DNA of 64,000 nt from Acidobacteriota bacterium (GTDB lineage: Bacteria; Acidobacteriota; Vicinamibacteria; Vicinamibacterales; SCN-69-37), in assembly GCA_020853395.1 (NCBI GenBank), contig JADYYY010000016.1, positions 1-64,000 of the forward strand. The letters run 5' to 3'. Under the pieces are notes generated by a model. It was not told the DNA's origin and did not search any database. It saw nothing but the letters and a program-made list of their open reading frames with translations. Each line of letters begins with the position of its first letter. Position 1 is the first letter of the stretch. Shown one piece after another: positions 1-64,000 of the stretch. Both the position numbers and the translations under genes were made by a program.

Positions 1-280
1 GCGCAGTGTAGTACGGCCGATCCGATCTCGCCAGCCCGACACGCGACGTTTGGACACCAGACGGCCGGCCGGATCCTGCAGAATCAACTACATGGATCGG
101 GATTTCTTCACCGGAAAGTAGTCTAGCCGCTGACGGCCGGACGCGGCGGGCTTCAACCGCCGCTGCTCGGCCCGCCGACCAGCACGACGTTCAGCAGGAT
201 CGCCGTCGGCCGGGCCAGCGCGGCCAGGGACCGGCCTCGCCTCACCGGTTCGGACGTGGAGACGTCCACCGTCGTCGCGC

Positions 281-322
281 TTGCGCTCTTCATTGAAACA
301 GTTGTTTAATTCACTTGTTTCA
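281..322 (+). promoter_or_regulatory. candidate promoter and TetR operator for exporter operon
   Basis: TTGCGC (281-286) and TTTAAT (305-310), 18 bases apart, make a plausible -35/-10 pair. Over them lies an inverted repeat with perfect 7-base arms, TGAAACA (294-300) and TGTTTCA (316-322). A smaller dyad, AAACA-GT-TGTTT (296-307), is nested in it. The operon it precedes ends with a TetR-family gene, so autoregulation is the simple inference. The rest of bases 1-336 shows no gene I can support. Confidence 0.5.
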
Positions 323-336
323 CGTCGAGAGGTGTC

Positions 337-1386
337 ATGAGACGTTCGTGGATCCGGCTCGTTCTCCTCCTCGGGCTCGCCGTCGCGGGCGGCGCGTACT
401 ACTACGTGCGCGCGCGTCCCGCCGCCCTCGTGCTCACCGGCATCGTGACGACCGACGACGTGCGGGTGAGCGCGCAGGTGCCCGGCCAGATCGCCCGCCT
501 GCTCGTGAAGGAGGGGGACGCGGTCGCGCGCGGCCAGTTGCTGGCCGAGCTGCGCCCCGACGAGCTGCAGGCGGAGTCGGTCTACTTCGCGCAGGCGGCG
601 GCCGGCGCGTCGTCGCAGGTGCAGCAGAGCGAAGCTGCGCTTCGCTGGGAACGGCAGCAGGTCGAGAACCAGGTGGCCCAGGCCGAGGCGGCGGTGGCCG
701 CCGCCGAGGCCGCGCAGCGGTCGGCCGAGGCCGACCTCGAGCGCGCGCGGCTCACGTTCGAGCGCAACCGTCGCCTCGTCGACCAGGGCGTCGTGGCCGC
801 CGAGGAGTTCGATCAATCGCGGACGGCGCACGACGCGCTCGCGGCCAGAGTGGCGTCGCTCGCGCGGCAGACCGACGCGGCCCGCGCCGCGGCCGCCATC
901 GCGCGCTCGAACGCCGAGCAGGTCGCGATCCGCCAGAGCCAGGTGCAGGCGAGCCGGTTCGAGTCGGCCGCCGCGCGCGCGCAGCGGCGGAAGGCCGACG
1001 TGCGGCTCGCCTACACGCAGGTGCTGGCGCCCGCCGCCGGCATCGTGGACGTGCGGGCCGCGCGCGAGGGGGAAGTGGTCACCGCCGGTCAGCCGATCGT
1101 GTCGCTCATCGACCCGGACGATCTCTGGGTTCGGGCCGACGTCGAGGAGAGCTACATCGATCGCGTGCGCGTTGGCGACAGCTTGACGATCCGGCTGCCC
1201 TCCGGCGCCGAGCGGCCCGGCGTCATCTTCTATCGGGGCGCCGACGCGGGGTTCGCCACGCAGCGCGACGTGAGCCGCACGAAGCGCGACATCCGCACGT
1301 TCGAGATCCGGCTGCGCGCCGACAACCGCGACCGCCGGCTCGCCGTTGGCATGACCGCCTACGTGCTGATGCCGGTGGGGCAGTAG
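337..1386 (+). CDS. HlyD-family membrane fusion protein of an ABC exporter (YbhG-like)
   Basis: Periplasmic adaptor that should link an inner-membrane ABC exporter to the outer membrane. The 349-residue protein has one N-terminal membrane anchor (about residues 6-25), a lipoyl/barrel half starting near VLTGIVTTDDVRVSAQVPG, a long Ala/Glu/Arg-rich coiled-coil hairpin (about 75-220), the second lipoyl half (APAAGIVDVR) and a C-terminal beta-barrel region. AGAGG lies 5 bases before the ATG. Exporter ATPase, permease and TetR genes follow with 1-3 base gaps or overlaps. This order resembles E. coli ybhG-ybhF-ybhS/R with CecR, except that only one permease is present. The substrate is unknown; drugs or other amphiphiles are likely by family. 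Confidence 0.9.
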   Translation: MRRSWIRLVLLLGLAVAGGAYYYVRARPAALVLTGIVTTDDVRVSAQVPGQIARLLVKEGDAVARGQLLAELRPDELQAESVYFAQAAAGASSQVQQSEAALRWERQQVENQVAQAEAAVAAAEAAQRSAEADLERARLTFERNRRLVDQGVVAAEEFDQSRTAHDALAARVASLARQTDAARAAAAIARSNAEQVAIRQSQVQASRFESAAARAQRRKADVRLAYTQVLAPAAGIVDVRAAREGEVVTAGQPIVSLIDPDDLWVRADVEESYIDRVRVGDSLTIRLPSGAERPGVIFYRGADAGFATQRDVSRTKRDIRTFEIRLRADNRDRRLAVGMTAYVLMPVGQ

Positions 1387-1387
1387 C

Positions 1388-2371
1388 GTGCCGGCCATCA
1401 GCGTCCGCCAACTGGTGAAGCGCTTCGGCGACTTCACCGCGGTCAAGGGCATCAGCTTCGACGTCGAGGAGGGGGAGATCTTCGGCCTGCTCGGCCCGAA
1501 CGGCGCCGGCAAGTCCACGCTCATCCGCATGCTCACCACGCTCATCGAGCCCACGTCGGGGACGGCGGTGATCGCCGGCGCCGACGTCCTGACCCAGGCC
1601 GACGAAGTGCGGCGCGCGATTGGCGTGATCCCGCAGGCGATGACGAGCGACACCGAGCTGAGCGTGCGCGAGAACCTGGTCATCTACGCGAAGCTGTACG
1701 GCGTGCCGCGCGATCGCCGCAACCGGCTCATCGGCGAGCTGCTCGACGCCGTCGAGCTGACGGCCTGGGCCGACAAGCCGGTCAAGTTCCTGTCGGGCGG
1801 CATGCGGCGCCGCGTGGAGATCGCGCGCGGCCTGGTCCACGAACCCCGCGTCTTCTTCCTCGACGAGCCGACCACCGGCCTCGACCCGGTGTCGCGCGTC
1901 GCCGTCTGGGACATGCTCCGGCGGATCAAGGAGCAGCGCAGCCTGACGGTGCTGCTCACGACGCACTACATGGACGAGGCCGATCGGCTCTGCGATCACA
2001 TCGCCATCGTCGACCACGGCGAGCTGAAAGCGCTGGATTCGCCGCTCATGCTCAAGGCGTCGATCGCCGGGACGAATGCGCTCGAGGTCAGCTTCTCGGC
2101 CGTGCCGCAGGGCTGGGACGCACGGCTGCGGGCGCTGCCGGCCGTCGGCGAGGTGGCGCGCCAGGATGCAGTGTTCCGCATCGCGACGGCGAACGGTCCG
2201 GCCACGACGCGCGCGCTGTTCGACGCGGCCGAGTCGGCCGGCGTGGCCGTGCAGTCGCTCGCGGTGCACAGCACCACGCTCGACGACGTCTTCGTGCACT
2301 ACACCGGCCGGGCGCTGCGGGACGCGCTCCAGGACCCCGCGCCCCGCGACTTCTCGTTCATGAGGCGCTGA
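1388..2371 (+). CDS. ABC exporter ATP-binding protein (YbhF/DrrA-like)
   Basis: Energises the neighbouring ABC-2 permease. The 327-residue protein carries Walker A GPNGAGKST (about 36-44), signature LSGGMRRR (135-142), Walker B VFFLDEP (155-161) and the switch histidine in TTHYMDEAD. The C-terminal 90 residues form the extra domain common in DrrA/CcmA-type exporters. It starts with GTG one base after the adaptor stop. The single nucleotide-binding domain contrasts with E. coli YbhF, which has two. Confidence 0.92.
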   Translation: MPAISVRQLVKRFGDFTAVKGISFDVEEGEIFGLLGPNGAGKSTLIRMLTTLIEPTSGTAVIAGADVLTQADEVRRAIGVIPQAMTSDTELSVRENLVIYAKLYGVPRDRRNRLIGELLDAVELTAWADKPVKFLSGGMRRRVEIARGLVHEPRVFFLDEPTTGLDPVSRVAVWDMLRRIKEQRSLTVLLTTHYMDEADRLCDHIAIVDHGELKALDSPLMLKASIAGTNALEVSFSAVPQGWDARLRALPAVGEVARQDAVFRIATANGPATTRALFDAAESAGVAVQSLAVHSTTLDDVFVHYTGRALRDALQDPAPRDFSFMRR

Positions 2372-2374
2372 CCC

Positions 2375-3490
2375 GTGTCGCGCACCTGGGCCATCGTCGA
2401 ACGCGAGCTGCGGCGCTTCCGGCGGAGCCCCACGCTCATCGTGATGTCGCTCATCTTCCCGATCCTGCAGCTCGTCGTCCTGGGGTACGCGTTCGGCGGG
2501 AACGTGAAACACCTCCGGCTGGCCATCGTCGACCAGGATCGCGGGGTGCCGGCCATCCGCATCCGCGAGCTGGCGCTCGCGGTATCGGCCAACGCGCAGA
2601 CGTTCGACCCGGTGCTCTACGCCGATCAGGGGGACGCCGTGGCCGACCTGCGCACCGGCCGGGTGAACGGCGTGCTCACGATTCCGCCCGGCTACTCGCG
2701 GCGCGTGCTCGCGAACGACGGCCCTCGGCTCGCGCTGATCGAGGACAACAGCGACAGCTTCGTGACCGCCACGCTGGCCGCGCAGATCGGCAACCTCGTC
2801 GCCGCGGCGGGCCGGCCCGCCGTGGACGTCGCGCGCGTCGGCGGCGCGCCGGCGCTCGACGTCGTCGAGGTCTATCCGTACGTGCCGTACATCCAGTACC
2901 TGCTGCCCGGCTCGATCGTGATGTCGATCTTCATGATGGTGATGATCGGCGGCGGGATCATCTTCATCGACGACAAGGCGCGCGGGCTGCACGAAGGCTA
3001 TCTGGTGACGCCGATCTCGAAGCTCGAACTGATCGCCGGCTTCAACCTGTCGGGGACCATCAAAGCCGTGCTGGCCGGCACGGTCCTCATGACGATCGGA
3101 TCGGTGATCGCCGGCATCCCCGATCCGTTCGCGCCGATGCGGCTCCTGCGCGTCTTCGTCGTGATCGTGTTCACGGCCTTCGCGCTGATCAGCCTGATGT
3201 TCCTGATCATGGTCCGCGTCACGGACCCGCTGGTGCCGCGCGCGATCTTCGGGATCCTCAACACGCTGCTGTACTTCCCGAGCGGCGCGGTGTACCCGCA
3301 GCAGGGCTTTCCGGGGTGGATGCAGGCGATCGCCGCCGTCGATCCGTTCACCTACGCCGTGCACGCCTTCAAGAGCCTGCTGCTGAAGAACACGGGCTTC
3401 GACGCGATCGGTCCGGACCTGCTGTATCTGGCGGCGTTCTCGTTCGTCGGCATGACGCTGGCGGTCAGGCTGTTCCGGAGGACGCTGTGA
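2375..3490 (+). CDS. ABC-2 type permease (YbhS/YbhR-like)
   Basis: Membrane subunit of the exporter, 371 residues. A first transmembrane helix (about 22-42) is followed by a large extracytoplasmic domain, then five C-terminal helices starting at YLLPGSIVMSIFMMVMIGG, the usual ABC-2 layout. GTG start three bases after the ATPase stop. Its TGA stop overlaps the GTG of the TetR gene. Only one permease gene is present, so a homodimer is inferred. Confidence 0.9.
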   Translation: MSRTWAIVERELRRFRRSPTLIVMSLIFPILQLVVLGYAFGGNVKHLRLAIVDQDRGVPAIRIRELALAVSANAQTFDPVLYADQGDAVADLRTGRVNGVLTIPPGYSRRVLANDGPRLALIEDNSDSFVTATLAAQIGNLVAAAGRPAVDVARVGGAPALDVVEVYPYVPYIQYLLPGSIVMSIFMMVMIGGGIIFIDDKARGLHEGYLVTPISKLELIAGFNLSGTIKAVLAGTVLMTIGSVIAGIPDPFAPMRLLRVFVVIVFTAFALISLMFLIMVRVTDPLVPRAIFGILNTLLYFPSGAVYPQQGFPGWMQAIAAVDPFTYAVHAFKSLLLKNTGFDAIGPDLLYLAAFSFVGMTLAVRLFRRTL

Positions 3491-4188
3491 GACGGGCACC
3501 GGCGGATCAGGAGACGCGGCGGCGGCTGCTCGACGCCGCGACGCGCCTCTTCGCGGAGCGCGGGTACTGGCACGTGACGGTGCGCGAGATCTGCGCGGCG
3601 GCGCGCGCCAACGTCGCGGCCGTCAATTACCACTTCGGCGACAAGATGGGCCTCTACCGCGAGGTCATCGACTCGGCGGCCGCCGTCGCCCGCGAGAGCA
3701 CGGCGCTCGCCATCCGGGCGGGCGCGGGCGTCTCGCCGCGCGAGCAGCTCTGCCGCTACATCGACGTGCTGTACCGCCGGATGTCGTCCGCGACCGGGCC
3801 GCTCTACCTCCAGCAGATCGTGCACCGCGAGATGACCGAGCCCACCGGGGCCGTGACGACGTTGGTCGATCGGCTGCTGAAGGGACGCTTCGAGTACCTG
3901 CAGCAGGTCATCGGCGCCATGCTCCGGTTGCCTCCGACCGACGCGCGCGTCGCGCTCGCGGCGACCACGATTCACGGCATGATCATCATGCACCGCCCGA
4001 CGCCGCTCTCCGAGCGGATCGGCAAGGCGCTGCAGTTGTCGTTCACGCCGGCCGACGTGAGCGCGCATCTCGTGCAGTTCGCCCTTGGCGGCCTCGACAG
4101 CTATGCGGCCGACGGGCGCGCGCGCGAAGCCGTCGTGCGCCGCTCGCGCCGGGCCGGCAGGCGCCCGCCTGTTGCCGAGCAGCACTGA
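3487..4188 (+). CDS. TetR-family regulator with CecR-type C-terminal domain
   Basis: DNA-binding repressor, 233 residues. The helix-turn-helix covers about residues 10-58, with the typical ...AARANVAAVNYHFGDKMGLY run. The C-terminal half, including LQQIVHREMTEPTGA, resembles the DUF1956/CecR ligand-binding domain. The GTG at 3487 overlaps the permease stop as GTGA; the frame is open further upstream but that part reads over the permease. Co-transcription with the exporter plus the inverted repeat at 294-322 suggest it represses its own operon. Confidence 0.88.
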   Translation: MRRAPADQETRRRLLDAATRLFAERGYWHVTVREICAAARANVAAVNYHFGDKMGLYREVIDSAAAVARESTALAIRAGAGVSPREQLCRYIDVLYRRMSSATGPLYLQQIVHREMTEPTGAVTTLVDRLLKGRFEYLQQVIGAMLRLPPTDARVALAATTIHGMIIMHRPTPLSERIGKALQLSFTPADVSAHLVQFALGGLDSYAADGRAREAVVRRSRRAGRRPPVAEQH

Positions 4189-4200
4189 GGCCGGCGCCTC
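4187..4200. terminator. weak hairpin between converging genes
   Basis: GAGGC (4187-4191) and GCCTC (4196-4200) form a 5-base stem with a CGGC loop in the short gap between the converging TetR and namZ genes. There is no T tract, so termination is only a suggestion. Confidence 0.25.
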
Positions 4201-4205
4201 GCCGT

Positions 4206-5369
4206 CTACTCGTAGAGCAGGAACCGTTGCCGCACGGCGAGGAACGGCTCGACTGCTGCGGCCCAGCCCGCGGCGATGTCCTGCGGCCGCTCGCCGCGCG
4301 CCATCGCGTCGCGCAAGCCCGACGAACCGTACAGGATGTCGATCGGCATCTTCGTGTGCTCGTACTCGTACGGCGGGTCGCGCCACGCGAAGCGGTCGGG
4401 CGCCGCGCGGCGGAACGCGTCGACGAGCGCCACGCCCGTTGCGACGGCGCGGAACGCGCCGCGGTCGAGCACGTGCACCTGGCACCCGCCGCAGGCCGTC
4501 TGCGCGTGTTTCTGGAACGTCGGTTCGAACATCACCGGGCGGAACCGCACGCCGGGCAGGCCGAGCGCATTGAGCGCAGCCGAAAACGGCTCCGGATCCA
4601 CCCACGGGGCGCCGACGAGCTCGAACGGCCGCGTCGTGCCTCGCCCCTCGGACACGTTCGTCCCTTCGAACAGCACCGTCCCGGGATACACGATGGCGCC
4701 CTCGAGCGTCGGCAGGTTGGGCGACGGCAGAATCCACGACAGCCCGGTGGCGTCGAAGTACTGGTCGCGCCGCCAGCCGCGCATCGCCACGACCTCGAGC
4801 TTCGCGCCGATGCCGAAGTGCTCGTTGAACAGCCGCGCCAGCTCGCCGATCGTCATGCCGTGTCGCATCGGGATCGGGTACTCGCCCACGAACGACTCGA
4901 AGCCGTGATGGAGCATCGGCCCTTCGACCGCCACGCCGCCGATCGGGTTCGGGCGATCGCACACCACGATCGGGAGGCCCTCCCGCGCCGCGGCGACGAG
5001 GCAGTGCGCCATCGTGTAGACGTACGTGTAGATCCGCGTGCCCACGTCCTGCAGCTCGACGACGAGCGCGTCGAGGCCGCGGAGCATGTCCCGCGTCGGC
5101 TCGCGCGTTTCACTGTAGAGCGAGTAGATCGGGACGCGCCGGCGCACATCCTGCGCGTGCGGCGACTCGATCATGTTGTCCTGGACGTCGGATCGAAACC
5201 CATGCTGCGGACCGAAGATCGCCCCGACGCGCACGCCGGCGTCTTCGGCGCGATCGATCGCGTGCGCGAGGTTCGCCGAGACCGACGCCGGGTTGCACAC
5301 CAGGCCCACGGTCCGGCCTTTGAGAAGCTGCTGCTGGAAGAGCACGTCGGACCCGAGCGTCACGGACAT
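4206..5369 (-). CDS. NamZ-like exo-beta-N-acetylmuramidase (DUF1343 family)
   Basis: Likely removes N-acetylmuramic acid from peptidoglycan fragments, the activity known for NamZ in this family. The 387-residue protein matches DUF1343 across its length: LKGRTVGLVCNPASV near the start, FGPQHGFRSDVQDNM, LVVELQDVGTRIYTYVYTM, VCDRPNPIGG, LPSPNLPTLEGAIVYPGT and GRGTTRPFELVGAPW. No signal peptide is evident with the ATG chosen here at 5369. Upstream of that ATG the frame stays open only because repetitive DNA begins 16 bases away, so a longer start is unlikely. No good ribosome-binding site is seen. Confidence 0.88.
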   Translation of the reverse strand: MSVTLGSDVLFQQQLLKGRTVGLVCNPASVSANLAHAIDRAEDAGVRVGAIFGPQHGFRSDVQDNMIESPHAQDVRRRVPIYSLYSETREPTRDMLRGLDALVVELQDVGTRIYTYVYTMAHCLVAAAREGLPIVVCDRPNPIGGVAVEGPMLHHGFESFVGEYPIPMRHGMTIGELARLFNEHFGIGAKLEVVAMRGWRRDQYFDATGLSWILPSPNLPTLEGAIVYPGTVLFEGTNVSEGRGTTRPFELVGAPWVDPEPFSAALNALGLPGVRFRPVMFEPTFQKHAQTACGGCQVHVLDRGAFRAVATGVALVDAFRRAAPDRFAWRDPPYEYEHTKMPIDILYGSSGLRDAMARGERPQDIAAGWAAAVEPFLAVRQRFLLYE

Positions 5370-5384
5370 GGAGGAGATGATAGA

Positions 5385-5959
5385 ACGACGGGTACGACGG
5401 GTACGACTGGTACGACGGGTACGACGGGCGAGAGGAACGAACTGACGTGGGCCAGCTTCTTCGGGTACGACGGGTGCGATTGGTACGACGGGGCACTGAC
5501 GCTGGCCAACCTTTTTCGGGTACGCCAGGTGCGACTGGTGCGACGGGTACGACGGGCGAGAGGAACGAACTGACGTGGGCCAGCTTCTTCGGGTACGACG
5601 GGTACGACGGGTACGACGGGTACGACAGGCGACTGGAACGCACTGACGCTGGCCAACCTTTTTCGGGTACGACAGGTGCGACTGGTGCGACGGGTACGAC
5701 GGGCGAGTGGAACGCACTGACGTGGGTCAGCTTCTTCGGGTACGACGGGTACGACTGATACGGCGGGTACGACAGGCGACTGGAACGCACTGACGCTGGC
5801 CAACCTTCTTCGGGTACGACGGGTGCGACTGGTACGACGGGTACGACTGGTACGACGGGTACGACAGGCGAGAGGAACGCACTGACGCTGGCCAACTTTC
5901 TTCGGATACGACGGGTACGACCGGCACGATGGGTACGCCGAGGACAACCGGTACGACGA
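5385..5959 (+). repeat. composite repeat array A (GGTACGAC nonamers plus ~50-base spacer blocks)
   Basis: Runs of a 9-base unit close to GGGTACGAC, with T/C and A/T variants, alternate with a conserved block of about 50 bases. The block contains GGAACG(A/C)ACTGACG and ends CTTCTTCGGG or CTTTTTCGGG. At least five blocks occur. The array begins 16 bases before the namZ start codon. It lacks stop codons in most frames, which creates long false ORFs. No RBS, codon structure or known domain supports coding. Confidence 0.85.
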
Positions 5960-6925
5960 GACCCGGCTCCTGTTCGTCAACGGCGTGTTGACTCGCACGC
6001 GAGCGCGACGGTTGTTGGGGCCACAACGCCCTCGCTGGTCGTTGTGCGCCTGCCAATCCTCGCGCCGGATTCCGGGCGTTTTCGGAGCGCCGCCGGCGAG
6101 ACCGCGCGCGGGTGGTGGTCGCGACTTCCGATCCTCCAGCGCCGCATCACCGTGCCGGTGACGGTGCACCCATTTGGCGACCGTCCGGACACTGATGGCC
6201 ATCCTGCGTGAGCTGGACGGCGGCAACGGTGTCCGCGTGCTGCTCCAGCCGCAGCACTTCGGGAAAGGTGCGGCTTGCTCCGCTCGGGACTGACTCCAGC
6301 CCTACTTCCTCACGCGGGCACCAGCGGCTGTCGCATCCTCGCGGTCGTCTTCGCACTACAGCGGAATCTCATTCGGGAGTCCCTCCAGAAACAGTGGCTT
6401 GGTGTGGTAACCGCTGTTGTTTCCAGAGATTTCCCGAATGAACAACCTGCGTAGCATTCACAGTTCGGGCGAGACGTCTACTTTCGGTGTAGTCATGGCG
6501 CCGGAGCTCGAGCAGTTGGTGGTCTCGGCAACCGACTCTTCGTTCGGGTGCTCGTCCCGAACGTCTCGTCGGAGACTCCACGTTCGCGTTGTCGATCAGC
6601 TCGCGGCCGCAGGATGACGCGCAGCGTCTGGGCCCATCCAGGCATCGAGCGCGTCTTCCACAGACTCCTCGGGGTCGTCGACGACGACGATCGTGCGGAG
6701 GTCGCGGTGCGGCTCCAAGCGATCCAAGCTGCGGACGACGCGCATCAGCGGGCGGCTGTCGCCTTCGATGGCGAGGCGCTCACGTGTGAGTCGTCAACGA
6801 CGTTGAGCCTGCGAACTGGCCAGCAGCGGCAAGCGCGTCGCGCATGAACCACCGATCGCACTCGCCACGCGCCGTCATCGCTGGCAGGACGACGGCCCCG
6901 GCCAGCCAACCGTCACCGCCGTATG
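5960..6925. other. decayed DNA between the two inverted repeat arrays
   Basis: About 1 kb without an intact gene, enclosed by repeat arrays A and B. The only recognisable piece is an IS481-type transposase N-terminus at 6104-6226. On the minus strand around 6610-6780 there is a protein-like open stretch (including IVVVDDPEESVEDALDAW) of no family I recognise; it has no clear start or RBS. Confidence 0.5.
6104..6226 (-). pseudogene. IS481-type transposase remnant (helix-turn-helix only)
   Basis: The frame reads MAISVRTVAKWVHRHRHG then LEDRKSRPPP. This matches the N-terminal helix-turn-helix and following linker of IS481-family transposases (VSxRTVxKWxxRY...GLxDRSSRP). The DDE catalytic domain is absent and the frame runs on into repeat array A. 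Confidence 0.5.
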
Positions 6926-7353
6926 AATCGTACCCGTCGTCCCCGAAAAAGGGTTAGCGCGCGTCAGTTCGTTCCTCTCGCCCGTCGTACCCGTCGCACC
7001 CGTCGTACCTGTCGCACCCGAAAAGGTGACGAGCGTCAGTGCGTTCCTGTCGCTTGTCGTACCCGTCGTACCGGTCGTACCTGTCGCACCCGTCGTACCG
7101 GTTGTACCTGTCGCACCCGAAAAGGTGACGTGCGTCAGCGCGTTCCTGTCGCCCGTCGTACCCGTCGCACCGGTCGTACCTGTCGCACCCGAAAAGGTGA
7201 CCCGCGTCAGTGCGTTCCAGTCGCCTGTCGTACCCGTCGTACCTGTCGTACCTGTCGCACCCGAAAAGGTGACGTGCGTCAGTTCGTTCCTGTCGCCCGT
7301 CGTACCCGTCGCACCCGTCGCACCCGTCGTACCTGTCGCACCCGTCGTACCCG
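6926..7353 (-). repeat. composite repeat array B, inverted relative to array A
   Basis: Same repeat family as 5385-5959 but on the opposite strand: GTCGTACCC/GTCGCACCT nonamers separated by blocks containing CGTCAGTTCGTTCC and CCCGAAAAGGTGAC. At least five blocks are present. The array ends 4 bases from the stop codon of the phospholipase D gene. Sequence between nonamer runs differs slightly from array A (CACC-TTTTCGGG instead of CAGC-TTCTTCGGG), so this is not a recent inverted copy. Confidence 0.85.
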
Positions 7354-7357
7354 TGCC

Positions 7358-8794
7358 CTATCGCTGCCGCCAGACCGTCCAGGCCTCGACGAGCAGTGCG
7401 ACGCCGAACCAGGTCGCGACCGCGGCCAGCGGCCACGCGAGCAGCCAGGGCACGAAGAAGACGACGACCGCCAGGGCGACGAGCAGGAGGCCGAGCCAGA
7501 CGACCGGCTGGACCTCGAAGTCCTCGAGCCGGCGGCTGCCCGTGAGCGCGGCGCCGAACGTGCGGCCGACGCCGGCGACCGTCCGCATGACCCGCCGCGA
7601 CGGCTTGTAGCCCGTCCCGGCGCGGACGCCCGGCAGCCGGCGGGGGCGCGGCGCCGCCGGGCGCGGGCTGCCGAGCACGATCTCCGTCGACCGCGCGAGA
7701 TCGTCCTCGAACTGCGCGGCGAGCGTCGACGCGACCCCCTCGTGCTCGATCGCGACGTCCATTTCCCAGTTGCCGATCCAGCTCGTGATGTTGAGGTTGG
7801 TCGATCCGATCCGCGCCCATCGCTGGTCGGCGATGGCCGTCTTGGCGTGGATCATGGTGCCGTTCCACTCGAAGATGCGGACGCCGGCCTCGAGCAGCGG
7901 CCGGTAGAGCGACCGTGACAACGGCACGACCCACCCGACGTCGCTGTTGCGCGGCAGCAGCAGCCGCACGTCCACGCCGTCGCGCGCCGCGCGCTTCAGT
8001 CCCTCGAGATACGGGCCCGGCCCGACGAAATACGCGTCGGTGATCCAGAGCGACTGGCGCGCGAGCGCCGCGACGAGCAGATCCAGCCGGAAGAGGTTGG
8101 CGGTGAACGGCTCGGTGGGAATCAGCCGCAAGCTGACGTCGCCGGCCGGCGGCACGAACGTCGGCAACGGGACCTCCGACGGCGTGCCGCCCACCAGCCG
8201 CCAACTGTCGGCGAACGCCGCCTCCGCGTGCGTGACCGCCGGCCCCGTGATCGCCAGCCCGGTGTCGCGCCAGGGCGCGAGCCCCTTCTCCGGGATCCCG
8301 AGCCAGAGCTGGCCGATGCACAGCCCGGAGACGAACGCGATCTCTCCATCCACCGTGAGCAGCTTGCGGTGATTGCGCCGCAGCCAGCCGAGCGCGCTCG
8401 ACAGGGCGGGCGGATTGAACGCCCTCACTTCGCCGCCAGCGGCGACGAGCGGAGAGAAGAGCCCGCGCAAGGGCCCGAGACCACACCCGAACCAGTCGTA
8501 GATCACGCGCACCGCGATGCCCTCGCGCGCCTTGGCGGCGAGCGCCTCGACGAACCGCCGGCCGACGGCATCGCGGTGGACGATGTACATCTCGACGTGG
8601 ATCGATCGGCGTGCCCGCTCGATCGCGCGCTCCCACGCCGGGTAGTTCTCGGTCGCGTCGCGCAGCACGTCGACGTGGTTGCCGGTGATGAGCGGCGCGC
8701 CCGCGGCACGGCTGAACGCCTGATCGGCGAGCGTACGCAGCGTCTCGAGATCCCGCGGCGCCGGTCCGGGACGCACGGCCGTTCTGGTCGGCAT
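7358..8794 (-). CDS. phospholipase D-family cardiolipin synthase-like protein
   Basis: Transfers or hydrolyses phosphatidyl groups at the membrane, probably making cardiolipin. The 478-residue protein has both HKD motifs: H142-x-K144-x4-D149 (NHRKLLTVDG) and H316-x-K318-x4-D323 (MIHAKTAIADQ), each followed by the usual Gly-Ser/Gly region. Unlike classical Cls the hydrophobic segments are at the C-terminus (about 425-470) rather than the N-terminus, so the topology is odd. ATG at 8794; the frame stays open upstream over DNA of the divergent gene. Repeat array B abuts its 3' end. Confidence 0.87.
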   Translation of the reverse strand: MPTRTAVRPGPAPRDLETLRTLADQAFSRAAGAPLITGNHVDVLRDATENYPAWERAIERARRSIHVEMYIVHRDAVGRRFVEALAAKAREGIAVRVIYDWFGCGLGPLRGLFSPLVAAGGEVRAFNPPALSSALGWLRRNHRKLLTVDGEIAFVSGLCIGQLWLGIPEKGLAPWRDTGLAITGPAVTHAEAAFADSWRLVGGTPSEVPLPTFVPPAGDVSLRLIPTEPFTANLFRLDLLVAALARQSLWITDAYFVGPGPYLEGLKRAARDGVDVRLLLPRNSDVGWVVPLSRSLYRPLLEAGVRIFEWNGTMIHAKTAIADQRWARIGSTNLNITSWIGNWEMDVAIEHEGVASTLAAQFEDDLARSTEIVLGSPRPAAPRPRRLPGVRAGTGYKPSRRVMRTVAGVGRTFGAALTGSRRLEDFEVQPVVWLGLLLVALAVVVFFVPWLLAWPLAAVATWFGVALLVEAWTVWRQR

Positions 8795-8850
8795 GGCTTC
8801 AGCGTACGACAGGAGCGCCGGCCGACGGCCACGAGCGGCCGCGCGCCGAG

Positions 8851-8893
8851 TTGACGCTCCTGAAGTCGAGGCATACAGTCTTTCACAGGTATG
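8851..8893 (+). promoter_or_regulatory. sigma-70-like promoter with overlapping dyad, metal-uptake cluster
   Basis: TTGACG (8851-8856) and TACAGT (8874-8879) are 17 bases apart, a good housekeeping promoter placed just before the ATG at 8891. CATAC (8872-8876) and GTATG (8889-8893) form an inverted repeat across the -10 and start region, a possible metalloregulator site. The dyad is short, so operator function is inference. Confidence 0.5.
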
Positions 8894-9256
8894 TTCGCAG
8901 CGAAGCGGCACTGGATCGCCCGCGTGGCGCTGTTCGTCCTGCTCGGGACGTTCTCGTCGCCGCTCTTCGCCGCGATGCACCTCGCTTCGGGCGACGATCC
9001 GGCCTGCGATCCCTCCGGGCTCGGGCCACGGCACGCGTCCTCGCAGTTCGAAGCGGCGCAGCCGCCGCCGGCGAGCGGGCACTGCGACGTCTGTCACTGG
9101 ATCCGCGTCGTGACGCATCGACGCGCCGCCGGGCCGCCGAGGATGGACGTCCCGCGGGCGGCCGAGCTGGTCGCCCCCGCCCCCTACCAGACCTGGATCG
9201 GCCAGCCCCTTCTCTCGCCACGCGCGTCACGCGCTCCGCCCGTCGTCTCGCTGTAG
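8891..9256 (+). CDS. small exported CxxC protein, DUF2946-like
   Basis: A 121-residue protein with an N-terminal hydrophobic segment (about 9-28) that looks like a signal peptide, and a central HCDVCHWIRV motif that recalls DUF2946-type proteins found beside metal uptake genes. Cys/His residues suggest metal binding. It is the first gene of the cluster with the porin-like protein, solute-binding protein and permease. No enzyme function is implied. Confidence 0.6.
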   Translation: MFAAKRHWIARVALFVLLGTFSSPLFAAMHLASGDDPACDPSGLGPRHASSQFEAAQPPPASGHCDVCHWIRVVTHRRAAGPPRMDVPRAAELVAPAPYQTWIGQPLLSPRASRAPPVVSL

Positions 9257-9354
9257 TTCCGCGTCGCCGGAGCCCGGCCACCGGCCCGCCAGGTTGGCGG
9301 GCGCTGATCCGTGTCATCCGGGTGGACCGATCCCAGTGAGATGCGAGGTGTGAG

Positions 9355-10740
9355 ATGAACCGTCGATTCTGTGTTGTCGCAGCCACGGCTGTCGGAATCG
9401 TCGCGGCGCTGGCGTTCGCGGCGCGCGCCGAGGCGCAGCCGGCGCCGCGGACAGCCGCGTCCGCCGCCGACGCGCCCGATGACGTCCGCGCGCTCCGCGA
9501 GGAGCTCGATCGGCTGCGAGAGGAGTTCGCCGCGATCCGCCGGCAGTACGACGATCGGCTGTTCGCGCTCGAAGAACGGCTTGCGGCAATCAGCGGAGGG
9601 CCGCGCGTGATTGCGCCCGATGCGGCATCCGTTGCGCGTGGTGCGTCCGCTGAGGAAGCGGCGGCGCCACGGTCGCCTGCCCCCGAGCGTCCGGTGCCGC
9701 AGGACGCCGCGCTCCAATCCGCCACTCCGCCAAGCTCCGCCCAGGTCTTCAACCCCGCGACCTCGGTGATCGGCAATTTCGTGGCCGCCGCCGGGAGGAA
9801 CGCGGCGAGTGCCCAGCCTTCGTTCGAGCTGGGCGAAGCCGAGGTTGCCTTTCAGGCCGTCGTGGACCCGTACTCCCGCGCCGACTTCTACCTCGCCGCG
9901 TCGCCCGAAGGCCTCGAGATCGAAGAGGGCTACCTCACGTTCACGGCGCTCCCGGCGGACCTGCTCCTGAAGGTCGGCAAGCTTCGCGCGCAGTTCGGGA
10001 AGGCGAACACCCTGCACACGCACGCGCGGCCGACGGCCGACGTGCCGCTCGTGGTCGAGAACCTCATCGGCGGCGACGAGGGGCTGTCGGACGCCGGCGT
10101 GTCGCTCTCGCGGTTGATTCACAACCCGTACGTGTTCCTGGAGGCGACCGGCGAAGTCTATGCCGGCACGTCGGACGTCTTCGCCACCTCGCGCCGATCG
10201 CGGCTGACCTACGTCGGCCGGCTCCGCGCGTACCGCGATCTGACGGAAGACAAGAACCTCGATCTCGGCGCGTCGTTCGCGTACGGGCCCACGGAGGGGT
10301 TGCTGCCCGACACGCTGTTCGGGCCGGACGGCGTGGTCCCCGAGCTCGGCAAGCGGCTCATCGGCGTCGACGCGACCTTCCGGTACCGGCCGCTGCGGCG
10401 CGCGATCTACAGCCGGCTGAACCTGCGGACCGAGCTGGTCTGGAGCCGCCAGAGCCTGCCGGCCGCCAGCCACACGACGGCATTCGGGTTCTACGGTCTC
10501 GGCGAGTACCAGTTCGCACGCCGGTGGTACCTCGGCGCTCGCGTGGATCGCGCCGGCCGCGTCTTCGACGGGACGTCGAAGGACTACGGCGGGTCGTTCT
10601 TCGTCACGTTCTGGCCGACCGAGTTCAGCCAGATCCGCAGCCAGTACCGGCGGACGCGTTACGCGGAAGGCCTCACCGCCAACGAGCTGCTCATGCAGGT
10701 CAACTTCGCGATCGGGGCTCATGGCGCCCACGTGTTCTAA
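9355..10740 (+). CDS. outer-membrane porin-like protein of metal-uptake cluster
   Basis: A 461-residue exported protein. Signal peptide (about 1-27, ending AEAQP), then a heptad-like coiled coil (about 43-80, ALREELDRLREEF), an Ala/Pro linker, and about 320 residues rich in alternating aromatic/polar strands (LLLKVGKLRAQFGK, RSRLTYVGRLRAY, GFYGLGEYQF) as in beta-barrels. A leading coiled coil before a barrel is also seen in OprO/P-like porins. The solute-binding gene begins 16 bases after its stop, suggesting an outer-membrane entry route for the metal. Confidence 0.65.
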   Translation: MNRRFCVVAATAVGIVAALAFAARAEAQPAPRTAASAADAPDDVRALREELDRLREEFAAIRRQYDDRLFALEERLAAISGGPRVIAPDAASVARGASAEEAAAPRSPAPERPVPQDAALQSATPPSSAQVFNPATSVIGNFVAAAGRNAASAQPSFELGEAEVAFQAVVDPYSRADFYLAASPEGLEIEEGYLTFTALPADLLLKVGKLRAQFGKANTLHTHARPTADVPLVVENLIGGDEGLSDAGVSLSRLIHNPYVFLEATGEVYAGTSDVFATSRRSRLTYVGRLRAYRDLTEDKNLDLGASFAYGPTEGLLPDTLFGPDGVVPELGKRLIGVDATFRYRPLRRAIYSRLNLRTELVWSRQSLPAASHTTAFGFYGLGEYQFARRWYLGARVDRAGRVFDGTSKDYGGSFFVTFWPTEFSQIRSQYRRTRYAEGLTANELLMQVNFAIGAHGAHVF

Positions 10741-10756
10741 CGCCACGGAGAAGGTC

Positions 10757-11689
10757 ATGCGCACATCAGCGTTCCGTCTCACGTTCCTCGCCGTGCTCGC
10801 CGTGCTCGGTGCGGCCGCGCCCGCCCGCGCGGCGCTCAGCGTCGTCACGACCACCGAGGACCTCGCCGCCATCGTGCGCGAGGTCGGCGGTGACAAGGTG
10901 ACCGTCACGGCCCTGGCGAAGGGCTATCAGGATCCGCACTTCGTGGAGCCGAAGCCGAGCTTCATCCTCGCCGTCAGTCGCGCCAACCTGCTCGTCGTCG
11001 TCGGCCGCGAGCTCGAAGTCGGCTGGCTGCCGACGCTCATCACGAGCAGCCGGAACGCCAGGATCCAGCCGGGCGCGCCGGGCTACCTCGATGCCTCGCT
11101 CAACGTCCGGATTCTCGAGATCCCGACCGGACAGATCACCCGCGCGATGGGCGACGTCCATCCGCAAGGCAATCCGCACTACTGGCTCGATCCGGCCAAC
11201 GGCCGCCGCATCGCCGAGGCCGTGCGCGATCGGCTCGCGCAGCTCGCGCCGGCGGACCGCGCGACGTTCGAGAGCCGCTACCAGGACTTCGACCGCCGGC
11301 TGGCCGCGGCCGAGAAGCGCTGGGACGCCGCCATGGCGCCGTACAAAGGCACCAAGATCGTCACGTATCACCGCTCGTGGCCGAACTTCATGGATCGCTT
11401 CGGCCTCGCCGTGATGGGGTACGTCGAGCCCAAGCCTGGGATCCCGCCGTCGCCGTCGCACACGGTGGAGCTCATCGGCGACATGAAAGCCCAAGGGGTC
11501 AAGCTCATCGTCGTCGAGCCGTACTTCGACAAGAAGACGCCACAGGCGATCGCGGCGCAGGTCGGGGGGCTCGTGCTCGAGCTGATGCCGTCGGTCGGCG
11601 GCGACAGGAGCATCACCGACTACATCGAGCTCTTCGACTACGACATCGACCTGCTGACGGCGTCGTTGCGGAAAGCGACGGGCCGATAG
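10757..11689 (+). CDS. zinc/manganese ABC transporter substrate-binding protein (ZnuA-like, cluster A-I)
   Basis: Periplasmic metal-binding protein, 310 residues, signal peptide about 1-25. Probable metal ligands are H61 (YQDPHFVEPKP), H141 (GNPHYWLDP) and later His/Asp residues around TYHRSW and the C-terminus (SITDYIELFDYD). The His-rich loop found in many ZnuA proteins is absent. The ATG at 10757 sits just before a clear signal sequence. Its stop codon shares a base with the permease GTG. Confidence 0.85.
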   Translation: MRTSAFRLTFLAVLAVLGAAAPARAALSVVTTTEDLAAIVREVGGDKVTVTALAKGYQDPHFVEPKPSFILAVSRANLLVVVGRELEVGWLPTLITSSRNARIQPGAPGYLDASLNVRILEIPTGQITRAMGDVHPQGNPHYWLDPANGRRIAEAVRDRLAQLAPADRATFESRYQDFDRRLAAAEKRWDAAMAPYKGTKIVTYHRSWPNFMDRFGLAVMGYVEPKPGIPPSPSHTVELIGDMKAQGVKLIVVEPYFDKKTPQAIAAQVGGLVLELMPSVGGDRSITDYIELFDYDIDLLTASLRKATGR

Positions 11690-12516
11690 TGGATCCCGTG
11701 CTGCTCACGTTCCTCGCGGCACCCATCGCCGCGAGCCTGATCATCGCCGGCATCCACGCCTACCTCGGCCTGCACGTCGTCGAGCGCGGCGTGATCTTCG
11801 TGGATCTGTCGCTCGCGCAGATCGCGTCGCTCGGCGCGGCCATCGCGGTGTGGCAGGGAGCCGATCCGCACGCCCCGTCGGTGTACTGGATGAGCCTCGC
11901 GTTCACGATGATCGGCGCCGCCGTGTTCGCGCTCGTCAAGGGGCACGACGCGAACATCCCGCAGGAGGCGATCATCGGCATCTCGTACGCCGTGGCGTCG
12001 GCCGCCGTGATCCTCACGATGAGCCAGTCGACGGGCGAAGCCGAGCACTTGAAGGACATGCTCGTGGGCAACATCCTCGCCGTGCAGTGGCCCGAGGTCT
12101 GGCTGACCGGCGGCGTCTACTTCGTGATCGGCCTGTTCCACTATGCGTTCCGCCAGCGGTTCCTCGAGATCTCGGTGGATCCCCGGGGCGCCGCGGCGCG
12201 CGGCGTCAGCGTGCGCGCCTGGGACTTCCTCTTCTACGCGTCGTTCGGCCTCGTCGTCACCCGGTCGGTCGCGATCGCGGGCGTGCTGCTGGTCTTCTGC
12301 TATTTGATCGTGCCGTCGGTCGGCGCCATGCTCTGGGCGCGGCGCATCGGGGCGCGGCTGGCCATCGGCTGGGTGATGGGCGTCCTCGTCTCGATCCTCG
12401 GGATGTACTTCTCGGTGGTGTTCGACCTGCCGACCGGCGCCACCATCGTGTGCACCTTCGGCCTCGTGCTCATGGCGATGGCCGCGCTGCGGCCGCTCGT
12501 CGCCGGCCGGCGCTGA
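11689..12516 (+). CDS. metal ABC transporter permease (ZnuB/MntB-like, ABC-3 family)
   Basis: Inner-membrane permease, 275 residues, with about eight hydrophobic helices and the ABC-3 pattern: GLHVVERGVIFVDLSLAQIASLG near the N-terminus and SVAIAGVLLVFCYLIVPSVGA in the C-terminal half. GTG start overlaps the solute-binding gene by one base. No partner ATPase follows; the only ABC ATPases in the window (1.4 and 34.5 kb) are of exporter and LolD type. Confidence 0.88.
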   Translation: MDPVLLTFLAAPIAASLIIAGIHAYLGLHVVERGVIFVDLSLAQIASLGAAIAVWQGADPHAPSVYWMSLAFTMIGAAVFALVKGHDANIPQEAIIGISYAVASAAVILTMSQSTGEAEHLKDMLVGNILAVQWPEVWLTGGVYFVIGLFHYAFRQRFLEISVDPRGAAARGVSVRAWDFLFYASFGLVVTRSVAIAGVLLVFCYLIVPSVGAMLWARRIGARLAIGWVMGVLVSILGMYFSVVFDLPTGATIVCTFGLVLMAMAALRPLVAGRR

Positions 12517-12583
12517 CGGGATTCGGCCGTCCGGCGCCCGCGGTTTGCGGTATAGTGTCCGGTACACCTTATTGGACTGGTCC

Positions 12584-13186
12584 ATGCGGGGCGATTCAGT
12601 TCGTGACTTCTACGCGAAGACCCTGGCACTGCTGGGGCTCGGCGTGCTGGCCGGCACTGGCGCGCTCGTGGACTACTGGCCCGCGTCGAAGGTGAACCTC
12701 CCCGCGGCCGATCCCGTCTTGGTCATGCCGGACGTCGCCTGGACGGCGATCCCGGCTGCGCCGGTTCGGCCGGTCGAGCTTCGGCTCGCGCCGCTCGTCA
12801 CGCCGATGACCGCCGCTCCCGCACCCATTCTGCCCGTGCCCGAGCCGGTCTTCGTCATGCCGGCGCTGCAGCGCGTCGTGCTCTCGGCGCCGCCAGCCGA
12901 CGTCTTGACGCCCGTCGTCTGGACGGCCTCGCAGCCGCACACCGAGATCGCGCTCTCCGATTACCAGCCGTTCGAGCCGGTCGCCGTCCTGGCGTCGAGC
13001 GATCTTCGCGAGCCCGTCGCGTCGCTCGCGACGACGTCGTCGCCGGACGACGATGACTGGTGGATTACGGCGGCGGCGAAGCGCACCGGCTCGTCGATCG
13101 CGCGTACCGGCGTCCGCACGGGCGCCTCGTTCGTCGGCCTCGTCCGCGCCGTCAACCGCGCGGTGCGGCGGGCGCTCCCGAACTGA
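12584..13186 (+). CDS. hypothetical proline/valine-rich protein with one membrane anchor
   Basis: I do not recognise a family. The 200-residue protein has one hydrophobic segment (about 14-28, LALLGLGVLAGTGAL), then a long low-complexity Pro/Ala/Val region with repeated phrases (PVLVMPDVAWTA, PVFVMPALQ, PVVWTAS) and a basic C-terminus. A TATAGT hexamer at 12551-12556 may be its -10 element. An in-frame TTG at 12545 is possible but would read through that element. Confidence 0.5.
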   Translation: MRGDSVRDFYAKTLALLGLGVLAGTGALVDYWPASKVNLPAADPVLVMPDVAWTAIPAAPVRPVELRLAPLVTPMTAAPAPILPVPEPVFVMPALQRVVLSAPPADVLTPVVWTASQPHTEIALSDYQPFEPVAVLASSDLREPVASLATTSSPDDDDWWITAAAKRTGSSIARTGVRTGASFVGLVRAVNRAVRRALPN

Positions 13187-13228
13187 TCGTCCCGATCCCG
13201 CGCCACCTCGGCGACGTCGAGTGAGCCC

Positions 13229-14599
13229 GTGCGTCCGATCGCTGATTCCATTCTCGAGACGATCGGCGACACGCCGCTCGTGCGGATCCATCGCCTGACC
13301 CGGGGCGTCGTGCGCGCCGAGGTGCTCGCCAAGCTCGAGACCTTCAATCCCGGCCACTCGACGAAGGACCGAATGGCCGTCCGGATGATCGAGGACGCCG
13401 AGCGGCGCGGACGGCTCGTTCCTGGCGGCGTGATCGTGGAAGGCACGTCGGGCAACACCGGCATGGGGCTGGCGATGGCCGCCGCCGTCAAAGGCTATCG
13501 CTGCATCTTCACGACCACCGACAAGCAATCGAAGGAGAAGATGGACGCGTTGCGGGCCTTCGGCGCCGAGGTCGTCGTCTGCCCGACCGACGTGGACCCG
13601 GAGGATCCGCGGTCCTACTACTCGGTGGCCGCGCGGATCGAGCGGGAGACGCCGAACGCGTGGCGCGCGAGCCAGTACGACAACCCCGCCAATCCTGCCG
13701 CCCACTTCGAGCAGACGGGACCGGAGATTTGGGAGCAGACCGGCGGCCGCATCACGCAGCTCGTGTGCGGCGTCGGCACCGGCGGCACGATCTCGGGTGC
13801 GGGCCGCTACCTGAAATCGAAGAATCCGGCCATCAAGGTCTGGGGTATCGACACGTACGGGTCGGCGCTGAAGACGTTCAAGGACACGGGCGTCTTCGAC
13901 AAGAACGAGAGCTACCCGTACATCACCGAAGGCATCGGCGAGGACTTCCTGCCGGCGAACGTCGACTTCGACGTCATCGATCACTTCGAGAAGGTCACCG
14001 ACCGCGACGCCGCGATCATGACCCGGCGGTTGACGCGCGAAGAAGGCATCTTCGCCGGCAACTCCGCCGGCGCCGTGATGGCCGGCTTGCTGCAGCTCGC
14101 GCCGCACTTCACCGGCGCCGACGTGGTCGTCGCGATTCTCCACGACCACGGCACCCGGTATCTCGCCAAGATGTTCAACGACGAGTGGATGCACGCCCAC
14201 GGCTTCCTGGACAAGACGGGGCTCGTGGCGCGCGACCTCGTGGCGCACCGGACGCGCCGGACGCTCGTGACGGTCGAGGCGTCCGCGCCCGTGAGCCGCG
14301 CCGTGCAGGTCATGACCGAGCACGACTACTCCCAGGTGCCGGTCACCGAGGATGGGCGCATCGTGGGCTCGGTGAACGAGCCATGCCTCTACTCGGCGCT
14401 CGTCAACGATCCCGGCGTCCGCCTGCAGCCGGTGCGCACCGTGATGCAGGCAGCGTTTCCGTTCGTCGACATCTCGACGGGGATCGACGCGCTGGCGGCG
14501 ATGATCACGGCCGACAACCCCGCCGTGCTGGTGCGCGACTTCAAGTCGAACGAGACGTTCATCATCACCCGCTCCGACATCATTCGCGCGATGGGGTAG
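13229..14599 (+). CDS. cbs: PLP-dependent cystathionine beta-synthase with CBS domain pair
   Basis: Condenses serine (or an activated serine) with homocysteine to cystathionine in reverse transsulfuration. The 456-residue protein has the fold-II PLP domain: lysine K46 in HSTKDR, GTSGNTG (72-78) and GVGTGGTISG (181-190). Two CBS domains fill about 340-456 (SRAVQVMTEHDYSQVPVTEDGR), the regulatory module of this subfamily. It starts with GTG at 13229. Cysteine synthase activity cannot be excluded from sequence alone. Confidence 0.87.
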   Translation: MRPIADSILETIGDTPLVRIHRLTRGVVRAEVLAKLETFNPGHSTKDRMAVRMIEDAERRGRLVPGGVIVEGTSGNTGMGLAMAAAVKGYRCIFTTTDKQSKEKMDALRAFGAEVVVCPTDVDPEDPRSYYSVAARIERETPNAWRASQYDNPANPAAHFEQTGPEIWEQTGGRITQLVCGVGTGGTISGAGRYLKSKNPAIKVWGIDTYGSALKTFKDTGVFDKNESYPYITEGIGEDFLPANVDFDVIDHFEKVTDRDAAIMTRRLTREEGIFAGNSAGAVMAGLLQLAPHFTGADVVVAILHDHGTRYLAKMFNDEWMHAHGFLDKTGLVARDLVAHRTRRTLVTVEASAPVSRAVQVMTEHDYSQVPVTEDGRIVGSVNEPCLYSALVNDPGVRLQPVRTVMQAAFPFVDISTGIDALAAMITADNPAVLVRDFKSNETFIITRSDIIRAMG

Positions 14600-14637
14600 C
14601 GGGGCGAGCGCGGCCGGTGACGCCGGAGCCGCGTGCG

Positions 14638-15777
14638 ATGATGAAGGGCATGGACGAGACCCCTCCCGCCGACGATCTGGCGCAGGGCGCCATCGAGCCG
14701 CTCGAGCCGTTGTCTCGCCGGCTGGCGCCGACGCGTCAGCGGCTGCGCCGCCGGACCGGCACGGGCGATCCGGAGCTCGACGCCCGGATCCGCGCGCTCG
14801 TGGAATCGATCGAGGTCGATCATCCGGCGCTGCTCGAGGACATCGTGCAGACCGCCTTCGTCATGGCACGCAGCGCGGACCGCGGCGAGATGAAGCTCGT
14901 CAGCCGATCGCTGCGGGAGCTGAGCCGCGCGTTCCGCATCTTCGGCCCGTACCGCGGTCGGCGCAAAGTGTCGATCTTCGGATCGGCGCGGACGCAGGCG
15001 CACGAACCGGAGTACGTCGCGGCCCGCGACTTCGCGGCCGAGATGAGCCGCCGCGGCTGGATGGTGATCACGGGCGCCGGCCCGGGCATCATGGCCGCCG
15101 GGCACGAAGGCGCCGGCGCCGCCAACAGCTTCGGCGTGGGCATCAAGCTGCCGGCCGAGCAGGAAGCCAACGCGTTCATCGCGCGCGATCCCAAGCTCAT
15201 CGACTTCAAGTACTTCTTCACGCGCAAGATCGCGTTCATCAAGGAGTCGGACGCGTTCGCGCTGCTGCCCGGCGGATTCGGCACGCTCGACGAGGCGTAC
15301 GAGCTGCTGACGCTCATGCAAACCGGCAAGGCGGCGATCCGGCCGGTCGTGCTGATCGATCCGGAGGGCAGCCGCTACTGGCACGAGTGGCGAACGGGGG
15401 TCGAGGAGCATCTCGTCGCGAACCGGCTCGTGTCGGCAGACGATCTGTCGTTCGTCAAGCTCGTCTACGGGATCCCGGAGGCGGTGGAAGAGATCGAGCG
15501 GTTCTACGCCAACTACCAGTCCGCGCGGTACGTCGGCGAGCGGCTGGTGATCCGGCTCGAGCACGCGCCGACGCCGGAACAGCTCGCGCGGCTCAACGCA
15601 CAGTTCTCGGACCTCGTCGCCGCCGGGGCGATTGAGTCGATTCCCACGACCGCCGAAGAGCTCCGCGACAACGACGTCGTCGACCTGCCGCGGATCGCGT
15701 TCCAGCCGAAGTACGACTTCGCGCGCCTGCGCCAGTTGATCGACGCCATCAACGCGTTCGCGACGCCGGCCGCGTGA
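14638..15777 (+). CDS. LOG-family (lysine decarboxylase-like) Rossmann protein
   Basis: Central domain matches the TIGR00730/LOG family, which includes cytokinin riboside 5'-monophosphate phosphoribohydrolases and other nucleotide hydrolases. It has VSIFGSARTQ, ITGAGPGIMAAGHEGA and the LLPGGFGTLDEAYELLT motif. At 379 residues it is longer than minimal LOG proteins, with about 105 extra N-terminal and 80 extra C-terminal residues. ATG at 14638 has GGAG 8 bases upstream; 14650 is an alternative. Confidence 0.8.
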   Translation: MMKGMDETPPADDLAQGAIEPLEPLSRRLAPTRQRLRRRTGTGDPELDARIRALVESIEVDHPALLEDIVQTAFVMARSADRGEMKLVSRSLRELSRAFRIFGPYRGRRKVSIFGSARTQAHEPEYVAARDFAAEMSRRGWMVITGAGPGIMAAGHEGAGAANSFGVGIKLPAEQEANAFIARDPKLIDFKYFFTRKIAFIKESDAFALLPGGFGTLDEAYELLTLMQTGKAAIRPVVLIDPEGSRYWHEWRTGVEEHLVANRLVSADDLSFVKLVYGIPEAVEEIERFYANYQSARYVGERLVIRLEHAPTPEQLARLNAQFSDLVAAGAIESIPTTAEELRDNDVVDLPRIAFQPKYDFARLRQLIDAINAFATPAA

Positions 15778-15927
15778 CGCGGCGATGGCCCTCGACGCGC
15801 GGGCAGACCGGCGCCTGTGCAGCCCGGCGAGCGCAGCCTCGCATGTTCGGGCAGGCGGACGAACGACGATCCCGTTGGCGCGTCGTCCGACGATCCCGCC
15901 GACGGGAGACCGGCTGTACGCCGATCC

Positions 15928-17874
15928 TCAGCGCACGCGGTAGAGCTCGAGCGGGCCGTCGGCGCCGGCCGGCTGCAGGTGGAGCGTCGTGATCAGGAAC
16001 CGCCGCGCATCGTCCGGTACGCGGTCGCGATCGACGACGACCCAGCCGAGCCCGACCTGCGCGACGAACGCATCGGCGGCGTTCGCCGCGCGCTGGAGGG
16101 CCTCGGCCTGCGGCTGGCGCTCCTCGCTCCACGCGATCAGCACCGACGCGTACGGGTGCTGTTCGTAGATCGCTTTGGTGCGCTCGTCGACGCGTGAGAG
16201 GTATCCGCCGACGATCGGCTTGCGGTGCGTGGTCTGGTAGAGCAGCGACCCCGGGCCGAAGTTGCCGATCGACGACAAGCCGTCCCGGACGCCGAACGGC
16301 ACCTCGAGCACGCTCGCGGGACGCGGGTCGTCCGCGATCGTGCGATACACGTCCGGCGTCGCGGCGGTGTAGAGCGGCCGAGGCGCGGGCAGCAGCTCGA
16401 TCGCCAGCGCGGCGGCGACCGCGGCCACGATCGTCCGGCCCCGCGACGCCGGCGCGGCGTGCAGGATGGCGGCCAGCGCCTGGGCGAAGATCGCCGACAG
16501 CCCGAGGAACATGAGGATCCCGAACCGCTGCGGCATGCGGGCATCGCCGATGACCGGCAGGTAGCGCAGGAACGTCCACGGCGTCGGCACGAACGTCTGG
16601 TGCCCGGCGACGCGCAGGAAGGGGCCGAACGCGAGCAATGCGAAGCCGATCGTGATCACGAGCCAGAGCCGATCGATTCGAAGGCCGGCGCGTCGCGCGC
16701 AGAAGATCGTCGCGGCCGCCACCCACGAGATCGAGAGCACGTTCTCTTCGTAGCGGCCGGGCTGGCGCGCCACCCAGTCGACGATCGCCGACGGCGCCCA
16801 CGGATGGTTCGGGTTGGGCAGCAGGAACGCCAGCAGGTCGGCGCCGGGAGCGCTCGATCGCCAGAGCACGGGCGCCCGCACGAAACGCGACTCCGCGGCG
16901 AGTTGGCCCAGCGCGTAGAGCTCCGGCGCCATCAGGATTGCCGCGGTCGTCGCCATCACGATCGCGCCGATCCAGATCCGGCTCGGCAGCGGCCGCCAGC
17001 GGACGGCGAACGTCCACGTCAGCAGCACTCTCGCGGCCACGAGCACCGACAGCAGCAGCATCGGCGTGTACAGCGTCCGCATCGACACGCTGCCGGCGCC
17101 TGCGCGCAGCGTGCCGCCGCTCAGCCCGTAGACCGTCGTCATCACGACGACGAGCGCGGCGGCGACGACGTCGATGGTGCGCCTGGCGCCGGCGCCGCGT
17201 TGGCGGCGGCCGGCGATCGTGATCTCCACGACCCGGACCGCTGCGACCACCACGGCCAGCATCGCGCAGTAGATCGCGTAGTACGGATCCGAGTACGCGG
17301 CCCACGCCACCGCGACGCCCGCGAGCGCGGCATCGCGGACGCGGCGATGCTGCCACGTCACGTCGAACCAGTACAGGAAGAACGGCAGCGCCGCGGCCGA
17401 GGCCAGGCTGAAGTGGGCCGTTCCGCGCGCGACGAGAAAGGGCGAGGCCGCGAACATCGCGCCCGCGACCCACGACACGGCCGCGCGGCCGGTGACGTGG
17501 TGCGCCAACACGAACATGCCGAGGCCGGAGAGCGCGATACCCAGCATGAAGACGACGTTGAACGCCCCGACGACGCCGAGCCACGGCTGCAGCGGCAACG
17601 TCAGCAGGTCCGCCGCAGCCGTGTAGTTGTGCAGGCCGAGCGGCGCGGCGCCCGCCAGCAGGAGGACCATCGAGGTCGAGAAGGGCCAGTGCTGGCGTTC
17701 GAGGAGCTCGTGACGGAAGACCCACGTGTTCCAGACGTACACGCCCGTATCGCCTCCGGGGATGCCGGTGACGTGCGTGGAGAGATGGAGAGCCAGCGGC
17801 CAGGTCTGGAGGACGGCGAGCAGGCAGTACCCCGCGAAGGCCGGCAGCGCGAGACGTCGAAGAGACGAGGGCAT
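15928..17874 (-). CDS. large polytopic membrane protein, glycosyltransferase-C-like topology
   Basis: A 648-residue protein with a dozen or so hydrophobic helices and a soluble C-terminal domain of about 150 residues (PRPASVLEVPFGVRDG...). The pattern of an early periplasmic-type loop (STHVTGIPGGDTGVYVWNTW) and many helices resembles GT-C membrane glycosyltransferases and uncharacterised YfhO-like proteins, but no diagnostic motif was confirmed. Last gene of a minus-strand run beginning at pyruvate kinase, 25 bases after the previous stop. Confidence 0.6.
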   Translation of the reverse strand: MPSSLRRLALPAFAGYCLLAVLQTWPLALHLSTHVTGIPGGDTGVYVWNTWVFRHELLERQHWPFSTSMVLLLAGAAPLGLHNYTAAADLLTLPLQPWLGVVGAFNVVFMLGIALSGLGMFVLAHHVTGRAAVSWVAGAMFAASPFLVARGTAHFSLASAAALPFFLYWFDVTWQHRRVRDAALAGVAVAWAAYSDPYYAIYCAMLAVVVAAVRVVEITIAGRRQRGAGARRTIDVVAAALVVVMTTVYGLSGGTLRAGAGSVSMRTLYTPMLLLSVLVAARVLLTWTFAVRWRPLPSRIWIGAIVMATTAAILMAPELYALGQLAAESRFVRAPVLWRSSAPGADLLAFLLPNPNHPWAPSAIVDWVARQPGRYEENVLSISWVAAATIFCARRAGLRIDRLWLVITIGFALLAFGPFLRVAGHQTFVPTPWTFLRYLPVIGDARMPQRFGILMFLGLSAIFAQALAAILHAAPASRGRTIVAAVAAALAIELLPAPRPLYTAATPDVYRTIADDPRPASVLEVPFGVRDGLSSIGNFGPGSLLYQTTHRKPIVGGYLSRVDERTKAIYEQHPYASVLIAWSEERQPQAEALQRAANAADAFVAQVGLGWVVVDRDRVPDDARRFLITTLHLQPAGADGPLELYRVR

Positions 17875-17899
17875 GCGGATCGCGCGCGAGTGATGCGTG

Positions 17900-19849
17900 T
17901 CAGGCTGGGCGCAACCAGCCGACCCACGCCGAGGCGCCCAGCGCGACGGCCCACCCGAGCATGACGATGCACGCGAGACGTGGAACGCGGCCGAGCGGCC
18001 AGGCCCAGCTCACGCCGGCCGCCGCGAGCAACACGATGGCCGGGTACGTGCCGAGAAGCGTTCGCGAGATGAACTCGTCCGCGTACCGAACGTAGCGCGG
18101 ATCGACCGCCGTCATCGTGCCGGCCGCGGTGAAGACGATGAACGCGAGAAGCCAGGCGCCGATCGACAGCACGGCGGGATCGATCGTGCGGCGCCGCGCA
18201 AGGGCGGCCGCGCCCACCGCACCGAGCATCAGCACCGGCACGCCGACGGCGCGCATCGTCGCGCCGGCCGCGCGGGCGGCGCGGCCGGACGCCGGCGCGG
18301 CCACGGGCGGCGGGCTCGACGAACCCGCCGCGACGGCCGCGCTCGCGCCCGAGGTGCGCGCGGCCGCGAACGTCCGGTACGACTCGCCGAAGTGCGCGTA
18401 GTAGAGCGCGATCGAGAAGAGCACCGCCGCCGCCGTGCCCGCGGCAATCACCATACCCGTCACGCGCCGCTCCCGTGGCCCCACCGCAATCGAGAGGCCG
18501 GCGAGCGCGGCGAGCGTGAAGGTGAGCAGGGCGAACGTGCTCACGTGCGACAAGAGCGCGAGGGTGACGACCGCCACCCACGCCATCATGGACGCGCGCA
18601 CCGGCCATCCGACTGGCACGAGCGGGATCATCGCGATCGCGACGAGCGCGACCGACTGGGCGAAGGCGTTCGTCAGGTTCGCGTTGCCGACGACGTCGAA
18701 GGGCAGGGGCACGACCGAGGCGATGAGGGCCGCGACGGCGCCCGCGAGCGGATCGCGCCACGCGCGCATCGCCATCAGGCCGAGCACGCCGCAGGCCACG
18801 GCGTCGACGACGACGACCACGAGCCGAAGCAGCGTGACGTAGTCGGAGGTCAGGCCGATGAACGGCAGCGCGGCGACGTAGAGGCCGATCGCGTACGGGA
18901 ACTGCACGCCGCTTTGAATGGGCTGCGTGAACAGGTAGCGGCCGTCGAGCACCCACTCGAGGCGGTGCGCGTGGAACACGGCGTCGATGAGCGGCTTCTC
19001 CGGATGGAGCAGGGCGACGAGCTTCAGGTGCGCCATCGCCGCCGGCACGAGCAGCACGGCCAGCTCGAGGAGCGACAGGCGACGCCCCAACCGGCGCTCG
19101 ACGAGCAGCGCGAGCGCCGCCGACAGCATCGCGATCCACACGCCCACCCACAGCACGGCGCGCCGGTACGCCGGCGCGTAGGGCGCGGGGCCGAGCGTCA
19201 TCGGCCAAGCCTGGGCTGCGCCCGTGATCACGGCGATGCCGATCGCAAGCGCGGGGCCGCCGCCGGCCAGGGCGGCGGCAACGCCGAACGCGGCCGGTGC
19301 CGACGCCGCGGGGATGACGCCGGCGATCGACGGCCACGTCCATCCGTCGGGCTCGCACCGGATCTCGTCGACCTGCACGCCCAGCCGCCGCCGATCGCCG
19401 GGCCCCGGCACGAACGTCGGATCGGCGCGCAGCGTCAGGCGCAGGCCGGAGGCGTCGGGCCGCGCCGGCGCCACGACCGTGACGGTTTCGAACTCGTTGC
19501 CGAGCATGCGCGGCCCGGTGGCGCGGCCGTCGATCTCGAGCACGACGATCGCCGGAGGCACGGTGTCGGGATGCGCGCCGCGCAGCCGCACGTCGCAGCG
19601 CCAGGCCACGCGGCGGCTCGCACCGGCGAGCGTCACGCCGGCGCGCTCGCCGGTCCACGCGAACGTGAGCTCGCCCGCGCGCTCGACCGGGTACAGTCCC
19701 GACGTGATGCGCGGAAGGTCTTCGTCCATCTCGAAGACGACCTGCGGGTGCTGCCGCTGCCAGAAGACGACGGCGCACGCGGCGGCCAACGCGCCGGCCG
19801 CCGCAGCTACCAGCGCCAGTCGAAGCCGCGCACCCGCAATCGCGTTCAT
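17900..19849 (-). CDS. polytopic membrane protein, unknown function
   Basis: A 649-residue protein: N-terminal anchor (about 8-27), an extracytoplasmic beta-rich domain to about residue 170, then 11-13 hydrophobic helices. The layout resembles GT-C-type sugar transferases, like its downstream neighbour. The chosen ATG overlaps the AI-2E gene stop as ATGA; the frame is open far upstream but that part is antisense-like shadow. An Ala/Ser/Pro-rich loop lies near residues 485-525. No catalytic motif recognised. Confidence 0.6.
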   Translation of the reverse strand: MNAIAGARLRLALVAAAAGALAAACAVVFWQRQHPQVVFEMDEDLPRITSGLYPVERAGELTFAWTGERAGVTLAGASRRVAWRCDVRLRGAHPDTVPPAIVVLEIDGRATGPRMLGNEFETVTVVAPARPDASGLRLTLRADPTFVPGPGDRRRLGVQVDEIRCEPDGWTWPSIAGVIPAASAPAAFGVAAALAGGGPALAIGIAVITGAAQAWPMTLGPAPYAPAYRRAVLWVGVWIAMLSAALALLVERRLGRRLSLLELAVLLVPAAMAHLKLVALLHPEKPLIDAVFHAHRLEWVLDGRYLFTQPIQSGVQFPYAIGLYVAALPFIGLTSDYVTLLRLVVVVVDAVACGVLGLMAMRAWRDPLAGAVAALIASVVPLPFDVVGNANLTNAFAQSVALVAIAMIPLVPVGWPVRASMMAWVAVVTLALLSHVSTFALLTFTLAALAGLSIAVGPRERRVTGMVIAAGTAAAVLFSIALYYAHFGESYRTFAAARTSGASAAVAAGSSSPPPVAAPASGRAARAAGATMRAVGVPVLMLGAVGAAALARRRTIDPAVLSIGAWLLAFIVFTAAGTMTAVDPRYVRYADEFISRTLLGTYPAIVLLAAAGVSWAWPLGRVPRLACIVMLGWAVALGASAWVGWLRPA

Positions 19850-20976
19850 CGCTGGGGGACGACGGCCCGTGCCCGCGTCTCGGCATCGGCGCCGGCGGGA
19901 GTCACCGGGACGCGCGTCCAGTCCGCCCAGTGACGATAGCCGACCGACAGCATCGCCATGGCCGGCACGGCGAGGAACACGCCGACGATGCCGCCGAGCT
20001 CGGCGCCGATGAGCACGCCCAGGATGATCGTCAGCGGGTGCAGGTGCGTGCCGTGCCCGATGAGACGCGGGTAGATCACGTAGTCCTGCACGATGCGCAG
20101 GACGATCAGGAAGGACACCACCCACACGGCGAGCAGCGGCGCCTGCACGGCCGCCACGATGCCGGCCGCCACCGCGGTGACGAGCGGACCGACGAGCGGG
20201 ATGAACTCGAGCACGCCGGCGGCCGCGCCGAGCAGCGCGGCGTACGGGACGCGCAGCACGGCGAAGCCCAGCCCGCACGTCACGCCGACGATCAGGCAGG
20301 CGAGCAGTTGCGCCCTGATGTACGCGGCGATCGCGGTGTTCAGCTCCTGCACGAGCCGGTAGCCCGGACCGCGCCACGCGGAGGGGAGCGCCTGGACCGC
20401 GTAGTAGCGGAGCACGTCGACGTCGCGGAGGAAGAAGAACGCGAGCACGGGGATCAGCACGAGCCAGGGCACGAAGCTCACGAGCGAGAGCGACGCGAGG
20501 AGCGACTCCTGCCCGTACACCACGCCGGCCGCCACGGCCGCCGCGATCGCCTCGTCAACGTGCGCCTGGAACTCCGGCGGCAGCTTCGCCCGTTCCCAGG
20601 CCGCCCAGTCGGCGCTCCACGCGCGCACGGCGCTCACGTAGGCCGGTCCACGCGCCGCGATGTCCGAGGCCTGGAGCGAGAGCCGCGGGACGAGCAGCAC
20701 GAGCGCGGCGCCCGCCGCGGCCATCATCGCCAGATAGACGAGCCCGGTTGAGATCCCGCGCGAGGTCGTTCGCGACATCGACGGCCGGCGTACCGTGCGC
20801 TCCACGGCGGCGACGAGCGGTGCGATCAAGTACGCGAAGAACACCGCCAGCACGACCGCGAGCAGCACGATCTGGATGCGGTAGAGCACGACGAGCGCGA
20901 GCGCTGCGGCCAGCACGAGCGCGATCACCTGCGCGGCGGGCCGGAGCACGGCCGGCCGGGACGGCCCGGTCGTCAC
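19846..20976 (-). CDS. AI-2E family transporter/permease
   Basis: A 376-residue integral membrane protein matching the AI-2E (UPF0118/PerM/TqsA) family: paired N-terminal helices, a soluble coiled segment, then the conserved C-terminal helices with LLGAAAGVLEFIPLVGPLV and VLRIVQDYVIYPRLIGHGTHLHPL. Family members export signals or act in ion homeostasis, so the substrate is open. GTG start overlaps the pyruvate kinase stop (GTGA), and its own stop overlaps the next ATG. Confidence 0.88.
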   Translation of the reverse strand: MTTGPSRPAVLRPAAQVIALVLAAALALVVLYRIQIVLLAVVLAVFFAYLIAPLVAAVERTVRRPSMSRTTSRGISTGLVYLAMMAAAGAALVLLVPRLSLQASDIAARGPAYVSAVRAWSADWAAWERAKLPPEFQAHVDEAIAAAVAAGVVYGQESLLASLSLVSFVPWLVLIPVLAFFFLRDVDVLRYYAVQALPSAWRGPGYRLVQELNTAIAAYIRAQLLACLIVGVTCGLGFAVLRVPYAALLGAAAGVLEFIPLVGPLVTAVAAGIVAAVQAPLLAVWVVSFLIVLRIVQDYVIYPRLIGHGTHLHPLTIILGVLIGAELGGIVGVFLAVPAMAMLSVGYRHWADWTRVPVTPAGADAETRARAVVPQR

Positions 20977-22409
20977 GGCGTCGCTCCCGCCCGCGGGATG
21001 ACCGCCACGCGCAGCGAGTCGGTGTGCCCCGGGCCGGCTCGCGGCGAGCCGGCGAGCACGACGACGATGTCGCCGGGCCGCGCGAGCCCGCCGCCGACCG
21101 CTTCGGCGATCGCGCGATCCATGACTTCCTCGGTGGAGGCCGCCACGCCCGAGAGCAGCATCGGCTGCACGCCCCAGCAGAGCGACAGCCGCCGCAGCGC
21201 CTGCACGTCGCCGGTCAGGCCGTACAACGGCGCGAGCGGCCGGAAGCTCGCCATCTTGCGCGCGGTCGCACCGGTGCGCGTGCAACAGAGGATCGCCTGC
21301 GCATCGAGGTCGTGCGCCGCCTGCCAGGCCGCGTGCGCCGTCGCGACGTTGACGTCGGACAAATCGCGGTTGCCGAGCACGAACGACTGGAGCGACGCCG
21401 GCGTGAGCTCGGCCTCCGCGCGGCGCGCGAGCCGATCCATCGTCTCGACGACGAGCACGGGGTCGTGGCCGACCGCGGTCTCGGCCGAGAGCATCACGGC
21501 GCTCGCCTGATCGAGCACCGCGTTGGCGACGTCGGTCGCCTCCGCGCGCGTCGGCGTGGGGGCCTCGATCATCGACTCGAGCATCTGCGTGGCGACGAGC
21601 ACCGGTTTGCCGTTCCGCACCGTCTCCCGGATGATCCGCTTCTGCAGGTGCGGCACGTCCTCGATCGGCAGCTCCGTGCCGAGATCGCCGCGGGCCACCA
21701 TGATGGCGTCCGACGCCGCGATGATCTCGGCGAGGTGGTGCACGGCGGGCGCGGTCTCGATCTTCGCCATGAGCCACGGTCCGCCGCCGCCGACGGCCGC
21801 ACGGACCGCGCGCACGTCCGCACCGGAGCGGACGAACGAGATCGCGATGATGTCCACCGGGTCGTCGCGGAACGCCGCGATGAGCTCCAGATCTTCGGCC
21901 GTCGGCACGGCGGCCCTGAACCGCTCCGTCGGCACGCGGACGCCCTTGCGTCCGACGAGCGTGCCGCCGTTCGTGACGCGCGCGTGGACCTCGTCGCCGG
22001 CGATGCGCTCGACGGCCAGGTGCACGATGCCGTCGCCGATGCCGAGCACGTCGCCCGGACGGACGTCGGCGGCGAGCGTGTCGTAGTCCACGACGAAGCG
22101 GGCGGCCGTGCTCGGCTCGTCGTGACCGGCGACGAGCGTGACGAGGTCGCCCGGCGCCAACTGGGCCGGCTCGCCGAACCCGGTCGTCCGGACTTTCGGT
22201 CCCGGAAGATCGACCATGACGGCGACGGGCTGGCCCAGCGCATCGGCCTCGGCCCGAACCGCCGCGACGAGCGCGCGCTGCGCGTCTCGCGTGCCGTGCG
22301 CGAGCGTGATCCGCGCCACGTTCATGCCGGCCGTGATGAGCGCGCGGATGGCCGCCGGCGACGATGAGGCGGGCCCGAGCGTCGCGACGATCTTCGTGCG
22401 GCGGATCAT
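20973..22409 (-). CDS. pyk: pyruvate kinase
   Basis: Converts phosphoenolpyruvate and ADP to pyruvate and ATP in the last step of glycolysis. The 478-residue length is typical. It begins RRTKIVATLGPASS, has the active-site lysine run WLMAKIETAPAV, then IMVARGDLGTELP and a MLSAETAVG segment, where many homologues have MLSGETA. The substrate loop reads ARITLAHG instead of the usual ARxNFSHG. It heads a four-gene minus-strand run with overlapping ends, an unusual partner set for pyk. Confidence 0.93.
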   Translation of the reverse strand: MIRRTKIVATLGPASSSPAAIRALITAGMNVARITLAHGTRDAQRALVAAVRAEADALGQPVAVMVDLPGPKVRTTGFGEPAQLAPGDLVTLVAGHDEPSTAARFVVDYDTLAADVRPGDVLGIGDGIVHLAVERIAGDEVHARVTNGGTLVGRKGVRVPTERFRAAVPTAEDLELIAAFRDDPVDIIAISFVRSGADVRAVRAAVGGGGPWLMAKIETAPAVHHLAEIIAASDAIMVARGDLGTELPIEDVPHLQKRIIRETVRNGKPVLVATQMLESMIEAPTPTRAEATDVANAVLDQASAVMLSAETAVGHDPVLVVETMDRLARRAEAELTPASLQSFVLGNRDLSDVNVATAHAAWQAAHDLDAQAILCCTRTGATARKMASFRPLAPLYGLTGDVQALRRLSLCWGVQPMLLSGVAASTEEVMDRAIAEAVGGGLARPGDIVVVLAGSPRAGPGHTDSLRVAVIPRAGATP

Positions 22410-22619
22410 CGGAGACGAAGCCACACGGACGCGCCGGACGTCATGGGACGAGAGTCTTGCACAGCTCCGTTGGCGCCGCCACCCCAGGACCCCTTCGCGG
22501 CGCCGCCGGGATTTCTCGCGGTGCCGGCGGCCAGGTGAAACGGCGCGGCTCTCTGGCCGTAATCCTGTTGTGGACGAAGTCTTGCAGCACGGGTTTCGTC
22601 GACGCTCCGTGAGGCTGGT

Positions 22620-23042
22620 GTGACTTCGACTCGGCGGATGCCGGACAGGTGCATGGCGGCGGCACTCGTGGTGGCCCTGATCGGGTTGCCCTTGCTCCCC
22701 CCGACGCACGTGCATCGGGCCGGTATCGAAAGCCGTTCTGCGGCGATCGCGCACAGTCACGTCATCGCGGATCAGGCCACGAGCGAAGGGGCCCCTCGCG
22801 GAGCGTCGCTGGCTCCCCCGCACGGTAACCACGGCAATGCCGTGTTTCTCGTCGCGGCGTACGAACCCACCGCCGGCTCCACCCTCATCACCCCGCCGCT
22901 CATCGTCGGCCGGGTCGTCATTTCCGCGCCGGAGCCCGTTCGTGCGGGCGTGGTCGCGCCCTCGGGCGCCCCTGCTCCGCGCGGATCGCCGTCCCCACCC
23001 GATCCCGTTCGCGGACCGCCCTCCAGACAGACCTTGGCCTGA
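22620..23042 (+). CDS. small exported His-containing protein before Czc-like operon
   Basis: A 140-residue protein with a short hydrophobic N-terminal segment (about 11-27) followed by scattered histidines (PTHVHRAG, AIAHSHVI, PPHGNHGN) and a Pro/Arg-rich tail. Similar small histidine proteins often head heavy-metal efflux operons (CopL-like), where metal binding or sensing is supposed. GTG start with GAGG 5 bases upstream; ATG at 22638 is an alternative. Confidence 0.5.
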   Translation: MTSTRRMPDRCMAAALVVALIGLPLLPPTHVHRAGIESRSAAIAHSHVIADQATSEGAPRGASLAPPHGNHGNAVFLVAAYEPTAGSTLITPPLIVGRVVISAPEPVRAGVVAPSGAPAPRGSPSPPDPVRGPPSRQTLA

Positions 23043-23047
23043 GCCGA

Positions 23048-23073
23048 GGCCCGGAGCTTTTGCGCTCCAGGCC
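23048..23073 (+). other. intercistronic RNA hairpin
   Basis: GGCC-C-GGAGC (23048-23057) pairs with GCTCC-A-GGCC (23064-23073) around a TTTTGC loop, with one C/A mismatch. It lies between the small His protein and the TolC-like gene and ends 31 bases before the GGAGG ribosome-binding site. It could set relative expression or mRNA stability; no T tract follows, so a terminator is less likely. Confidence 0.4.
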
Positions 23074-23114
23074 GGAGGCTCGAACGTTGGCTGCCCGTCT
23101 GTCTGGAGGAAACC

Positions 23115-24524
23115 ATGTGTACATCGGACCGCCGCGGCGCGCGGCGGCGCGGATGGCGTCGCGCCGCCGGCCGGCTGCTGATGCCGGCCGCCGCCTGCGT
23201 GGCGTCGCTCGCTCATGCAGCGGCGGCGCAGCCCGTCCTGCCCCCGCAGGCGCAAGAGACGCGGCCGCCGCTCACGCTCGAGCGAACGATCGCGTCGGCG
23301 CTCGCGCGTCATCCGCTCGTCGAAGCGGCGCGCGCGCGCGCCGAAGCGGCCCGCGCAACGAGAACCCTCGTCCAATCGGTGCCGAACCCGATTGCGACCG
23401 TCTGGCTCGAGAACATCGGCGTTCAGGGCCGCCCGGCATCGGCAGGAGCCAGCAGGGAAGTGCAGGCGTACGTCACCTGGCCCATCGAGCAGCTCATCAG
23501 GCGGCCCGATCGCGTGCGGCAAGCCGAAGCGGAGATCGATGTCGCCGAGGCGGCCGCGGCGCTCGCGCGCCGGCAGGTCGTGAGCGGGGCCGTGCGGGCC
23601 TTCTTCGAGCTGGCCCTGGCACAGGCGCTCCGGGATGAAGCCGAGGAGAACCGCGACCGGCTGGCGCAGTTGGCGGCCTACAGCCGGGCGCGCGTCGAGC
23701 AAGGCGTCACGGCCGAAGGCGAGCTGCTGCGGATCGAGACCGAACTGGATCAGGTCAGCACGGCCGTGGTCCTCGCCGGCGTCGCGCTCACGCGGAGTCA
23801 GGCCGCGCTCGAACCGTACCTGTCGTCTGACGCCATCTCGGGCGGGCTCGACGCCCTCCGCGTCGTGGTGCCCGACGAGCCAGGCGGTGGCCCGGCCGCG
23901 CTGCCCGCCGTCGGCGATCTGCTCGAGCGGTCGGCGCGGGCGCGTCCAGAGCTCGTCGCCGGCCGGGCGCGGGTCGAGAGCGCGACCGCGGCGGCCGCCT
24001 ACGAACGCACCGCGAGCTGGCGACAGCTCGGCCTGACGTTCGGCGGCAAGCAGCTCGACGGGCAGACGTCGATGATCGCGAGCGTCAACCTGGCCGTTCC
24101 GATCTTCAACCAGAACCGGGGCGGCATCGCGCGGGCGACGAGCGAGCGGATCGCGGCCGAGGAGGAGCTGCGATGGGCCGAACGGACCGTCGCCGCCGAC
24201 GTGGAGGGCGCCTATCGGGCCGCGCAACAGCTCACCCGGCAGATCGAGCGGCTGCGCCAGTCCTTTCTCTCGCGCGCCGAGGCCATCCACGAGTACACGG
24301 TCGGCGCGTACCAGGAGGGCGGCGCGACGCTGCTGCAGGTGCTCGACGCGACGCGCACGCTCGCCGACGCGCGCCTGACGTTCCTGCGCACGCTCCTGGC
24401 CGAGCGCGAGAGCCTGTTCGTGCTCGCGCTCGTCGCCAGCGCCGATCCGAGCGGTGCGCTTCAACTGTTCCACACCTGGACCGGCTCGCCGTCAGCGAGC
24501 CCTGCGCGGGGAGCACAGCCATGA
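23115..24524 (+). CDS. TolC-family outer-membrane efflux protein (CzcC-like)
   Basis: Outer-membrane channel of a tripartite metal efflux pump, 469 residues. Signal sequence within the first about 38 residues (SLAHAAAAQP), then long alpha-helical repeats, with the family pattern SALARHPLVEAARARAEAARA and the repeated second half ending near GGATLLQVLDATRTLADARL. The ATG has a strong GGAGG 6 bases upstream. Its stop overlaps the adaptor ATG (ATGA), so the three pump genes form one operon. Confidence 0.88.
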   Translation: MCTSDRRGARRRGWRRAAGRLLMPAAACVASLAHAAAAQPVLPPQAQETRPPLTLERTIASALARHPLVEAARARAEAARATRTLVQSVPNPIATVWLENIGVQGRPASAGASREVQAYVTWPIEQLIRRPDRVRQAEAEIDVAEAAAALARRQVVSGAVRAFFELALAQALRDEAEENRDRLAQLAAYSRARVEQGVTAEGELLRIETELDQVSTAVVLAGVALTRSQAALEPYLSSDAISGGLDALRVVVPDEPGGGPAALPAVGDLLERSARARPELVAGRARVESATAAAAYERTASWRQLGLTFGGKQLDGQTSMIASVNLAVPIFNQNRGGIARATSERIAAEEELRWAERTVAADVEGAYRAAQQLTRQIERLRQSFLSRAEAIHEYTVGAYQEGGATLLQVLDATRTLADARLTFLRTLLAERESLFVLALVASADPSGALQLFHTWTGSPSASPARGAQP

Positions 24525-25735
24525 CCGACCGGCATCATCTGCAGCATCTCTCTCGTCGCGCGGCGGCCGGCGCCGCTCTGCTGGTCTCGGCGATCTCCGT
24601 CGCCGGCTGCGGAGGCGATGCGACGCCTGTCGAGCAGCCTGCGGCCGTTGCGCCGGCGGCTGACCGTCTGACCCTGACGCGCGAGCAGGTGGAGCACGGC
24701 GGCGTGCGCTGGCAGGCCGTCGAGGCGTGGCGCATGAGCGACACCGTCGCCGTGCCGGGCCAGCTTGCGGCGAACGAGGACCGCACGGTGCGCTCGAGCG
24801 CTCCGGCGCGCGCCCGTGTCACGGCGCTGCACGTGCGTCTGGGAGACCGCGTGCGCGCCGGCGAGCCGCTCGTCACGCTGCTCAGCGAGCAGGCCGCGGC
24901 CGTGCGATCGGAGTTGTCCAAGGCGCTCGCCGAGCTCACCGCGCAGCAGACGCGGACCCGATATGCGCGTGCGGCGCTCGAGCGTGCCGAGCGGCTCCTC
25001 GAGCTCAAGGCGATGTCGCGCCAGGAAGTGGAGCGCGCGCGCGTGGACCTCGACGAGGCGCAGTCGAACCTCGTGCAGGCGCAAGCCGAGGTCGATCGTG
25101 CGCGGGCCGTGTCGAGCCAGCTCGGTCCGGCCGACGAGCGAGGCGCGATCGTCCTGACGGCGCCGTTCGCCGGCGTGGTGCTCAGCCGCGACGTCACGCT
25201 CGGCAGCGTCGTCGAGGCCGGCACGCCGCTCGTGACCGTGACCGAGCCGGGCACGCTGTGGCTCGAGATCGCCGCGACCGAGCGCGTGGCGCCGCTGTTG
25301 GCGCGAGGCGTCGGCGTCACGTTCACGGTCGCGGAGCTCTTGCCCGAGACGTTCCACGCCGTCGTGCAGAGCGTCGGCGCGGCGCTCGATCCGGTCACGC
25401 GCACCGTGCCGGTGCGAGCCCTGGTGAAGAATCCTGCCGGGCGGCTTCGACCAGCGATGATGACCACCGTCGTCCTTGCCGTCGGCGTCGCGCGTGACGG
25501 CGTGGCGGTGCCGGACGCCGCGCTGCAACGGCTGGACGAGCGCCCGGTCGTGTTCATCGCCACGCCCACGGCCGACGGCGGCGCGCGGTTCGAACGCCGC
25601 GACGTCGAGATCGGCACCACCGTCGGCGATCGTGTTCACGTCGTCAACGGTCTCAGGCCCGGCGACGTGATCGTCACCGGCGGGGCATTCGCCGTGAAGT
25701 CCCAGTTCGCGCGCGCGGCAGCGCCGGCCCAGTAG
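24521..25735 (+). CDS. RND efflux periplasmic adaptor lipoprotein (CzcB/CusB-like)
   Basis: Links the CzcA-like pump to the outer-membrane channel. The 404-residue protein has a lipoprotein signal ending SVAGC (lipid Cys at about 30), a barrel-sandwich hybrid starting APARARVTALHVRLGDRV, a coiled-coil hairpin (about 125-190), the second lipoyl half (APFAGVVLSRDVTLGSVV) and C-terminal beta-barrel and proximal domains. No extra His-rich metal domain is seen. It precedes the pump gene by 9 bases. Confidence 0.9.
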   Translation: MTDRHHLQHLSRRAAAGAALLVSAISVAGCGGDATPVEQPAAVAPAADRLTLTREQVEHGGVRWQAVEAWRMSDTVAVPGQLAANEDRTVRSSAPARARVTALHVRLGDRVRAGEPLVTLLSEQAAAVRSELSKALAELTAQQTRTRYARAALERAERLLELKAMSRQEVERARVDLDEAQSNLVQAQAEVDRARAVSSQLGPADERGAIVLTAPFAGVVLSRDVTLGSVVEAGTPLVTVTEPGTLWLEIAATERVAPLLARGVGVTFTVAELLPETFHAVVQSVGAALDPVTRTVPVRALVKNPAGRLRPAMMTTVVLAVGVARDGVAVPDAALQRLDERPVVFIATPTADGGARFERRDVEIGTTVGDRVHVVNGLRPGDVIVTGGAFAVKSQFARAAAPAQ

Positions 25736-25744
25736 GAGGGCGCC

Positions 25745-28700
25745 ATGATCGACCGATTGATCGACGCCGCCCTGCGATTCCGCATCGCCGTCATCGCCGG
25801 CACGCTCGCGCTGATTGCGGCGGGCATCTGGGCGGTCACGAGCATCAGCGTGGACGCCTTTCCGGATCTCACCCCGAATCAGGTGCAGGTCATCACGCCG
25901 GCCCCCGGGTTGTCGCCCAACGAGGTCGAGAACCTCGTGAGCTACCCGATGGAGATCGCGATGATGGGACTCCCGCGCGCCCAGCTCGTGCGCTCCGTGT
26001 CCAAGGCCGGCATCTCGGTCGTGACGATCACGTTCGAAGACGATGTCGATCTGTACTTCGCCAGGACGCTGGTGCAGCAGCGCATGCAGGACGCCGCCGG
26101 GAGCCTGCCGGATGGCGTGCGGCCATCGCTCGGGCCGCCCGCGACGCCGATGGGCGAGGTGTTCCAGTACGTGCTCGAGTCGGACGCGCGGTCGCTGATG
26201 GAGCTGAAGAGCCTGCAGGAGTACACGATCAAGCCCCTGCTGCGGACGATCCCCGGCGTGGCGGACGTGAACTCGTGGGGCGGACTCGTCCAGCAGTTCC
26301 ACGTCGAGGCGGATCCCGGCCGCCTGCTGGGCTATGGCCTGGCGCTCGCCGATCTGGAGCGGGCGCTCCGGGAGAACAACGACAACTTCGGCGCCGGCTA
26401 CCTCGAGAGCCGTGGCGAGCGGTTCACGATTCGCGGCCTCGGCCGGCTCGCCGGCGCTCAGGACATCGCCCGCGTCGTCGTCGCGACCCGCGGCGGCACG
26501 CCGATCCACGTGGATGACGTGGCCACGGTGTCGATCGGCCCGATGCCGCGCGAAGGGGCGGTCTCGCGCGACGGGCGCGGCGAGACGGTGGCCGGCATGA
26601 TCGTGATGCTGAAGGGCGCCAACGGGCGAGAGGTCGTGCGGCTGGTCGAGGAGCAGCTCGCCGGCATCCGGCGCCTGTTGCCCGAGGGCGTGACGATCCG
26701 CCCGTTCTACGACCAGGGCGAGGTCGTCGATCGCACGACGCGGACCGTCGTGCGCAACCTCGTCGAAGGCGGTGCGCTCGTCGTGCTCGTGCTGTTCGTG
26801 TTCCTCCGGAACCTGCGCGCATCGCTCGTCACCGCCACGGTGATTCCGCTGTCGCTCCTCTTCGCGTTCGTCGCCATGCGGCGCGCCGGCGTGTCGGCGA
26901 ACCTGATGAGCCTGGGCGCGCTGGACTTCGGGCTGCTCGTGGACGCCTCGGTCGTGATGGTCGAGAACTTCGTGCGGCGGCTCGAGGACCACGACCACGA
27001 CGCGCCCGCCGAGCGGCTCCGGATCATCCGGCGGGCGGCCGTCGAGGTGGGACGGCCCATCGTGTTCGGCGTCTGCATCATCATCGCCGTCTACATCCCG
27101 ATCTTCTCGCTGCAGGGGCTCGAGGGCCGCATGTTCGCGCCGATGGCCTTCACCGTCTGCGTCGCCGTCCTCGGGTCGCTGCTGCTGGCACTGACCTACG
27201 TCCCGGTCATCGCCTCTCTCCTCCTGAAGCACACGGTCGAGACGCCGTCGCGCTGGTTCGAGGCGCTGCGCCGCGCGTATCGGCGCGTGCTGGACTGGGC
27301 GATCGGGCATCGGGCGATCGTGCTCGGCATGGCGGCGGCGCTGCTCGTGGCCGCGCTCGCATCGGTGCCGTTTCTCGGCACCGAGTTCATGCCGGAGCTG
27401 GACGAGGGATCGATGCTCATCGAGACGCGGCGGCTGCCGAGCACCTCGCTGCCGCAGGGCATGGCGATCGCGAAGGAGGTCGAAGCTACGCTGCGGCGCT
27501 TTCCGGAAGTGACGGGCGTCGTGACCAAGGTCGGCCGTCCCGAGCTGGCGACCGAGACGATGGGGCTGTACGCGGGCGACGTGTACGTGGGCCTGAAGCC
27601 GCACGATCAGTGGACCGAGCGGTCGGCCGAGGCGCTCATCACGAGGATGGACGAGGCGCTCCGATCGATTCCCGGCATCGAGTACAACTTCACCGCGCCG
27701 ATGGCGATGCGCCTCGACGAGGCGATCTCGGGCGTGCGTACGGAGCTCGGCGTGAAGCTGTTCGGCGACGATCTCGCGCGGCTCGAACGCACGGCGCGCG
27801 ACATCCGCGACGTGATTCGGACCGTGCCGGGCGCGGCCGACACGTCGGTCGACGTCACGGCCGGCGCGATGCAGGTGCAGATCACCCTCGACCGTGGCGC
27901 GCTCGCGCGGTACGGGCTGAGCGTCGGCGACGTCCGCGACGCCGTCCGCACGGGCATCGGCGGCGCAGAGGCCACCGAGATCATCGAAGGCCGCAAGCGA
28001 TTCCCGGTGATCGTTCGCCTCGCGCCGGAGCACCGGGAGACCCCCGAGGCCATCGGCCGCCTGCTCTTGACGACGCCATCTGGCGGCAAGGTGCTGGTCT
28101 CGCAGGTGGCCCGCGTCGAGATCGTGCAGGGGCCGGAGCTCATCAACCACGAGAACGGCGAGCGCATGGTCATCGTGCAGAGCAACGTGCGCGGGCGCGA
28201 TCTCGGCGGGTTCGCCGCCGACGTCCAGCGGCAGATCGCTCGGCGCGTCGATCTGCCGCCGGGCTACCGCGTGACCTATGGCGGGCAGTTCGAGAATCAG
28301 CAGCGCGCGATGCAGCGGCTGTCGCTCATCGTGCCGGCCGTGCTCCTGCTGATCGTGATGCTCCTCTACGCCAGCCTCGGTCACGCGCGGCAGGCGCTCC
28401 TCGTGATGTTGAACGTGCCGTTCGCCCTCGTGGGCGGAATCGGCGCGCTCTGGCTGCGCGGGCTCCACCTGAACCTCAGCGCGTCGGTCGGGTTCATCGC
28501 GCTCTTCGGCATCGCCGTCCTGAACGGCGTCGTGCTCATCGCGTACCTGAACCAGTTGCGCGACAGCGGCCAGCCGCTCGAGGAGGCGGTGCGGGCTGGA
28601 TCGGAAGTGCGCCTGCGGCCCGTGCTCATGACCGCGCTCGTCGCGAGCTTCGGGTTCATCCCCATGGCCACGTCGACGAGCCCGGGCTCCGAGGTCCAGC

Positions 28701-28879
28701 GGCCGCTCGCGACCGTCGTGATCGGCGGGCTCGTCACATCGACCGTCCTGACCCTCGTCGTGCTGCCGCTGCTGTACGAATGGCTCGAAGAGAGATGGCC
28801 GCGCTGGGCGAACAGGATCGCGCGGCGATTCCGCCCGGGGCAGACGGACGACAGCGCGGGCGCGACCGTGAGATCCTGA
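25745..28879 (+). CDS. czcA: heavy-metal efflux RND pump, CzcA family
   Basis: Inner-membrane proton-driven exporter of divalent metals, 1044 residues, full length for the HME-RND family. Two repeats of six helices with large periplasmic loops; SVDAFPDLTPNQVQVITPAPG near the start is typical. Helix 4 carries ALDFGLLVDASVVMVEN with D394, D400 and E407, the acidic pattern of Czc (Co/Zn/Cd) pumps rather than CusA. Because copper-chaperone genes follow, a Cu/Ag role is still possible. GGAGGGCGCC precedes the ATG. Confidence 0.92.
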   Translation: MIDRLIDAALRFRIAVIAGTLALIAAGIWAVTSISVDAFPDLTPNQVQVITPAPGLSPNEVENLVSYPMEIAMMGLPRAQLVRSVSKAGISVVTITFEDDVDLYFARTLVQQRMQDAAGSLPDGVRPSLGPPATPMGEVFQYVLESDARSLMELKSLQEYTIKPLLRTIPGVADVNSWGGLVQQFHVEADPGRLLGYGLALADLERALRENNDNFGAGYLESRGERFTIRGLGRLAGAQDIARVVVATRGGTPIHVDDVATVSIGPMPREGAVSRDGRGETVAGMIVMLKGANGREVVRLVEEQLAGIRRLLPEGVTIRPFYDQGEVVDRTTRTVVRNLVEGGALVVLVLFVFLRNLRASLVTATVIPLSLLFAFVAMRRAGVSANLMSLGALDFGLLVDASVVMVENFVRRLEDHDHDAPAERLRIIRRAAVEVGRPIVFGVCIIIAVYIPIFSLQGLEGRMFAPMAFTVCVAVLGSLLLALTYVPVIASLLLKHTVETPSRWFEALRRAYRRVLDWAIGHRAIVLGMAAALLVAALASVPFLGTEFMPELDEGSMLIETRRLPSTSLPQGMAIAKEVEATLRRFPEVTGVVTKVGRPELATETMGLYAGDVYVGLKPHDQWTERSAEALITRMDEALRSIPGIEYNFTAPMAMRLDEAISGVRTELGVKLFGDDLARLERTARDIRDVIRTVPGAADTSVDVTAGAMQVQITLDRGALARYGLSVGDVRDAVRTGIGGAEATEIIEGRKRFPVIVRLAPEHRETPEAIGRLLLTTPSGGKVLVSQVARVEIVQGPELINHENGERMVIVQSNVRGRDLGGFAADVQRQIARRVDLPPGYRVTYGGQFENQQRAMQRLSLIVPAVLLLIVMLLYASLGHARQALLVMLNVPFALVGGIGALWLRGLHLNLSASVGFIALFGIAVLNGVVLIAYLNQLRDSGQPLEEAVRAGSEVRLRPVLMTALVASFGFIPMATSTSPGSEVQRPLATVVIGGLVTSTVLTLVVLPLLYEWLEERWPRWANRIARRFRPGQTDDSAGATVRS

Positions 28880-28958
28880 ACAGTGAACGAAGCGTTGGTA
28901 CGCGACCGCCTGGCGATGGCCGGCATGACGGCGCGTGCGCGCGATGAGGAGCGTGGAG

Positions 28959-29471
28959 ATGTCGATGATGCACCGCAGGACGGGTCTCGCAATGCTGGCC
29001 GCCGCTTTCGCGCTGACGGGAGTTCCGTCCGCGTCGATCGCGCAGACTGCGCCCGGCGTGAACGTCCGGCAGGCCTGGGTCCGTGAGGCCACCGCCGGGC
29101 AGGCGAGCACCGCTGCGTACTTCACGATCGAGAACCACGGTTCGGCGCCGCTCACGCTCGTGGGCGTGAGCTCGCCGGTGGCGGCTACCGCGGAGCTCCA
29201 CACGATGCAGCAGACGCCGGGGCGCGGCGCGATGGGCAATGCGCCGATGGGCGGCATGATGCGCATGGCCCAGGTCGATCGCGTCGTCGTGCCGGTGCAC
29301 GGCACGGTCGAGTTCAAGCCCGGCGGATATCACGTCATGTTGTTCAAGGTGACGCGCGCGCTGGCGACGGGCGAGGACGTCGAGCTGACGCTTCGGTTCG
29401 AGGGCGGCGAGACGAAGACCGTCGTCGCCGTGGTCGGTTCCCGGGCCGCGGTCGCGGCGCCGGGCCAGTGA
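28959..29471 (+). CDS. PCu(A)C-type periplasmic copper chaperone
   Basis: Carries Cu(I) in the periplasm for insertion into cytochrome oxidase. The 170-residue protein has a signal peptide (about 1-29) and the family copper site: H81 and M83 in ELHTM, a Met-rich run MGGMMRM (about 97-103), then H125 and M127 in GGYHVML. ATG at 28959 has GAGGAG about 7 bases upstream; several in-frame starts lie just before it. Confidence 0.9.
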   Translation: MSMMHRRTGLAMLAAAFALTGVPSASIAQTAPGVNVRQAWVREATAGQASTAAYFTIENHGSAPLTLVGVSSPVAATAELHTMQQTPGRGAMGNAPMGGMMRMAQVDRVVVPVHGTVEFKPGGYHVMLFKVTRALATGEDVELTLRFEGGETKTVVAVVGSRAAVAAPGQ

Positions 29472-29487
29472 ACGCCGGCGATCGACC

Positions 29488-30096
29488 ATGCGCCGGCGAT
29501 TGGTGACCCTCGTGATGCTCGCGCTCTCCGCCGCAGGCGTGGGCTGCGGTCGCGGCGGGGACGGCCCGTCGGCGGGGGGCAGCGCGTCGGGCGGCGTCGA
29601 GCTGCGCGAGTACCCTCTCGGCGGCGACTTCACGCTCACGAGCCATGAAGGCACACCATTCAGGCTGACGGATGTTCGCGGCAAGATCGTCTTCCTGTTC
29701 TTCGGCTACGTGACCTGTCCGGACGTCTGCCCGCTGACCATGTCCAAGCTGGCCGATGCGGTGAAGCGCGTGCCGGTGGCCCGGAACGACGTGGTGGTGC
29801 TGTTCGTGACCGTGGACGTGGATCGCGACACGCCAGCAGCCCTCGCGCGGTACGTGCGGTCGTTCGATCTGCCGATGATCGGCCTCACCGGTACTCGCGC
29901 CGAAGTGGACGCCGTGGTCGCGCAATACAAGTCGGCGTACGAGATCACGCCGTCGGCGTCGGCCGGCGGGCCCGAGGTGAGCCACACGAGCTACACCTAC
30001 GCGATCGATCGCGCCGGCAAGGTGCGGGCGCTCATCTCGCACGACGATTCGGCTGAAGATGCCGCGGGCGTGCTACGGTTGTTGCTCGAGGAATAA
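29488..30096 (+). CDS. SCO1/SenC family copper-dependent assembly protein
   Basis: Thioredoxin-fold protein that helps mature the CuA site of cytochrome c oxidase. The 202-residue protein has a lipoprotein signal (AGVGC, Cys20), the copper/redox pair C77-x3-C81 in TCPDVCP and the ligand H166 in SHTSYTYAID. It lies 16 bases after the PCuAC gene; together they form the usual copper-relay pair. Confidence 0.92.
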   Translation: MRRRLVTLVMLALSAAGVGCGRGGDGPSAGGSASGGVELREYPLGGDFTLTSHEGTPFRLTDVRGKIVFLFFGYVTCPDVCPLTMSKLADAVKRVPVARNDVVVLFVTVDVDRDTPAALARYVRSFDLPMIGLTGTRAEVDAVVAQYKSAYEITPSASAGGPEVSHTSYTYAIDRAGKVRALISHDDSAEDAAGVLRLLLEE

Positions 30097-30097
30097 C

Positions 30098-30583
30098 ATG
30101 AGCACGAGATCGTACTGGCGTATGACGGTCCTGGTGTGCGCGGCCGGAGTCGCGGCGGCCGTCCCGTTCGCCGCCGATCCGATCGCGGCGGACGAACGGC
30201 AGGCCGGGGCGCGGCAGGCGGCACCGCCGGCGTCGCGCGGCGCGTCGCTGAAGCCGCTCACCGATGCCGCCAGCCTGGCTCAGGGACGCGCGCTGTACGA
30301 AGGACAGACGTACATGTGCGCGAACTGCCATCGTCCGGATCTCGGCGGCCTCGTGGGCCCGAATCTCGTCGACGATTTCTGGACCTCGGGCTGCTCGGTG
30401 ACCGACGTCATGACCGCGACCGAGAAGGGATTCCCTGCGCGGGGCATGATGCCGTTCGGCAGCGGCAAGCCGATGACGTCGCAGCAGTTGCACCAGCTCG
30501 CCAGCTACATCCTCTCCAAGCGCGGCTCGGCGCCGGCCAACGCCAAGACGCACGATCCCGCGCGCGACAAGCCCTGCAAGTAG
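30098..30583 (+). CDS. class I c-type cytochrome
   Basis: Periplasmic electron carrier, 161 residues. Signal peptide about 1-32, one heme site CANCH (74-78) and a likely axial methionine in GFPARGMMPFG (117 or 118), with SYILS near the C-terminal helix. The ATG at 30098 is one base after the SCO stop with CGAGGAA upstream, so it belongs to the copper operon. The electron partner is not shown here. Confidence 0.88.
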   Translation: MSTRSYWRMTVLVCAAGVAAAVPFAADPIAADERQAGARQAAPPASRGASLKPLTDAASLAQGRALYEGQTYMCANCHRPDLGGLVGPNLVDDFWTSGCSVTDVMTATEKGFPARGMMPFGSGKPMTSQQLHQLASYILSKRGSAPANAKTHDPARDKPCK

Positions 30584-30792
30584 CGTCGGCTACCGCGACC
30601 GCGTCGCCTTGTAGAGGCCGGGCCGCGTGATCTCCATGTAGCCGGCCGGGTTGGCCGGGGGCGAGAAACCGACGCGTCGGTAGAGCGGGGTCGGTCGAGA
30701 TCTCGAACGGCCCGCGCGTGCGGCCCGAACGGAGCCGTCGTGCTCATGCCGCGACCGCTGCGGACGCCCGGCCTCGGTCAGGCCGTCGCGGG

Positions 30793-31194
30793 CTACCGGT
30801 TGAAGTACGCGGCCCACTGCTGGTGCGTGTCGGTGCGATGCCGGAACCGCGCGACGCGGCCGGCGCTGTCGAAGTGCCAGAGGTGGATCTGATCCTCTTC
30901 CACGATGCGCCGCCCGGTCTGGCGCACGGTGCACTCGAAGTCGAGCACGGCCACCACGAGCGGTCCGTCTTCGAGGAAGCGCTTCGGCTCGAACCGGTGG
31001 ATGTCGAGCGCGCCAAGGCTCTCGAAGAACCCGACGATGCTGGAGCGGCCGCGTCTGAGGGTGAGCCACGGCGGCGCCGATTCGCCGGCGCCGTACTCCC
31101 ACTCCACGTCCTCTGCCAGCCGCTCGAGGATTGCCGGAACGTCACCCTGCCCGAACGCCTGGTAGATCGCCTTGACGGTCTCCGCGTGCGACAT
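30793..31194 (-). CDS. SnoaL/NTF2-like domain protein
   Basis: A 133-residue single-domain protein with the NTF2-like cone fold pattern: VKAIYQAFGQGDVPAILERLAEDVEW at the start and IHLWHFDSAGRVARFRHRTD near the end. Members include isomerases, hydrolases and binding proteins, so no reaction can be given. It stands alone on the minus strand between two plus-strand operons. Confidence 0.8.
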   Translation of the reverse strand: MSHAETVKAIYQAFGQGDVPAILERLAEDVEWEYGAGESAPPWLTLRRGRSSIVGFFESLGALDIHRFEPKRFLEDGPLVVAVLDFECTVRQTGRRIVEEDQIHLWHFDSAGRVARFRHRTDTHQQWAAYFNR

Positions 31195-31427
31195 GAGCCC
31201 TCCGTGCGAGTGAGTCGTGCTGCTCAGCTTCCGAGAAGACGCTCATAGTACACGCGCGGCGTCTGCCGGTAGACCACGCGGCGCCCACGGCATTGTGTCT
31301 CGAAGAAGCCGGTTGTCGCGTGTGGACCTGCGCTTCGCGGCACATTGGCGAACTTGCCGCACCCCGCCTCCGGGTGGGAAGATGCCCGTTTGGCGGCTTC
31401 GAAGCACCGGCAGAAAGGCACGAGCGG

Positions 31428-32429
31428 ATGGTCGTAGTCACGGGAGCGGCGGGGTTCATCGGCGCGCGGCTGGTGCAGGCGCTTCGTGCGCAGGGGCTGG
31501 ACGTCACGTCCGTGGACCACGGCTCCCACTTCGACACCCGTCCCGAGCACGCGGACGTCGAGTTCGGCACCCGCCTCGAACCGGAGCGCGCGGTCGCCTG
31601 GCTCCAGTCGCTCGACGCGCCGCCCCGCGCGATCGTCCACCTCGGCGCGTGCACCGACACGCGGGAGCAGGACGTGGCGTACCTGACGCGCGTGAACCTC
31701 CGCGCGTCCCAGGAGCTCTGGCGTTACGCGTCGGACGCTGGCGTGCCGTTCATCTACGCGAGCAGCGCCGCCACCTACGGCGCCGGCGAGCACGGCTACG
31801 ACGACGACGAGCGTCTCGTCCCGCGGCTAAAGCCGTTGAACAAGTACGGCGAGTCGAAGCAGCAGTTCGATCTCTGGGCGCTCGACGAAGCGCGCGCCGG
31901 CGCGCATCCGCCGGCCTGGTGCGGCCTGAAGTTCTTCAACGTGTACGGGTTCGGCGAGCGTCACAAGGGACCGATGGCGAGCGTCGTGCTGCACGCCTAC
32001 GACCAGATCGCCGCGACCGGCCGGGTGCGGCTCTTCAGGAGCCACGAGCCGGGCGTGCCGGACGGCCACCAGGCCCGCGACTTCGTCTTCGTCGACGACG
32101 TCGTCGACGTGCTGGCCTGGCTCGTGAGGCAGCCCACGCCGCGCGGCATCTTCAATCTCGGCACCGGCAAGGCGCGCACGTTCCTCGACCTGGCCCGTGC
32201 CGTGTTCGCGGCCGTGGGCCAGCCCGAGCGGATCGATTTCATCGACACGCCGGAGGACGTGCGCCGGCACTACCAGTACTTCACCGAAGCGCGGATGGAT
32301 CGGCTGCTGGCTCACGGGTACGCGCGGCCGTTCACCACGCTCGAGGACGGCGTCGCATCGTACGTGCGCAGCCTCAGGACCCACGCGGCCGCCTCGGCGG
32401 CCGCCGCGGGCCATCGCGATCGGGAGTGA
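31428..32429 (+). CDS. hldD: ADP-L-glycero-D-manno-heptose 6-epimerase
   Basis: Epimerises ADP-D-glycero-manno-heptose to the L-glycero form used in the lipopolysaccharide inner core. The 333-residue SDR protein starts VVVTGAAGFIG (NAD site) and has the catalytic SSAATYG and YGESK segments, plus the family NVYGFGERHKGPMASV and HQARDFVFVDDVVDV. AAAGG precedes the ATG. An intact hldD indicates a lipopolysaccharide-bearing outer membrane. Confidence 0.92.
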   Translation: MVVVTGAAGFIGARLVQALRAQGLDVTSVDHGSHFDTRPEHADVEFGTRLEPERAVAWLQSLDAPPRAIVHLGACTDTREQDVAYLTRVNLRASQELWRYASDAGVPFIYASSAATYGAGEHGYDDDERLVPRLKPLNKYGESKQQFDLWALDEARAGAHPPAWCGLKFFNVYGFGERHKGPMASVVLHAYDQIAATGRVRLFRSHEPGVPDGHQARDFVFVDDVVDVLAWLVRQPTPRGIFNLGTGKARTFLDLARAVFAAVGQPERIDFIDTPEDVRRHYQYFTEARMDRLLAHGYARPFTTLEDGVASYVRSLRTHAAASAAAAGHRDRE

Positions 32430-32436
32430 ACGCAAC

Positions 32437-33312
32437 GTGGTGAGCGACAATTCTCTCGTCGGCCGCGGCAGGACCATCGGGGTGCTCGGCGCCGGCGTCA
32501 TGGGGCAGACGCTGCTGAAAGGGCTCTTCGACGCCGGGCTCATCACGCCCAGCCAGGCGTGGGCATCGTGCAAGACCGAGGAGAGCTGCGAGCAGGTGCA
32601 CGGCGCGCTGGGGGTCCGCGCGGTTCGCGACTACCACGACGCGCTCGCAGACACCGCGTTGCTGCTCCTGTGCGTGAAGCCGTCGCAGGCGCCAGCCGTG
32701 CTGGCGACGGTGCGCGACGCGCCGCTGCCGCCCGACGCGCTCTGCATCTCCATCCTCGCCGGCGTGACGACCGCCCAGCTCGAGTCGCTGCACGGCCGCG
32801 CCAACCCCTGGGTGCGCGCGATGCCCAACACGCCCTGCGTCGTCGGGGCGGGCATGACCGTCGTGGCCGCCGGCCGGCACGCGACGGCCGCGCACCTGGC
32901 GATCGCTGAACGCGTGTTCACCGCGGTCGGCCGCTGCGAGGTGGTCGAAGAGCAGTACTGCAACGCCATCACCGCGCTCAGCGGCAGCGGCCCGGCCTAC
33001 ATGTACCTCGTGCTCGAGGCGCTGGCCGATGCCGGCGTGCGCGTCGGCTTGCGGCGCGATCTCGCGCTCACGCTCGTCGCGCAGACGATGCTCGGCTCCG
33101 CGAAGATGGCGCTCGAGACCGGCCGCCATCCGGCGTCGCTGCGCGACGACGTGACGACGCCGGCAGGCTGCACGATCGCCGGGCTGCTGATGCTCGAGGA
33201 CGGCAAGATCCGATCGGTCCTCGCCCGTGCCGTCGAAGAGGCCACGCGCATCGTCGAACGGCTCGGCAGGCCTGCGGGGCAGGCGAGCCACGCGGAGGAC
33301 GCCCGGCGATGA
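32437..33312 (+). CDS. proC: pyrroline-5-carboxylate reductase
   Basis: Reduces pyrroline-5-carboxylate to proline with NAD(P)H. The 291-residue protein has the Rossmann start TIGVLGAGVMGQTLLKGL, the LCVKPSQ segment, RAMPNTPCVVGAGM, and the signature TALSGSGPAYMYLVLEALADA followed by TTPAGCTIAGL. GTG at 32437 has GGGAG 10 bases upstream. Its stop overlaps the rocD ATG, coupling two steps around P5C. Confidence 0.93.
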   Translation: MVSDNSLVGRGRTIGVLGAGVMGQTLLKGLFDAGLITPSQAWASCKTEESCEQVHGALGVRAVRDYHDALADTALLLLCVKPSQAPAVLATVRDAPLPPDALCISILAGVTTAQLESLHGRANPWVRAMPNTPCVVGAGMTVVAAGRHATAAHLAIAERVFTAVGRCEVVEEQYCNAITALSGSGPAYMYLVLEALADAGVRVGLRRDLALTLVAQTMLGSAKMALETGRHPASLRDDVTTPAGCTIAGLLMLEDGKIRSVLARAVEEATRIVERLGRPAGQASHAEDARR

Positions 33313-34514
33313 CGACCGCGTCGAACACCAGGGCCGACGACCTGATCGGCATCGAGGACCGTTGGGGCGCCCACAACTACCATCCGCTGCCGATCGTCGT
33401 CGAACGCGCCCAGGGCGTGTGGGTGTACGACGTGAATGGGCGGAAGTACCTCGACTGCCTCAGCGCGTACTCGGCGCTGAACCAGGGGCACGTGCACCCG
33501 GCGATCCTCCGGGCGTTCACCGAGCAGGCCGCGCGCGTGACGCTCACGTCGCGCGCGTTTCGCAACGATCAGTTGCCCGCGCTCTGCCGCGAGCTGGCGG
33601 AGCGCTGCGGCCTGGACGTCGTGCTGCCGATGAACTCCGGCGCCGAAGCCGTCGAGACCGCGATCAAGGCGGCCCGGCGATGGGGCTACGAGCGGAAGGG
33701 GATTCCGGACGGTGCGGCCGAGATCATCGTCTGCGCCAACAACTTCCACGGCCGGACGACGACGATCGTCGGGTTCTCGTCCGATGAGGGCTACCGGCGG
33801 CACTTCGGGCCGTTCGCTCCGGGGTTCGTCACGGTCCCGTTCGGCGACGCCGATGCGCTGAAAGCCGCGATCACGCTGCGCACGTGCGCGTTGCTCGTCG
33901 AGCCGATCCAGTGCGAGGCGGGCATCAACGTGCCGCCCGACGGCTATCTCGCCGAGGCCGCCTCGGCCTGCGCCGTGGCGAACGTGCTGCTCATGGCCGA
34001 CGAGATCCAGACGGGACTCGGCCGGACGGGACGCTGGTTCGCGTGCGAGCACGAGGGCGTGCGGCCCGACGTCTACATCCTCGGCAAGGCGTTGTCCGGC
34101 GGCTTCTACCCGGTGTCGGCTGTCGTCGGCCGGCGCGACGTGATGGAGGTGTTCACGCCGGGCAGCCACGGCAGCACGTACGGCGGCAGCCCGCTGGGCG
34201 CCGCGGTGGCGCGCGCGGCGCTCCAGGTCATCGCCGACGAACAGCTCGTCGAACGCGCCGCCCGGTTGGGCCCCGTGCTGCTGGACGCGCTGCGGGCGCT
34301 GCGCTCGCCCGTCGTACGCGAGGTGCGCGGCCGAGGGCTGCTCGTCGGCATCGAGCTCACCGAGCCGGCGCGGCCCTATTGCGAGCGGCTGCTCGAGCGC
34401 GGCGTGTTGTGCAAGGAAACGCACGAGCGCGTGATCCGCATCGCTCCGCCGCTCGTCATCGGCGAATCCGAGCTGGAGTGGATGATCGAGCAGGTCCGCG
34501 CGGCGTTCGGCTGA
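33309..34514 (+). CDS. rocD: ornithine aminotransferase
   Basis: PLP enzyme converting ornithine and 2-oxoglutarate to glutamate semialdehyde, which cyclises to P5C, the substrate of the upstream proC product. The 401-residue protein is typical: GAHNYHPLPIVVERAQGV, DCLSAYSALNQGHVHP, MNSGAEAVETAIKAAR, LLMADEIQTGLGRTG and PLP lysine K260 in ILGKALSGGFYP. ATG overlaps the proC stop. Together these two genes allow ornithine-to-proline conversion. Confidence 0.93.
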   Translation: MTTASNTRADDLIGIEDRWGAHNYHPLPIVVERAQGVWVYDVNGRKYLDCLSAYSALNQGHVHPAILRAFTEQAARVTLTSRAFRNDQLPALCRELAERCGLDVVLPMNSGAEAVETAIKAARRWGYERKGIPDGAAEIIVCANNFHGRTTTIVGFSSDEGYRRHFGPFAPGFVTVPFGDADALKAAITLRTCALLVEPIQCEAGINVPPDGYLAEAASACAVANVLLMADEIQTGLGRTGRWFACEHEGVRPDVYILGKALSGGFYPVSAVVGRRDVMEVFTPGSHGSTYGGSPLGAAVARAALQVIADEQLVERAARLGPVLLDALRALRSPVVREVRGRGLLVGIELTEPARPYCERLLERGVLCKETHERVIRIAPPLVIGESELEWMIEQVRAAFG

Positions 34515-34538
34515 CGCCGTGGCGGGATCAACTCCTGA

Positions 34539-35258
34539 GTGACGATCACAGCAGGCCGCGCCGTGTCCGTGCTGTCCGCCGAGAACGTCGTGCGCACCTA
34601 CGCGGCGGGTGAGTCGCGGGTGACGGCCGTGGCAGGCGTGAGCCTCGCGCTCGAGCGCGGGGAATTCGTCGCGCTCGTCGGCCCGTCCGGCTGCGGCAAG
34701 TCCACGCTCCTGCACCTCTGCGGCGCGATGGACCGGCCGACGTCGGGCCGCGTGCGGCTCGACGACGTGGCGCTCGATACGCTGTCGGACGATGAGCTGA
34801 CGCGCGTGCGGCGCACGCGCGTCGGCTTCGTGTTCCAGTTCTTCAATTTGCTGCCCACGCTCACCGTGAGCGAGAACATCGCGCTGCCGAGGCTGCTCGC
34901 CGGCGCCAGGCCGGACGATGCGGATCGGGACGCGCGCGCGCTCGTCGATCGCGTCGGCCTGCAGGCGCGCGCCGGGCACTATCCGCGGCAGCTCTCGGGC
35001 GGCGAACTGCAGCGCGCGGCGCTCGCGCGTGCCCTGATCCATCGGCCGGCGCTGATCATCGCCGACGAACCGACCGGCAATCTCGATTCGGAGAACGGGC
35101 GGATCGTGCTCGATCTGCTGACGGCGCTCAACCGCGAGACCGGGGTCACGATGCTGCTCGCCACGCACGCGCCCGAGATCGCCGCGGCGGCGCACCGGGT
35201 GATCCGGATGCGCGACGGCCGGATCGAAGCCGACACGCCGGCGCATGCGGCTGTTTAG
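34539..35258 (+). CDS. ABC transporter ATP-binding protein (LolD/YbbA type)
   Basis: ATPase of a mechanotransmission-type ABC system, 239 residues. Walker [10 protein letters not shown] (48-56), Q-loop [12 protein letters not shown], signature [15 protein letters not shown], Walker [14 protein letters not shown] and the switch [10 protein letters not shown]. The GTG start is reasonable but an in-frame GTG at 34563 is also possible. The coding end overlaps the permease start by 14 bases. Confidence 0.92.
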
Positions 35259-37803
35259 GTGGTTCATCCTCCGCCGGCTGGTTCACGAGCGGCTCCGCTC
35301 GGCGACCGCGGTCCTCGGCATCGCGCTCGGCATCGGCGTCGTGGTGGCGATTCAGTTGACGAACGCGAGCTCGCTGCGCGGCTTCCAGGCCGCGCTCGAC
35401 ACCGTCTCGGGCCGCGCGTCGCTCGAGATCGTCGGCACCGGCGTGGGCCTCGACGAGACGCGGCTCGCCGAGATCGCCTGGCTTCGCGAATTCGGCGACG
35501 TCGCGCCGCTCGTCGAGGGCGAGCTCGTGATCCGCCAGGAGGGGCGGGCCGCCGAGACGCTGCGCGTGCTCGGCGTCGACGCGCTGCGCGACCGCGCCTT
35601 CCGCGACTACGCGCTCGTGGATGCCGGCGTCGAGCCGGGCGATCGGCTGCTCGATCGATTGCTCGATCCGCACGCCGCCATCCTCACCGCGCGGTTCGCC
35701 GCATCGCGCGGGCTCTCGATCGGGTCGACCGTGACGGTCCTCGCGGGCGATCGCCAGGTGCCGCTCGTGGTGCGCGGCCTGCTCGAGGACGAAGGGCCCG
35801 CGCGCGCGCTCGATGGCCGCTTCGTGCTGATGGACATCGCAGCCGCCCAGCTCGCCCTCGACGAGATCGGCCGGCTCGATCGTGTGGAGGTCAGGCTCGC
35901 GGACGGCATCGGCGTCGACGCGGCCGAGCAGGCGATCGCCGCGCGGCTGCCGGCCGGCATGCTCGTCGAGCGGCCCGCGCAACGGGGGCGCGAGGTCGAG
36001 CAGATGCTCGCCGCGTTCCATCTCAACCTCACCGCGCTCTCGTACGTCGCGCTCGTCGTCGGCCTGTTCCTCGTCTACAACACCATCTCGGTGGCGGTGC
36101 TCTCGCGGCGCGACGAGATCGGCATCCTGCGCGCGCTGGGCGTCGGCCGGTGGACGGTGCGCGCGCTGTTCCTGGCGGAGGCGGCGGCGCTGGCGGCGGC
36201 CGGCACCGCCGCCGGCATCGCGATTGGGCGGCTGCTCGCCGACGCGACGGTTGCGCTCACGGCCACGACGGTTTCGACGCTGTACGTGGCGACGGCGGCA
36301 GCGCCGCCCGCGCTCGACGCGCGGATCCTCCTGCTGGCCGTGCTGACCGGGGTGCCGCTCTCGCTCGTGGCTGCGGCGGTGCCGGCCAACGAGGCCGCGC
36401 GCGTGCCGCCGATCGCCGCCATCAGAGGCGAGGAGGTCGGCGGCACCTCCGCGCGGATGTCGATCCGGGGCGTCGCGCCCGGCCTCGCGCTGATCGGCGC
36501 GGGCGGCTGGCTCGCGACGCTGGGACCGGTGAACGGCCTACCGCTGTTCGGGTACGCGTCGGCGCTCGCCATCATCTTCGGCGCGTCGCTGCTCGTGCCG
36601 TCGCTGCTGCACGTGGCCGCGGGCGCGTTGGAGCGGCCGATCCGGCGGCGGCTCGGCGTCGAGGCGTGGCTCGCGCTGACGAACGTGGCCGCGTCGGTGC
36701 GGCGGCTCTCGATCTCGGTGGCGGCGCTCGCCGTCAGCCTCTCGATGATGGTGGCGATCGCCGTGATGATCGGCAGCTTCCGGGAGACGGTCGTCTACTG
36801 GGTCGAGCAGACGCTGCGGGCCGACCTGTTCGTCAGCCCGGGTTCGACGGGCCGGCCCGGCGTCGACGCCACCCTGTCCTCGGACGTCGTCGAGCGCATC
36901 GTCTCCAGTCCCGGCGTCGCGGCGGCCGATCGCTACCGCATCACGGACGTCCCGTACGACGGCGTACGCGTGCGGGTGGGCGGGGGCGACTTCGGCGTGC
37001 TGCTGGCGCACGGCTCGCTGCAGTTCAAGGCGCCGCCGGACGCGCGCGTGGCCATGCGCGGCGCGATGGGGCGCGACGCGGTCGTCGCGTCGGAGCCGTT
37101 CACGCTCAAGCACGGCAAGCAGGTGGGCGACGAGGTGCTCGTGCCGACGCGCGCGGGGCCGCGGCCGTTCAGGATCGCCGCCGTGTACTACGACTACTCG
37201 AACGATCGCGGCGTGCTGATGATGGATCGCGCCGTGTTCGAGCGCCATTTCGGCGACGTCGGCGTGAGCGGCGTCACGGTCTACCTCGAGGCCGGCGTCG
37301 ATCCGGAACGGGCGCGCGAGCGGCTGCTGGCCGCCGCCGGCGACCGCCGCATCTTCGTCAACACCAACCAGGCCCTGCGGGCCGAGGTGCTCCGCATCTT
37401 CGACAGCACGTTCACGATCACCTATGCGCTCGAGATCATCGCGATCGTCGTCGCGATGCTCGGCGTGTCGGGCACGCTCGTCACGCTGATCCTCGAGCGC
37501 GAGCGCGAGGTCACGATTCTCCGGCTCGTCGGCACCGACCGGCGGCAGATCCGGCGCATCGTCCTCGGGGAAGCGGTGCTGATCGGCCTCGTCAGCCAGG
37601 CCATCGGCATCGTCGTCGGGCTCGCGCTCTCGATGGTGTTGATCTACGTGATCAACGTGCAGAGCTTCGGCTGGACCATCCAGTTCCATCTTCCGTGGGC
37701 GTTCCTGGCGCAGTCGTCGCTGCTCATGGTCGCCGCGACCGCCGTGGCCGGCCTGTATCCCGCGAGCCGGGCGGTGCGGCTGACGATGAGGCGGGACGAG
37801 TAG
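35245..37803 (+). CDS. FtsX-like ABC permease with two FtsX domains (YbbP-like)
   Basis: An 852-residue membrane protein: N-terminal helix (about 20-40), a periplasmic domain, a first FtsX domain (helices near [20 protein letters not shown] and [17 protein letters not shown]), a second anchor and periplasmic domain, and a C-terminal FtsX domain ([23 protein letters not shown]). This double arrangement fits YbbP-type proteins paired with YbbA ATPases. The substrate is unknown; lipid or lipoprotein handling is typical. Confidence 0.88.
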
Positions 37804-37952
37804 GAGGGCTGGCGGGCGAGCGGAACGACGCCGGCGCTCCAGGTCGATTCCAGGCGTCTGCGTGACGCGGTGGTTGAATCATGGTCGCGACGCTGCGCTA
37901 TGTCGGCGGACAGTGCACGACAGATACGTTCTGAAGTGTGACAGGGGCGGAG

Positions 37953-38310
37953 CTATTTGCTGTCGCGCCAGGGCGCCAACGTTTCGTCGTCCATCAGCTC
38001 GAATAGGCGTTCCGGTCGGGCCGTGTTGGTCAGGCCGCCAACAGCTGATCGCCAGATATCGATGCGGTCGCTCGAGCGACGGGACTGCTTGATACGCGAG
38101 ACCACGACGATTGCCGAGACTGCAGGACCGATCAGGAAGTCATCGTCCTGCGTCAAGAAGAGGATCTGCTCGTCCTGGAGGCGTTCGCGAACCCGCGTGT
38201 CAGAAGCGCCGCGCAAACCAAGCGTGATGATGTGCTCAGCAGCGAATCCGTCAGCGTGCAGGCGCCGGAGCAGCCCGAGGGGGAAAGTTCTCGTCGAGCA
38301 GAACCTTCAC
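37953..38310 (-). pseudogene. DUF5615 PIN-like toxin, frameshifted
   Basis: Read from GTG at 38310 (overlapping the antitoxin TGA as GTGA), it starts VKVLLDENFP like DUF5615 toxins. After a run of five C (plus strand G 38279-38283) the frame goes off and stops. Removing one C restores LGLLRRLHADGFAAEHI and joins the remaining frame RGASDTRVRERLQ...LFLTQDDDFL through to APWRDSK. The intact protein would be about 118 residues. One extra base in a homopolymer is a real mutation, a phase-variable site or a sequencing error. Confidence 0.75.
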
Positions 38311-38561
38311 GACGCCTGTCGAACCGCCGGCGGCAGGTGTGCCGCGACGTGGGCGGCGTAGCTGAGAGCCGACCGCACTTGTTCGACGGACAGCGCGTAC
38401 TCCTCGGCCACCGTTTCGACCGTCTCATCCGCGGCGACGGCGCCGACGGTCGTGGCGACATCGATCCGCGTGCCGGTGAGACAGGGCTTCCCGAACCGAA
38501 CGTCGGGATCCATCGAAATGCCCGGGAATACCTCCATGTCCTGCACCGTTGACTCTACCAT
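38307..38561 (-). CDS. DUF433 antitoxin
   Basis: An 84-residue protein with the DUF433 signature: PDVRFGKPCLTGTRIDVATTVGAVAADETVETVAEEY then VEQVRSALSYAA, a winged-helix-like domain found as antitoxin to DUF5615 PIN-like toxins. It ends in a four-base overlap with the toxin gene. It starts 18 bases after csb2 on the same strand, so it may be transcribed with the cas genes. Downstream ATGs (for example at MDPDVRFGKP) are alternative starts. Confidence 0.8.
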   Translation of the reverse strand: MVESTVQDMEVFPGISMDPDVRFGKPCLTGTRIDVATTVGAVAADETVETVAEEYALSVEQVRSALSYAAHVAAHLPPAVRQAS

Positions 38562-38579
38562 GCGACGGAGATCAGCCTC

Positions 38580-40610
38580 TCACGACCTCCCCAGGCCGAG
38601 CGGCACGAACATCCCGAGACCAAAATGACAGAACTCGCCGATAGCGAAAGGCCGTGCGGGTTGTGACGAGTCGAAGCGGACTCTGAGCATAACTCCTGGT
38701 CCCTTCGCTCGGTCCCGCCTATCGCGGACGCGCTGGAACCCAAGGGCCGGGACGAAACGCAGGCCATCTGCTACGAACACGCCGCGACTCACTCCAAGCG
38801 GCACAGGATCGTCAGGGTTTCGCACGCAGGCGTTGGGATAACGCGGGTCATCGATCTCGGGGGCTGAAGTTGCCAGACTGTCCATAATAGTTCCAACTGC
38901 AATCCCCCCGCGCTCGACGACGACTTCACCACGCGTGTCCTTCAGCTCGTTCTGCACGTGAGCGACGAACCGCCGCCGCAGATCACGCTCGCGGTGGCGA
39001 CCGAGGGACGACGGATCGTAGTCGAAAACGATCTCGTCAATTCGAGCAGCGGCAGGTACATGACTCTCTTGCAGCGACCTGCCGATCTGTGCCTTCAGTG
39101 ATCGTCGTCTTCCGGAGCGACGCGTCAGATGAACGGGGCAGAAGTAAGGAGTCGCCGACACGAAGTCGAGAGTAGACCCGGAGCGTGCCAAGCTGCTTGG
39201 ACAATCCTCCCACTTCCCCTCGAAGAGAGGTGTCAGCAGCAGGTCGTGGCGGGATGGGCCATGCTGCCGGATGCGGTTGAGGGTCCTCAACGCGGCTGCG
39301 TCTCTCTCTGAGAAGCCGTTCTTGCAGAGCAGAACGAGGTGATCCAGGAACCCGTCGCCGTCCTCGTCAACCGGCCACCAGTAGGCGTGATCCGAGTGAG
39401 AACCTGCACCGTTGCAGAACGGTACGACTTGTTCGCCGTCCGAGTCAGCAAACAAGTCGTGCCGCCGCTCGTCTTCGCGAAATCGCTTCCCCGACAGCTG
39501 GGGCGAGCAGAGGTTGCCGTTCTGAAGGCCGAAGATCGCCATCGCTGCCGAACGAGTCTGCTGGGCAATCGCGAGCGTCGCTGTCAACGGCGGAAGCGCC
39601 AGCTTGTGAACGGTAGCCGTGTTGATGGCATACCGGAACGCCTGCCGCTGAAGACACGGTTGCAGTGCGCCTTGAGCGAGTGGCACACGCGGAGCGCCTC
39701 GGCGAACGGGCAGACGGAAGATCTCTCGAGGCACCGCGTAGTGGAGCCACCGTGTGCCCCAAGGGCGATCGTCGTGCTTCATCGACTCGCCGGTTTGCGG
39801 GAGCAGCGAACGCACCAGCAGCTCCGGCTCGCCTGCCTCTGGCGTCCTGAACTGTCCTCGGAGAAACGCTGACTGACCAGAGTCCCACCCCAGCCGCTTC
39901 TCGACCGCGTAGTCGCGGTACTCGCGGAGACCCTGACGACCGAAATGTTTGGCGAATGCTGTGTCGTCTTCCACGGCGACGCACGGCCAGTGAGTGTCGC
40001 CGGGCTCGAACACGGCGCCCTCAAGTTCCGCATCGCACCACGACTCGGAGCGACCGAAGTAGAGCAAGCGGCTCAGCAGGCGCTGCAACTGCTTCCCATC
40101 CTTGCTCGCGCGTTCGACATGTCTGTGGGCAAGCGAGTCTGGCCATTCGAACACGAGAGGCTGCTCGACGTCGATAGCGGCGAAGGTATCGAACACGGCG
40201 GAGCCGGTGCTGCGTCCGGAGGCAACTCGGAAAAAGTGACGCGTGTGCCCGACTCCGGTGCGGGGCAACCAGACAACAGGCGGGGTTGACAACTCGGCCA
40301 GCAATCGAGCAAGCACCGTGAATGGAAGGGGATCCGTGCGGTCTACCCAGAACGAATCGTCTTCTTCGATCCGCTTCGCAGAGCGGTGTTTCCCAACCGG
40401 CGAGCGGGCTGTGAACCAGTCGTCCGCAATGACGCCTTGATGACTGGGATCCGGCAGCGTGGTAAGCCCACGCCCGGCCACTGCGACCAAAGCTCGAAGG
40501 AGTCGCCACGGAGACGGTGGCCACTCTACTCGGCCTTCGTTCGGAGCAGCGTGCCAGGGATGGAGGTGGGCTCGGCCAGTGAGAAAGCGGATGCGAACGA
40601 CGGTTGCCAT
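38580..40610 (-). CDS. csb2: type I-G Cas5-Cas6-like RAMP protein Csb2
   Basis: Cascade subunit of type I-G systems that combines Cas5-like and Cas6-like halves; expected to process pre-crRNA and hold the crRNA 5' end. The 676-residue protein begins RIRFLTGRAHLHPWHAAPNEGRVEWPPSPWRLLRAL, typical of Csb2, and ends in a glycine-rich RAMP loop FGLGMFVPLGLG. ATG at 40610 lies one base after the csb1 stop. Frame upstream is open but reads over csb1. Confidence 0.88.
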   Translation of the reverse strand: MATVVRIRFLTGRAHLHPWHAAPNEGRVEWPPSPWRLLRALVAVAGRGLTTLPDPSHQGVIADDWFTARSPVGKHRSAKRIEEDDSFWVDRTDPLPFTVLARLLAELSTPPVVWLPRTGVGHTRHFFRVASGRSTGSAVFDTFAAIDVEQPLVFEWPDSLAHRHVERASKDGKQLQRLLSRLLYFGRSESWCDAELEGAVFEPGDTHWPCVAVEDDTAFAKHFGRQGLREYRDYAVEKRLGWDSGQSAFLRGQFRTPEAGEPELLVRSLLPQTGESMKHDDRPWGTRWLHYAVPREIFRLPVRRGAPRVPLAQGALQPCLQRQAFRYAINTATVHKLALPPLTATLAIAQQTRSAAMAIFGLQNGNLCSPQLSGKRFREDERRHDLFADSDGEQVVPFCNGAGSHSDHAYWWPVDEDGDGFLDHLVLLCKNGFSERDAAALRTLNRIRQHGPSRHDLLLTPLFEGKWEDCPSSLARSGSTLDFVSATPYFCPVHLTRRSGRRRSLKAQIGRSLQESHVPAAARIDEIVFDYDPSSLGRHRERDLRRRFVAHVQNELKDTRGEVVVERGGIAVGTIMDSLATSAPEIDDPRYPNACVRNPDDPVPLGVSRGVFVADGLRFVPALGFQRVRDRRDRAKGPGVMLRVRFDSSQPARPFAIGEFCHFGLGMFVPLGLGRS

Positions 40611-40611
40611 C

Positions 40612-41634
40612 TCAGGAACCGAGGACTTCGAGTGGTTTGAATCCGCCGCCCTTCGCAGTCGCGGAGAGGGCGTCGACGGTTGCACCGCCAAACGTCTTTG
40701 CCCGGGACTTAGGCGTAAAGGCGGCATTGATGGCTTCGCGTAAGTTTGGCTTGATCGTCAACCCGGCTTCGGGGTCGAGGACGCACGCCGTGCGCAGCCG
40801 AGGGAACGAACCGAGGAGCCTGTTGATCTTGTACAGCGCGAACGAGGCGAGGAACGTCTCCTGCCCTTCATCCAGCCCTAAACCTTTCAACGAGTCGACG
40901 TGGAAGGTGAGGTGCAGCTTGATCTCGGACGAGGAGAAGTGCTGAGTAGTGTACGGAATACTAGCTTCCTCTCCGACTACGGTGACGTAGCCACGCATGA
41001 CTCCGCCCGCGTTCACCGGTTCCGCGTCCTTGGCCGTGATGGTTGCCGAGAGCAGACGCGGAAACCGGATTCGGCCGTCGAGCTTCTCGAGAAAGACACC
41101 GTGAAGCAGGCAGGCAGGATCTAGGTAGAAGAGGCGCCTCGCAATTCGTGGCAGGTGAACGGGACGTTGCTTGTTCACGTCGAGGAGGCTCTCCAGAACG
41201 GTCTTGAACGGCCGGTTGTTGTGCTTGGCTTTCTCGACGAGTTCATCAGACGCCAACCGGTGGGGTTCTGTTAGGGAGCTGGTCAGGTCTTCCCTGCTCT
41301 TGTTCACTGTGTCCCGGACGATCACGTACGGGATGCCCGCGCAGTCGGCGTTGTAGCGACACGGTTTCTGCGGGTCGAGACAGAGAGCCTCCATCCAGTT
41401 GGCGAGCGATTGTGCCGATTCGACGAGGAGATAGTCGGCTGGCGCACCGTTGTTCATAGCCTTGTAGAGCGCAGGCCCAAGATTCGGAAAGCCGGTCGGC
41501 TGAAAGCGCCTGTCAAACCCGTCGGCAACCTTGAGTGCCACTGCCATGTACCACCGGCGATTAGTTTGACGCAAGGTGGCAGGAGTGATCGGTTCAGACG
41601 GTTGCGTGTTCGGCGATTGTTGAGCGGTCATCAT
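40612..41634 (-). CDS. csb1: type I-G Cas7 protein Csb1
   Basis: Backbone subunit that should polymerise along the crRNA. The 340-residue protein matches Csb1 (GSU0053-like): FQPTGFPNLGPALY, LVESAQSLANWMEALCLD and HLPRIARRLFYLDPACLLHGVFLEK, followed by RFPRLLSATITA. Two ATG codons in tandem (41634 and 41631) open the gene inside the last 41 bases of csx17, indicating translational coupling. Confidence 0.9.
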   Translation of the reverse strand: MMTAQQSPNTQPSEPITPATLRQTNRRWYMAVALKVADGFDRRFQPTGFPNLGPALYKAMNNGAPADYLLVESAQSLANWMEALCLDPQKPCRYNADCAGIPYVIVRDTVNKSREDLTSSLTEPHRLASDELVEKAKHNNRPFKTVLESLLDVNKQRPVHLPRIARRLFYLDPACLLHGVFLEKLDGRIRFPRLLSATITAKDAEPVNAGGVMRGYVTVVGEEASIPYTTQHFSSSEIKLHLTFHVDSLKGLGLDEGQETFLASFALYKINRLLGSFPRLRTACVLDPEAGLTIKPNLREAINAAFTPKSRAKTFGGATVDALSATAKGGGFKPLEVLGS

Positions 41635-44341
41635 TATCCTCTCGGGTTGGTCTGATGATCAGCCTTGCGAGATCCGCCGCGAACGTAATCGGCACGAGAA
41701 GCAGCCCCGCCAGACGACAACAGTCCGCTGTTGAAAGCACGAACCCGGCGGAGAAGCTCCGGCTCGTCGCGAACAGCGGGGGATAGCCGACCTCGTGCAG
41801 GCGGCGGGCGGCGGCGGTGCACGCTTCTTCCCCACGTCCGGCCATCAGCAGATCCAGGATGTGAAGGTTACCGGGCGCATGCGGCTCGGCCCCGTTGCGT
41901 GCCTGACCAGGCCTCGGCGGCAGTCGCCCGCCAAGGAAGCACAGTTTCAGCAGCGCGTATGCGCGTGGCAGTTGCGCCGCAGCGTCCAACCGAGCGAGCC
42001 AAGCGCTGGTCATGTCGGCTTGGTCGTCACTGTCGGCATGGAAAGCCGTATTGTCCGAGTTGCTGTTTCCGTCTTTGAAGACCACGTCGCCAACGACTCC
42101 TGGCGTCGTGACCTTGATCGGTCGCCACGGACGAATCAGTGCGAAGGCGTGGAGCAGCTCGCCGAGACGGCCGTCGTCCATCTCACCTTGCCACAGCGCC
42201 AGCAACTCGCTCGGCCCAGCGCCGTAAGGAGAAAAAAGGGGCAAGCCCTTGCCGGAGCCTGCGTGAGCATCAATCAGCCGGCGTTGCAGCACCGATGCAC
42301 AGTTGATGAGAATGTCGTGCCCCCGTAACCAGACGGCACGTCCACTCTCGGGCTCCCACTTCCAAGACGCTCCCTGCTCTGCGCGGACAGCCCGAACGAG
42401 GTTTTCCCGAATTGGTCCCACGGCACTCGCCTCGGGCCGTCGTGAGTGCTCCGATCTCTTGCCCCAAGCGCAAATCGTACCGACTGCGCGCGCCAGGCGC
42501 CATTCGGTTGTACCGTCGTCCCACAAATCCGCAAGCTTCGGGGGATTCGACGGGGCCACGTGTTTCAAGCGGAGCCAATCGTAGGACAAGGAAGGCGCAC
42601 ACGGAACGTTTGGGCCGTCCTTTCTGTCAGGCATCTTGCCTTCGCGATCGTGAATTCGACCATCAGTGATCGCGCACTCGCACTCTAGCGCCGCGACCGC
42701 GACCGCGACCTTCATCAGGCGTACAGGCAAATCGGTCGTCAGCTCGGCGTCCTCCGCCCTGTGCGACTGCAGTCCTACCCGGGATGCGTCGAAGATGGCC
42801 TCCTCCAGGCGCCGACGGGCCGCGACAATTCTGCGCGGCTGGGAATCACTATTGACAATAGCCCACCTGCCGGACGCATCGAGTACACCCTCTTCGTAGT
42901 CGAGGACATCGTTCAACAGTTCGAGGTCAGAGTCGGGCGAGACGCCGTACAAACCGAGCGGCACGGCGAGCGTGGAGGTCTGATCCTTTTTGCCGAAGGA
43001 GCCGCTTCGTCGTAGCAGACCGTACCGCTGGAACGCCGCGATGCCCCGATCGCAACCATGGCGGCCAAGGGCACGCACAAACTGTGTAGCGAGTCGCGCA
43101 TCGTGCCCGCTCACCTGTATTCGCCCCTCCGAGAACAGAGCTGTGAGGTCGCGCAGGGTCGCCGGCTGGTTCCAGACAGGACACCAGGCCTCCCCGGAAG
43201 AGATTCCCTTTGGAGACCCCTCGATCTCCGTCGCGCCGGCTGCTGGGTTGCCACCCAATGAAGATGCGCAATAGAACGGGAAGGCGGGCGTTGCCTTGCG
43301 GGCATTCATCCGCCGAGCCATGCTACCAGCGAAGAGCAGAACACCTTCAAAAAGAAGAACCACATCCCATGCGGCACCCCGGCAACCGCTTTCAAAGCCC
43401 TGTCCGCTGTTGGGAGTCTCTTTCCGGGACGGGTAGAAGAGTCCGATCGAGTAGGCGTAGGATAGATTGCCATTTCCAGGGACGCCCCAGAGTGCTGTGG
43501 CCAGCCACTGGCGCGCATCAGCCGACCTGCGGGACAGGACGTCTGCGAGCGCGGTATACAACCGCATGATCATTCCGCCGCTGCCCTCCGCCGCTCCGTC
43601 GCCGAGTAAGGAGAACCATTGGCGCTCCTTGCGGAAACGGTTGGTCGAGATTTTGGGGTGACCGACGGTGTCCAGCCACGTCGTGACACGACGATCGTCG
43701 CTCGCATTGCGCGTGCGTTCGATGAGTCGAGCCTGAGCTGCGCTCTTTCGCCCGATATTGCGGCCCTGTTCGCTTTCGGTATTCAAAGCCTCGAACAACG
43801 GTGGATCGTCGATGCCCTTCAGCTCGTCGACCCATTTGGTCATGTCACTCGAGACCGTGAGACTGAATTCGTGAGCGAAATCTCGAATCGCCGATCGATA
43901 TGCGCTTGTGCCCGGCCCGGAGTGTTGAAGAACGGCAGATAACGCTCTTTGAGCCGCCCTATCTCGGTCGATGGTCTTCTTGCCCTGTTCGCCCGCCTTG
44001 GCCTTCTTCGCAGCCTTCTTCTGTCTGTCGTATGGCAAAACGGCTGTGTTCTTCTGCCATGGAGCGAGGAAGGGACTGAACTCGCAGGCTTCGAGTAGGA
44101 ATGTCTCGAGCCACGCTCGCCGTGCTGCTTCGTCCCATGGAACGGGACAGGACGAGCCGGCCTCACCCGCCGGGATGCGGAAGCTGGCGTTGTCGGGGAG
44201 CCACAAGTGAAAGACGCCGTGCTTCCACCAGCAACGCACCTCAGCCGAAATCTGTTCGGAGACAAGTCGGAAGACGCCCAGTGCCTTCAGGTAGTCGCCA
44301 AGCGGTTCGGGGGCGCATCCGTGGAGTTGCAGCGTCGCCAT
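41594..44341 (-). CDS. csx17: type I-G large subunit Csx17 (Cas8)
   Basis: Probable large subunit for PAM recognition. The 915-residue protein starts LQLHGCAPEPLGDYLKALGVFRLV, the conserved Csx17 N-terminus, and has WWKHGVFHLWLP, LYALADVLSRR-type helices and a C-terminal region ending DLARLIIRP. ATG at 44341 is 2 bases after the cas3 stop; a TTG at 44347 is less likely. Base composition looks lower in GC than the flanking chromosome. Confidence 0.88.
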   Translation of the reverse strand: MATLQLHGCAPEPLGDYLKALGVFRLVSEQISAEVRCWWKHGVFHLWLPDNASFRIPAGEAGSSCPVPWDEAARRAWLETFLLEACEFSPFLAPWQKNTAVLPYDRQKKAAKKAKAGEQGKKTIDRDRAAQRALSAVLQHSGPGTSAYRSAIRDFAHEFSLTVSSDMTKWVDELKGIDDPPLFEALNTESEQGRNIGRKSAAQARLIERTRNASDDRRVTTWLDTVGHPKISTNRFRKERQWFSLLGDGAAEGSGGMIMRLYTALADVLSRRSADARQWLATALWGVPGNGNLSYAYSIGLFYPSRKETPNSGQGFESGCRGAAWDVVLLFEGVLLFAGSMARRMNARKATPAFPFYCASSLGGNPAAGATEIEGSPKGISSGEAWCPVWNQPATLRDLTALFSEGRIQVSGHDARLATQFVRALGRHGCDRGIAAFQRYGLLRRSGSFGKKDQTSTLAVPLGLYGVSPDSDLELLNDVLDYEEGVLDASGRWAIVNSDSQPRRIVAARRRLEEAIFDASRVGLQSHRAEDAELTTDLPVRLMKVAVAVAALECECAITDGRIHDREGKMPDRKDGPNVPCAPSLSYDWLRLKHVAPSNPPKLADLWDDGTTEWRLARAVGTICAWGKRSEHSRRPEASAVGPIRENLVRAVRAEQGASWKWEPESGRAVWLRGHDILINCASVLQRRLIDAHAGSGKGLPLFSPYGAGPSELLALWQGEMDDGRLGELLHAFALIRPWRPIKVTTPGVVGDVVFKDGNSNSDNTAFHADSDDQADMTSAWLARLDAAAQLPRAYALLKLCFLGGRLPPRPGQARNGAEPHAPGNLHILDLLMAGRGEEACTAAARRLHEVGYPPLFATSRSFSAGFVLSTADCCRLAGLLLVPITFAADLARLIIRPTREDNDDRSTIAEHATV

Positions 44342-44343
44342 GA

Positions 44344-47300
44344 TCAAGCGTCCCGCAGACCTGTCGCCAGGATGCTGCCTGCAGCGGCCGACGCACGCTC
44401 GTCAGCTGCCCGAACCAATGCTTCAAGGTACCCAATGCAAAACGGTCCATAGGTCTCGAGCAGTTCTCGGGTTCGAGCGGCCCACGAGGCGCCATAGCGC
44501 GCTGAGCACAGCTCCATGGAGTCGAGCGATAGCACTAGGGCAGGCGTCATCACCGCTTGAGCCAAATCGGTCGGTGTATCCGGCGACGGCACTCGACAGG
44601 CGCGAACGTCGTCTCCATCCTGGACTCCTTGACAGCGGCGAATCGGCTTGTCATTCACCCTTCGAGGGATCGGATCGCGCTGGCCAGGGTCGTAATCGTC
44701 TTCGGTCGATCGCAGGCCGAGCCGGATCTTGCCGTGGTGGCAAACCACAAGATAGAGCAACAGATTGAACCTCAGTCGATCCAGGTTCGCGATGGGGCCG
44801 AGCGCACTCCTGGCCTCGTGGTTGATGGCGAACGGGACATCGACGGGGTCGAGAGCCCTTCGCAACTCGTCGTCGAGCGCCAATGCCGCATGATCACGAC
44901 AGGCCAGGCGCAACGTTTCGAGCAGAGCAAGCGCGCTGGCAAGCTCGTGGCGAAAGCCTCGGCGCCTCACGAAGGCACGGTCAGCTTCCCCGGTGTCTTC
45001 CTCGTCACGAAAGAACGACTTCCACGCCGCCTGAGGAGCCTTCGCGGGGTGATCTCCTTTTTGCAACATGGCCCATTGCTCGCGCGCCTCGTGCTTCAGC
45101 TTTGCCGGGAATTGTGACTGGGCCTTGCCCACGTCGTGCCATGGTGGCACGAAGCCGAGGGGCTTAACGAGGTCCGCCGTTGCCAAGGCGGCGCCGATCT
45201 CAGCATCGCCCAGAATGACAGCGAGTTCCCGGGCCACGTCGATGCTGTGCTCATGAATGCTCCGCCAGGCCGCGATGGCATTCTCGTCGTCGTCGACACC
45301 TCCGTCCTCGTCGTTCGATTGGGCGACACTCGATCGTTGACACGGCTCCGGTATCGATGCCGTGTCTCCGTTCCACCCCTCAACTGAGTCATATCCGCCT
45401 GCGTCCCTGTGGAGAAGAAATAGCTGGCCGGGATAGATGCGGTTGGGATTCTTCAACCCGATCCAACCCTTCCGCCAGTCCCGCATCCAAATCCGGTCTT
45501 CACCTTTCTTCTTCAACTCGTCAAAGAAGGCGCGAAAACGCCACGATGCGACCGGGCACAGCTCGTCGCGTGTCGGCAGAAGCTTCTTGAACGGACAACC
45601 AGCGCGGGGACCGCTCTTCCACATTTCCGTCGCGCCCAACCCGGAATCATCGTCGCGCCAGAAGACGAGCACATCGAGGTCCTCGCCGTCGCGCATGAAC
45701 GGCGCGACGTCAATGTCGGCCCCCGAGAGGTCTGGCGTCGTGTCGAATAGATTGAAGAGATCCCGCGTCTGAGGGACGAGTCGAGGATCGAAGGGAAACG
45801 CTGTTCGAACCTCCGGTGAATCGCCCAGATCCGAGCGGCCGATCAGGGCGACCACGATTTGGCCAAGTGATACGTCAATCGCGTTCGCAGTGCCAGGCGG
45901 CCGGACAGCGCTGCTTCGCCAGCGAGATCGGCGCGACCGGTTAGGCATGCGAAGGCTCCGTCGTCCTGCACGTGGCGGTGGCCAGACGGGCGGGCGCCTA
46001 CCTTCTGCTTCGATCAGCACATCGCGACAGGCCTTGATGTCCAGAGCCTCATAAGGGCGCGCCGCGGCATCCTGTCCGGGCGAGGTCGCTTCGCGGAGCT
46101 TTTCGAACGCGCTGAAATCGATCCAGAACGCTTGCCCCGATTCGCCAGCGCGACGCGCGCATCGACCCAGGCGCTGGATCAAGGACGCCAGGGGACACAG
46201 TTCCGTGTACAGCACTGAAGCCGAGATGTCGACGCCCGCCTCGATAACCTGAGTGGCGACGATGATCCGGGGGCCGGAATGGCGCCCCTCTCCTTTCTCG
46301 AATGCTTTGAGCTTGTCTGGCCAGTTGGCGCGTTCATGGCCTCGGAACCGCGAATGGAGCAAGAGGAGGTGGTCATCGTCAAAGAGAACATGCTGCGATG
46401 TGCCTTTCCTGAGTGCCTTCAGGGCCCGATAAACCGCAACGGCCCGCTCGACCGTGTTGCAGATCACGAGTGTCAACAGATCTTCGGTTTCTTCGATATC
46501 GCCGGCCAACCGCTTGCCGGTCCGATTTCGCGAGTCCGCCAGGTGTGTGGCGACCGCGTTCGCGTACTCTGCCCAAACCGGCTCTTTGTTCTCACCAGCC
46601 GAAGCACGCAAGTCTATGGGAGCGCGATGGAGGGTCTTGGGGATGGTAAAGAGTTCTGCGGACTCCTTCTGCCGATCCAGCGTCAGCCGGTCTTTCCAGA
46701 GCGCCTCGACGCAGCTCCGCATCGCCACTGACTTCTTGAACCAATGTTCCGCGGAGGTGGCGCTCATCCACCACGAGTACGCTGGCACCAGCGTCGCACA
46801 AGTTTTCTCTGACTGCTCGCCGCAGTCGGAGCGCTGCAACGCTAGTTGCTCTCGCCACGCCTGAAGCTGAAGGCTCGTGGTTAACCCACTGCTCATGACC
46901 TGCACTTCGTCCAGCACCCACAGGCAGTCCGCGTTGAGCAGGCCGAAATGCATGGGCCATCGGTAACGGCTCATGCCGTAGCCACGATTCAGCGCACGAG
47001 AAAGGAGCATGTCCTGCGTGCCAATGATGACGGCCGGCCTCTCAGGGTAGAGATCCCAACTACGCCGGCGCGCATCGAGATCCTCACCGCCCATCAGGAC
47101 GATGGGCGAATGCTCTGCCAGCCAGGCCAGAAGCCGTGACGAGGGTGAAAGGCGGGTAACCAGAAACGCTTCAATTGGGACCTGCCGCGTACCGTCCTGG
47201 AGCGATGTGCGAACCCGTTTCGCATCCTCGCCGGAGAGCTGAGCGATCCGTTCGTTCACCTTGGCTCGTTCCGGGGTGTCGTCGCTCGATGCAGCCAGCG

Positions 47301-47628
47301 CCAGACGCAGCAGCCAGAGCAGAACATCCTTCCTTTCGACCTGCTCGACGAGCGTACGCATCGGGAGGCAGTACACGAGACGCCGAGGCCAAGCCGCGTT
47401 CTGGAGCACGACGCGGTTCCATAACCAGGCGAAGACTACACCGGCGGTCTTACCACAGCCCGTAGGAATGTTGATGAGACGGGACGCGCACGCGTTCCCC
47501 TTCTGCAGCGTTTCGGGCCTCGTCAAGTCGGCCTCCGCGCCGCAAGCGAGCCGGCACTGCCAGTCCATTGGCGCGAAGCCCGCGGCTGCCTTGACGAACG
47601 CACGAAAGTCGATTGCCTGCTGCGCCAT
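44344..47628 (-). CDS. cas3: Cas3 helicase-nuclease, type I-G arrangement (helicase then HD)
   Basis: Degrades DNA after Cascade binding. The 1094-residue protein has Walker A IPTGCGKT (about 54-61), DEVQ box VLDEVQVM (about 239-245), IIVATQVIEAGVDIS and QRLGRCARR helicase motifs, and a C-terminal HD nuclease (HEHSIDVARELA near 793, WHDVGKAQSQF near 831). Helicase-first order is usual for type I-G. A stretch near 545-580 is unusually Arg/Pro-rich. ATG at 47628 (GTG 47631 possible) lies only 15-18 bases from an IS3 end, so native promoter sequence is missing. Confidence 0.92.
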   Translation of the reverse strand: MAQQAIDFRAFVKAAAGFAPMDWQCRLACGAEADLTRPETLQKGNACASRLINIPTGCGKTAGVVFAWLWNRVVLQNAAWPRRLVYCLPMRTLVEQVERKDVLLWLLRLALAASSDDTPERAKVNERIAQLSGEDAKRVRTSLQDGTRQVPIEAFLVTRLSPSSRLLAWLAEHSPIVLMGGEDLDARRRSWDLYPERPAVIIGTQDMLLSRALNRGYGMSRYRWPMHFGLLNADCLWVLDEVQVMSSGLTTSLQLQAWREQLALQRSDCGEQSEKTCATLVPAYSWWMSATSAEHWFKKSVAMRSCVEALWKDRLTLDRQKESAELFTIPKTLHRAPIDLRASAGENKEPVWAEYANAVATHLADSRNRTGKRLAGDIEETEDLLTLVICNTVERAVAVYRALKALRKGTSQHVLFDDDHLLLLHSRFRGHERANWPDKLKAFEKGEGRHSGPRIIVATQVIEAGVDISASVLYTELCPLASLIQRLGRCARRAGESGQAFWIDFSAFEKLREATSPGQDAAARPYEALDIKACRDVLIEAEGRRPPVWPPPRAGRRSLRMPNRSRRSRWRSSAVRPPGTANAIDVSLGQIVVALIGRSDLGDSPEVRTAFPFDPRLVPQTRDLFNLFDTTPDLSGADIDVAPFMRDGEDLDVLVFWRDDDSGLGATEMWKSGPRAGCPFKKLLPTRDELCPVASWRFRAFFDELKKKGEDRIWMRDWRKGWIGLKNPNRIYPGQLFLLHRDAGGYDSVEGWNGDTASIPEPCQRSSVAQSNDEDGGVDDDENAIAAWRSIHEHSIDVARELAVILGDAEIGAALATADLVKPLGFVPPWHDVGKAQSQFPAKLKHEAREQWAMLQKGDHPAKAPQAAWKSFFRDEEDTGEADRAFVRRRGFRHELASALALLETLRLACRDHAALALDDELRRALDPVDVPFAINHEARSALGPIANLDRLRFNLLLYLVVCHHGKIRLGLRSTEDDYDPGQRDPIPRRVNDKPIRRCQGVQDGDDVRACRVPSPDTPTDLAQAVMTPALVLSLDSMELCSARYGASWAARTRELLETYGPFCIGYLEALVRAADERASAAAGSILATGLRDA

Positions 47629-47678
47629 CACTTATCTCGGGAGAACTGACGTCACCCCGCCTTGAGTAGCGGAATTGT

Positions 47679-48533
47679 CTAGAGTCCGGCGGTTACTTTC
47701 GCCGCGTTCGTCGCCGCCGTCAACTGCCGCGCATAGGCGGCGGGTGTGAGCCCGCCCAGTCCCTTCTTCGGCCGCTCTTCGTCGTATTCCCGTCGCCAGG
47801 TCTCGATGACGGCCTGCGCATGGGCCACGCTGGCAAACCAGTGCTCGTTGAGGCACTCGTCGCGGAAGCGCCCGTTGAACGATTCGATGTAGGCGTTCTG
47901 CGTGGGCTTGCCCGGATCGATCAGCTTCAGCGTGACGCCGCGCGTGGGCGCCCAGGTCAGCAAGGTGCGCCCGCAGAACTCCGGGCCGTTGTCCGTCCGC
48001 AGCACCTGCGGGAGGCCGCGGGTGATGGCCAGCGTCTCGAGCACGCGGGTGACCGATCCACCACCCAGCGCCCGCGCCGGCACCACCGCGATCGCTTCCG
48101 TGGTCGCGTCGTCGACGATCGTCAGGCCCTTCAGCACGCGGCCCTCAGCGGTCCGGTCGAAGACGAAGTCGGCTGACCAGACCTCGTTCGGGGCTTGGGG
48201 CCTGGCCAGCGGCTGCCGATCGGCGAGCGGGACCTTCTTCCGACGCCGACGTCGCACCTGCAGCCGCGCCTCCGCGTAGAGGCGCTCCACGCGCTTGTGA
48301 TTGACCAGGCGGCCCTCCTGCCGCAGCTTCAGGTAGATCATCCCGGCGCCATACCGGCGGTGGCGGTGCGCCAACGCGACGATGCGGCCGAGCACGCTGG
48401 GGTCGGGGTCGGGCCGCGGCACGTAGCGGAGCGCCGCCGCACTCATGTGCACGACGCGCAGCGCGTGCCGCTCGCGGAGTCCGCGGGCCACCATCGTCCG
48501 CACCACCTCGCGTCGAGCCGGTGCGGTCACCAC
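47679..48533 (-). CDS. IS3-family transposase OrfB (DDE integrase)
   Basis: Catalytic domain, 284 residues: D in WSADFVFD, D in LRTDNGPEFC and E in AYIESFNGRFRDECLNE form the DDE triad, with the HKRVERLYAEARLQVRRRRRKK linker before it. Normally made as an OrfAB fusion by -1 frameshifting at AAAAAAG (minus strand, 48539-48533), just at the orfA/orfB overlap. Its stop codon lies within the left inverted repeat. Confidence 0.93.
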   Translation of the reverse strand: MVTAPARREVVRTMVARGLRERHALRVVHMSAAALRYVPRPDPDPSVLGRIVALAHRHRRYGAGMIYLKLRQEGRLVNHKRVERLYAEARLQVRRRRRKKVPLADRQPLARPQAPNEVWSADFVFDRTAEGRVLKGLTIVDDATTEAIAVVPARALGGGSVTRVLETLAITRGLPQVLRTDNGPEFCGRTLLTWAPTRGVTLKLIDPGKPTQNAYIESFNGRFRDECLNEHWFASVAHAQAVIETWRREYDEERPKKGLGGLTPAAYARQLTAATNAAKVTAGL

Positions 48534-48790
48534 TTTTTTCGCAGCACCTCACGGGTCACCTCGTTTTTCAACAGGGCGTCCGCGAGCAGCTTCTTCAGCC
48601 GGCCGTTTTCGATCTCGAGCTCCTTCAGGCGCTTGGCGTCGGAGACGCTCATGCCGCCGAACTTGCTCCGCCAGAGGTAGTAGCTGCCCTCCGAGAACCC
48701 GTGCGTCCGGCACAGGTCCTTCACCGGCAGCCCCGCATCGGCCTCCCGCAGGAAGCCCACGATCTGCGCTTCCGTGAACCGCTTCTTCAT
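48527..48790 (-). CDS. IS3-family transposase OrfA
   Basis: DNA-binding part, 87 residues: KKRFTEAQIVGFLREADAG then a helix-turn-helix (VKDLCRTHGFSEGSYYLWRS) and a leucine-zipper-like tail (LKELEIENGRLKKLLAD). It ends RKKW at the slippery AAAAAAG where a -1 shift leads into OrfB. Intact, so the element could be active. Confidence 0.92.
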   Translation of the reverse strand: MKKRFTEAQIVGFLREADAGLPVKDLCRTHGFSEGSYYLWRSKFGGMSVSDAKRLKELEIENGRLKKLLADALLKNEVTREVLRKKW

Positions 48791-48861
48791 CGCCCGACCT
48801 TTCGCTAGGCCGGACTCTAAACCGAAACGCTACTCAGATCGGGGGAGACGTCAATGGTGCC

Positions 48862-51800
48862 GCTTCAATGAGGCCGCGGTTCATCAACCGCGGAAAGGAA
48901 CGGTCCTTCCGGCTCAAGATCCGGCACCAGTGGCTTCAATGAGGCCGCGGTTCATCAACCGCGGAAAGCACCTCCCGCCCCTCACGCGCCGCCAATGTGC
49001 CGGCGCTTCAATGAGGCCGCGGTTCATCAACCGCGGAAAGGCGACGGACGGCACGGCGCTCCTCGCCGATCTCGAGCTTCAATGAGGCCGCGGTTCATCG
49101 ACCGCGGAAAGCTTCGCCGACTGGTACGAGGCCCAGCACACGACCCAGCTTCAATGAGGCCGCGGTTCATCAACCGCGGAAAGCCGGTGGAGCCGCCCGA
49201 GAGCGTCGCGCCGATCTTGCTTCAATGAGGCCGCGGTTCATCAACCGCGGAAAGCGACCTGCCCGTGCCCCAAGTCCACGCGGGGCCACTTGCTTCAATG
49301 AGGCCGCGGTTCATCAACCGCGGAAAGGGCTTTCGACGGAAACAGATCCTCGATCAGGCACCCGCTTCAATGAGGCCGCGGTTCATCAACCGCGGAAAGG
49401 CGGCGGCACGACGGCGAAAGAGATCAGCCAGTTCGCTTCAATGAGGCCGCGGTTCATCAACCGCGGAAAGGTCCGATCTCCACGGAAGATCACCAGCACA
49501 CTCGGGCTTCAATGAGGCCGCGGTTCATCAACCGCGGAAAGGTCGCCCGAAACTGTCGCACGTGACCCACGATCTTGCTTCAATGAGGCCGCGGTTCATC
49601 AACCGCGGAAAGGAACGTCTCGGTGACCCAGGTCTGCGCGTTGCCGTAGCTTCAATGAGGCCGCGGTTCATCAACCGCGGAAAGGAGGCGTTCGCGTTTC
49701 TGCGGCCGGCGCTGCCGGAGCTTCAATGAGGCCGCGGTTCATCAACCGCGGAAAGTCGACGTTCCATCAGTAGCGCATACGCCGCCCGATTGCTTCAATG
49801 AGGCCGCGGTTCATCAACCGCAGAAAGAGCGTCGCCGTCACCTCCGGTGATCCACCCCTGCTAGCTTCAATGAGGCCGCGGTTCATCAACCGCGGAAAGA
49901 CGCGGGCCACAATCAGCGCCGCGTTCCACCGATCGCGCTTCAATGAGGCCGCGGTTCATCAACCGCGGAAAGTCGAGGTGGGCCCAATTCCCACGGACCG
50001 CGTGCCAGCTTCAATGAGGCCGCGGTTCATCAACCGCGGAAAGCTGATCGGCGGATGGGAGGACGACTGGATTGCCCGGCTTCAATGAGGCCGCGGTTCA
50101 TCAACCGCGGAAAGCCATGACGATGCTGCGCCTGGCGCCTGATGCCTCGCTAGCTTCAATGAGGCCGCGGTTCATCAACCGCGGAAAGGTCGTGCGCCTT
50201 GCCCGGGAACGCGATGCCGTCCCCTTCGCTTCAATGAGGCCGCGGTTCATCAACCGCGGAAAGGCGGATCTCTGCCGGCTGCTCGGCTACCGGACGTACT
50301 CGCTTCAATGAGGCCGCGGTTCATCAACCGCGGAAAGGCGGCGGGCGCGATCGTCCCCTGGGATGCCGACGCGCAGCTTCAATGAGGCCGCGGTGCATCA
50401 ACCGCGGAAAGCCCACCGCAGCGCCGGTGCCCATCAGATAGCTGGCGCTTCAATGAGGCCGCGGTTCATCAACCGCGGAAAGATCGGGCGGCGCTACGAC
50501 CTGCTCGGCGAAGTGCTGCTTCAATGAGGCCGCGGTTCATCAACCGCGGAAAGCGTGCGATGGGTCCGGTACCAGTCGGCGAACGTGGCGCTTCAATGAG
50601 GCCGCGGTTCATCAACCGCGGAAAGGATCTCGTCAATGGTCGCGTCCGTCCCCGTGCGCGCGCTTCAATGAGGCCGCGGTTCATCAACCGCGGAAAGCGG
50701 TCTGGGTGATGATCTTTTCGCCGTCCGCGTCCGGCTTCAATGAGGCCGCGGTTCATCAACCGCGGAAAGCAGTCCTGGATCGTCACGAGCCCGGCATCGT
50801 CCGCGTCGGGCTTCAATGAGGCCGCGGTTCATCAACCGCGGAAAGGGATGCGGGCTTTACCATCGATGTCCCGGAGATTGCGGCGCTTCAATGAGGCCGC
50901 GGTTCATCAACCGCGGAAAGAGGGTCTTGTAGCTCTCGGCCAGTTGCTCTTCGTGGCTTCAATGAGGCCGCGGTTCATCAACCGCGGAAAGGGCGCAGGG
51001 AGGATTGTGCGATGGGGTATCTCGACGCTTCAATGAGGCCGCGGGTCATCAACCGCGGAAAGCCGGGGTCTCGCCGAGCGCAAGGTGCTGTCGTGCCGCT
51101 TCAATGAGGCCGCGGTTCATCAACCGCGGAAAGACGTCAATAGCTGGAGCGACTACCTGCGTCTCAGCTCGAGCTTCAATGAGGCCGCGGTTCATCAACC
51201 GCGGAAAGAATCGCCACATAACCCCCGGAAGTCGACCGCATCGACGCTTCAATGAGGCCGCGGTTCATCAACCGCGGAAAGTTGGCCGCACTGATCCACC
51301 GCTAACTCCCGCGCGGTAGTCGGGCTTCAATGAGGCCGCGGTTCATCAACCGCGGAAAGGCGATCGACGCCGTGCGATCGCGGCAGGGCGCCGTGCTTCA
51401 ATGAGGCCGCGGTTCATCAACCGCGGAAAGTACACGCACGGCCGGCCGGCCTTGTCCTGTCCCATGCTTCAATGAGGCCGCGGTTCATCAACCGCGGAAA
51501 GCCCACGCCGGTCCTCGCCGCAGCGAAAGGAAAGTGTTGCTTCAATGAGGCCGCGGTTCATCAACCGCGGAAAGTGACGCACAACTATTGATCAGAAGCT
51601 CGAGGGGGTGCTTCAATGAGGCCGCGGTTCATCAACCGCGGAAAGGACACGCAACTCCTTTCCCTACAATCACTTACCGTTGGCTTCAATGAGGCCGCGG
51701 TTCATCAACCGCGGAAAGCCCCCACCTCCGAACCTCGTCTATCGCGTTCTGCGTGAAGCTTCAATGAGGCCGCGGTTCATCAACCGCGGAAAGCGCTCAT

Positions 51801-52443
51801 CGTGGCCGGGTTGAAATCGGCGCGCGCTTGGCTTCAATGAGGCCGCGGTTCATCAACCGCGGAAAGCAGCGCGCGGGCGGCGCGTCGCGGGCGGGCGATG
51901 TGCTTCAATGAGGCCGCGGTTCATCAACCGCGGAAAGAGATACCACGTGTGACCGTCGTCGGTGCTCGCCAAGCTTCAATGAGGCCGCGGTTCATCAACC
52001 GCGGAAAGCCGACGATCCGATCCCCCGGCGCTCCTCGCCGTAGTGCTTCAATGAGGCCGCGGTTCATCAACCGCGGAAAGACGAAGGCGTTCAGCGGCCA
52101 GTCGCCGCGCAGCGAGCTTCAATGAGGCCGCGGTTCATCAACCGCGGAAAGGCGTCGAACGCCGACTGGCTGTCGAGGGCGTCCTCGCTTCAATGAGGCC
52201 GCGGTTCATCAACCGCGGAAAGCTCTTGGGGAAACTCGCCCCGCACCTTCGCGATGTAAATCGCTTCAATGAGGCCGCGGTTCATCAACCGCGGAAAGCG
52301 TGCCACGTGTCGAGATAGCCGCCGTCCTGCACGGCTTCAATGAGGCCGCGGTTCATCAACCGCGGAAAGTCGGCACCAACTACGGACTCGTCTACGACAG
52401 CACCAACGCTTCAATGAGGCCGCGGTTCATCAACCGCGGAAAG
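48862..52443 (-). CRISPR. type I-G CRISPR array, 50 repeats and 49 spacers
   Basis: Fifty 36-base repeats with spacers of 35-42 bases. On the plus strand each repeat starts GCTTCAATGAGG and ends CGCGGAAAG, with a perfect 8-base stem CCGCGGTT/AACCGCGG and a CATC loop. On the minus strand the repeat ends ATTGAAGC, like the common 3' ATTGAAAC handle, so minus-strand transcription is favoured. Single-base variant repeats start at 49076, 49792, 50376 and 51027; none were seen from 51098 to the right end, fitting a leader on the right. I saw no repeated spacers. Confidence 0.98.
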
Positions 52444-52622
52444 GGCTGACCGGCTAAGTATACCGTTTTCAACGACCTGCAAGGCCATTCGCGAGTGCCA
52501 CGCCGCGGGACACGCGCGAGGAACCGCGCGCTGGTTGCGAACACCCCGGAACTGACTGACACCAAAGAACTTCACCCCTCGCGAGCGGTTGCCGCAGTCT
52601 GGCGATCACCTCGCCGCTCGCG
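52444..52622 (-). promoter_or_regulatory. putative CRISPR leader
   Basis: The 179 bases between the last repeat and cas4-cas1 hold no gene. Read on the minus strand toward the array, the final bases are comparatively AT-rich, with a TATACT hexamer (52462-52457) 13 bases from the first repeat. Position beside the adaptation genes, repeat orientation and unmutated repeats at this end favour leader function. No clear -35 partner was found. Confidence 0.5.
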
Positions 52623-54420
<1,798 letters not shown>

Positions 54421-54446
<26 letters not shown>

Positions 54447-54714
54447 CGACGAGTGAATACGCCTTGCCGAGCGATGCGATCACACGATCGCCGCGACCAT
54501 CCGAAGGGCCGAGGTCGACGAAGAGCACCTGATCTTTGCGGTGGTCGATGATCTCGCCGAGCGCATGGCGGCAGCGGGCGAGGTCCATGCCGCCGAGCTG
54601 GCACTCGAAGATCGAGTACTGGATCCGATCGCCGAACCCGCGCATCGTCTTGTACACCCGCGCGAGCCGCTTGTCGTCGCAGATGTCGTAGCAGACCAGG
54701 TAGGTCTTGCGCAT
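54421..54714 (-). CDS. cas2: CRISPR-associated endoribonuclease-fold protein Cas2
   Basis: Structural partner of Cas1 in spacer integration. The 97-residue protein is typical: KTYLVCYDICDDKRLARVYK with D10 after the first strand, then MRGFGDRIQYSIFECQLGG and VLFVDLG. It is first in the minus-strand adaptation operon and overlaps cas4-cas1. No strong promoter was seen upstream. Confidence 0.95.
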
Positions 54715-55258
54715 GGGAGGGCCCGAGCGAGGTTATCGGCCGGCCGCGCGCCCCGCTGTAGGAATGCAGGGCGTCACGAGTCGAAAACCGTCGCGCGTCA
54801 CGCGGCCGACAAGTCCTGCCGATGCAATGACATGTAAAGGGCCTGCCGCTCACTACGGACTGCCAAAACGGGTAGATGCGATGGAGATCCATGCTGTGGG
54901 GCTCGACCAAAACAGGTTGCGCATGCCGACCCAATCCGTCGAACCGCGATGCAAACCTTCCGCTTCCGCACACCAGTCTGGTGCAGCGGATGCCTCGATC
55001 GTCTGTTCCGCACGACCGCATCGTCTCCTTCCTCGAGCATCATGGCTGGCGGTCGCCAGCATCATCCCTTCCCGTCGATCGCAATGTGGCGGATCGGCGC
55101 GGCGAATCTGGTCCGCGCGTGATGCGAACCGCCTCCAAGCCCGATGCAAACGTCCTGGCACCATCCACCAAACTTTCAGCGGTTTCAGAAATCTTCAGGA
55201 TCGGCAGAACGACTTCGGGTGTGTCCCCCTGCCAGGATGCCTGCAAGGAGGCAACACC
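54715..55258. other. divergent intergenic region, no gene supported
   Basis: About 540 bases between cas2 (minus) and the hypothetical gene at 55259 (plus). Short open frames occur on both strands, but none has an RBS or recognisable domain. It should carry the cas2 promoter. The last bases hold a good AAGGAGG (55245-55251) for the next gene. It marks the right edge of the CRISPR-Cas locus. Confidence 0.5.
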
Positions 55259-56014
55259 ATGACCCGACACGAACGAGTCCGATACGAAATGCTGTTGAGA
55301 ATCCGCGATTTCGGGACCGCTCACCGCGAGCTGTTCCCGGAGTCGTTGTCCGGCCAGCGGGCATTCGCCGACGTGGGGCGCGCCATCGAGCAGATCGAGG
55401 CGCACAGCACGGCACGGCTCACTGCTGGCCGGGAGAGCCGCCGATCCAAGGCGGCGAGGCGCGCCGCCATGCTCGATCGGATGCGCGCGATCGCGCGGAC
55501 GTCGAAAGGCGTTCGCACGGCGGCCGGCACCGCGCTCGCGTTGCCGATGCCGGTGAGGAAGGCCGACGTCGCGGTCCTGACCGCGGCCCGTTCCTTCCTG
55601 AGCGAAGCCGAGGCCCATCACGATCAGTTCATCAGCCTCGGCCTGCCCCCCACCTGCTCCAGCGAGCTTCGCGAGGCGGCCGACGCCTTCGACGCCGCGC
55701 TGGCAGACCGGCGTGCCGGACGTTCCACGACGGCGGCCGCCCAGGCGGGCATCAGGGCGGCGCTGACCCTCGGGGCCAAGGCCGCCAGGACGCTCGACAT
55801 CGTGGTGGTCAACACCGTGGGGCACGATCCCGTCCTCATCGCCGCCTGGCGGCGCGACCGCACGATCGTCGAAGGCAAAGGACAGGGAGGTGCCACACCC
55901 GGCAGCGGGGACGCGGCGCCGGCGATCGTCGCGACGATGCCGGCCGCTGAAGCGAGTGACGACGCGCCGGCTCAGGCGCACACGACGGATGACCCGTTGC
56001 GGCGGGTGTCATGA
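55259..56014 (+). CDS. hypothetical helical protein
   Basis: A 251-residue protein, mostly alpha-helical by appearance: RYEMLLRIRDFGTAHRELFPES, then FADVGRAIEQIEAHSTAR, Arg/Ala-rich helices and an Ala/Pro-rich tail. From memory it resembles a family of uncharacterised proteins from Acidobacteria with the RDFGxAHRxLFPxS start; this was not checked. No signal peptide or membrane segment. The ATG has AAGGAGG at good spacing. Function unknown. Confidence 0.7.
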   Translation: MTRHERVRYEMLLRIRDFGTAHRELFPESLSGQRAFADVGRAIEQIEAHSTARLTAGRESRRSKAARRAAMLDRMRAIARTSKGVRTAAGTALALPMPVRKADVAVLTAARSFLSEAEAHHDQFISLGLPPTCSSELREAADAFDAALADRRAGRSTTAAAQAGIRAALTLGAKAARTLDIVVVNTVGHDPVLIAAWRRDRTIVEGKGQGGATPGSGDAAPAIVATMPAAEASDDAPAQAHTTDDPLRRVS

Positions 56015-56230
56015 CGTGCCGTTGGTACCGAACCCGCTCCGGCGAGACGTGGCTGGACGGGACGCGCTGACGATGGCGGGGGTCGGGCCGCCGTGCCTGG
56101 CCCCCGCACGTTGAACGTGCATCGGGCCTCTCAGGCCATCGCGACCTCCCGGAGCCGAGGCAACGAGCTCTCGTTTCCGACTCCTTGTCGCCACCAATAA
56201 CCACACGTGAACGCTGACGGCACCCGAGAC

Positions 56231-56236
56231 TACAAT
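56231..56236 (+). promoter_or_regulatory. possible -10 element of regulator gene
   Basis: TACAAT ends 8 bases before the ATG at 56245, so transcription would begin almost at the start codon, giving a leaderless or near-leaderless mRNA. No convincing -35 hexamer at 16-18 bases upstream. Confidence 0.3.
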
Positions 56237-56244
56237 GACCGGCC

Positions 56245-57687
56245 ATGCCGGCCGGCACCGGCTTCAGCTTCGGCCCCTTCCATCTCGACGTGCGGTCGCG
56301 GCGGCTGCGCCGCGACGACATGGCGATCGATCTGCCAGCCCGCCAATTCGATCTGCTCGCCACGCTCGTCGTCAACCCAGGCGTCACGCTGAGCAAGGAC
56401 CTGCTCACCAAAGCGGCGTGGCGCGACGTTGCGGTGGGCGACAACAGCCTGGTGCAGGCGATCTCGCAGTTGCGCGCCAGGCTCGACGAGAACGACGACC
56501 GCCGCTACATCCGTACCGTGTCGGGCCGCGGGTACTGTTTCGTCGCGCCCGTCGTGCCCACCGACGCCGACGGCCCGCACGCTGAGGTCGACGCACTGCT
56601 CGCGCCGTATCGTGCGCTCCTCGAGGGGCGCGCGGCGCTCGAGACCCTCGAGCGGCCGAGGATCGCCACGGCGAAGTCGACGTTCGAACGGCTGCTCACG
56701 CGCGACCGCCGCGATCCGCGGTTCCACGTGGGCCTCGCCAACGCCTGCGTGCTGCTCTACGAATCGACGCGTGCCGAGCCCGCACCCGACACGGATGCGC
56801 TGCGCCTGGCGGTGGCGCACGCGCGCGAGGCCTGCCGGCTCGACCCGAAGTACGGCGAGGCGTGGGCGACGCTCGGCTTCGTGCTCGACCGCGCGGGCCA
56901 GCCGGCCGATGCGCTCGCCGCCCTGCACTTCGCCGTCGACCTCGAACCCGACAATTGGAGACACCTGCTGCGCCTCTCGTACGGCAGTTGGGGCGACGCG
57001 CGGCTGCGCGCCGGGCGGCGCACGCTCTCGGTCTGTCCGCGCCTGCCGATGGCGCATCTGCTCGTCGCCACGGTCTACGTCGGCCGTGGCGCGCTCGCCG
57101 CGGCCGAATCGGAAATCGACGCGGCGCTCGCGGCGATGACCAGCCCATCGAGCGCCGCCGCGGGGTGCTCGACCGTGGCGGTCCACTGGCTCAACGGCCT
57201 CCTTCTCGCCGTGCGCGGACGAGACGACGATGCGGTGGCCGCGTTCGAACGCGAGCTCGCGGGAGAGTCGCGCGGTCATCTCTACGCACGCGAGTGCTGC
57301 GCGAACGCGTGGTACGCGATCGGCGCGTGCAGGCTGCGCCAGGGCGAGGCGGCCGCCGCGCGCGCTGGGTTCGAGCAGGCGATCGTGCGCCTGCCTCGGC
57401 ATCCGATGGCTCGTGCCGGGCTGCTGCTCGCGAAGCCTGGCGCGCTCGACGCCATGGCAGCACCTCTCGAGCCGGCAGCGTCGATCGACGTCGCCATCGC
57501 ACGAGCCGCGCTCCGCGTTGCACACGGTGACGTCGCCACGGCGGTGCGGCTCGTTGGCGCGGCGCTCGCCGCGGCGCCGCCAGGGAATGCCGGTTGGCTC
57601 GTGCCCATCGATCCGCTCCTCGGCGCACAGCGGGATCTCGCGTCCTGGGCGCCCGTGCTGGCGGCGCTGCACGAGCGGGCGATGTAG
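56245..57687 (+). CDS. winged-helix (OmpR/CadC-type) regulator with TPR repeats
   Basis: A 480-residue protein. Residues about 5-105 form a Trans_reg_C winged helix: FGPFHLDVRSRRLRRD, LPARQFDLLATLVVNPG, LVQAISQLRARLDEN and YIRTVSGRGYCFVAPV. The rest is tetratricopeptide-like helical repeats (AWATLGFVLDRAGQPADALAAL). Unlike CadC there is no membrane helix, so it is probably cytosolic. Such proteins are abundant in Acidobacteria; the target is unknown. Confidence 0.88.
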   Translation: MPAGTGFSFGPFHLDVRSRRLRRDDMAIDLPARQFDLLATLVVNPGVTLSKDLLTKAAWRDVAVGDNSLVQAISQLRARLDENDDRRYIRTVSGRGYCFVAPVVPTDADGPHAEVDALLAPYRALLEGRAALETLERPRIATAKSTFERLLTRDRRDPRFHVGLANACVLLYESTRAEPAPDTDALRLAVAHAREACRLDPKYGEAWATLGFVLDRAGQPADALAALHFAVDLEPDNWRHLLRLSYGSWGDARLRAGRRTLSVCPRLPMAHLLVATVYVGRGALAAAESEIDAALAAMTSPSSAAAGCSTVAVHWLNGLLLAVRGRDDDAVAAFERELAGESRGHLYARECCANAWYAIGACRLRQGEAAAARAGFEQAIVRLPRHPMARAGLLLAKPGALDAMAAPLEPAASIDVAIARAALRVAHGDVATAVRLVGAALAAAPPGNAGWLVPIDPLLGAQRDLASWAPVLAALHERAM

Positions 57688-57765
57688 GGCACACTTCCCG
57701 TGACTGCATCGCGCGCCCCGATGTCTCCACTCAGGCACACACGGCGCTGCTGGAAGGAGGACGAT

Positions 57766-58014
57766 GTGCTGCCCGTCGACGGGATCACGCTGGAGCTGAT
57801 TGCGCGGACTCTGCCCAGGCTGAGTCTCGCAGTGCCGCACAACTTGAAGTCGATTCGAGCTCACCAGGAAACCAGCGCGCTCGTGTTCGAGATGGACGAC
57901 GGATTCCTCGTCACCGTGCCGGTGTCCGAGGATCGAGATCACTACTGCTTCGAACTGCCCGGAGGCCATGTGGCAGTCATGGCCAAAGAACAAATATTGG
58001 GCAGGGCTCACTAG
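57766..58014 (+). CDS. small hypothetical protein
   Basis: An 82-residue protein of no recognised family. GTG at 57766 is chosen because AAGGAGG lies 5 bases upstream; the frame is open to 57700 without an RBS. Alternating hydrophobic stretches (ALVFEMDDGFLVTVPV, YCFELPGGHVAVMA) suggest a small beta-rich domain. It lies between the TPR regulator and the AttH-like gene on the same strand. Confidence 0.5.
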   Translation: MLPVDGITLELIARTLPRLSLAVPHNLKSIRAHQETSALVFEMDDGFLVTVPVSEDRDHYCFELPGGHVAVMAKEQILGRAH

Positions 58015-58069
58015 CCGCCGCGCCTGGCCGCGCGAGCGCCGCGTCGATGATCGGCCGCACAATGGACGC

Positions 58070-59227
58070 ATGGCGCGCTGGATTCCGGTCACGGTCACGC
58101 TGACGGCCGCGCTCGTCGTCGCCGCCGTAACGCCATCCCCCACGACAGCGACGCAGGGGCCGGCCCGGCGTCGAGCCACGCCGTCGCCAGGCTGGAAAGA
58201 CGCCGCGCCCGGACGTCTGATCGTGCTGCCGCGGGATCACGCCAGCCATCCGGACTTCAAGATCGAGTGGTGGTACTACACGGGGAACCTGAACGCGGCC
58301 GACGGCCGGCGGTTCGGCTACCAGGTGACCTTCTTCCGCATCGGCGTCGATCCGATGCCGGCGAACCCGTCGCGCTGGGCGGTGCGCGATCTCTTCATGG
58401 CGCACCTGGCGGTGTCGGACGTCGACGGCAAGCAGTACCGGTTCGCCGATCGCATGAACCGCACGGGGCCAGGGTGGGCCGGCGCCGCGACGGACCGTTA
58501 TCGCGTGTGGAACGAGGACTGGCAGGCGACGCTCGATCCCGACGGCACGCACCGGCTGACCGCGACGACCGCGGACTTCGGCGTCGATCTGACGCTCGCA
58601 CCGGGCAAGCCCCCCGTCCTTCACGGCGACCGCGGCTACAGCCGGAAAGGATCGACGCCCGGCAACGCGTCGCACTACTACTCGCTCACGCGCATGCCGA
58701 CGCGCGGCACGATCGTGGCCGGCGGCCGGCGGATCGCCGTGACGGGCACAAGTTGGATGGATCACGAGTTCGGCACGAGCTTCCTCGAGCCAACCCAGGT
58801 CGGCTGGGACTGGTTCTCCATCCAGCTCGACGACGGGCGCGAGCTGATGCTGTTCGAGCTGAGGCAGAAAGACGGCGGCGTCGATCCGCGATCGAGCGGC
58901 ACGCTCGTCGATGCCGACGGCGCGGCGACGCCGGTCCGCCTCGACAGCGGCTTCCGGCTGGAGCCGGGACGACGATGGACGTCGCGGGCGAGCGGCGCGA
59001 CCTATCCCGTGGAGTGGCGTGTGCGCGTGCCGGCGGCGGCGCTCGATTTGGCGGTGTCGGCCGCGCTCGACGATCAGGAACTGCGCACCGAGCGATCGAC
59101 GGGCGTCACGTATTGGGAAGGCGCCGTCGACGTGGCCGGCACGTCTGGCGGCCGGCGCGTCGCCGGGCGCGGCTACCTCGAGATGACGGGCTACTCGGGG
59201 CAGGTCATGGGCGACTTCCTCAGATAG
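58070..59227 (+). CDS. exported AttH/CrtC-like lipocalin-fold protein
   Basis: A 385-residue protein with a signal peptide (about 1-27) and the double-lipocalin signature of the AttH/carotenoid 1,2-hydratase family: FKIEWWYYTGNL, RFGYQVTFFRIG, LFMAHLAVSDVDG, SHYYSLTRM, SWMDHEFGTS and WDWFSIQLDDGRELMLFELR. Hydratase activity on carotenoids is known for some members, but no carotenoid genes are nearby, so the substrate is open. Confidence 0.85.
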   Translation: MARWIPVTVTLTAALVVAAVTPSPTTATQGPARRRATPSPGWKDAAPGRLIVLPRDHASHPDFKIEWWYYTGNLNAADGRRFGYQVTFFRIGVDPMPANPSRWAVRDLFMAHLAVSDVDGKQYRFADRMNRTGPGWAGAATDRYRVWNEDWQATLDPDGTHRLTATTADFGVDLTLAPGKPPVLHGDRGYSRKGSTPGNASHYYSLTRMPTRGTIVAGGRRIAVTGTSWMDHEFGTSFLEPTQVGWDWFSIQLDDGRELMLFELRQKDGGVDPRSSGTLVDADGAATPVRLDSGFRLEPGRRWTSRASGATYPVEWRVRVPAAALDLAVSAALDDQELRTERSTGVTYWEGAVDVAGTSGGRRVAGRGYLEMTGYSGQVMGDFLR

Positions 59228-59300
59228 CCGCGCCGTCCCGATTCGTCCGCATTCTGTCCGCGCCGTTGTTCCGGCCGCGGCTTCATCGTAGGCTCAGAGC

Positions 59301-60593
59301 ATGACCACCCGACTCGCTCCCCTTGCCGTGCTCGCCGCCTCGCTGGCGTTCGCCTCGTCCACCGCGTTCGCCCAGACCTGCCCGGATCCCGCGGCGATCA
59401 CCAAGGGCGTGGACCGTCCTCTCGCGGCCGTGCGCTACCTGGCGGACGATGCCCTGGCCGGGCGGCGCGCGGGGACGGATGGAGAGCGTTGCGCGGCCGA
59501 GTACATCGCGAGCGAGTTCGCCCGCCTGGGCCTCGCGCCCGCGGGCGAGCAGGGCACCTGGTTCCAGAGCCTGCCGCTCGCCTCGGCGCTGAACCCGCAC
59601 GCGCCGGGCGGCACGGGCCGCAACGTGATCGCCGCGCTGCGCGGATCGGACGAGGCGCTGCGCAACGAGTGGGTCGTGATCGGCGCGCACTACGACCATC
59701 TCGGCGAGGGCGGCGCGGGCTCGCTCGCGCCGAACGAGAAGGCCATCCACAACGGCGCCGACGACAACGCCTCCGGCGTGGCGGCGATGCTCGCAGCGGC
59801 CGCGCGTCTCACCGCCGGCCCCGCGCCCGCGCGCAGCGTCCTGTTCATCGCGTTCACGGGCGAAGAGGCCGGGCTGCTCGGCTCGGCGTACTTCGTGAAG
59901 CACCTCACCGTCGGCGCCGGCCGGGTCGTCGGCATGATCAACCTCGACATGGTGGGCCGCCTCGGCCAGGGCACGCTGATCGTGTACGGCGTGGACACGG
60001 CACAGGAGTGGCGCGGGCTGGTCGATCCGGCGGCGGCGCGCGCGGGCCTGCCGATCGCGGTGCGCGGCGAGGGCTACGGCCCGAGCGATCACACGTCCTT
60101 CTACACGGCCGACATCCCGGTGCTGCACCTCTTCACGAACACGCACGGCGACTACCACAAGCCCAGCGACGACTGGGACAAGATCGACGTGCCCGGCCTC
60201 GAGAAGGTGACGGCGATGGTCGCCGACATCGCGACCTCCGTCGCGAACCGGCGTCCGGCGCTGACGCTGCGGCGTGGGGCCGGCGAGCCGCCGCGGGCCT
60301 CGAGCGCCAGCTCCGGCACGGCGGCCGCGTACCTCGGCACCGTGCCGGACTTCACGCCGGTCGATCGCGGCGTGAAGCTGAGTGGCGTGACCGCCGGGTC
60401 GCCCGCCGACAAGGCCACGCTCAAGGCGGGCGACATCGTGATCGGCATCGGCACCCACGACGTCCCCGACCTCCAGGGCATGACCGACGCGCTGCGCGCC
60501 TACAAGCCGGGCGACACCGTGACCGTCAAAGTCATCCGCGACGGCGAGACGAAGACGTTCGAGGTCACGCTCGGAAGCCGCGCGGGCCGGTAG
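59301..60593 (+). CDS. exported M28-family zinc aminopeptidase with PDZ domain
   Basis: Secreted metallopeptidase, 430 residues. Signal peptide about 1-24 (STAFAQ). Zinc-site motifs in order: GAHYDHLG, NGADDNASG, FTGEEAGLLGS, INLDMVG and LFTNTHGDYHKPSDD, complete for M28. A C-terminal PDZ domain (about 340-425: VKLSGVTAGSPADKATLKAGDIVIGI) probably controls substrate access. It stands alone on the plus strand. Confidence 0.92.
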   Translation: MTTRLAPLAVLAASLAFASSTAFAQTCPDPAAITKGVDRPLAAVRYLADDALAGRRAGTDGERCAAEYIASEFARLGLAPAGEQGTWFQSLPLASALNPHAPGGTGRNVIAALRGSDEALRNEWVVIGAHYDHLGEGGAGSLAPNEKAIHNGADDNASGVAAMLAAAARLTAGPAPARSVLFIAFTGEEAGLLGSAYFVKHLTVGAGRVVGMINLDMVGRLGQGTLIVYGVDTAQEWRGLVDPAAARAGLPIAVRGEGYGPSDHTSFYTADIPVLHLFTNTHGDYHKPSDDWDKIDVPGLEKVTAMVADIATSVANRRPALTLRRGAGEPPRASSASSGTAAAYLGTVPDFTPVDRGVKLSGVTAGSPADKATLKAGDIVIGIGTHDVPDLQGMTDALRAYKPGDTVTVKVIRDGETKTFEVTLGSRAGR

Positions 60594-60725
60594 ACGCTCG
60601 CCTCGCGGATGCTCCACCAGCCGCCGCCTTGAAGCCGGCGGGGGACGCCGCGCGTGCGGTCGCAGGCGTTTTCGCACGCACGCCCCGGAACGCGCCCCGC
60701 CGGAAGGGCGTATGGAACAGGGAGC

Positions 60726-62951
60726 ATGATCATCCCCACGTTCGGCGCCGTGCTGCTGCTGGCGATCGCGCTCCTTTTCGTTCCGAGTCCTGCATCGGCG
60801 CAGCCGCCCGCCGCCGATGTGCGCACGGTCGCGGCCGAGCGGCTCGCGCCGGGCGAGGCGGTGCGGATCGACGGCATTCGCGACGAGCCGGCGTGGCAAC
60901 GCGTCGCTCCCGCGACCGGTTTCCTCCAGCGCGAGCCCGTGAACGGCGCGCCGGCGTCGGAGCGCACCGACGTGCGCCTCCTGTACGACGATCACCGGCT
61001 CCTGCTCGCGATCGATCTGCACGACAGCGCTCCCGACGCCGTGCTGAGCAACCAGATGCAGCGCGACGAAGAGTTCGACACGGATGACAGCTTCGCGTGG
61101 TCGATCGACACGTTCCTCGACGGCCGCACCGGCTACTACTTCGAGATCAACCCTGCCGGCGCGATGGCGGACGGCCTGATTCTTTCGCCCGGCAGCGGAA
61201 ACGGCGGCGACGGATCCGTGAATCGATCGTGGGACGGCATCTGGATCGCCAGGGCGCGCCGGACCGGCACGGGCTGGGCGGCCGAGGTGGAGATTCCGTT
61301 TCGCACGCTGAACTTCGACCCGGCGCTCACGCAGTGGGGCGTCAACTTCCGGCGCACCGTGCGGCGCAAGAACGAGGAGAGCATCTGGACCGGTCACGCG
61401 CTCAACCAGGGGCTGACGCGCATGGTGAACGCCGGACGGGTCGTGGGATTCCGCGGTCTCTCGCAGGGGCTGGGGCTCGACCTCGTGCCGTACGGCGTCG
61501 CGAACGTGTCGAGCGCGCCCGGCCGCGGCCGGCCCGATCCCACGGGCGGCCGGGGCGCCGGGCTCGACGCCTTCTACAACATCACGCCGGCGCTCCGTCT
61601 GAACTTCAGCCTCAACACCGACTTCGCCGAGACGGAAGTCGACGAGCGGCGCGTGAACCTCACGCGCTTCCCGCTGTTCTTCCCCGAGAAGCGCGCCTTC
61701 TTCCTCGAAGGCTCGAGCTACTTCGACTTCGGCCGCGGGTCTGGCGACGCGGTGATGCCCTTCTTCTCGCGCCGGATCGGGCGAGACGACCGCGGTGAGC
61801 CGCAGCGAATCGACGCCGGCGCGAAGCTCACCGGCCGCGCCGGCGCGTTCGACGTCGGGCTGCTCCAGGTGCGCACGGGCGGCGACGATCGAGTCGGGGA
61901 GGACTTCTCGGTGCTCCGCGTGCGGCGCCGCTTGTTCCAGCAGTCGTACGTCGGCGCGCTGTACACGCGACGGTCGTCGCGGGCGCCCGGCGACGTCGAT
62001 CGCCACACCGTCGGGCTCGACGTCGGCCTGCAGACGTCCACGTTCCGCGGCGACAAGAACCTCGACGTGAACGCGTTCTTCCTCGACACCGGCGGGCCGG
62101 ATGCACCCGGCGGCGGCGCCGGCTTCGGCGCCAGCGTCGCGTATCCGAACGATCCCTGGACGGCGAGCTTCTCGGCGCTCGAGCTGCAGGCCGGCTACAG
62201 TCCTGCCCTCGGTTTCGTCGAGCGCCGGGGATTCCGGCGGTTCAACCCGGAGCTGGAATGGGCGCCGCGCGTCGCCGATCACCCGTGGATTCGCGGGCTC
62301 GAGCTCTCGCTCGACTGGGACGTCCAGAACGACACGCGCAACCGTGCGCTCACGCGCGAGATGGAGCTGACGGTGCTCCAGGTCAACGCCCACGACGGCG
62401 GCCGCTACCAGTTCGTCGTCACGCCGCAGTACGAGCGGCTCGAGGAGGACTTCGAGATCTCGGACGGCGTCGTGCTGCCGGCCGGCGCCGAGTACCGGTT
62501 CACGCGCTACCAGATCGAGGCGGAGACGTCCGATTCACGGCCGGTGTCGATCGCGCCGCAGGTCACGTGGGGCGAGTTCTTCTCGGGCCGCCGGCGCGAC
62601 TACGCGCTGCAGATCGGCGTCCGGCCGCGGCGCGGCGTGTCGTTCGCCGTCGAGGCCGAACGGAGCGTGCTCGACCTGGCGGAAGGCAGCTTCACGGCCG
62701 ACGTGGTCCGGCTGGCCGCCAACACCCAGTTCAGCCCCTGGATCTCGCTGGCGAACAACGTCCAGTACGACACCGTGAGCGGCGAGCTGGGCTGGCAGGC
62801 GCGCTTCCGCTGGATCCGTCGTCCCGGCAACGATCTGTTCGTCGTCTACACGCACAACTGGCGCGAGCTCATGACGCCCGGTCAGCGCCGGCGGCTCTCG
62901 ACGCTCGACAATCGGCTCGCGACGAAGCTCGTGTATACACTGAGGTTCTAA
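60726..62951 (+). CDS. DUF5916 outer-membrane protein with CBM9-like N-terminal domain
   Basis: A 741-residue exported protein. Signal peptide about 1-25, then a carbohydrate-binding-family-9-like domain (IDGIRDEPAWQRV, LYDDHRLLLAIDLHDS, DTDDSFAWSIDTFLDGRTGYYF, GWAAEVEIPF) and a DUF5916 beta-barrel (LNFSLNTDFAETEVDERRVNLTRFPLFFPEKRAFFLE). It ends in Phe, typical for barrel insertion. Known members are uncharacterised outer-membrane proteins. GGGAGC precedes the ATG. Confidence 0.87.
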   Translation: MIIPTFGAVLLLAIALLFVPSPASAQPPAADVRTVAAERLAPGEAVRIDGIRDEPAWQRVAPATGFLQREPVNGAPASERTDVRLLYDDHRLLLAIDLHDSAPDAVLSNQMQRDEEFDTDDSFAWSIDTFLDGRTGYYFEINPAGAMADGLILSPGSGNGGDGSVNRSWDGIWIARARRTGTGWAAEVEIPFRTLNFDPALTQWGVNFRRTVRRKNEESIWTGHALNQGLTRMVNAGRVVGFRGLSQGLGLDLVPYGVANVSSAPGRGRPDPTGGRGAGLDAFYNITPALRLNFSLNTDFAETEVDERRVNLTRFPLFFPEKRAFFLEGSSYFDFGRGSGDAVMPFFSRRIGRDDRGEPQRIDAGAKLTGRAGAFDVGLLQVRTGGDDRVGEDFSVLRVRRRLFQQSYVGALYTRRSSRAPGDVDRHTVGLDVGLQTSTFRGDKNLDVNAFFLDTGGPDAPGGGAGFGASVAYPNDPWTASFSALELQAGYSPALGFVERRGFRRFNPELEWAPRVADHPWIRGLELSLDWDVQNDTRNRALTREMELTVLQVNAHDGGRYQFVVTPQYERLEEDFEISDGVVLPAGAEYRFTRYQIEAETSDSRPVSIAPQVTWGEFFSGRRRDYALQIGVRPRRGVSFAVEAERSVLDLAEGSFTADVVRLAANTQFSPWISLANNVQYDTVSGELGWQARFRWIRRPGNDLFVVYTHNWRELMTPGQRRRLSTLDNRLATKLVYTLRF

Positions 62952-62960
62952 CGACGCGAC

Positions 62961-63053
62961 GAAGGGCAAAGGGCAAAGGGCAGAGGGCAGAGGGCAAAGG
63001 TAAAGGGGAAAAGAGGGACGAAGGGAAAAGGGGAAAGGGAAGACCGAAATGCG
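62961..63053 (+). repeat. purine-rich heptamer repeat with G-quadruplex potential
   Basis: GGGC(A/A-G/A)A heptamers repeat so that GGG runs begin at 62964, 62971, 62978, 62985 and 62992, exactly seven bases apart, then continue as looser GGGG/AAA runs to about 63053. Four GGG tracts with 4-base loops meet the G-quadruplex rule. It separates the DUF5916 gene from ctaA by 166 bases. Similar heptamer repeats are known from cyanobacteria. Confidence 0.8.
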
Positions 63054-63117
63054 GCGGACTGCCCGGCGATCGAATCGCAGCGAGGCATAGAATCGCAGAA
63101 GAGGAGAAGACGAATCG

Positions 63118-64000
63118 ATGCCGGCCGTGAGTCGTGCGATGTCGGGGGCGGGGGCGGGCGAGATTGCGGGGCATGGGCGGGTATCGGTGGCGCGGTGGTT
63201 GTTCGTCTGCGCGGCGCTCGTGTTCGCGATGGTGGTGCTGGGCGGTGCGACGCGGTTGACGCACTCGGGGCTGTCGATCGTCGAGTGGCAGCCGCTCGTC
63301 GGCACGATCCCGCCGCTTTCGGACGCCGACTGGCAGGAGCAGTTCGAGAAGTACCAGCTCACGCCCGAGTACCGGCTCGTGAACCACGACATGGACGTCG
63401 AGGGGTTCAAGCGCATCTTCTGGCTCGAGTACTTCCACCGGCTGCTCGGCCGGCTGATCGGGATCGTCTTCTTCCTGCCGTTCCTCTACTTCGTGGTGCG
63501 CCGCCAGATCGAGCGGCCGCTGGCATGGAAGCTCGCGGGGATTTTCGTGCTCGGCGGCCTGCAGGGTGCGATGGGGTGGTACATGGTGGCCAGCGGCCTC
63601 GTGGACGACCCGCGCGTGAGCCAGTTCCGGCTGACCGCGCATCTCGCGCTGGCCGTCCTGATCTACGCGGCCATTCTCTGGACGGCGCTCGACCTCCTGC
63701 CGGCCGGTCCGGCGCCCGCCGATCCGGCGGCCAGCGCGCGGCTACGCTGGCGCAGTTGGGCCGTCACCGCGCTCGTGGCGCTGCTCATCGTCTCGGGCGG
63801 GTTCGTCGCCGGCATCCGCGCCGGCCGCGCCTACAACACGTTCCCGCTGATGAACGGCCACGTCCTGCCGCCCGAAGCGTTCATGCTCGACCCGTGGTAC
63901 CAGAACTTCTTCTACAACATGGCCACGGTGCAGTTCACGCACCGGCTGTTCGCATGGACGCTGGTGCTCGCCGGCCCGTGGCTGTGGTGGACGACGCGCG
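63118..64000 (+). CDS. ctaA: heme A synthase (COX15/CtaA family), partial at window end
   Basis: Oxidises heme O to heme A for cytochrome aa3 oxidase. At least 294 residues are visible with no stop. About seven helices are seen, and the family features are clear: VVLGGATRLTHSGLSIVEW, the heme histidines in EYFHRLLGRLIG, LTAHLALA and QFTHRLFAW. The ATG at 63118 has GAGGAG about 11 bases upstream. This is the COX15-like form with the ...PLVGTIPPL... loop. It supports an aa3-type oxidase, consistent with the SCO and PCuAC genes at 29-30 kb. Confidence 0.92.
   Translation, partial: MPAVSRAMSGAGAGEIAGHGRVSVARWLFVCAALVFAMVVLGGATRLTHSGLSIVEWQPLVGTIPPLSDADWQEQFEKYQLTPEYRLVNHDMDVEGFKRIFWLEYFHRLLGRLIGIVFFLPFLYFVVRRQIERPLAWKLAGIFVLGGLQGAMGWYMVASGLVDDPRVSQFRLTAHLALAVLIYAAILWTALDLLPAGPAPADPAASARLRWRSWAVTALVALLIVSGGFVAGIRAGRAYNTFPLMNGHVLPPEAFMLDPWYQNFFYNMATVQFTHRLFAWTLVLAGPWLWWTTR

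Follow-up and report, generated by a model that had tools for sequence, protein, structure and literature searches.

Inverted tandem-repeat arrays between two genes of an Acidobacteriota bacterium: a probable mobile element copy of a family associated with IVP (S23p) genes

In the window (the whole stretch of 64,000 nucleotides that was analysed), two inverted arrays of short repeats lie between the gene of NamZ and that of a PLD-domain protein. We take these arrays, with a probability of roughly 0.7, to be the arms of a mobile element copy inserted between the two genes, a copy that lacks the IVP gene of its family and is either non-autonomous or degenerate. Sequence comparison showed that the arrays belong to a family with inward-facing arms, and that sister copies have empty counterparts in relatives. 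It also showed that IVP (S23p, PF05635) genes are associated with such arms, that the repeat word of the arms is specific to the IVP and co-occurs with it, and that an insertion in a 23S rRNA gene has the same design. By analogy with REPIN-RAYT, we propose an IVP-linked element system.

The array element in the window

The left arm (5385..5958, + strand) consists of 9-bp GGTRCGACN units with interposed blocks containing GGAACG..ACTGACG. The right arm (6925..7353, - strand) has the same make-up, read from the other strand. Both arrays of alternating 9-base units and conserved blocks are thus present as an earlier note on this DNA had described them. The block consensus of the two arms is GGCGA(C/G)(A/T)GGAACG..ACTGACG, and the composite period is 73-74 bp in the left array and 72 bp in the right. 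As the note had also stated, the arrays are opposite in direction and stand close to gene ends. The left arm lies ~16 bp from the start codon of the gene for the exo-beta-N-acetylmuramidase NamZ (4206..5369, - strand), and the right arm lies 4 bp from the stop codon of the gene for the PLD-domain protein (7358..8794, - strand), both being flanking host genes. The view that each array had expanded separately survived in part. When the two arms were compared, stretches of 64-89 bp were found to be 80-91% complementary, and the blocks are homologous, set apart mainly by small indels and substitutions; hence separate expansion can have followed only after a common origin.

The middle (5959..6924) is unique, decayed DNA that has no relation to the middles of sister copies, and an S23p/IVP (PF05635) gene is absent from it. 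It contains a helix-turn-helix remnant (6106..6210, - strand; HTH_28/HTH_29, E 7e-5, below the curated cut-off) which, by eye, resembles the N-terminus of an IS481-type transposase. The element as a whole is bounded by the inverted repeats and is intergenic, not placed in a 23S rRNA gene. A structured RNA region had been suggested for this locus, and any transcript would indeed form a very long hairpin, but no Rfam family matched at 5300-7450. A collagen-like coding repeat was considered and rejected: the right array stays in frame (G-T-T/G-A-T codons), but the left array, with its period of 73-74 bp, shifts frame at every block. For the copy in the window, none of the relatives G010, G011 and G013 offered an exact empty site; there the PLD and NamZ genes are 5-9 kb apart, and therefore gene loss too has shaped the window locus.

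Elsewhere in the window, a palindromic unit of 36 bp, GCTTCAATGAGGCCGCGGTTCATCAACCGCGGAAAG, recurs ~46 times at positions 48861-52222, its copies being separated by ~35-bp spacers, an arrangement that looks like that of a CRISPR array.

The repeat family and its association with IVP genes

The genome to which the window belongs (G000, 4.28 Mb) was searched for the repeat. Runs of three adjacent units, with no more than 2 mismatches, gave 83 forward and 81 reverse matches, compared with 0/0 for the reversed-pattern control. The block pattern gave 72 matches beside these 164 triple-unit matches, again with a control near zero. Arrays were located at at least 20 loci, a lower bound as are all copy numbers taken from pattern searches, and about 10 of these loci are pairs; every pair is inward-facing. 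A chance local expansion, which the earlier note had allowed for if only this locus carried the repeat, was not borne out, the loci being at least 20 and the control 0/0.

The middles of the sister copies range from tens of bp up to 2.4 kb, and no homology was detected among the element middles of G000 at either the DNA or the protein level. One copy (C7:256381-257369; L011/L215), with the same arms as the window family, holds an intact IVP/S23 gene at C7:256805-257074. In another (L012:8660-9385), an intact gene for a GNAT acetyltransferase, possibly cargo, lies between GGTACGAC arms. Some sister copies hold insertion-sequence remnants, such as an IS110-like fragment in L254 (identified by eye). 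A second element family is also present: a single arm of the heptamer AAGGGCA (window 62962..63039, + strand) starts ~11 bp after a stop codon, and the same heptamer flanks an IVP gene 28 kb downstream (G000:C16:90768-91028, L209).

PF05635 was found in 62 of the 119 Acidobacteriota genomes sampled. IVP loci with long enough flanks (n=53) were then scored for arms, the threshold being at least four 10-mers common in inverted orientation to the 500-bp flanks. Inverted arms were observed at 41/53 IVP loci, against 0/53 in the reversed-not-complemented control and 3/30 at NamZ/PLD loci; the remaining 12/53 IVP loci had no detectable arms. RAYT loci, a known positive, scored 15/19 in the same test. 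The best repeat period of the arms was 7 in 28 loci, 8 in 11 and 9 in 2, the GGTACGAC family being among the 9-bp cases.

When repeat words were compared with the proteins, each of the six IVP pairs of at least 80% identity had a word in common, and words were mostly unrelated below ~60% (Mantel p=0.0005), the pairs being not fully independent, as some may be orthologous insertions. At one junction with near-identical flanks within a single genus, the genome G123 holds a different IVP (56%) and different arms from those of G103 and G093; hence arms and IVP have been exchanged together. The word of the IVP locus in G010 and G013 gave 50 and 49 matches in those genomes and none in five congeners. 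Where two copies of this word stand close together on opposite strands, they face inward in 25 of 25 cases, and most such pairs are 60-160 bp apart, with no room for an IVP gene. Similarly, the word of the IVP in G073 has 18 copies in G073 and 0 in six other genomes of its family. As with RAYT and REPINs, such co-occurrence of a word with its cognate IVP is typical of an element that codes for a protein and is accompanied by non-autonomous derivatives.

The association extends beyond the phylum. When plasmids were searched by tblastn, IVPs were obtained in cyanobacteria and other groups. Inverted arrays, mostly of heptamers, were present at 12 of the 14 plasmid IVP loci fetched, which are mostly cyanobacterial; one of the 12 (L275) is weak. 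According to the annotation, one of these plasmid genes lies between two ribonucleotide reductase genes, two lie between cas6 and cas4, and one between cas10 and cmr3. One of the 12, in Azospirillum, is situated inside a 23S rRNA gene (LSU_rRNA_bacteria, 2520 bits), and its arms contain GACGGATGACAGA. Therefore, the classical 23S intervening sequences (IVS) and the elements located between genes have a common protein and arm design. The G000 IVP is weakly related in sequence (E 5e-4) to XCC0516 of Xanthomonas campestris, an S23p protein of solved structure (2GSC).

Could the IVP be a passenger? It would be one among several if the family were an ordinary MITE-like one, with arms that serve as terminal repeats for a transposase (cut-and-paste or HUH) whose gene lies elsewhere. 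The arms do behave as inverted termini, one copy carries the GNAT gene and others insertion-sequence remnants. Moreover, the second genus examined (G002) has shorter versions of the GGTACGAC element at many sites and copies without a cognate IVP: it has two IVPs, neither of them with the GGTACGAC word despite the many GGTACGAC elements. However, the IVP is found between arms across phyla, and the words are specific to the IVP lineage. The arms are tandem arrays whose words differ wholly between lineages, G000 has no RAYT, and target-site duplications were not seen. On balance, we regard a MITE-like family as unlikely.

Insertion sites and placement beside genes

Orthologous junctions were compared between G000 and its relatives. 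The gap from the stop codon of AspRS to the start of the ROK kinase measures 0 to ~40 bp in eight relatives; in G000 an array element of ~530 bp stands between the TGA and the ATG. Likewise, the convergent MTHFR/SDR gap is ~10-40 bp in G002 and G003, and holds an element of ~1 kb in G000. As these gaps are tiny in relatives and are occupied by 0.5-1 kb elements in G000, the elements are insertions. In the latter case (L009:2400-2550), the MTHFR frame continues into the arm of the element, and its repeat-encoded tail reads ..LSLVGTADTTGPKVRQVQGTN*. Two genes with a gap of only a few bp in G003 are separated in G002 by the L148 element. The L145 element of G002 lies between divergent gene starts, for which the spacing in G000 and G001 is ~80-100 bp. 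Orthologous empty sites are thus on hand for the sister copies L014 and L009 of G000 and L148 of G002, and the G002 copies of the GGTACGAC repeat are, to judge from sequence, independent insertions. A non-autonomous element, one of the possibilities raised earlier for the window, accords well with a multicopy family whose arms always face inward, whose sister copies have empty sites and which has an IVP-coding member in G000. No consistent target-site duplication was found when the flanks were inspected by eye. At the AspRS-ROK junction of G002 (L179; G002:C11:43750-43960), ~200 bp of unrelated sequence was observed; G002 and G000 have different insertions there.

Arm ends that face the 3' end of a gene stand very close to it. 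In G002, 25/25 start 3-11 bp past the stop codon, and in G000 11/14 are within 1-7 bp of it. At IVP loci across Acidobacteriota, the distances between element and gene are mostly close to zero, and the tails of some upstream genes are repeat-encoded. To judge from the empty sites, a part of the target gaps, at the least, was already tiny before insertion; this gene-hugging may therefore reflect a choice of target, the survival of those insertions that do no harm, or a combination of the two.

The same placement would suit arrays with a function at 3' ends, as terminator or mRNA-stabilising modules that evolve in place by slippage and are not mobile. The 25/25 G002 arrays with a gene reading in fit such modules, as do the many G002 blocks in which a strong hairpin is combined with T runs, and in L030 a hairpin occupies the position of the native terminator of G003. 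Against this, some copies separate divergently oriented genes (L145, L016) or stand before a start codon (the left arm in the window), relatives lack an element at the corresponding junctions, some elements bear genes, and one lies within a 23S rRNA gene. Terminator arrays evolving in place are largely refuted by the empty sites and the copies at divergent promoters, and we consider 3'-end modules in general to be very improbable. Comparison of L030 (G002) with L165 placed 9-bp units between the stop codon and the hairpin located at the G003 native terminator; hence, some hairpin blocks may be host terminators.

An invertible switch, in which recombination between the arms would flip the middle segment, is suggested by the inverted repeats around ~1 kb and had been named in the earlier note, but is scarcely credible, as there is no recombinase nearby, the middles are mostly non-coding and decayed and in sister copies go down to tens of bp, and all checked opposite-strand pairs are inward-facing with no sign of inversion.

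Proposed system and comparison with known elements

In the IVP-linked system that we propose, the arms of the complete form enclose a single small gene, that of IVP/S23p (PF05635), and arms and IVP travel as a unit; in G000 this form is the copy at C7:256381-257369. Since they travel together, and each IVP lineage has its own word, the IVP pentamer likely recognises the arms, either as DNA or as the RNA or ssDNA hairpin that they form. The IVP would then spread its element and act in trans on copies that lack the gene, in the way that RAYT mobilises REPINs, and a host enzyme or some other one would carry out the strand chemistry; IVP has no known catalytic motif and may be a passenger. Transcribed arms would form a long stem open to cleavage by RNase III, also in mRNAs, and insertions between genes, in operons or in rRNA would thereby be tolerable.

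Taken further, this suggests a class of bacterial mobile elements without a transposase. A four-helix-bundle IVP would recognise lineage-specific arms of heptamer-to-nonamer repeats and spread its own and gene-less elements beside stop and start codons, the 23S IVS being the members inserted in rRNA. We put this forward tentatively, at somewhat less than even odds. The weak points of the IVP-linked reading as a whole are that G002 is without a cognate IVP, that target-site duplications are lacking, and that the IVP-bearing copy of G000 is 1 of at least 20, a sister of which holds GNAT.

The origin and spread of the 23S IVS, and the meaning of heptamer arrays scattered in Xanthomonas and other bacteria, have been puzzles for decades, and the IVP-arm link suggests one element class behind both. 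It also offers a rule applicable to any genome, namely a cognate arm word together with an IVP. IVP elements would explain the small 'four helix bundle' genes that split operons (nrd, cas) in annotations. If elements are indeed moved by IVP with no nuclease or recombinase that can be recognised, this would be a new mode of DNA movement.

Among known systems, MITEs share inverted arms with the window element, for which no consistent target-site duplication was seen by eye. Foldback (FB) elements of Drosophila have long inverted arms of short tandem repeats and variable middle DNA. Their arm design is like that of the window element; being eukaryotic, they are not expected to be related in sequence or protein. 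REPIN/RAYT systems too have gene-less, inverted palindromic copies, and a word that occurs only alongside a cognate protein gene bearing the same repeats. Like a REPIN doublet, the window element is inverted, intergenic and present in many copies, but its arms are long tandem arrays and not REPs of 20-40 bp, and the protein of the family is IVP. REPs driven by RAYT were ruled out, as no match to the RAYT Y1 transposase (PF01797) was found in G000.

Comparable arrays are on record. Xanthomonas has GGGAATC heptamer arrays, with 70-75 convergent pairs per genome (about 70 in X. campestris, from which the 2GSC structure comes) and an unexplained cause (Rehm et al. 2015, PMC4692102), and Beggiatoaceae have TAACTGA repeats, intergenic and near ORF ends (PMC4679880). 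Both are, like the element studied here, intergenic arrays near ORF ends, for which no link to a mobile element or a protein has been reported. In the literature searched, from which subscription journals and preprints were outside the scope, no link between heptamer arrays and IVP was found. The remark in the earlier note that no repeat family of this form is known was therefore nearly right, the exceptions being the inverted heptamer pairs of Xanthomonas (PMC4692102) and the heptamers of the Coxiella 23S IVS (PMC4990558).

The 23S rRNA IVS of Leptospira and Coxiella differ from the window copy, which is intergenic, has no ORF, alternates its 9-bp unit with blocks and is one of the many copies of its family. 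Complete copies of the family, in contrast, are like these IVS in having the S23p/IVP protein and inverted repeats. In Coxiella the likeness goes further, as tandem GACAGAT heptamers stand before the S23p gene, and the IVS is excised by RNase III (PMC4990558).
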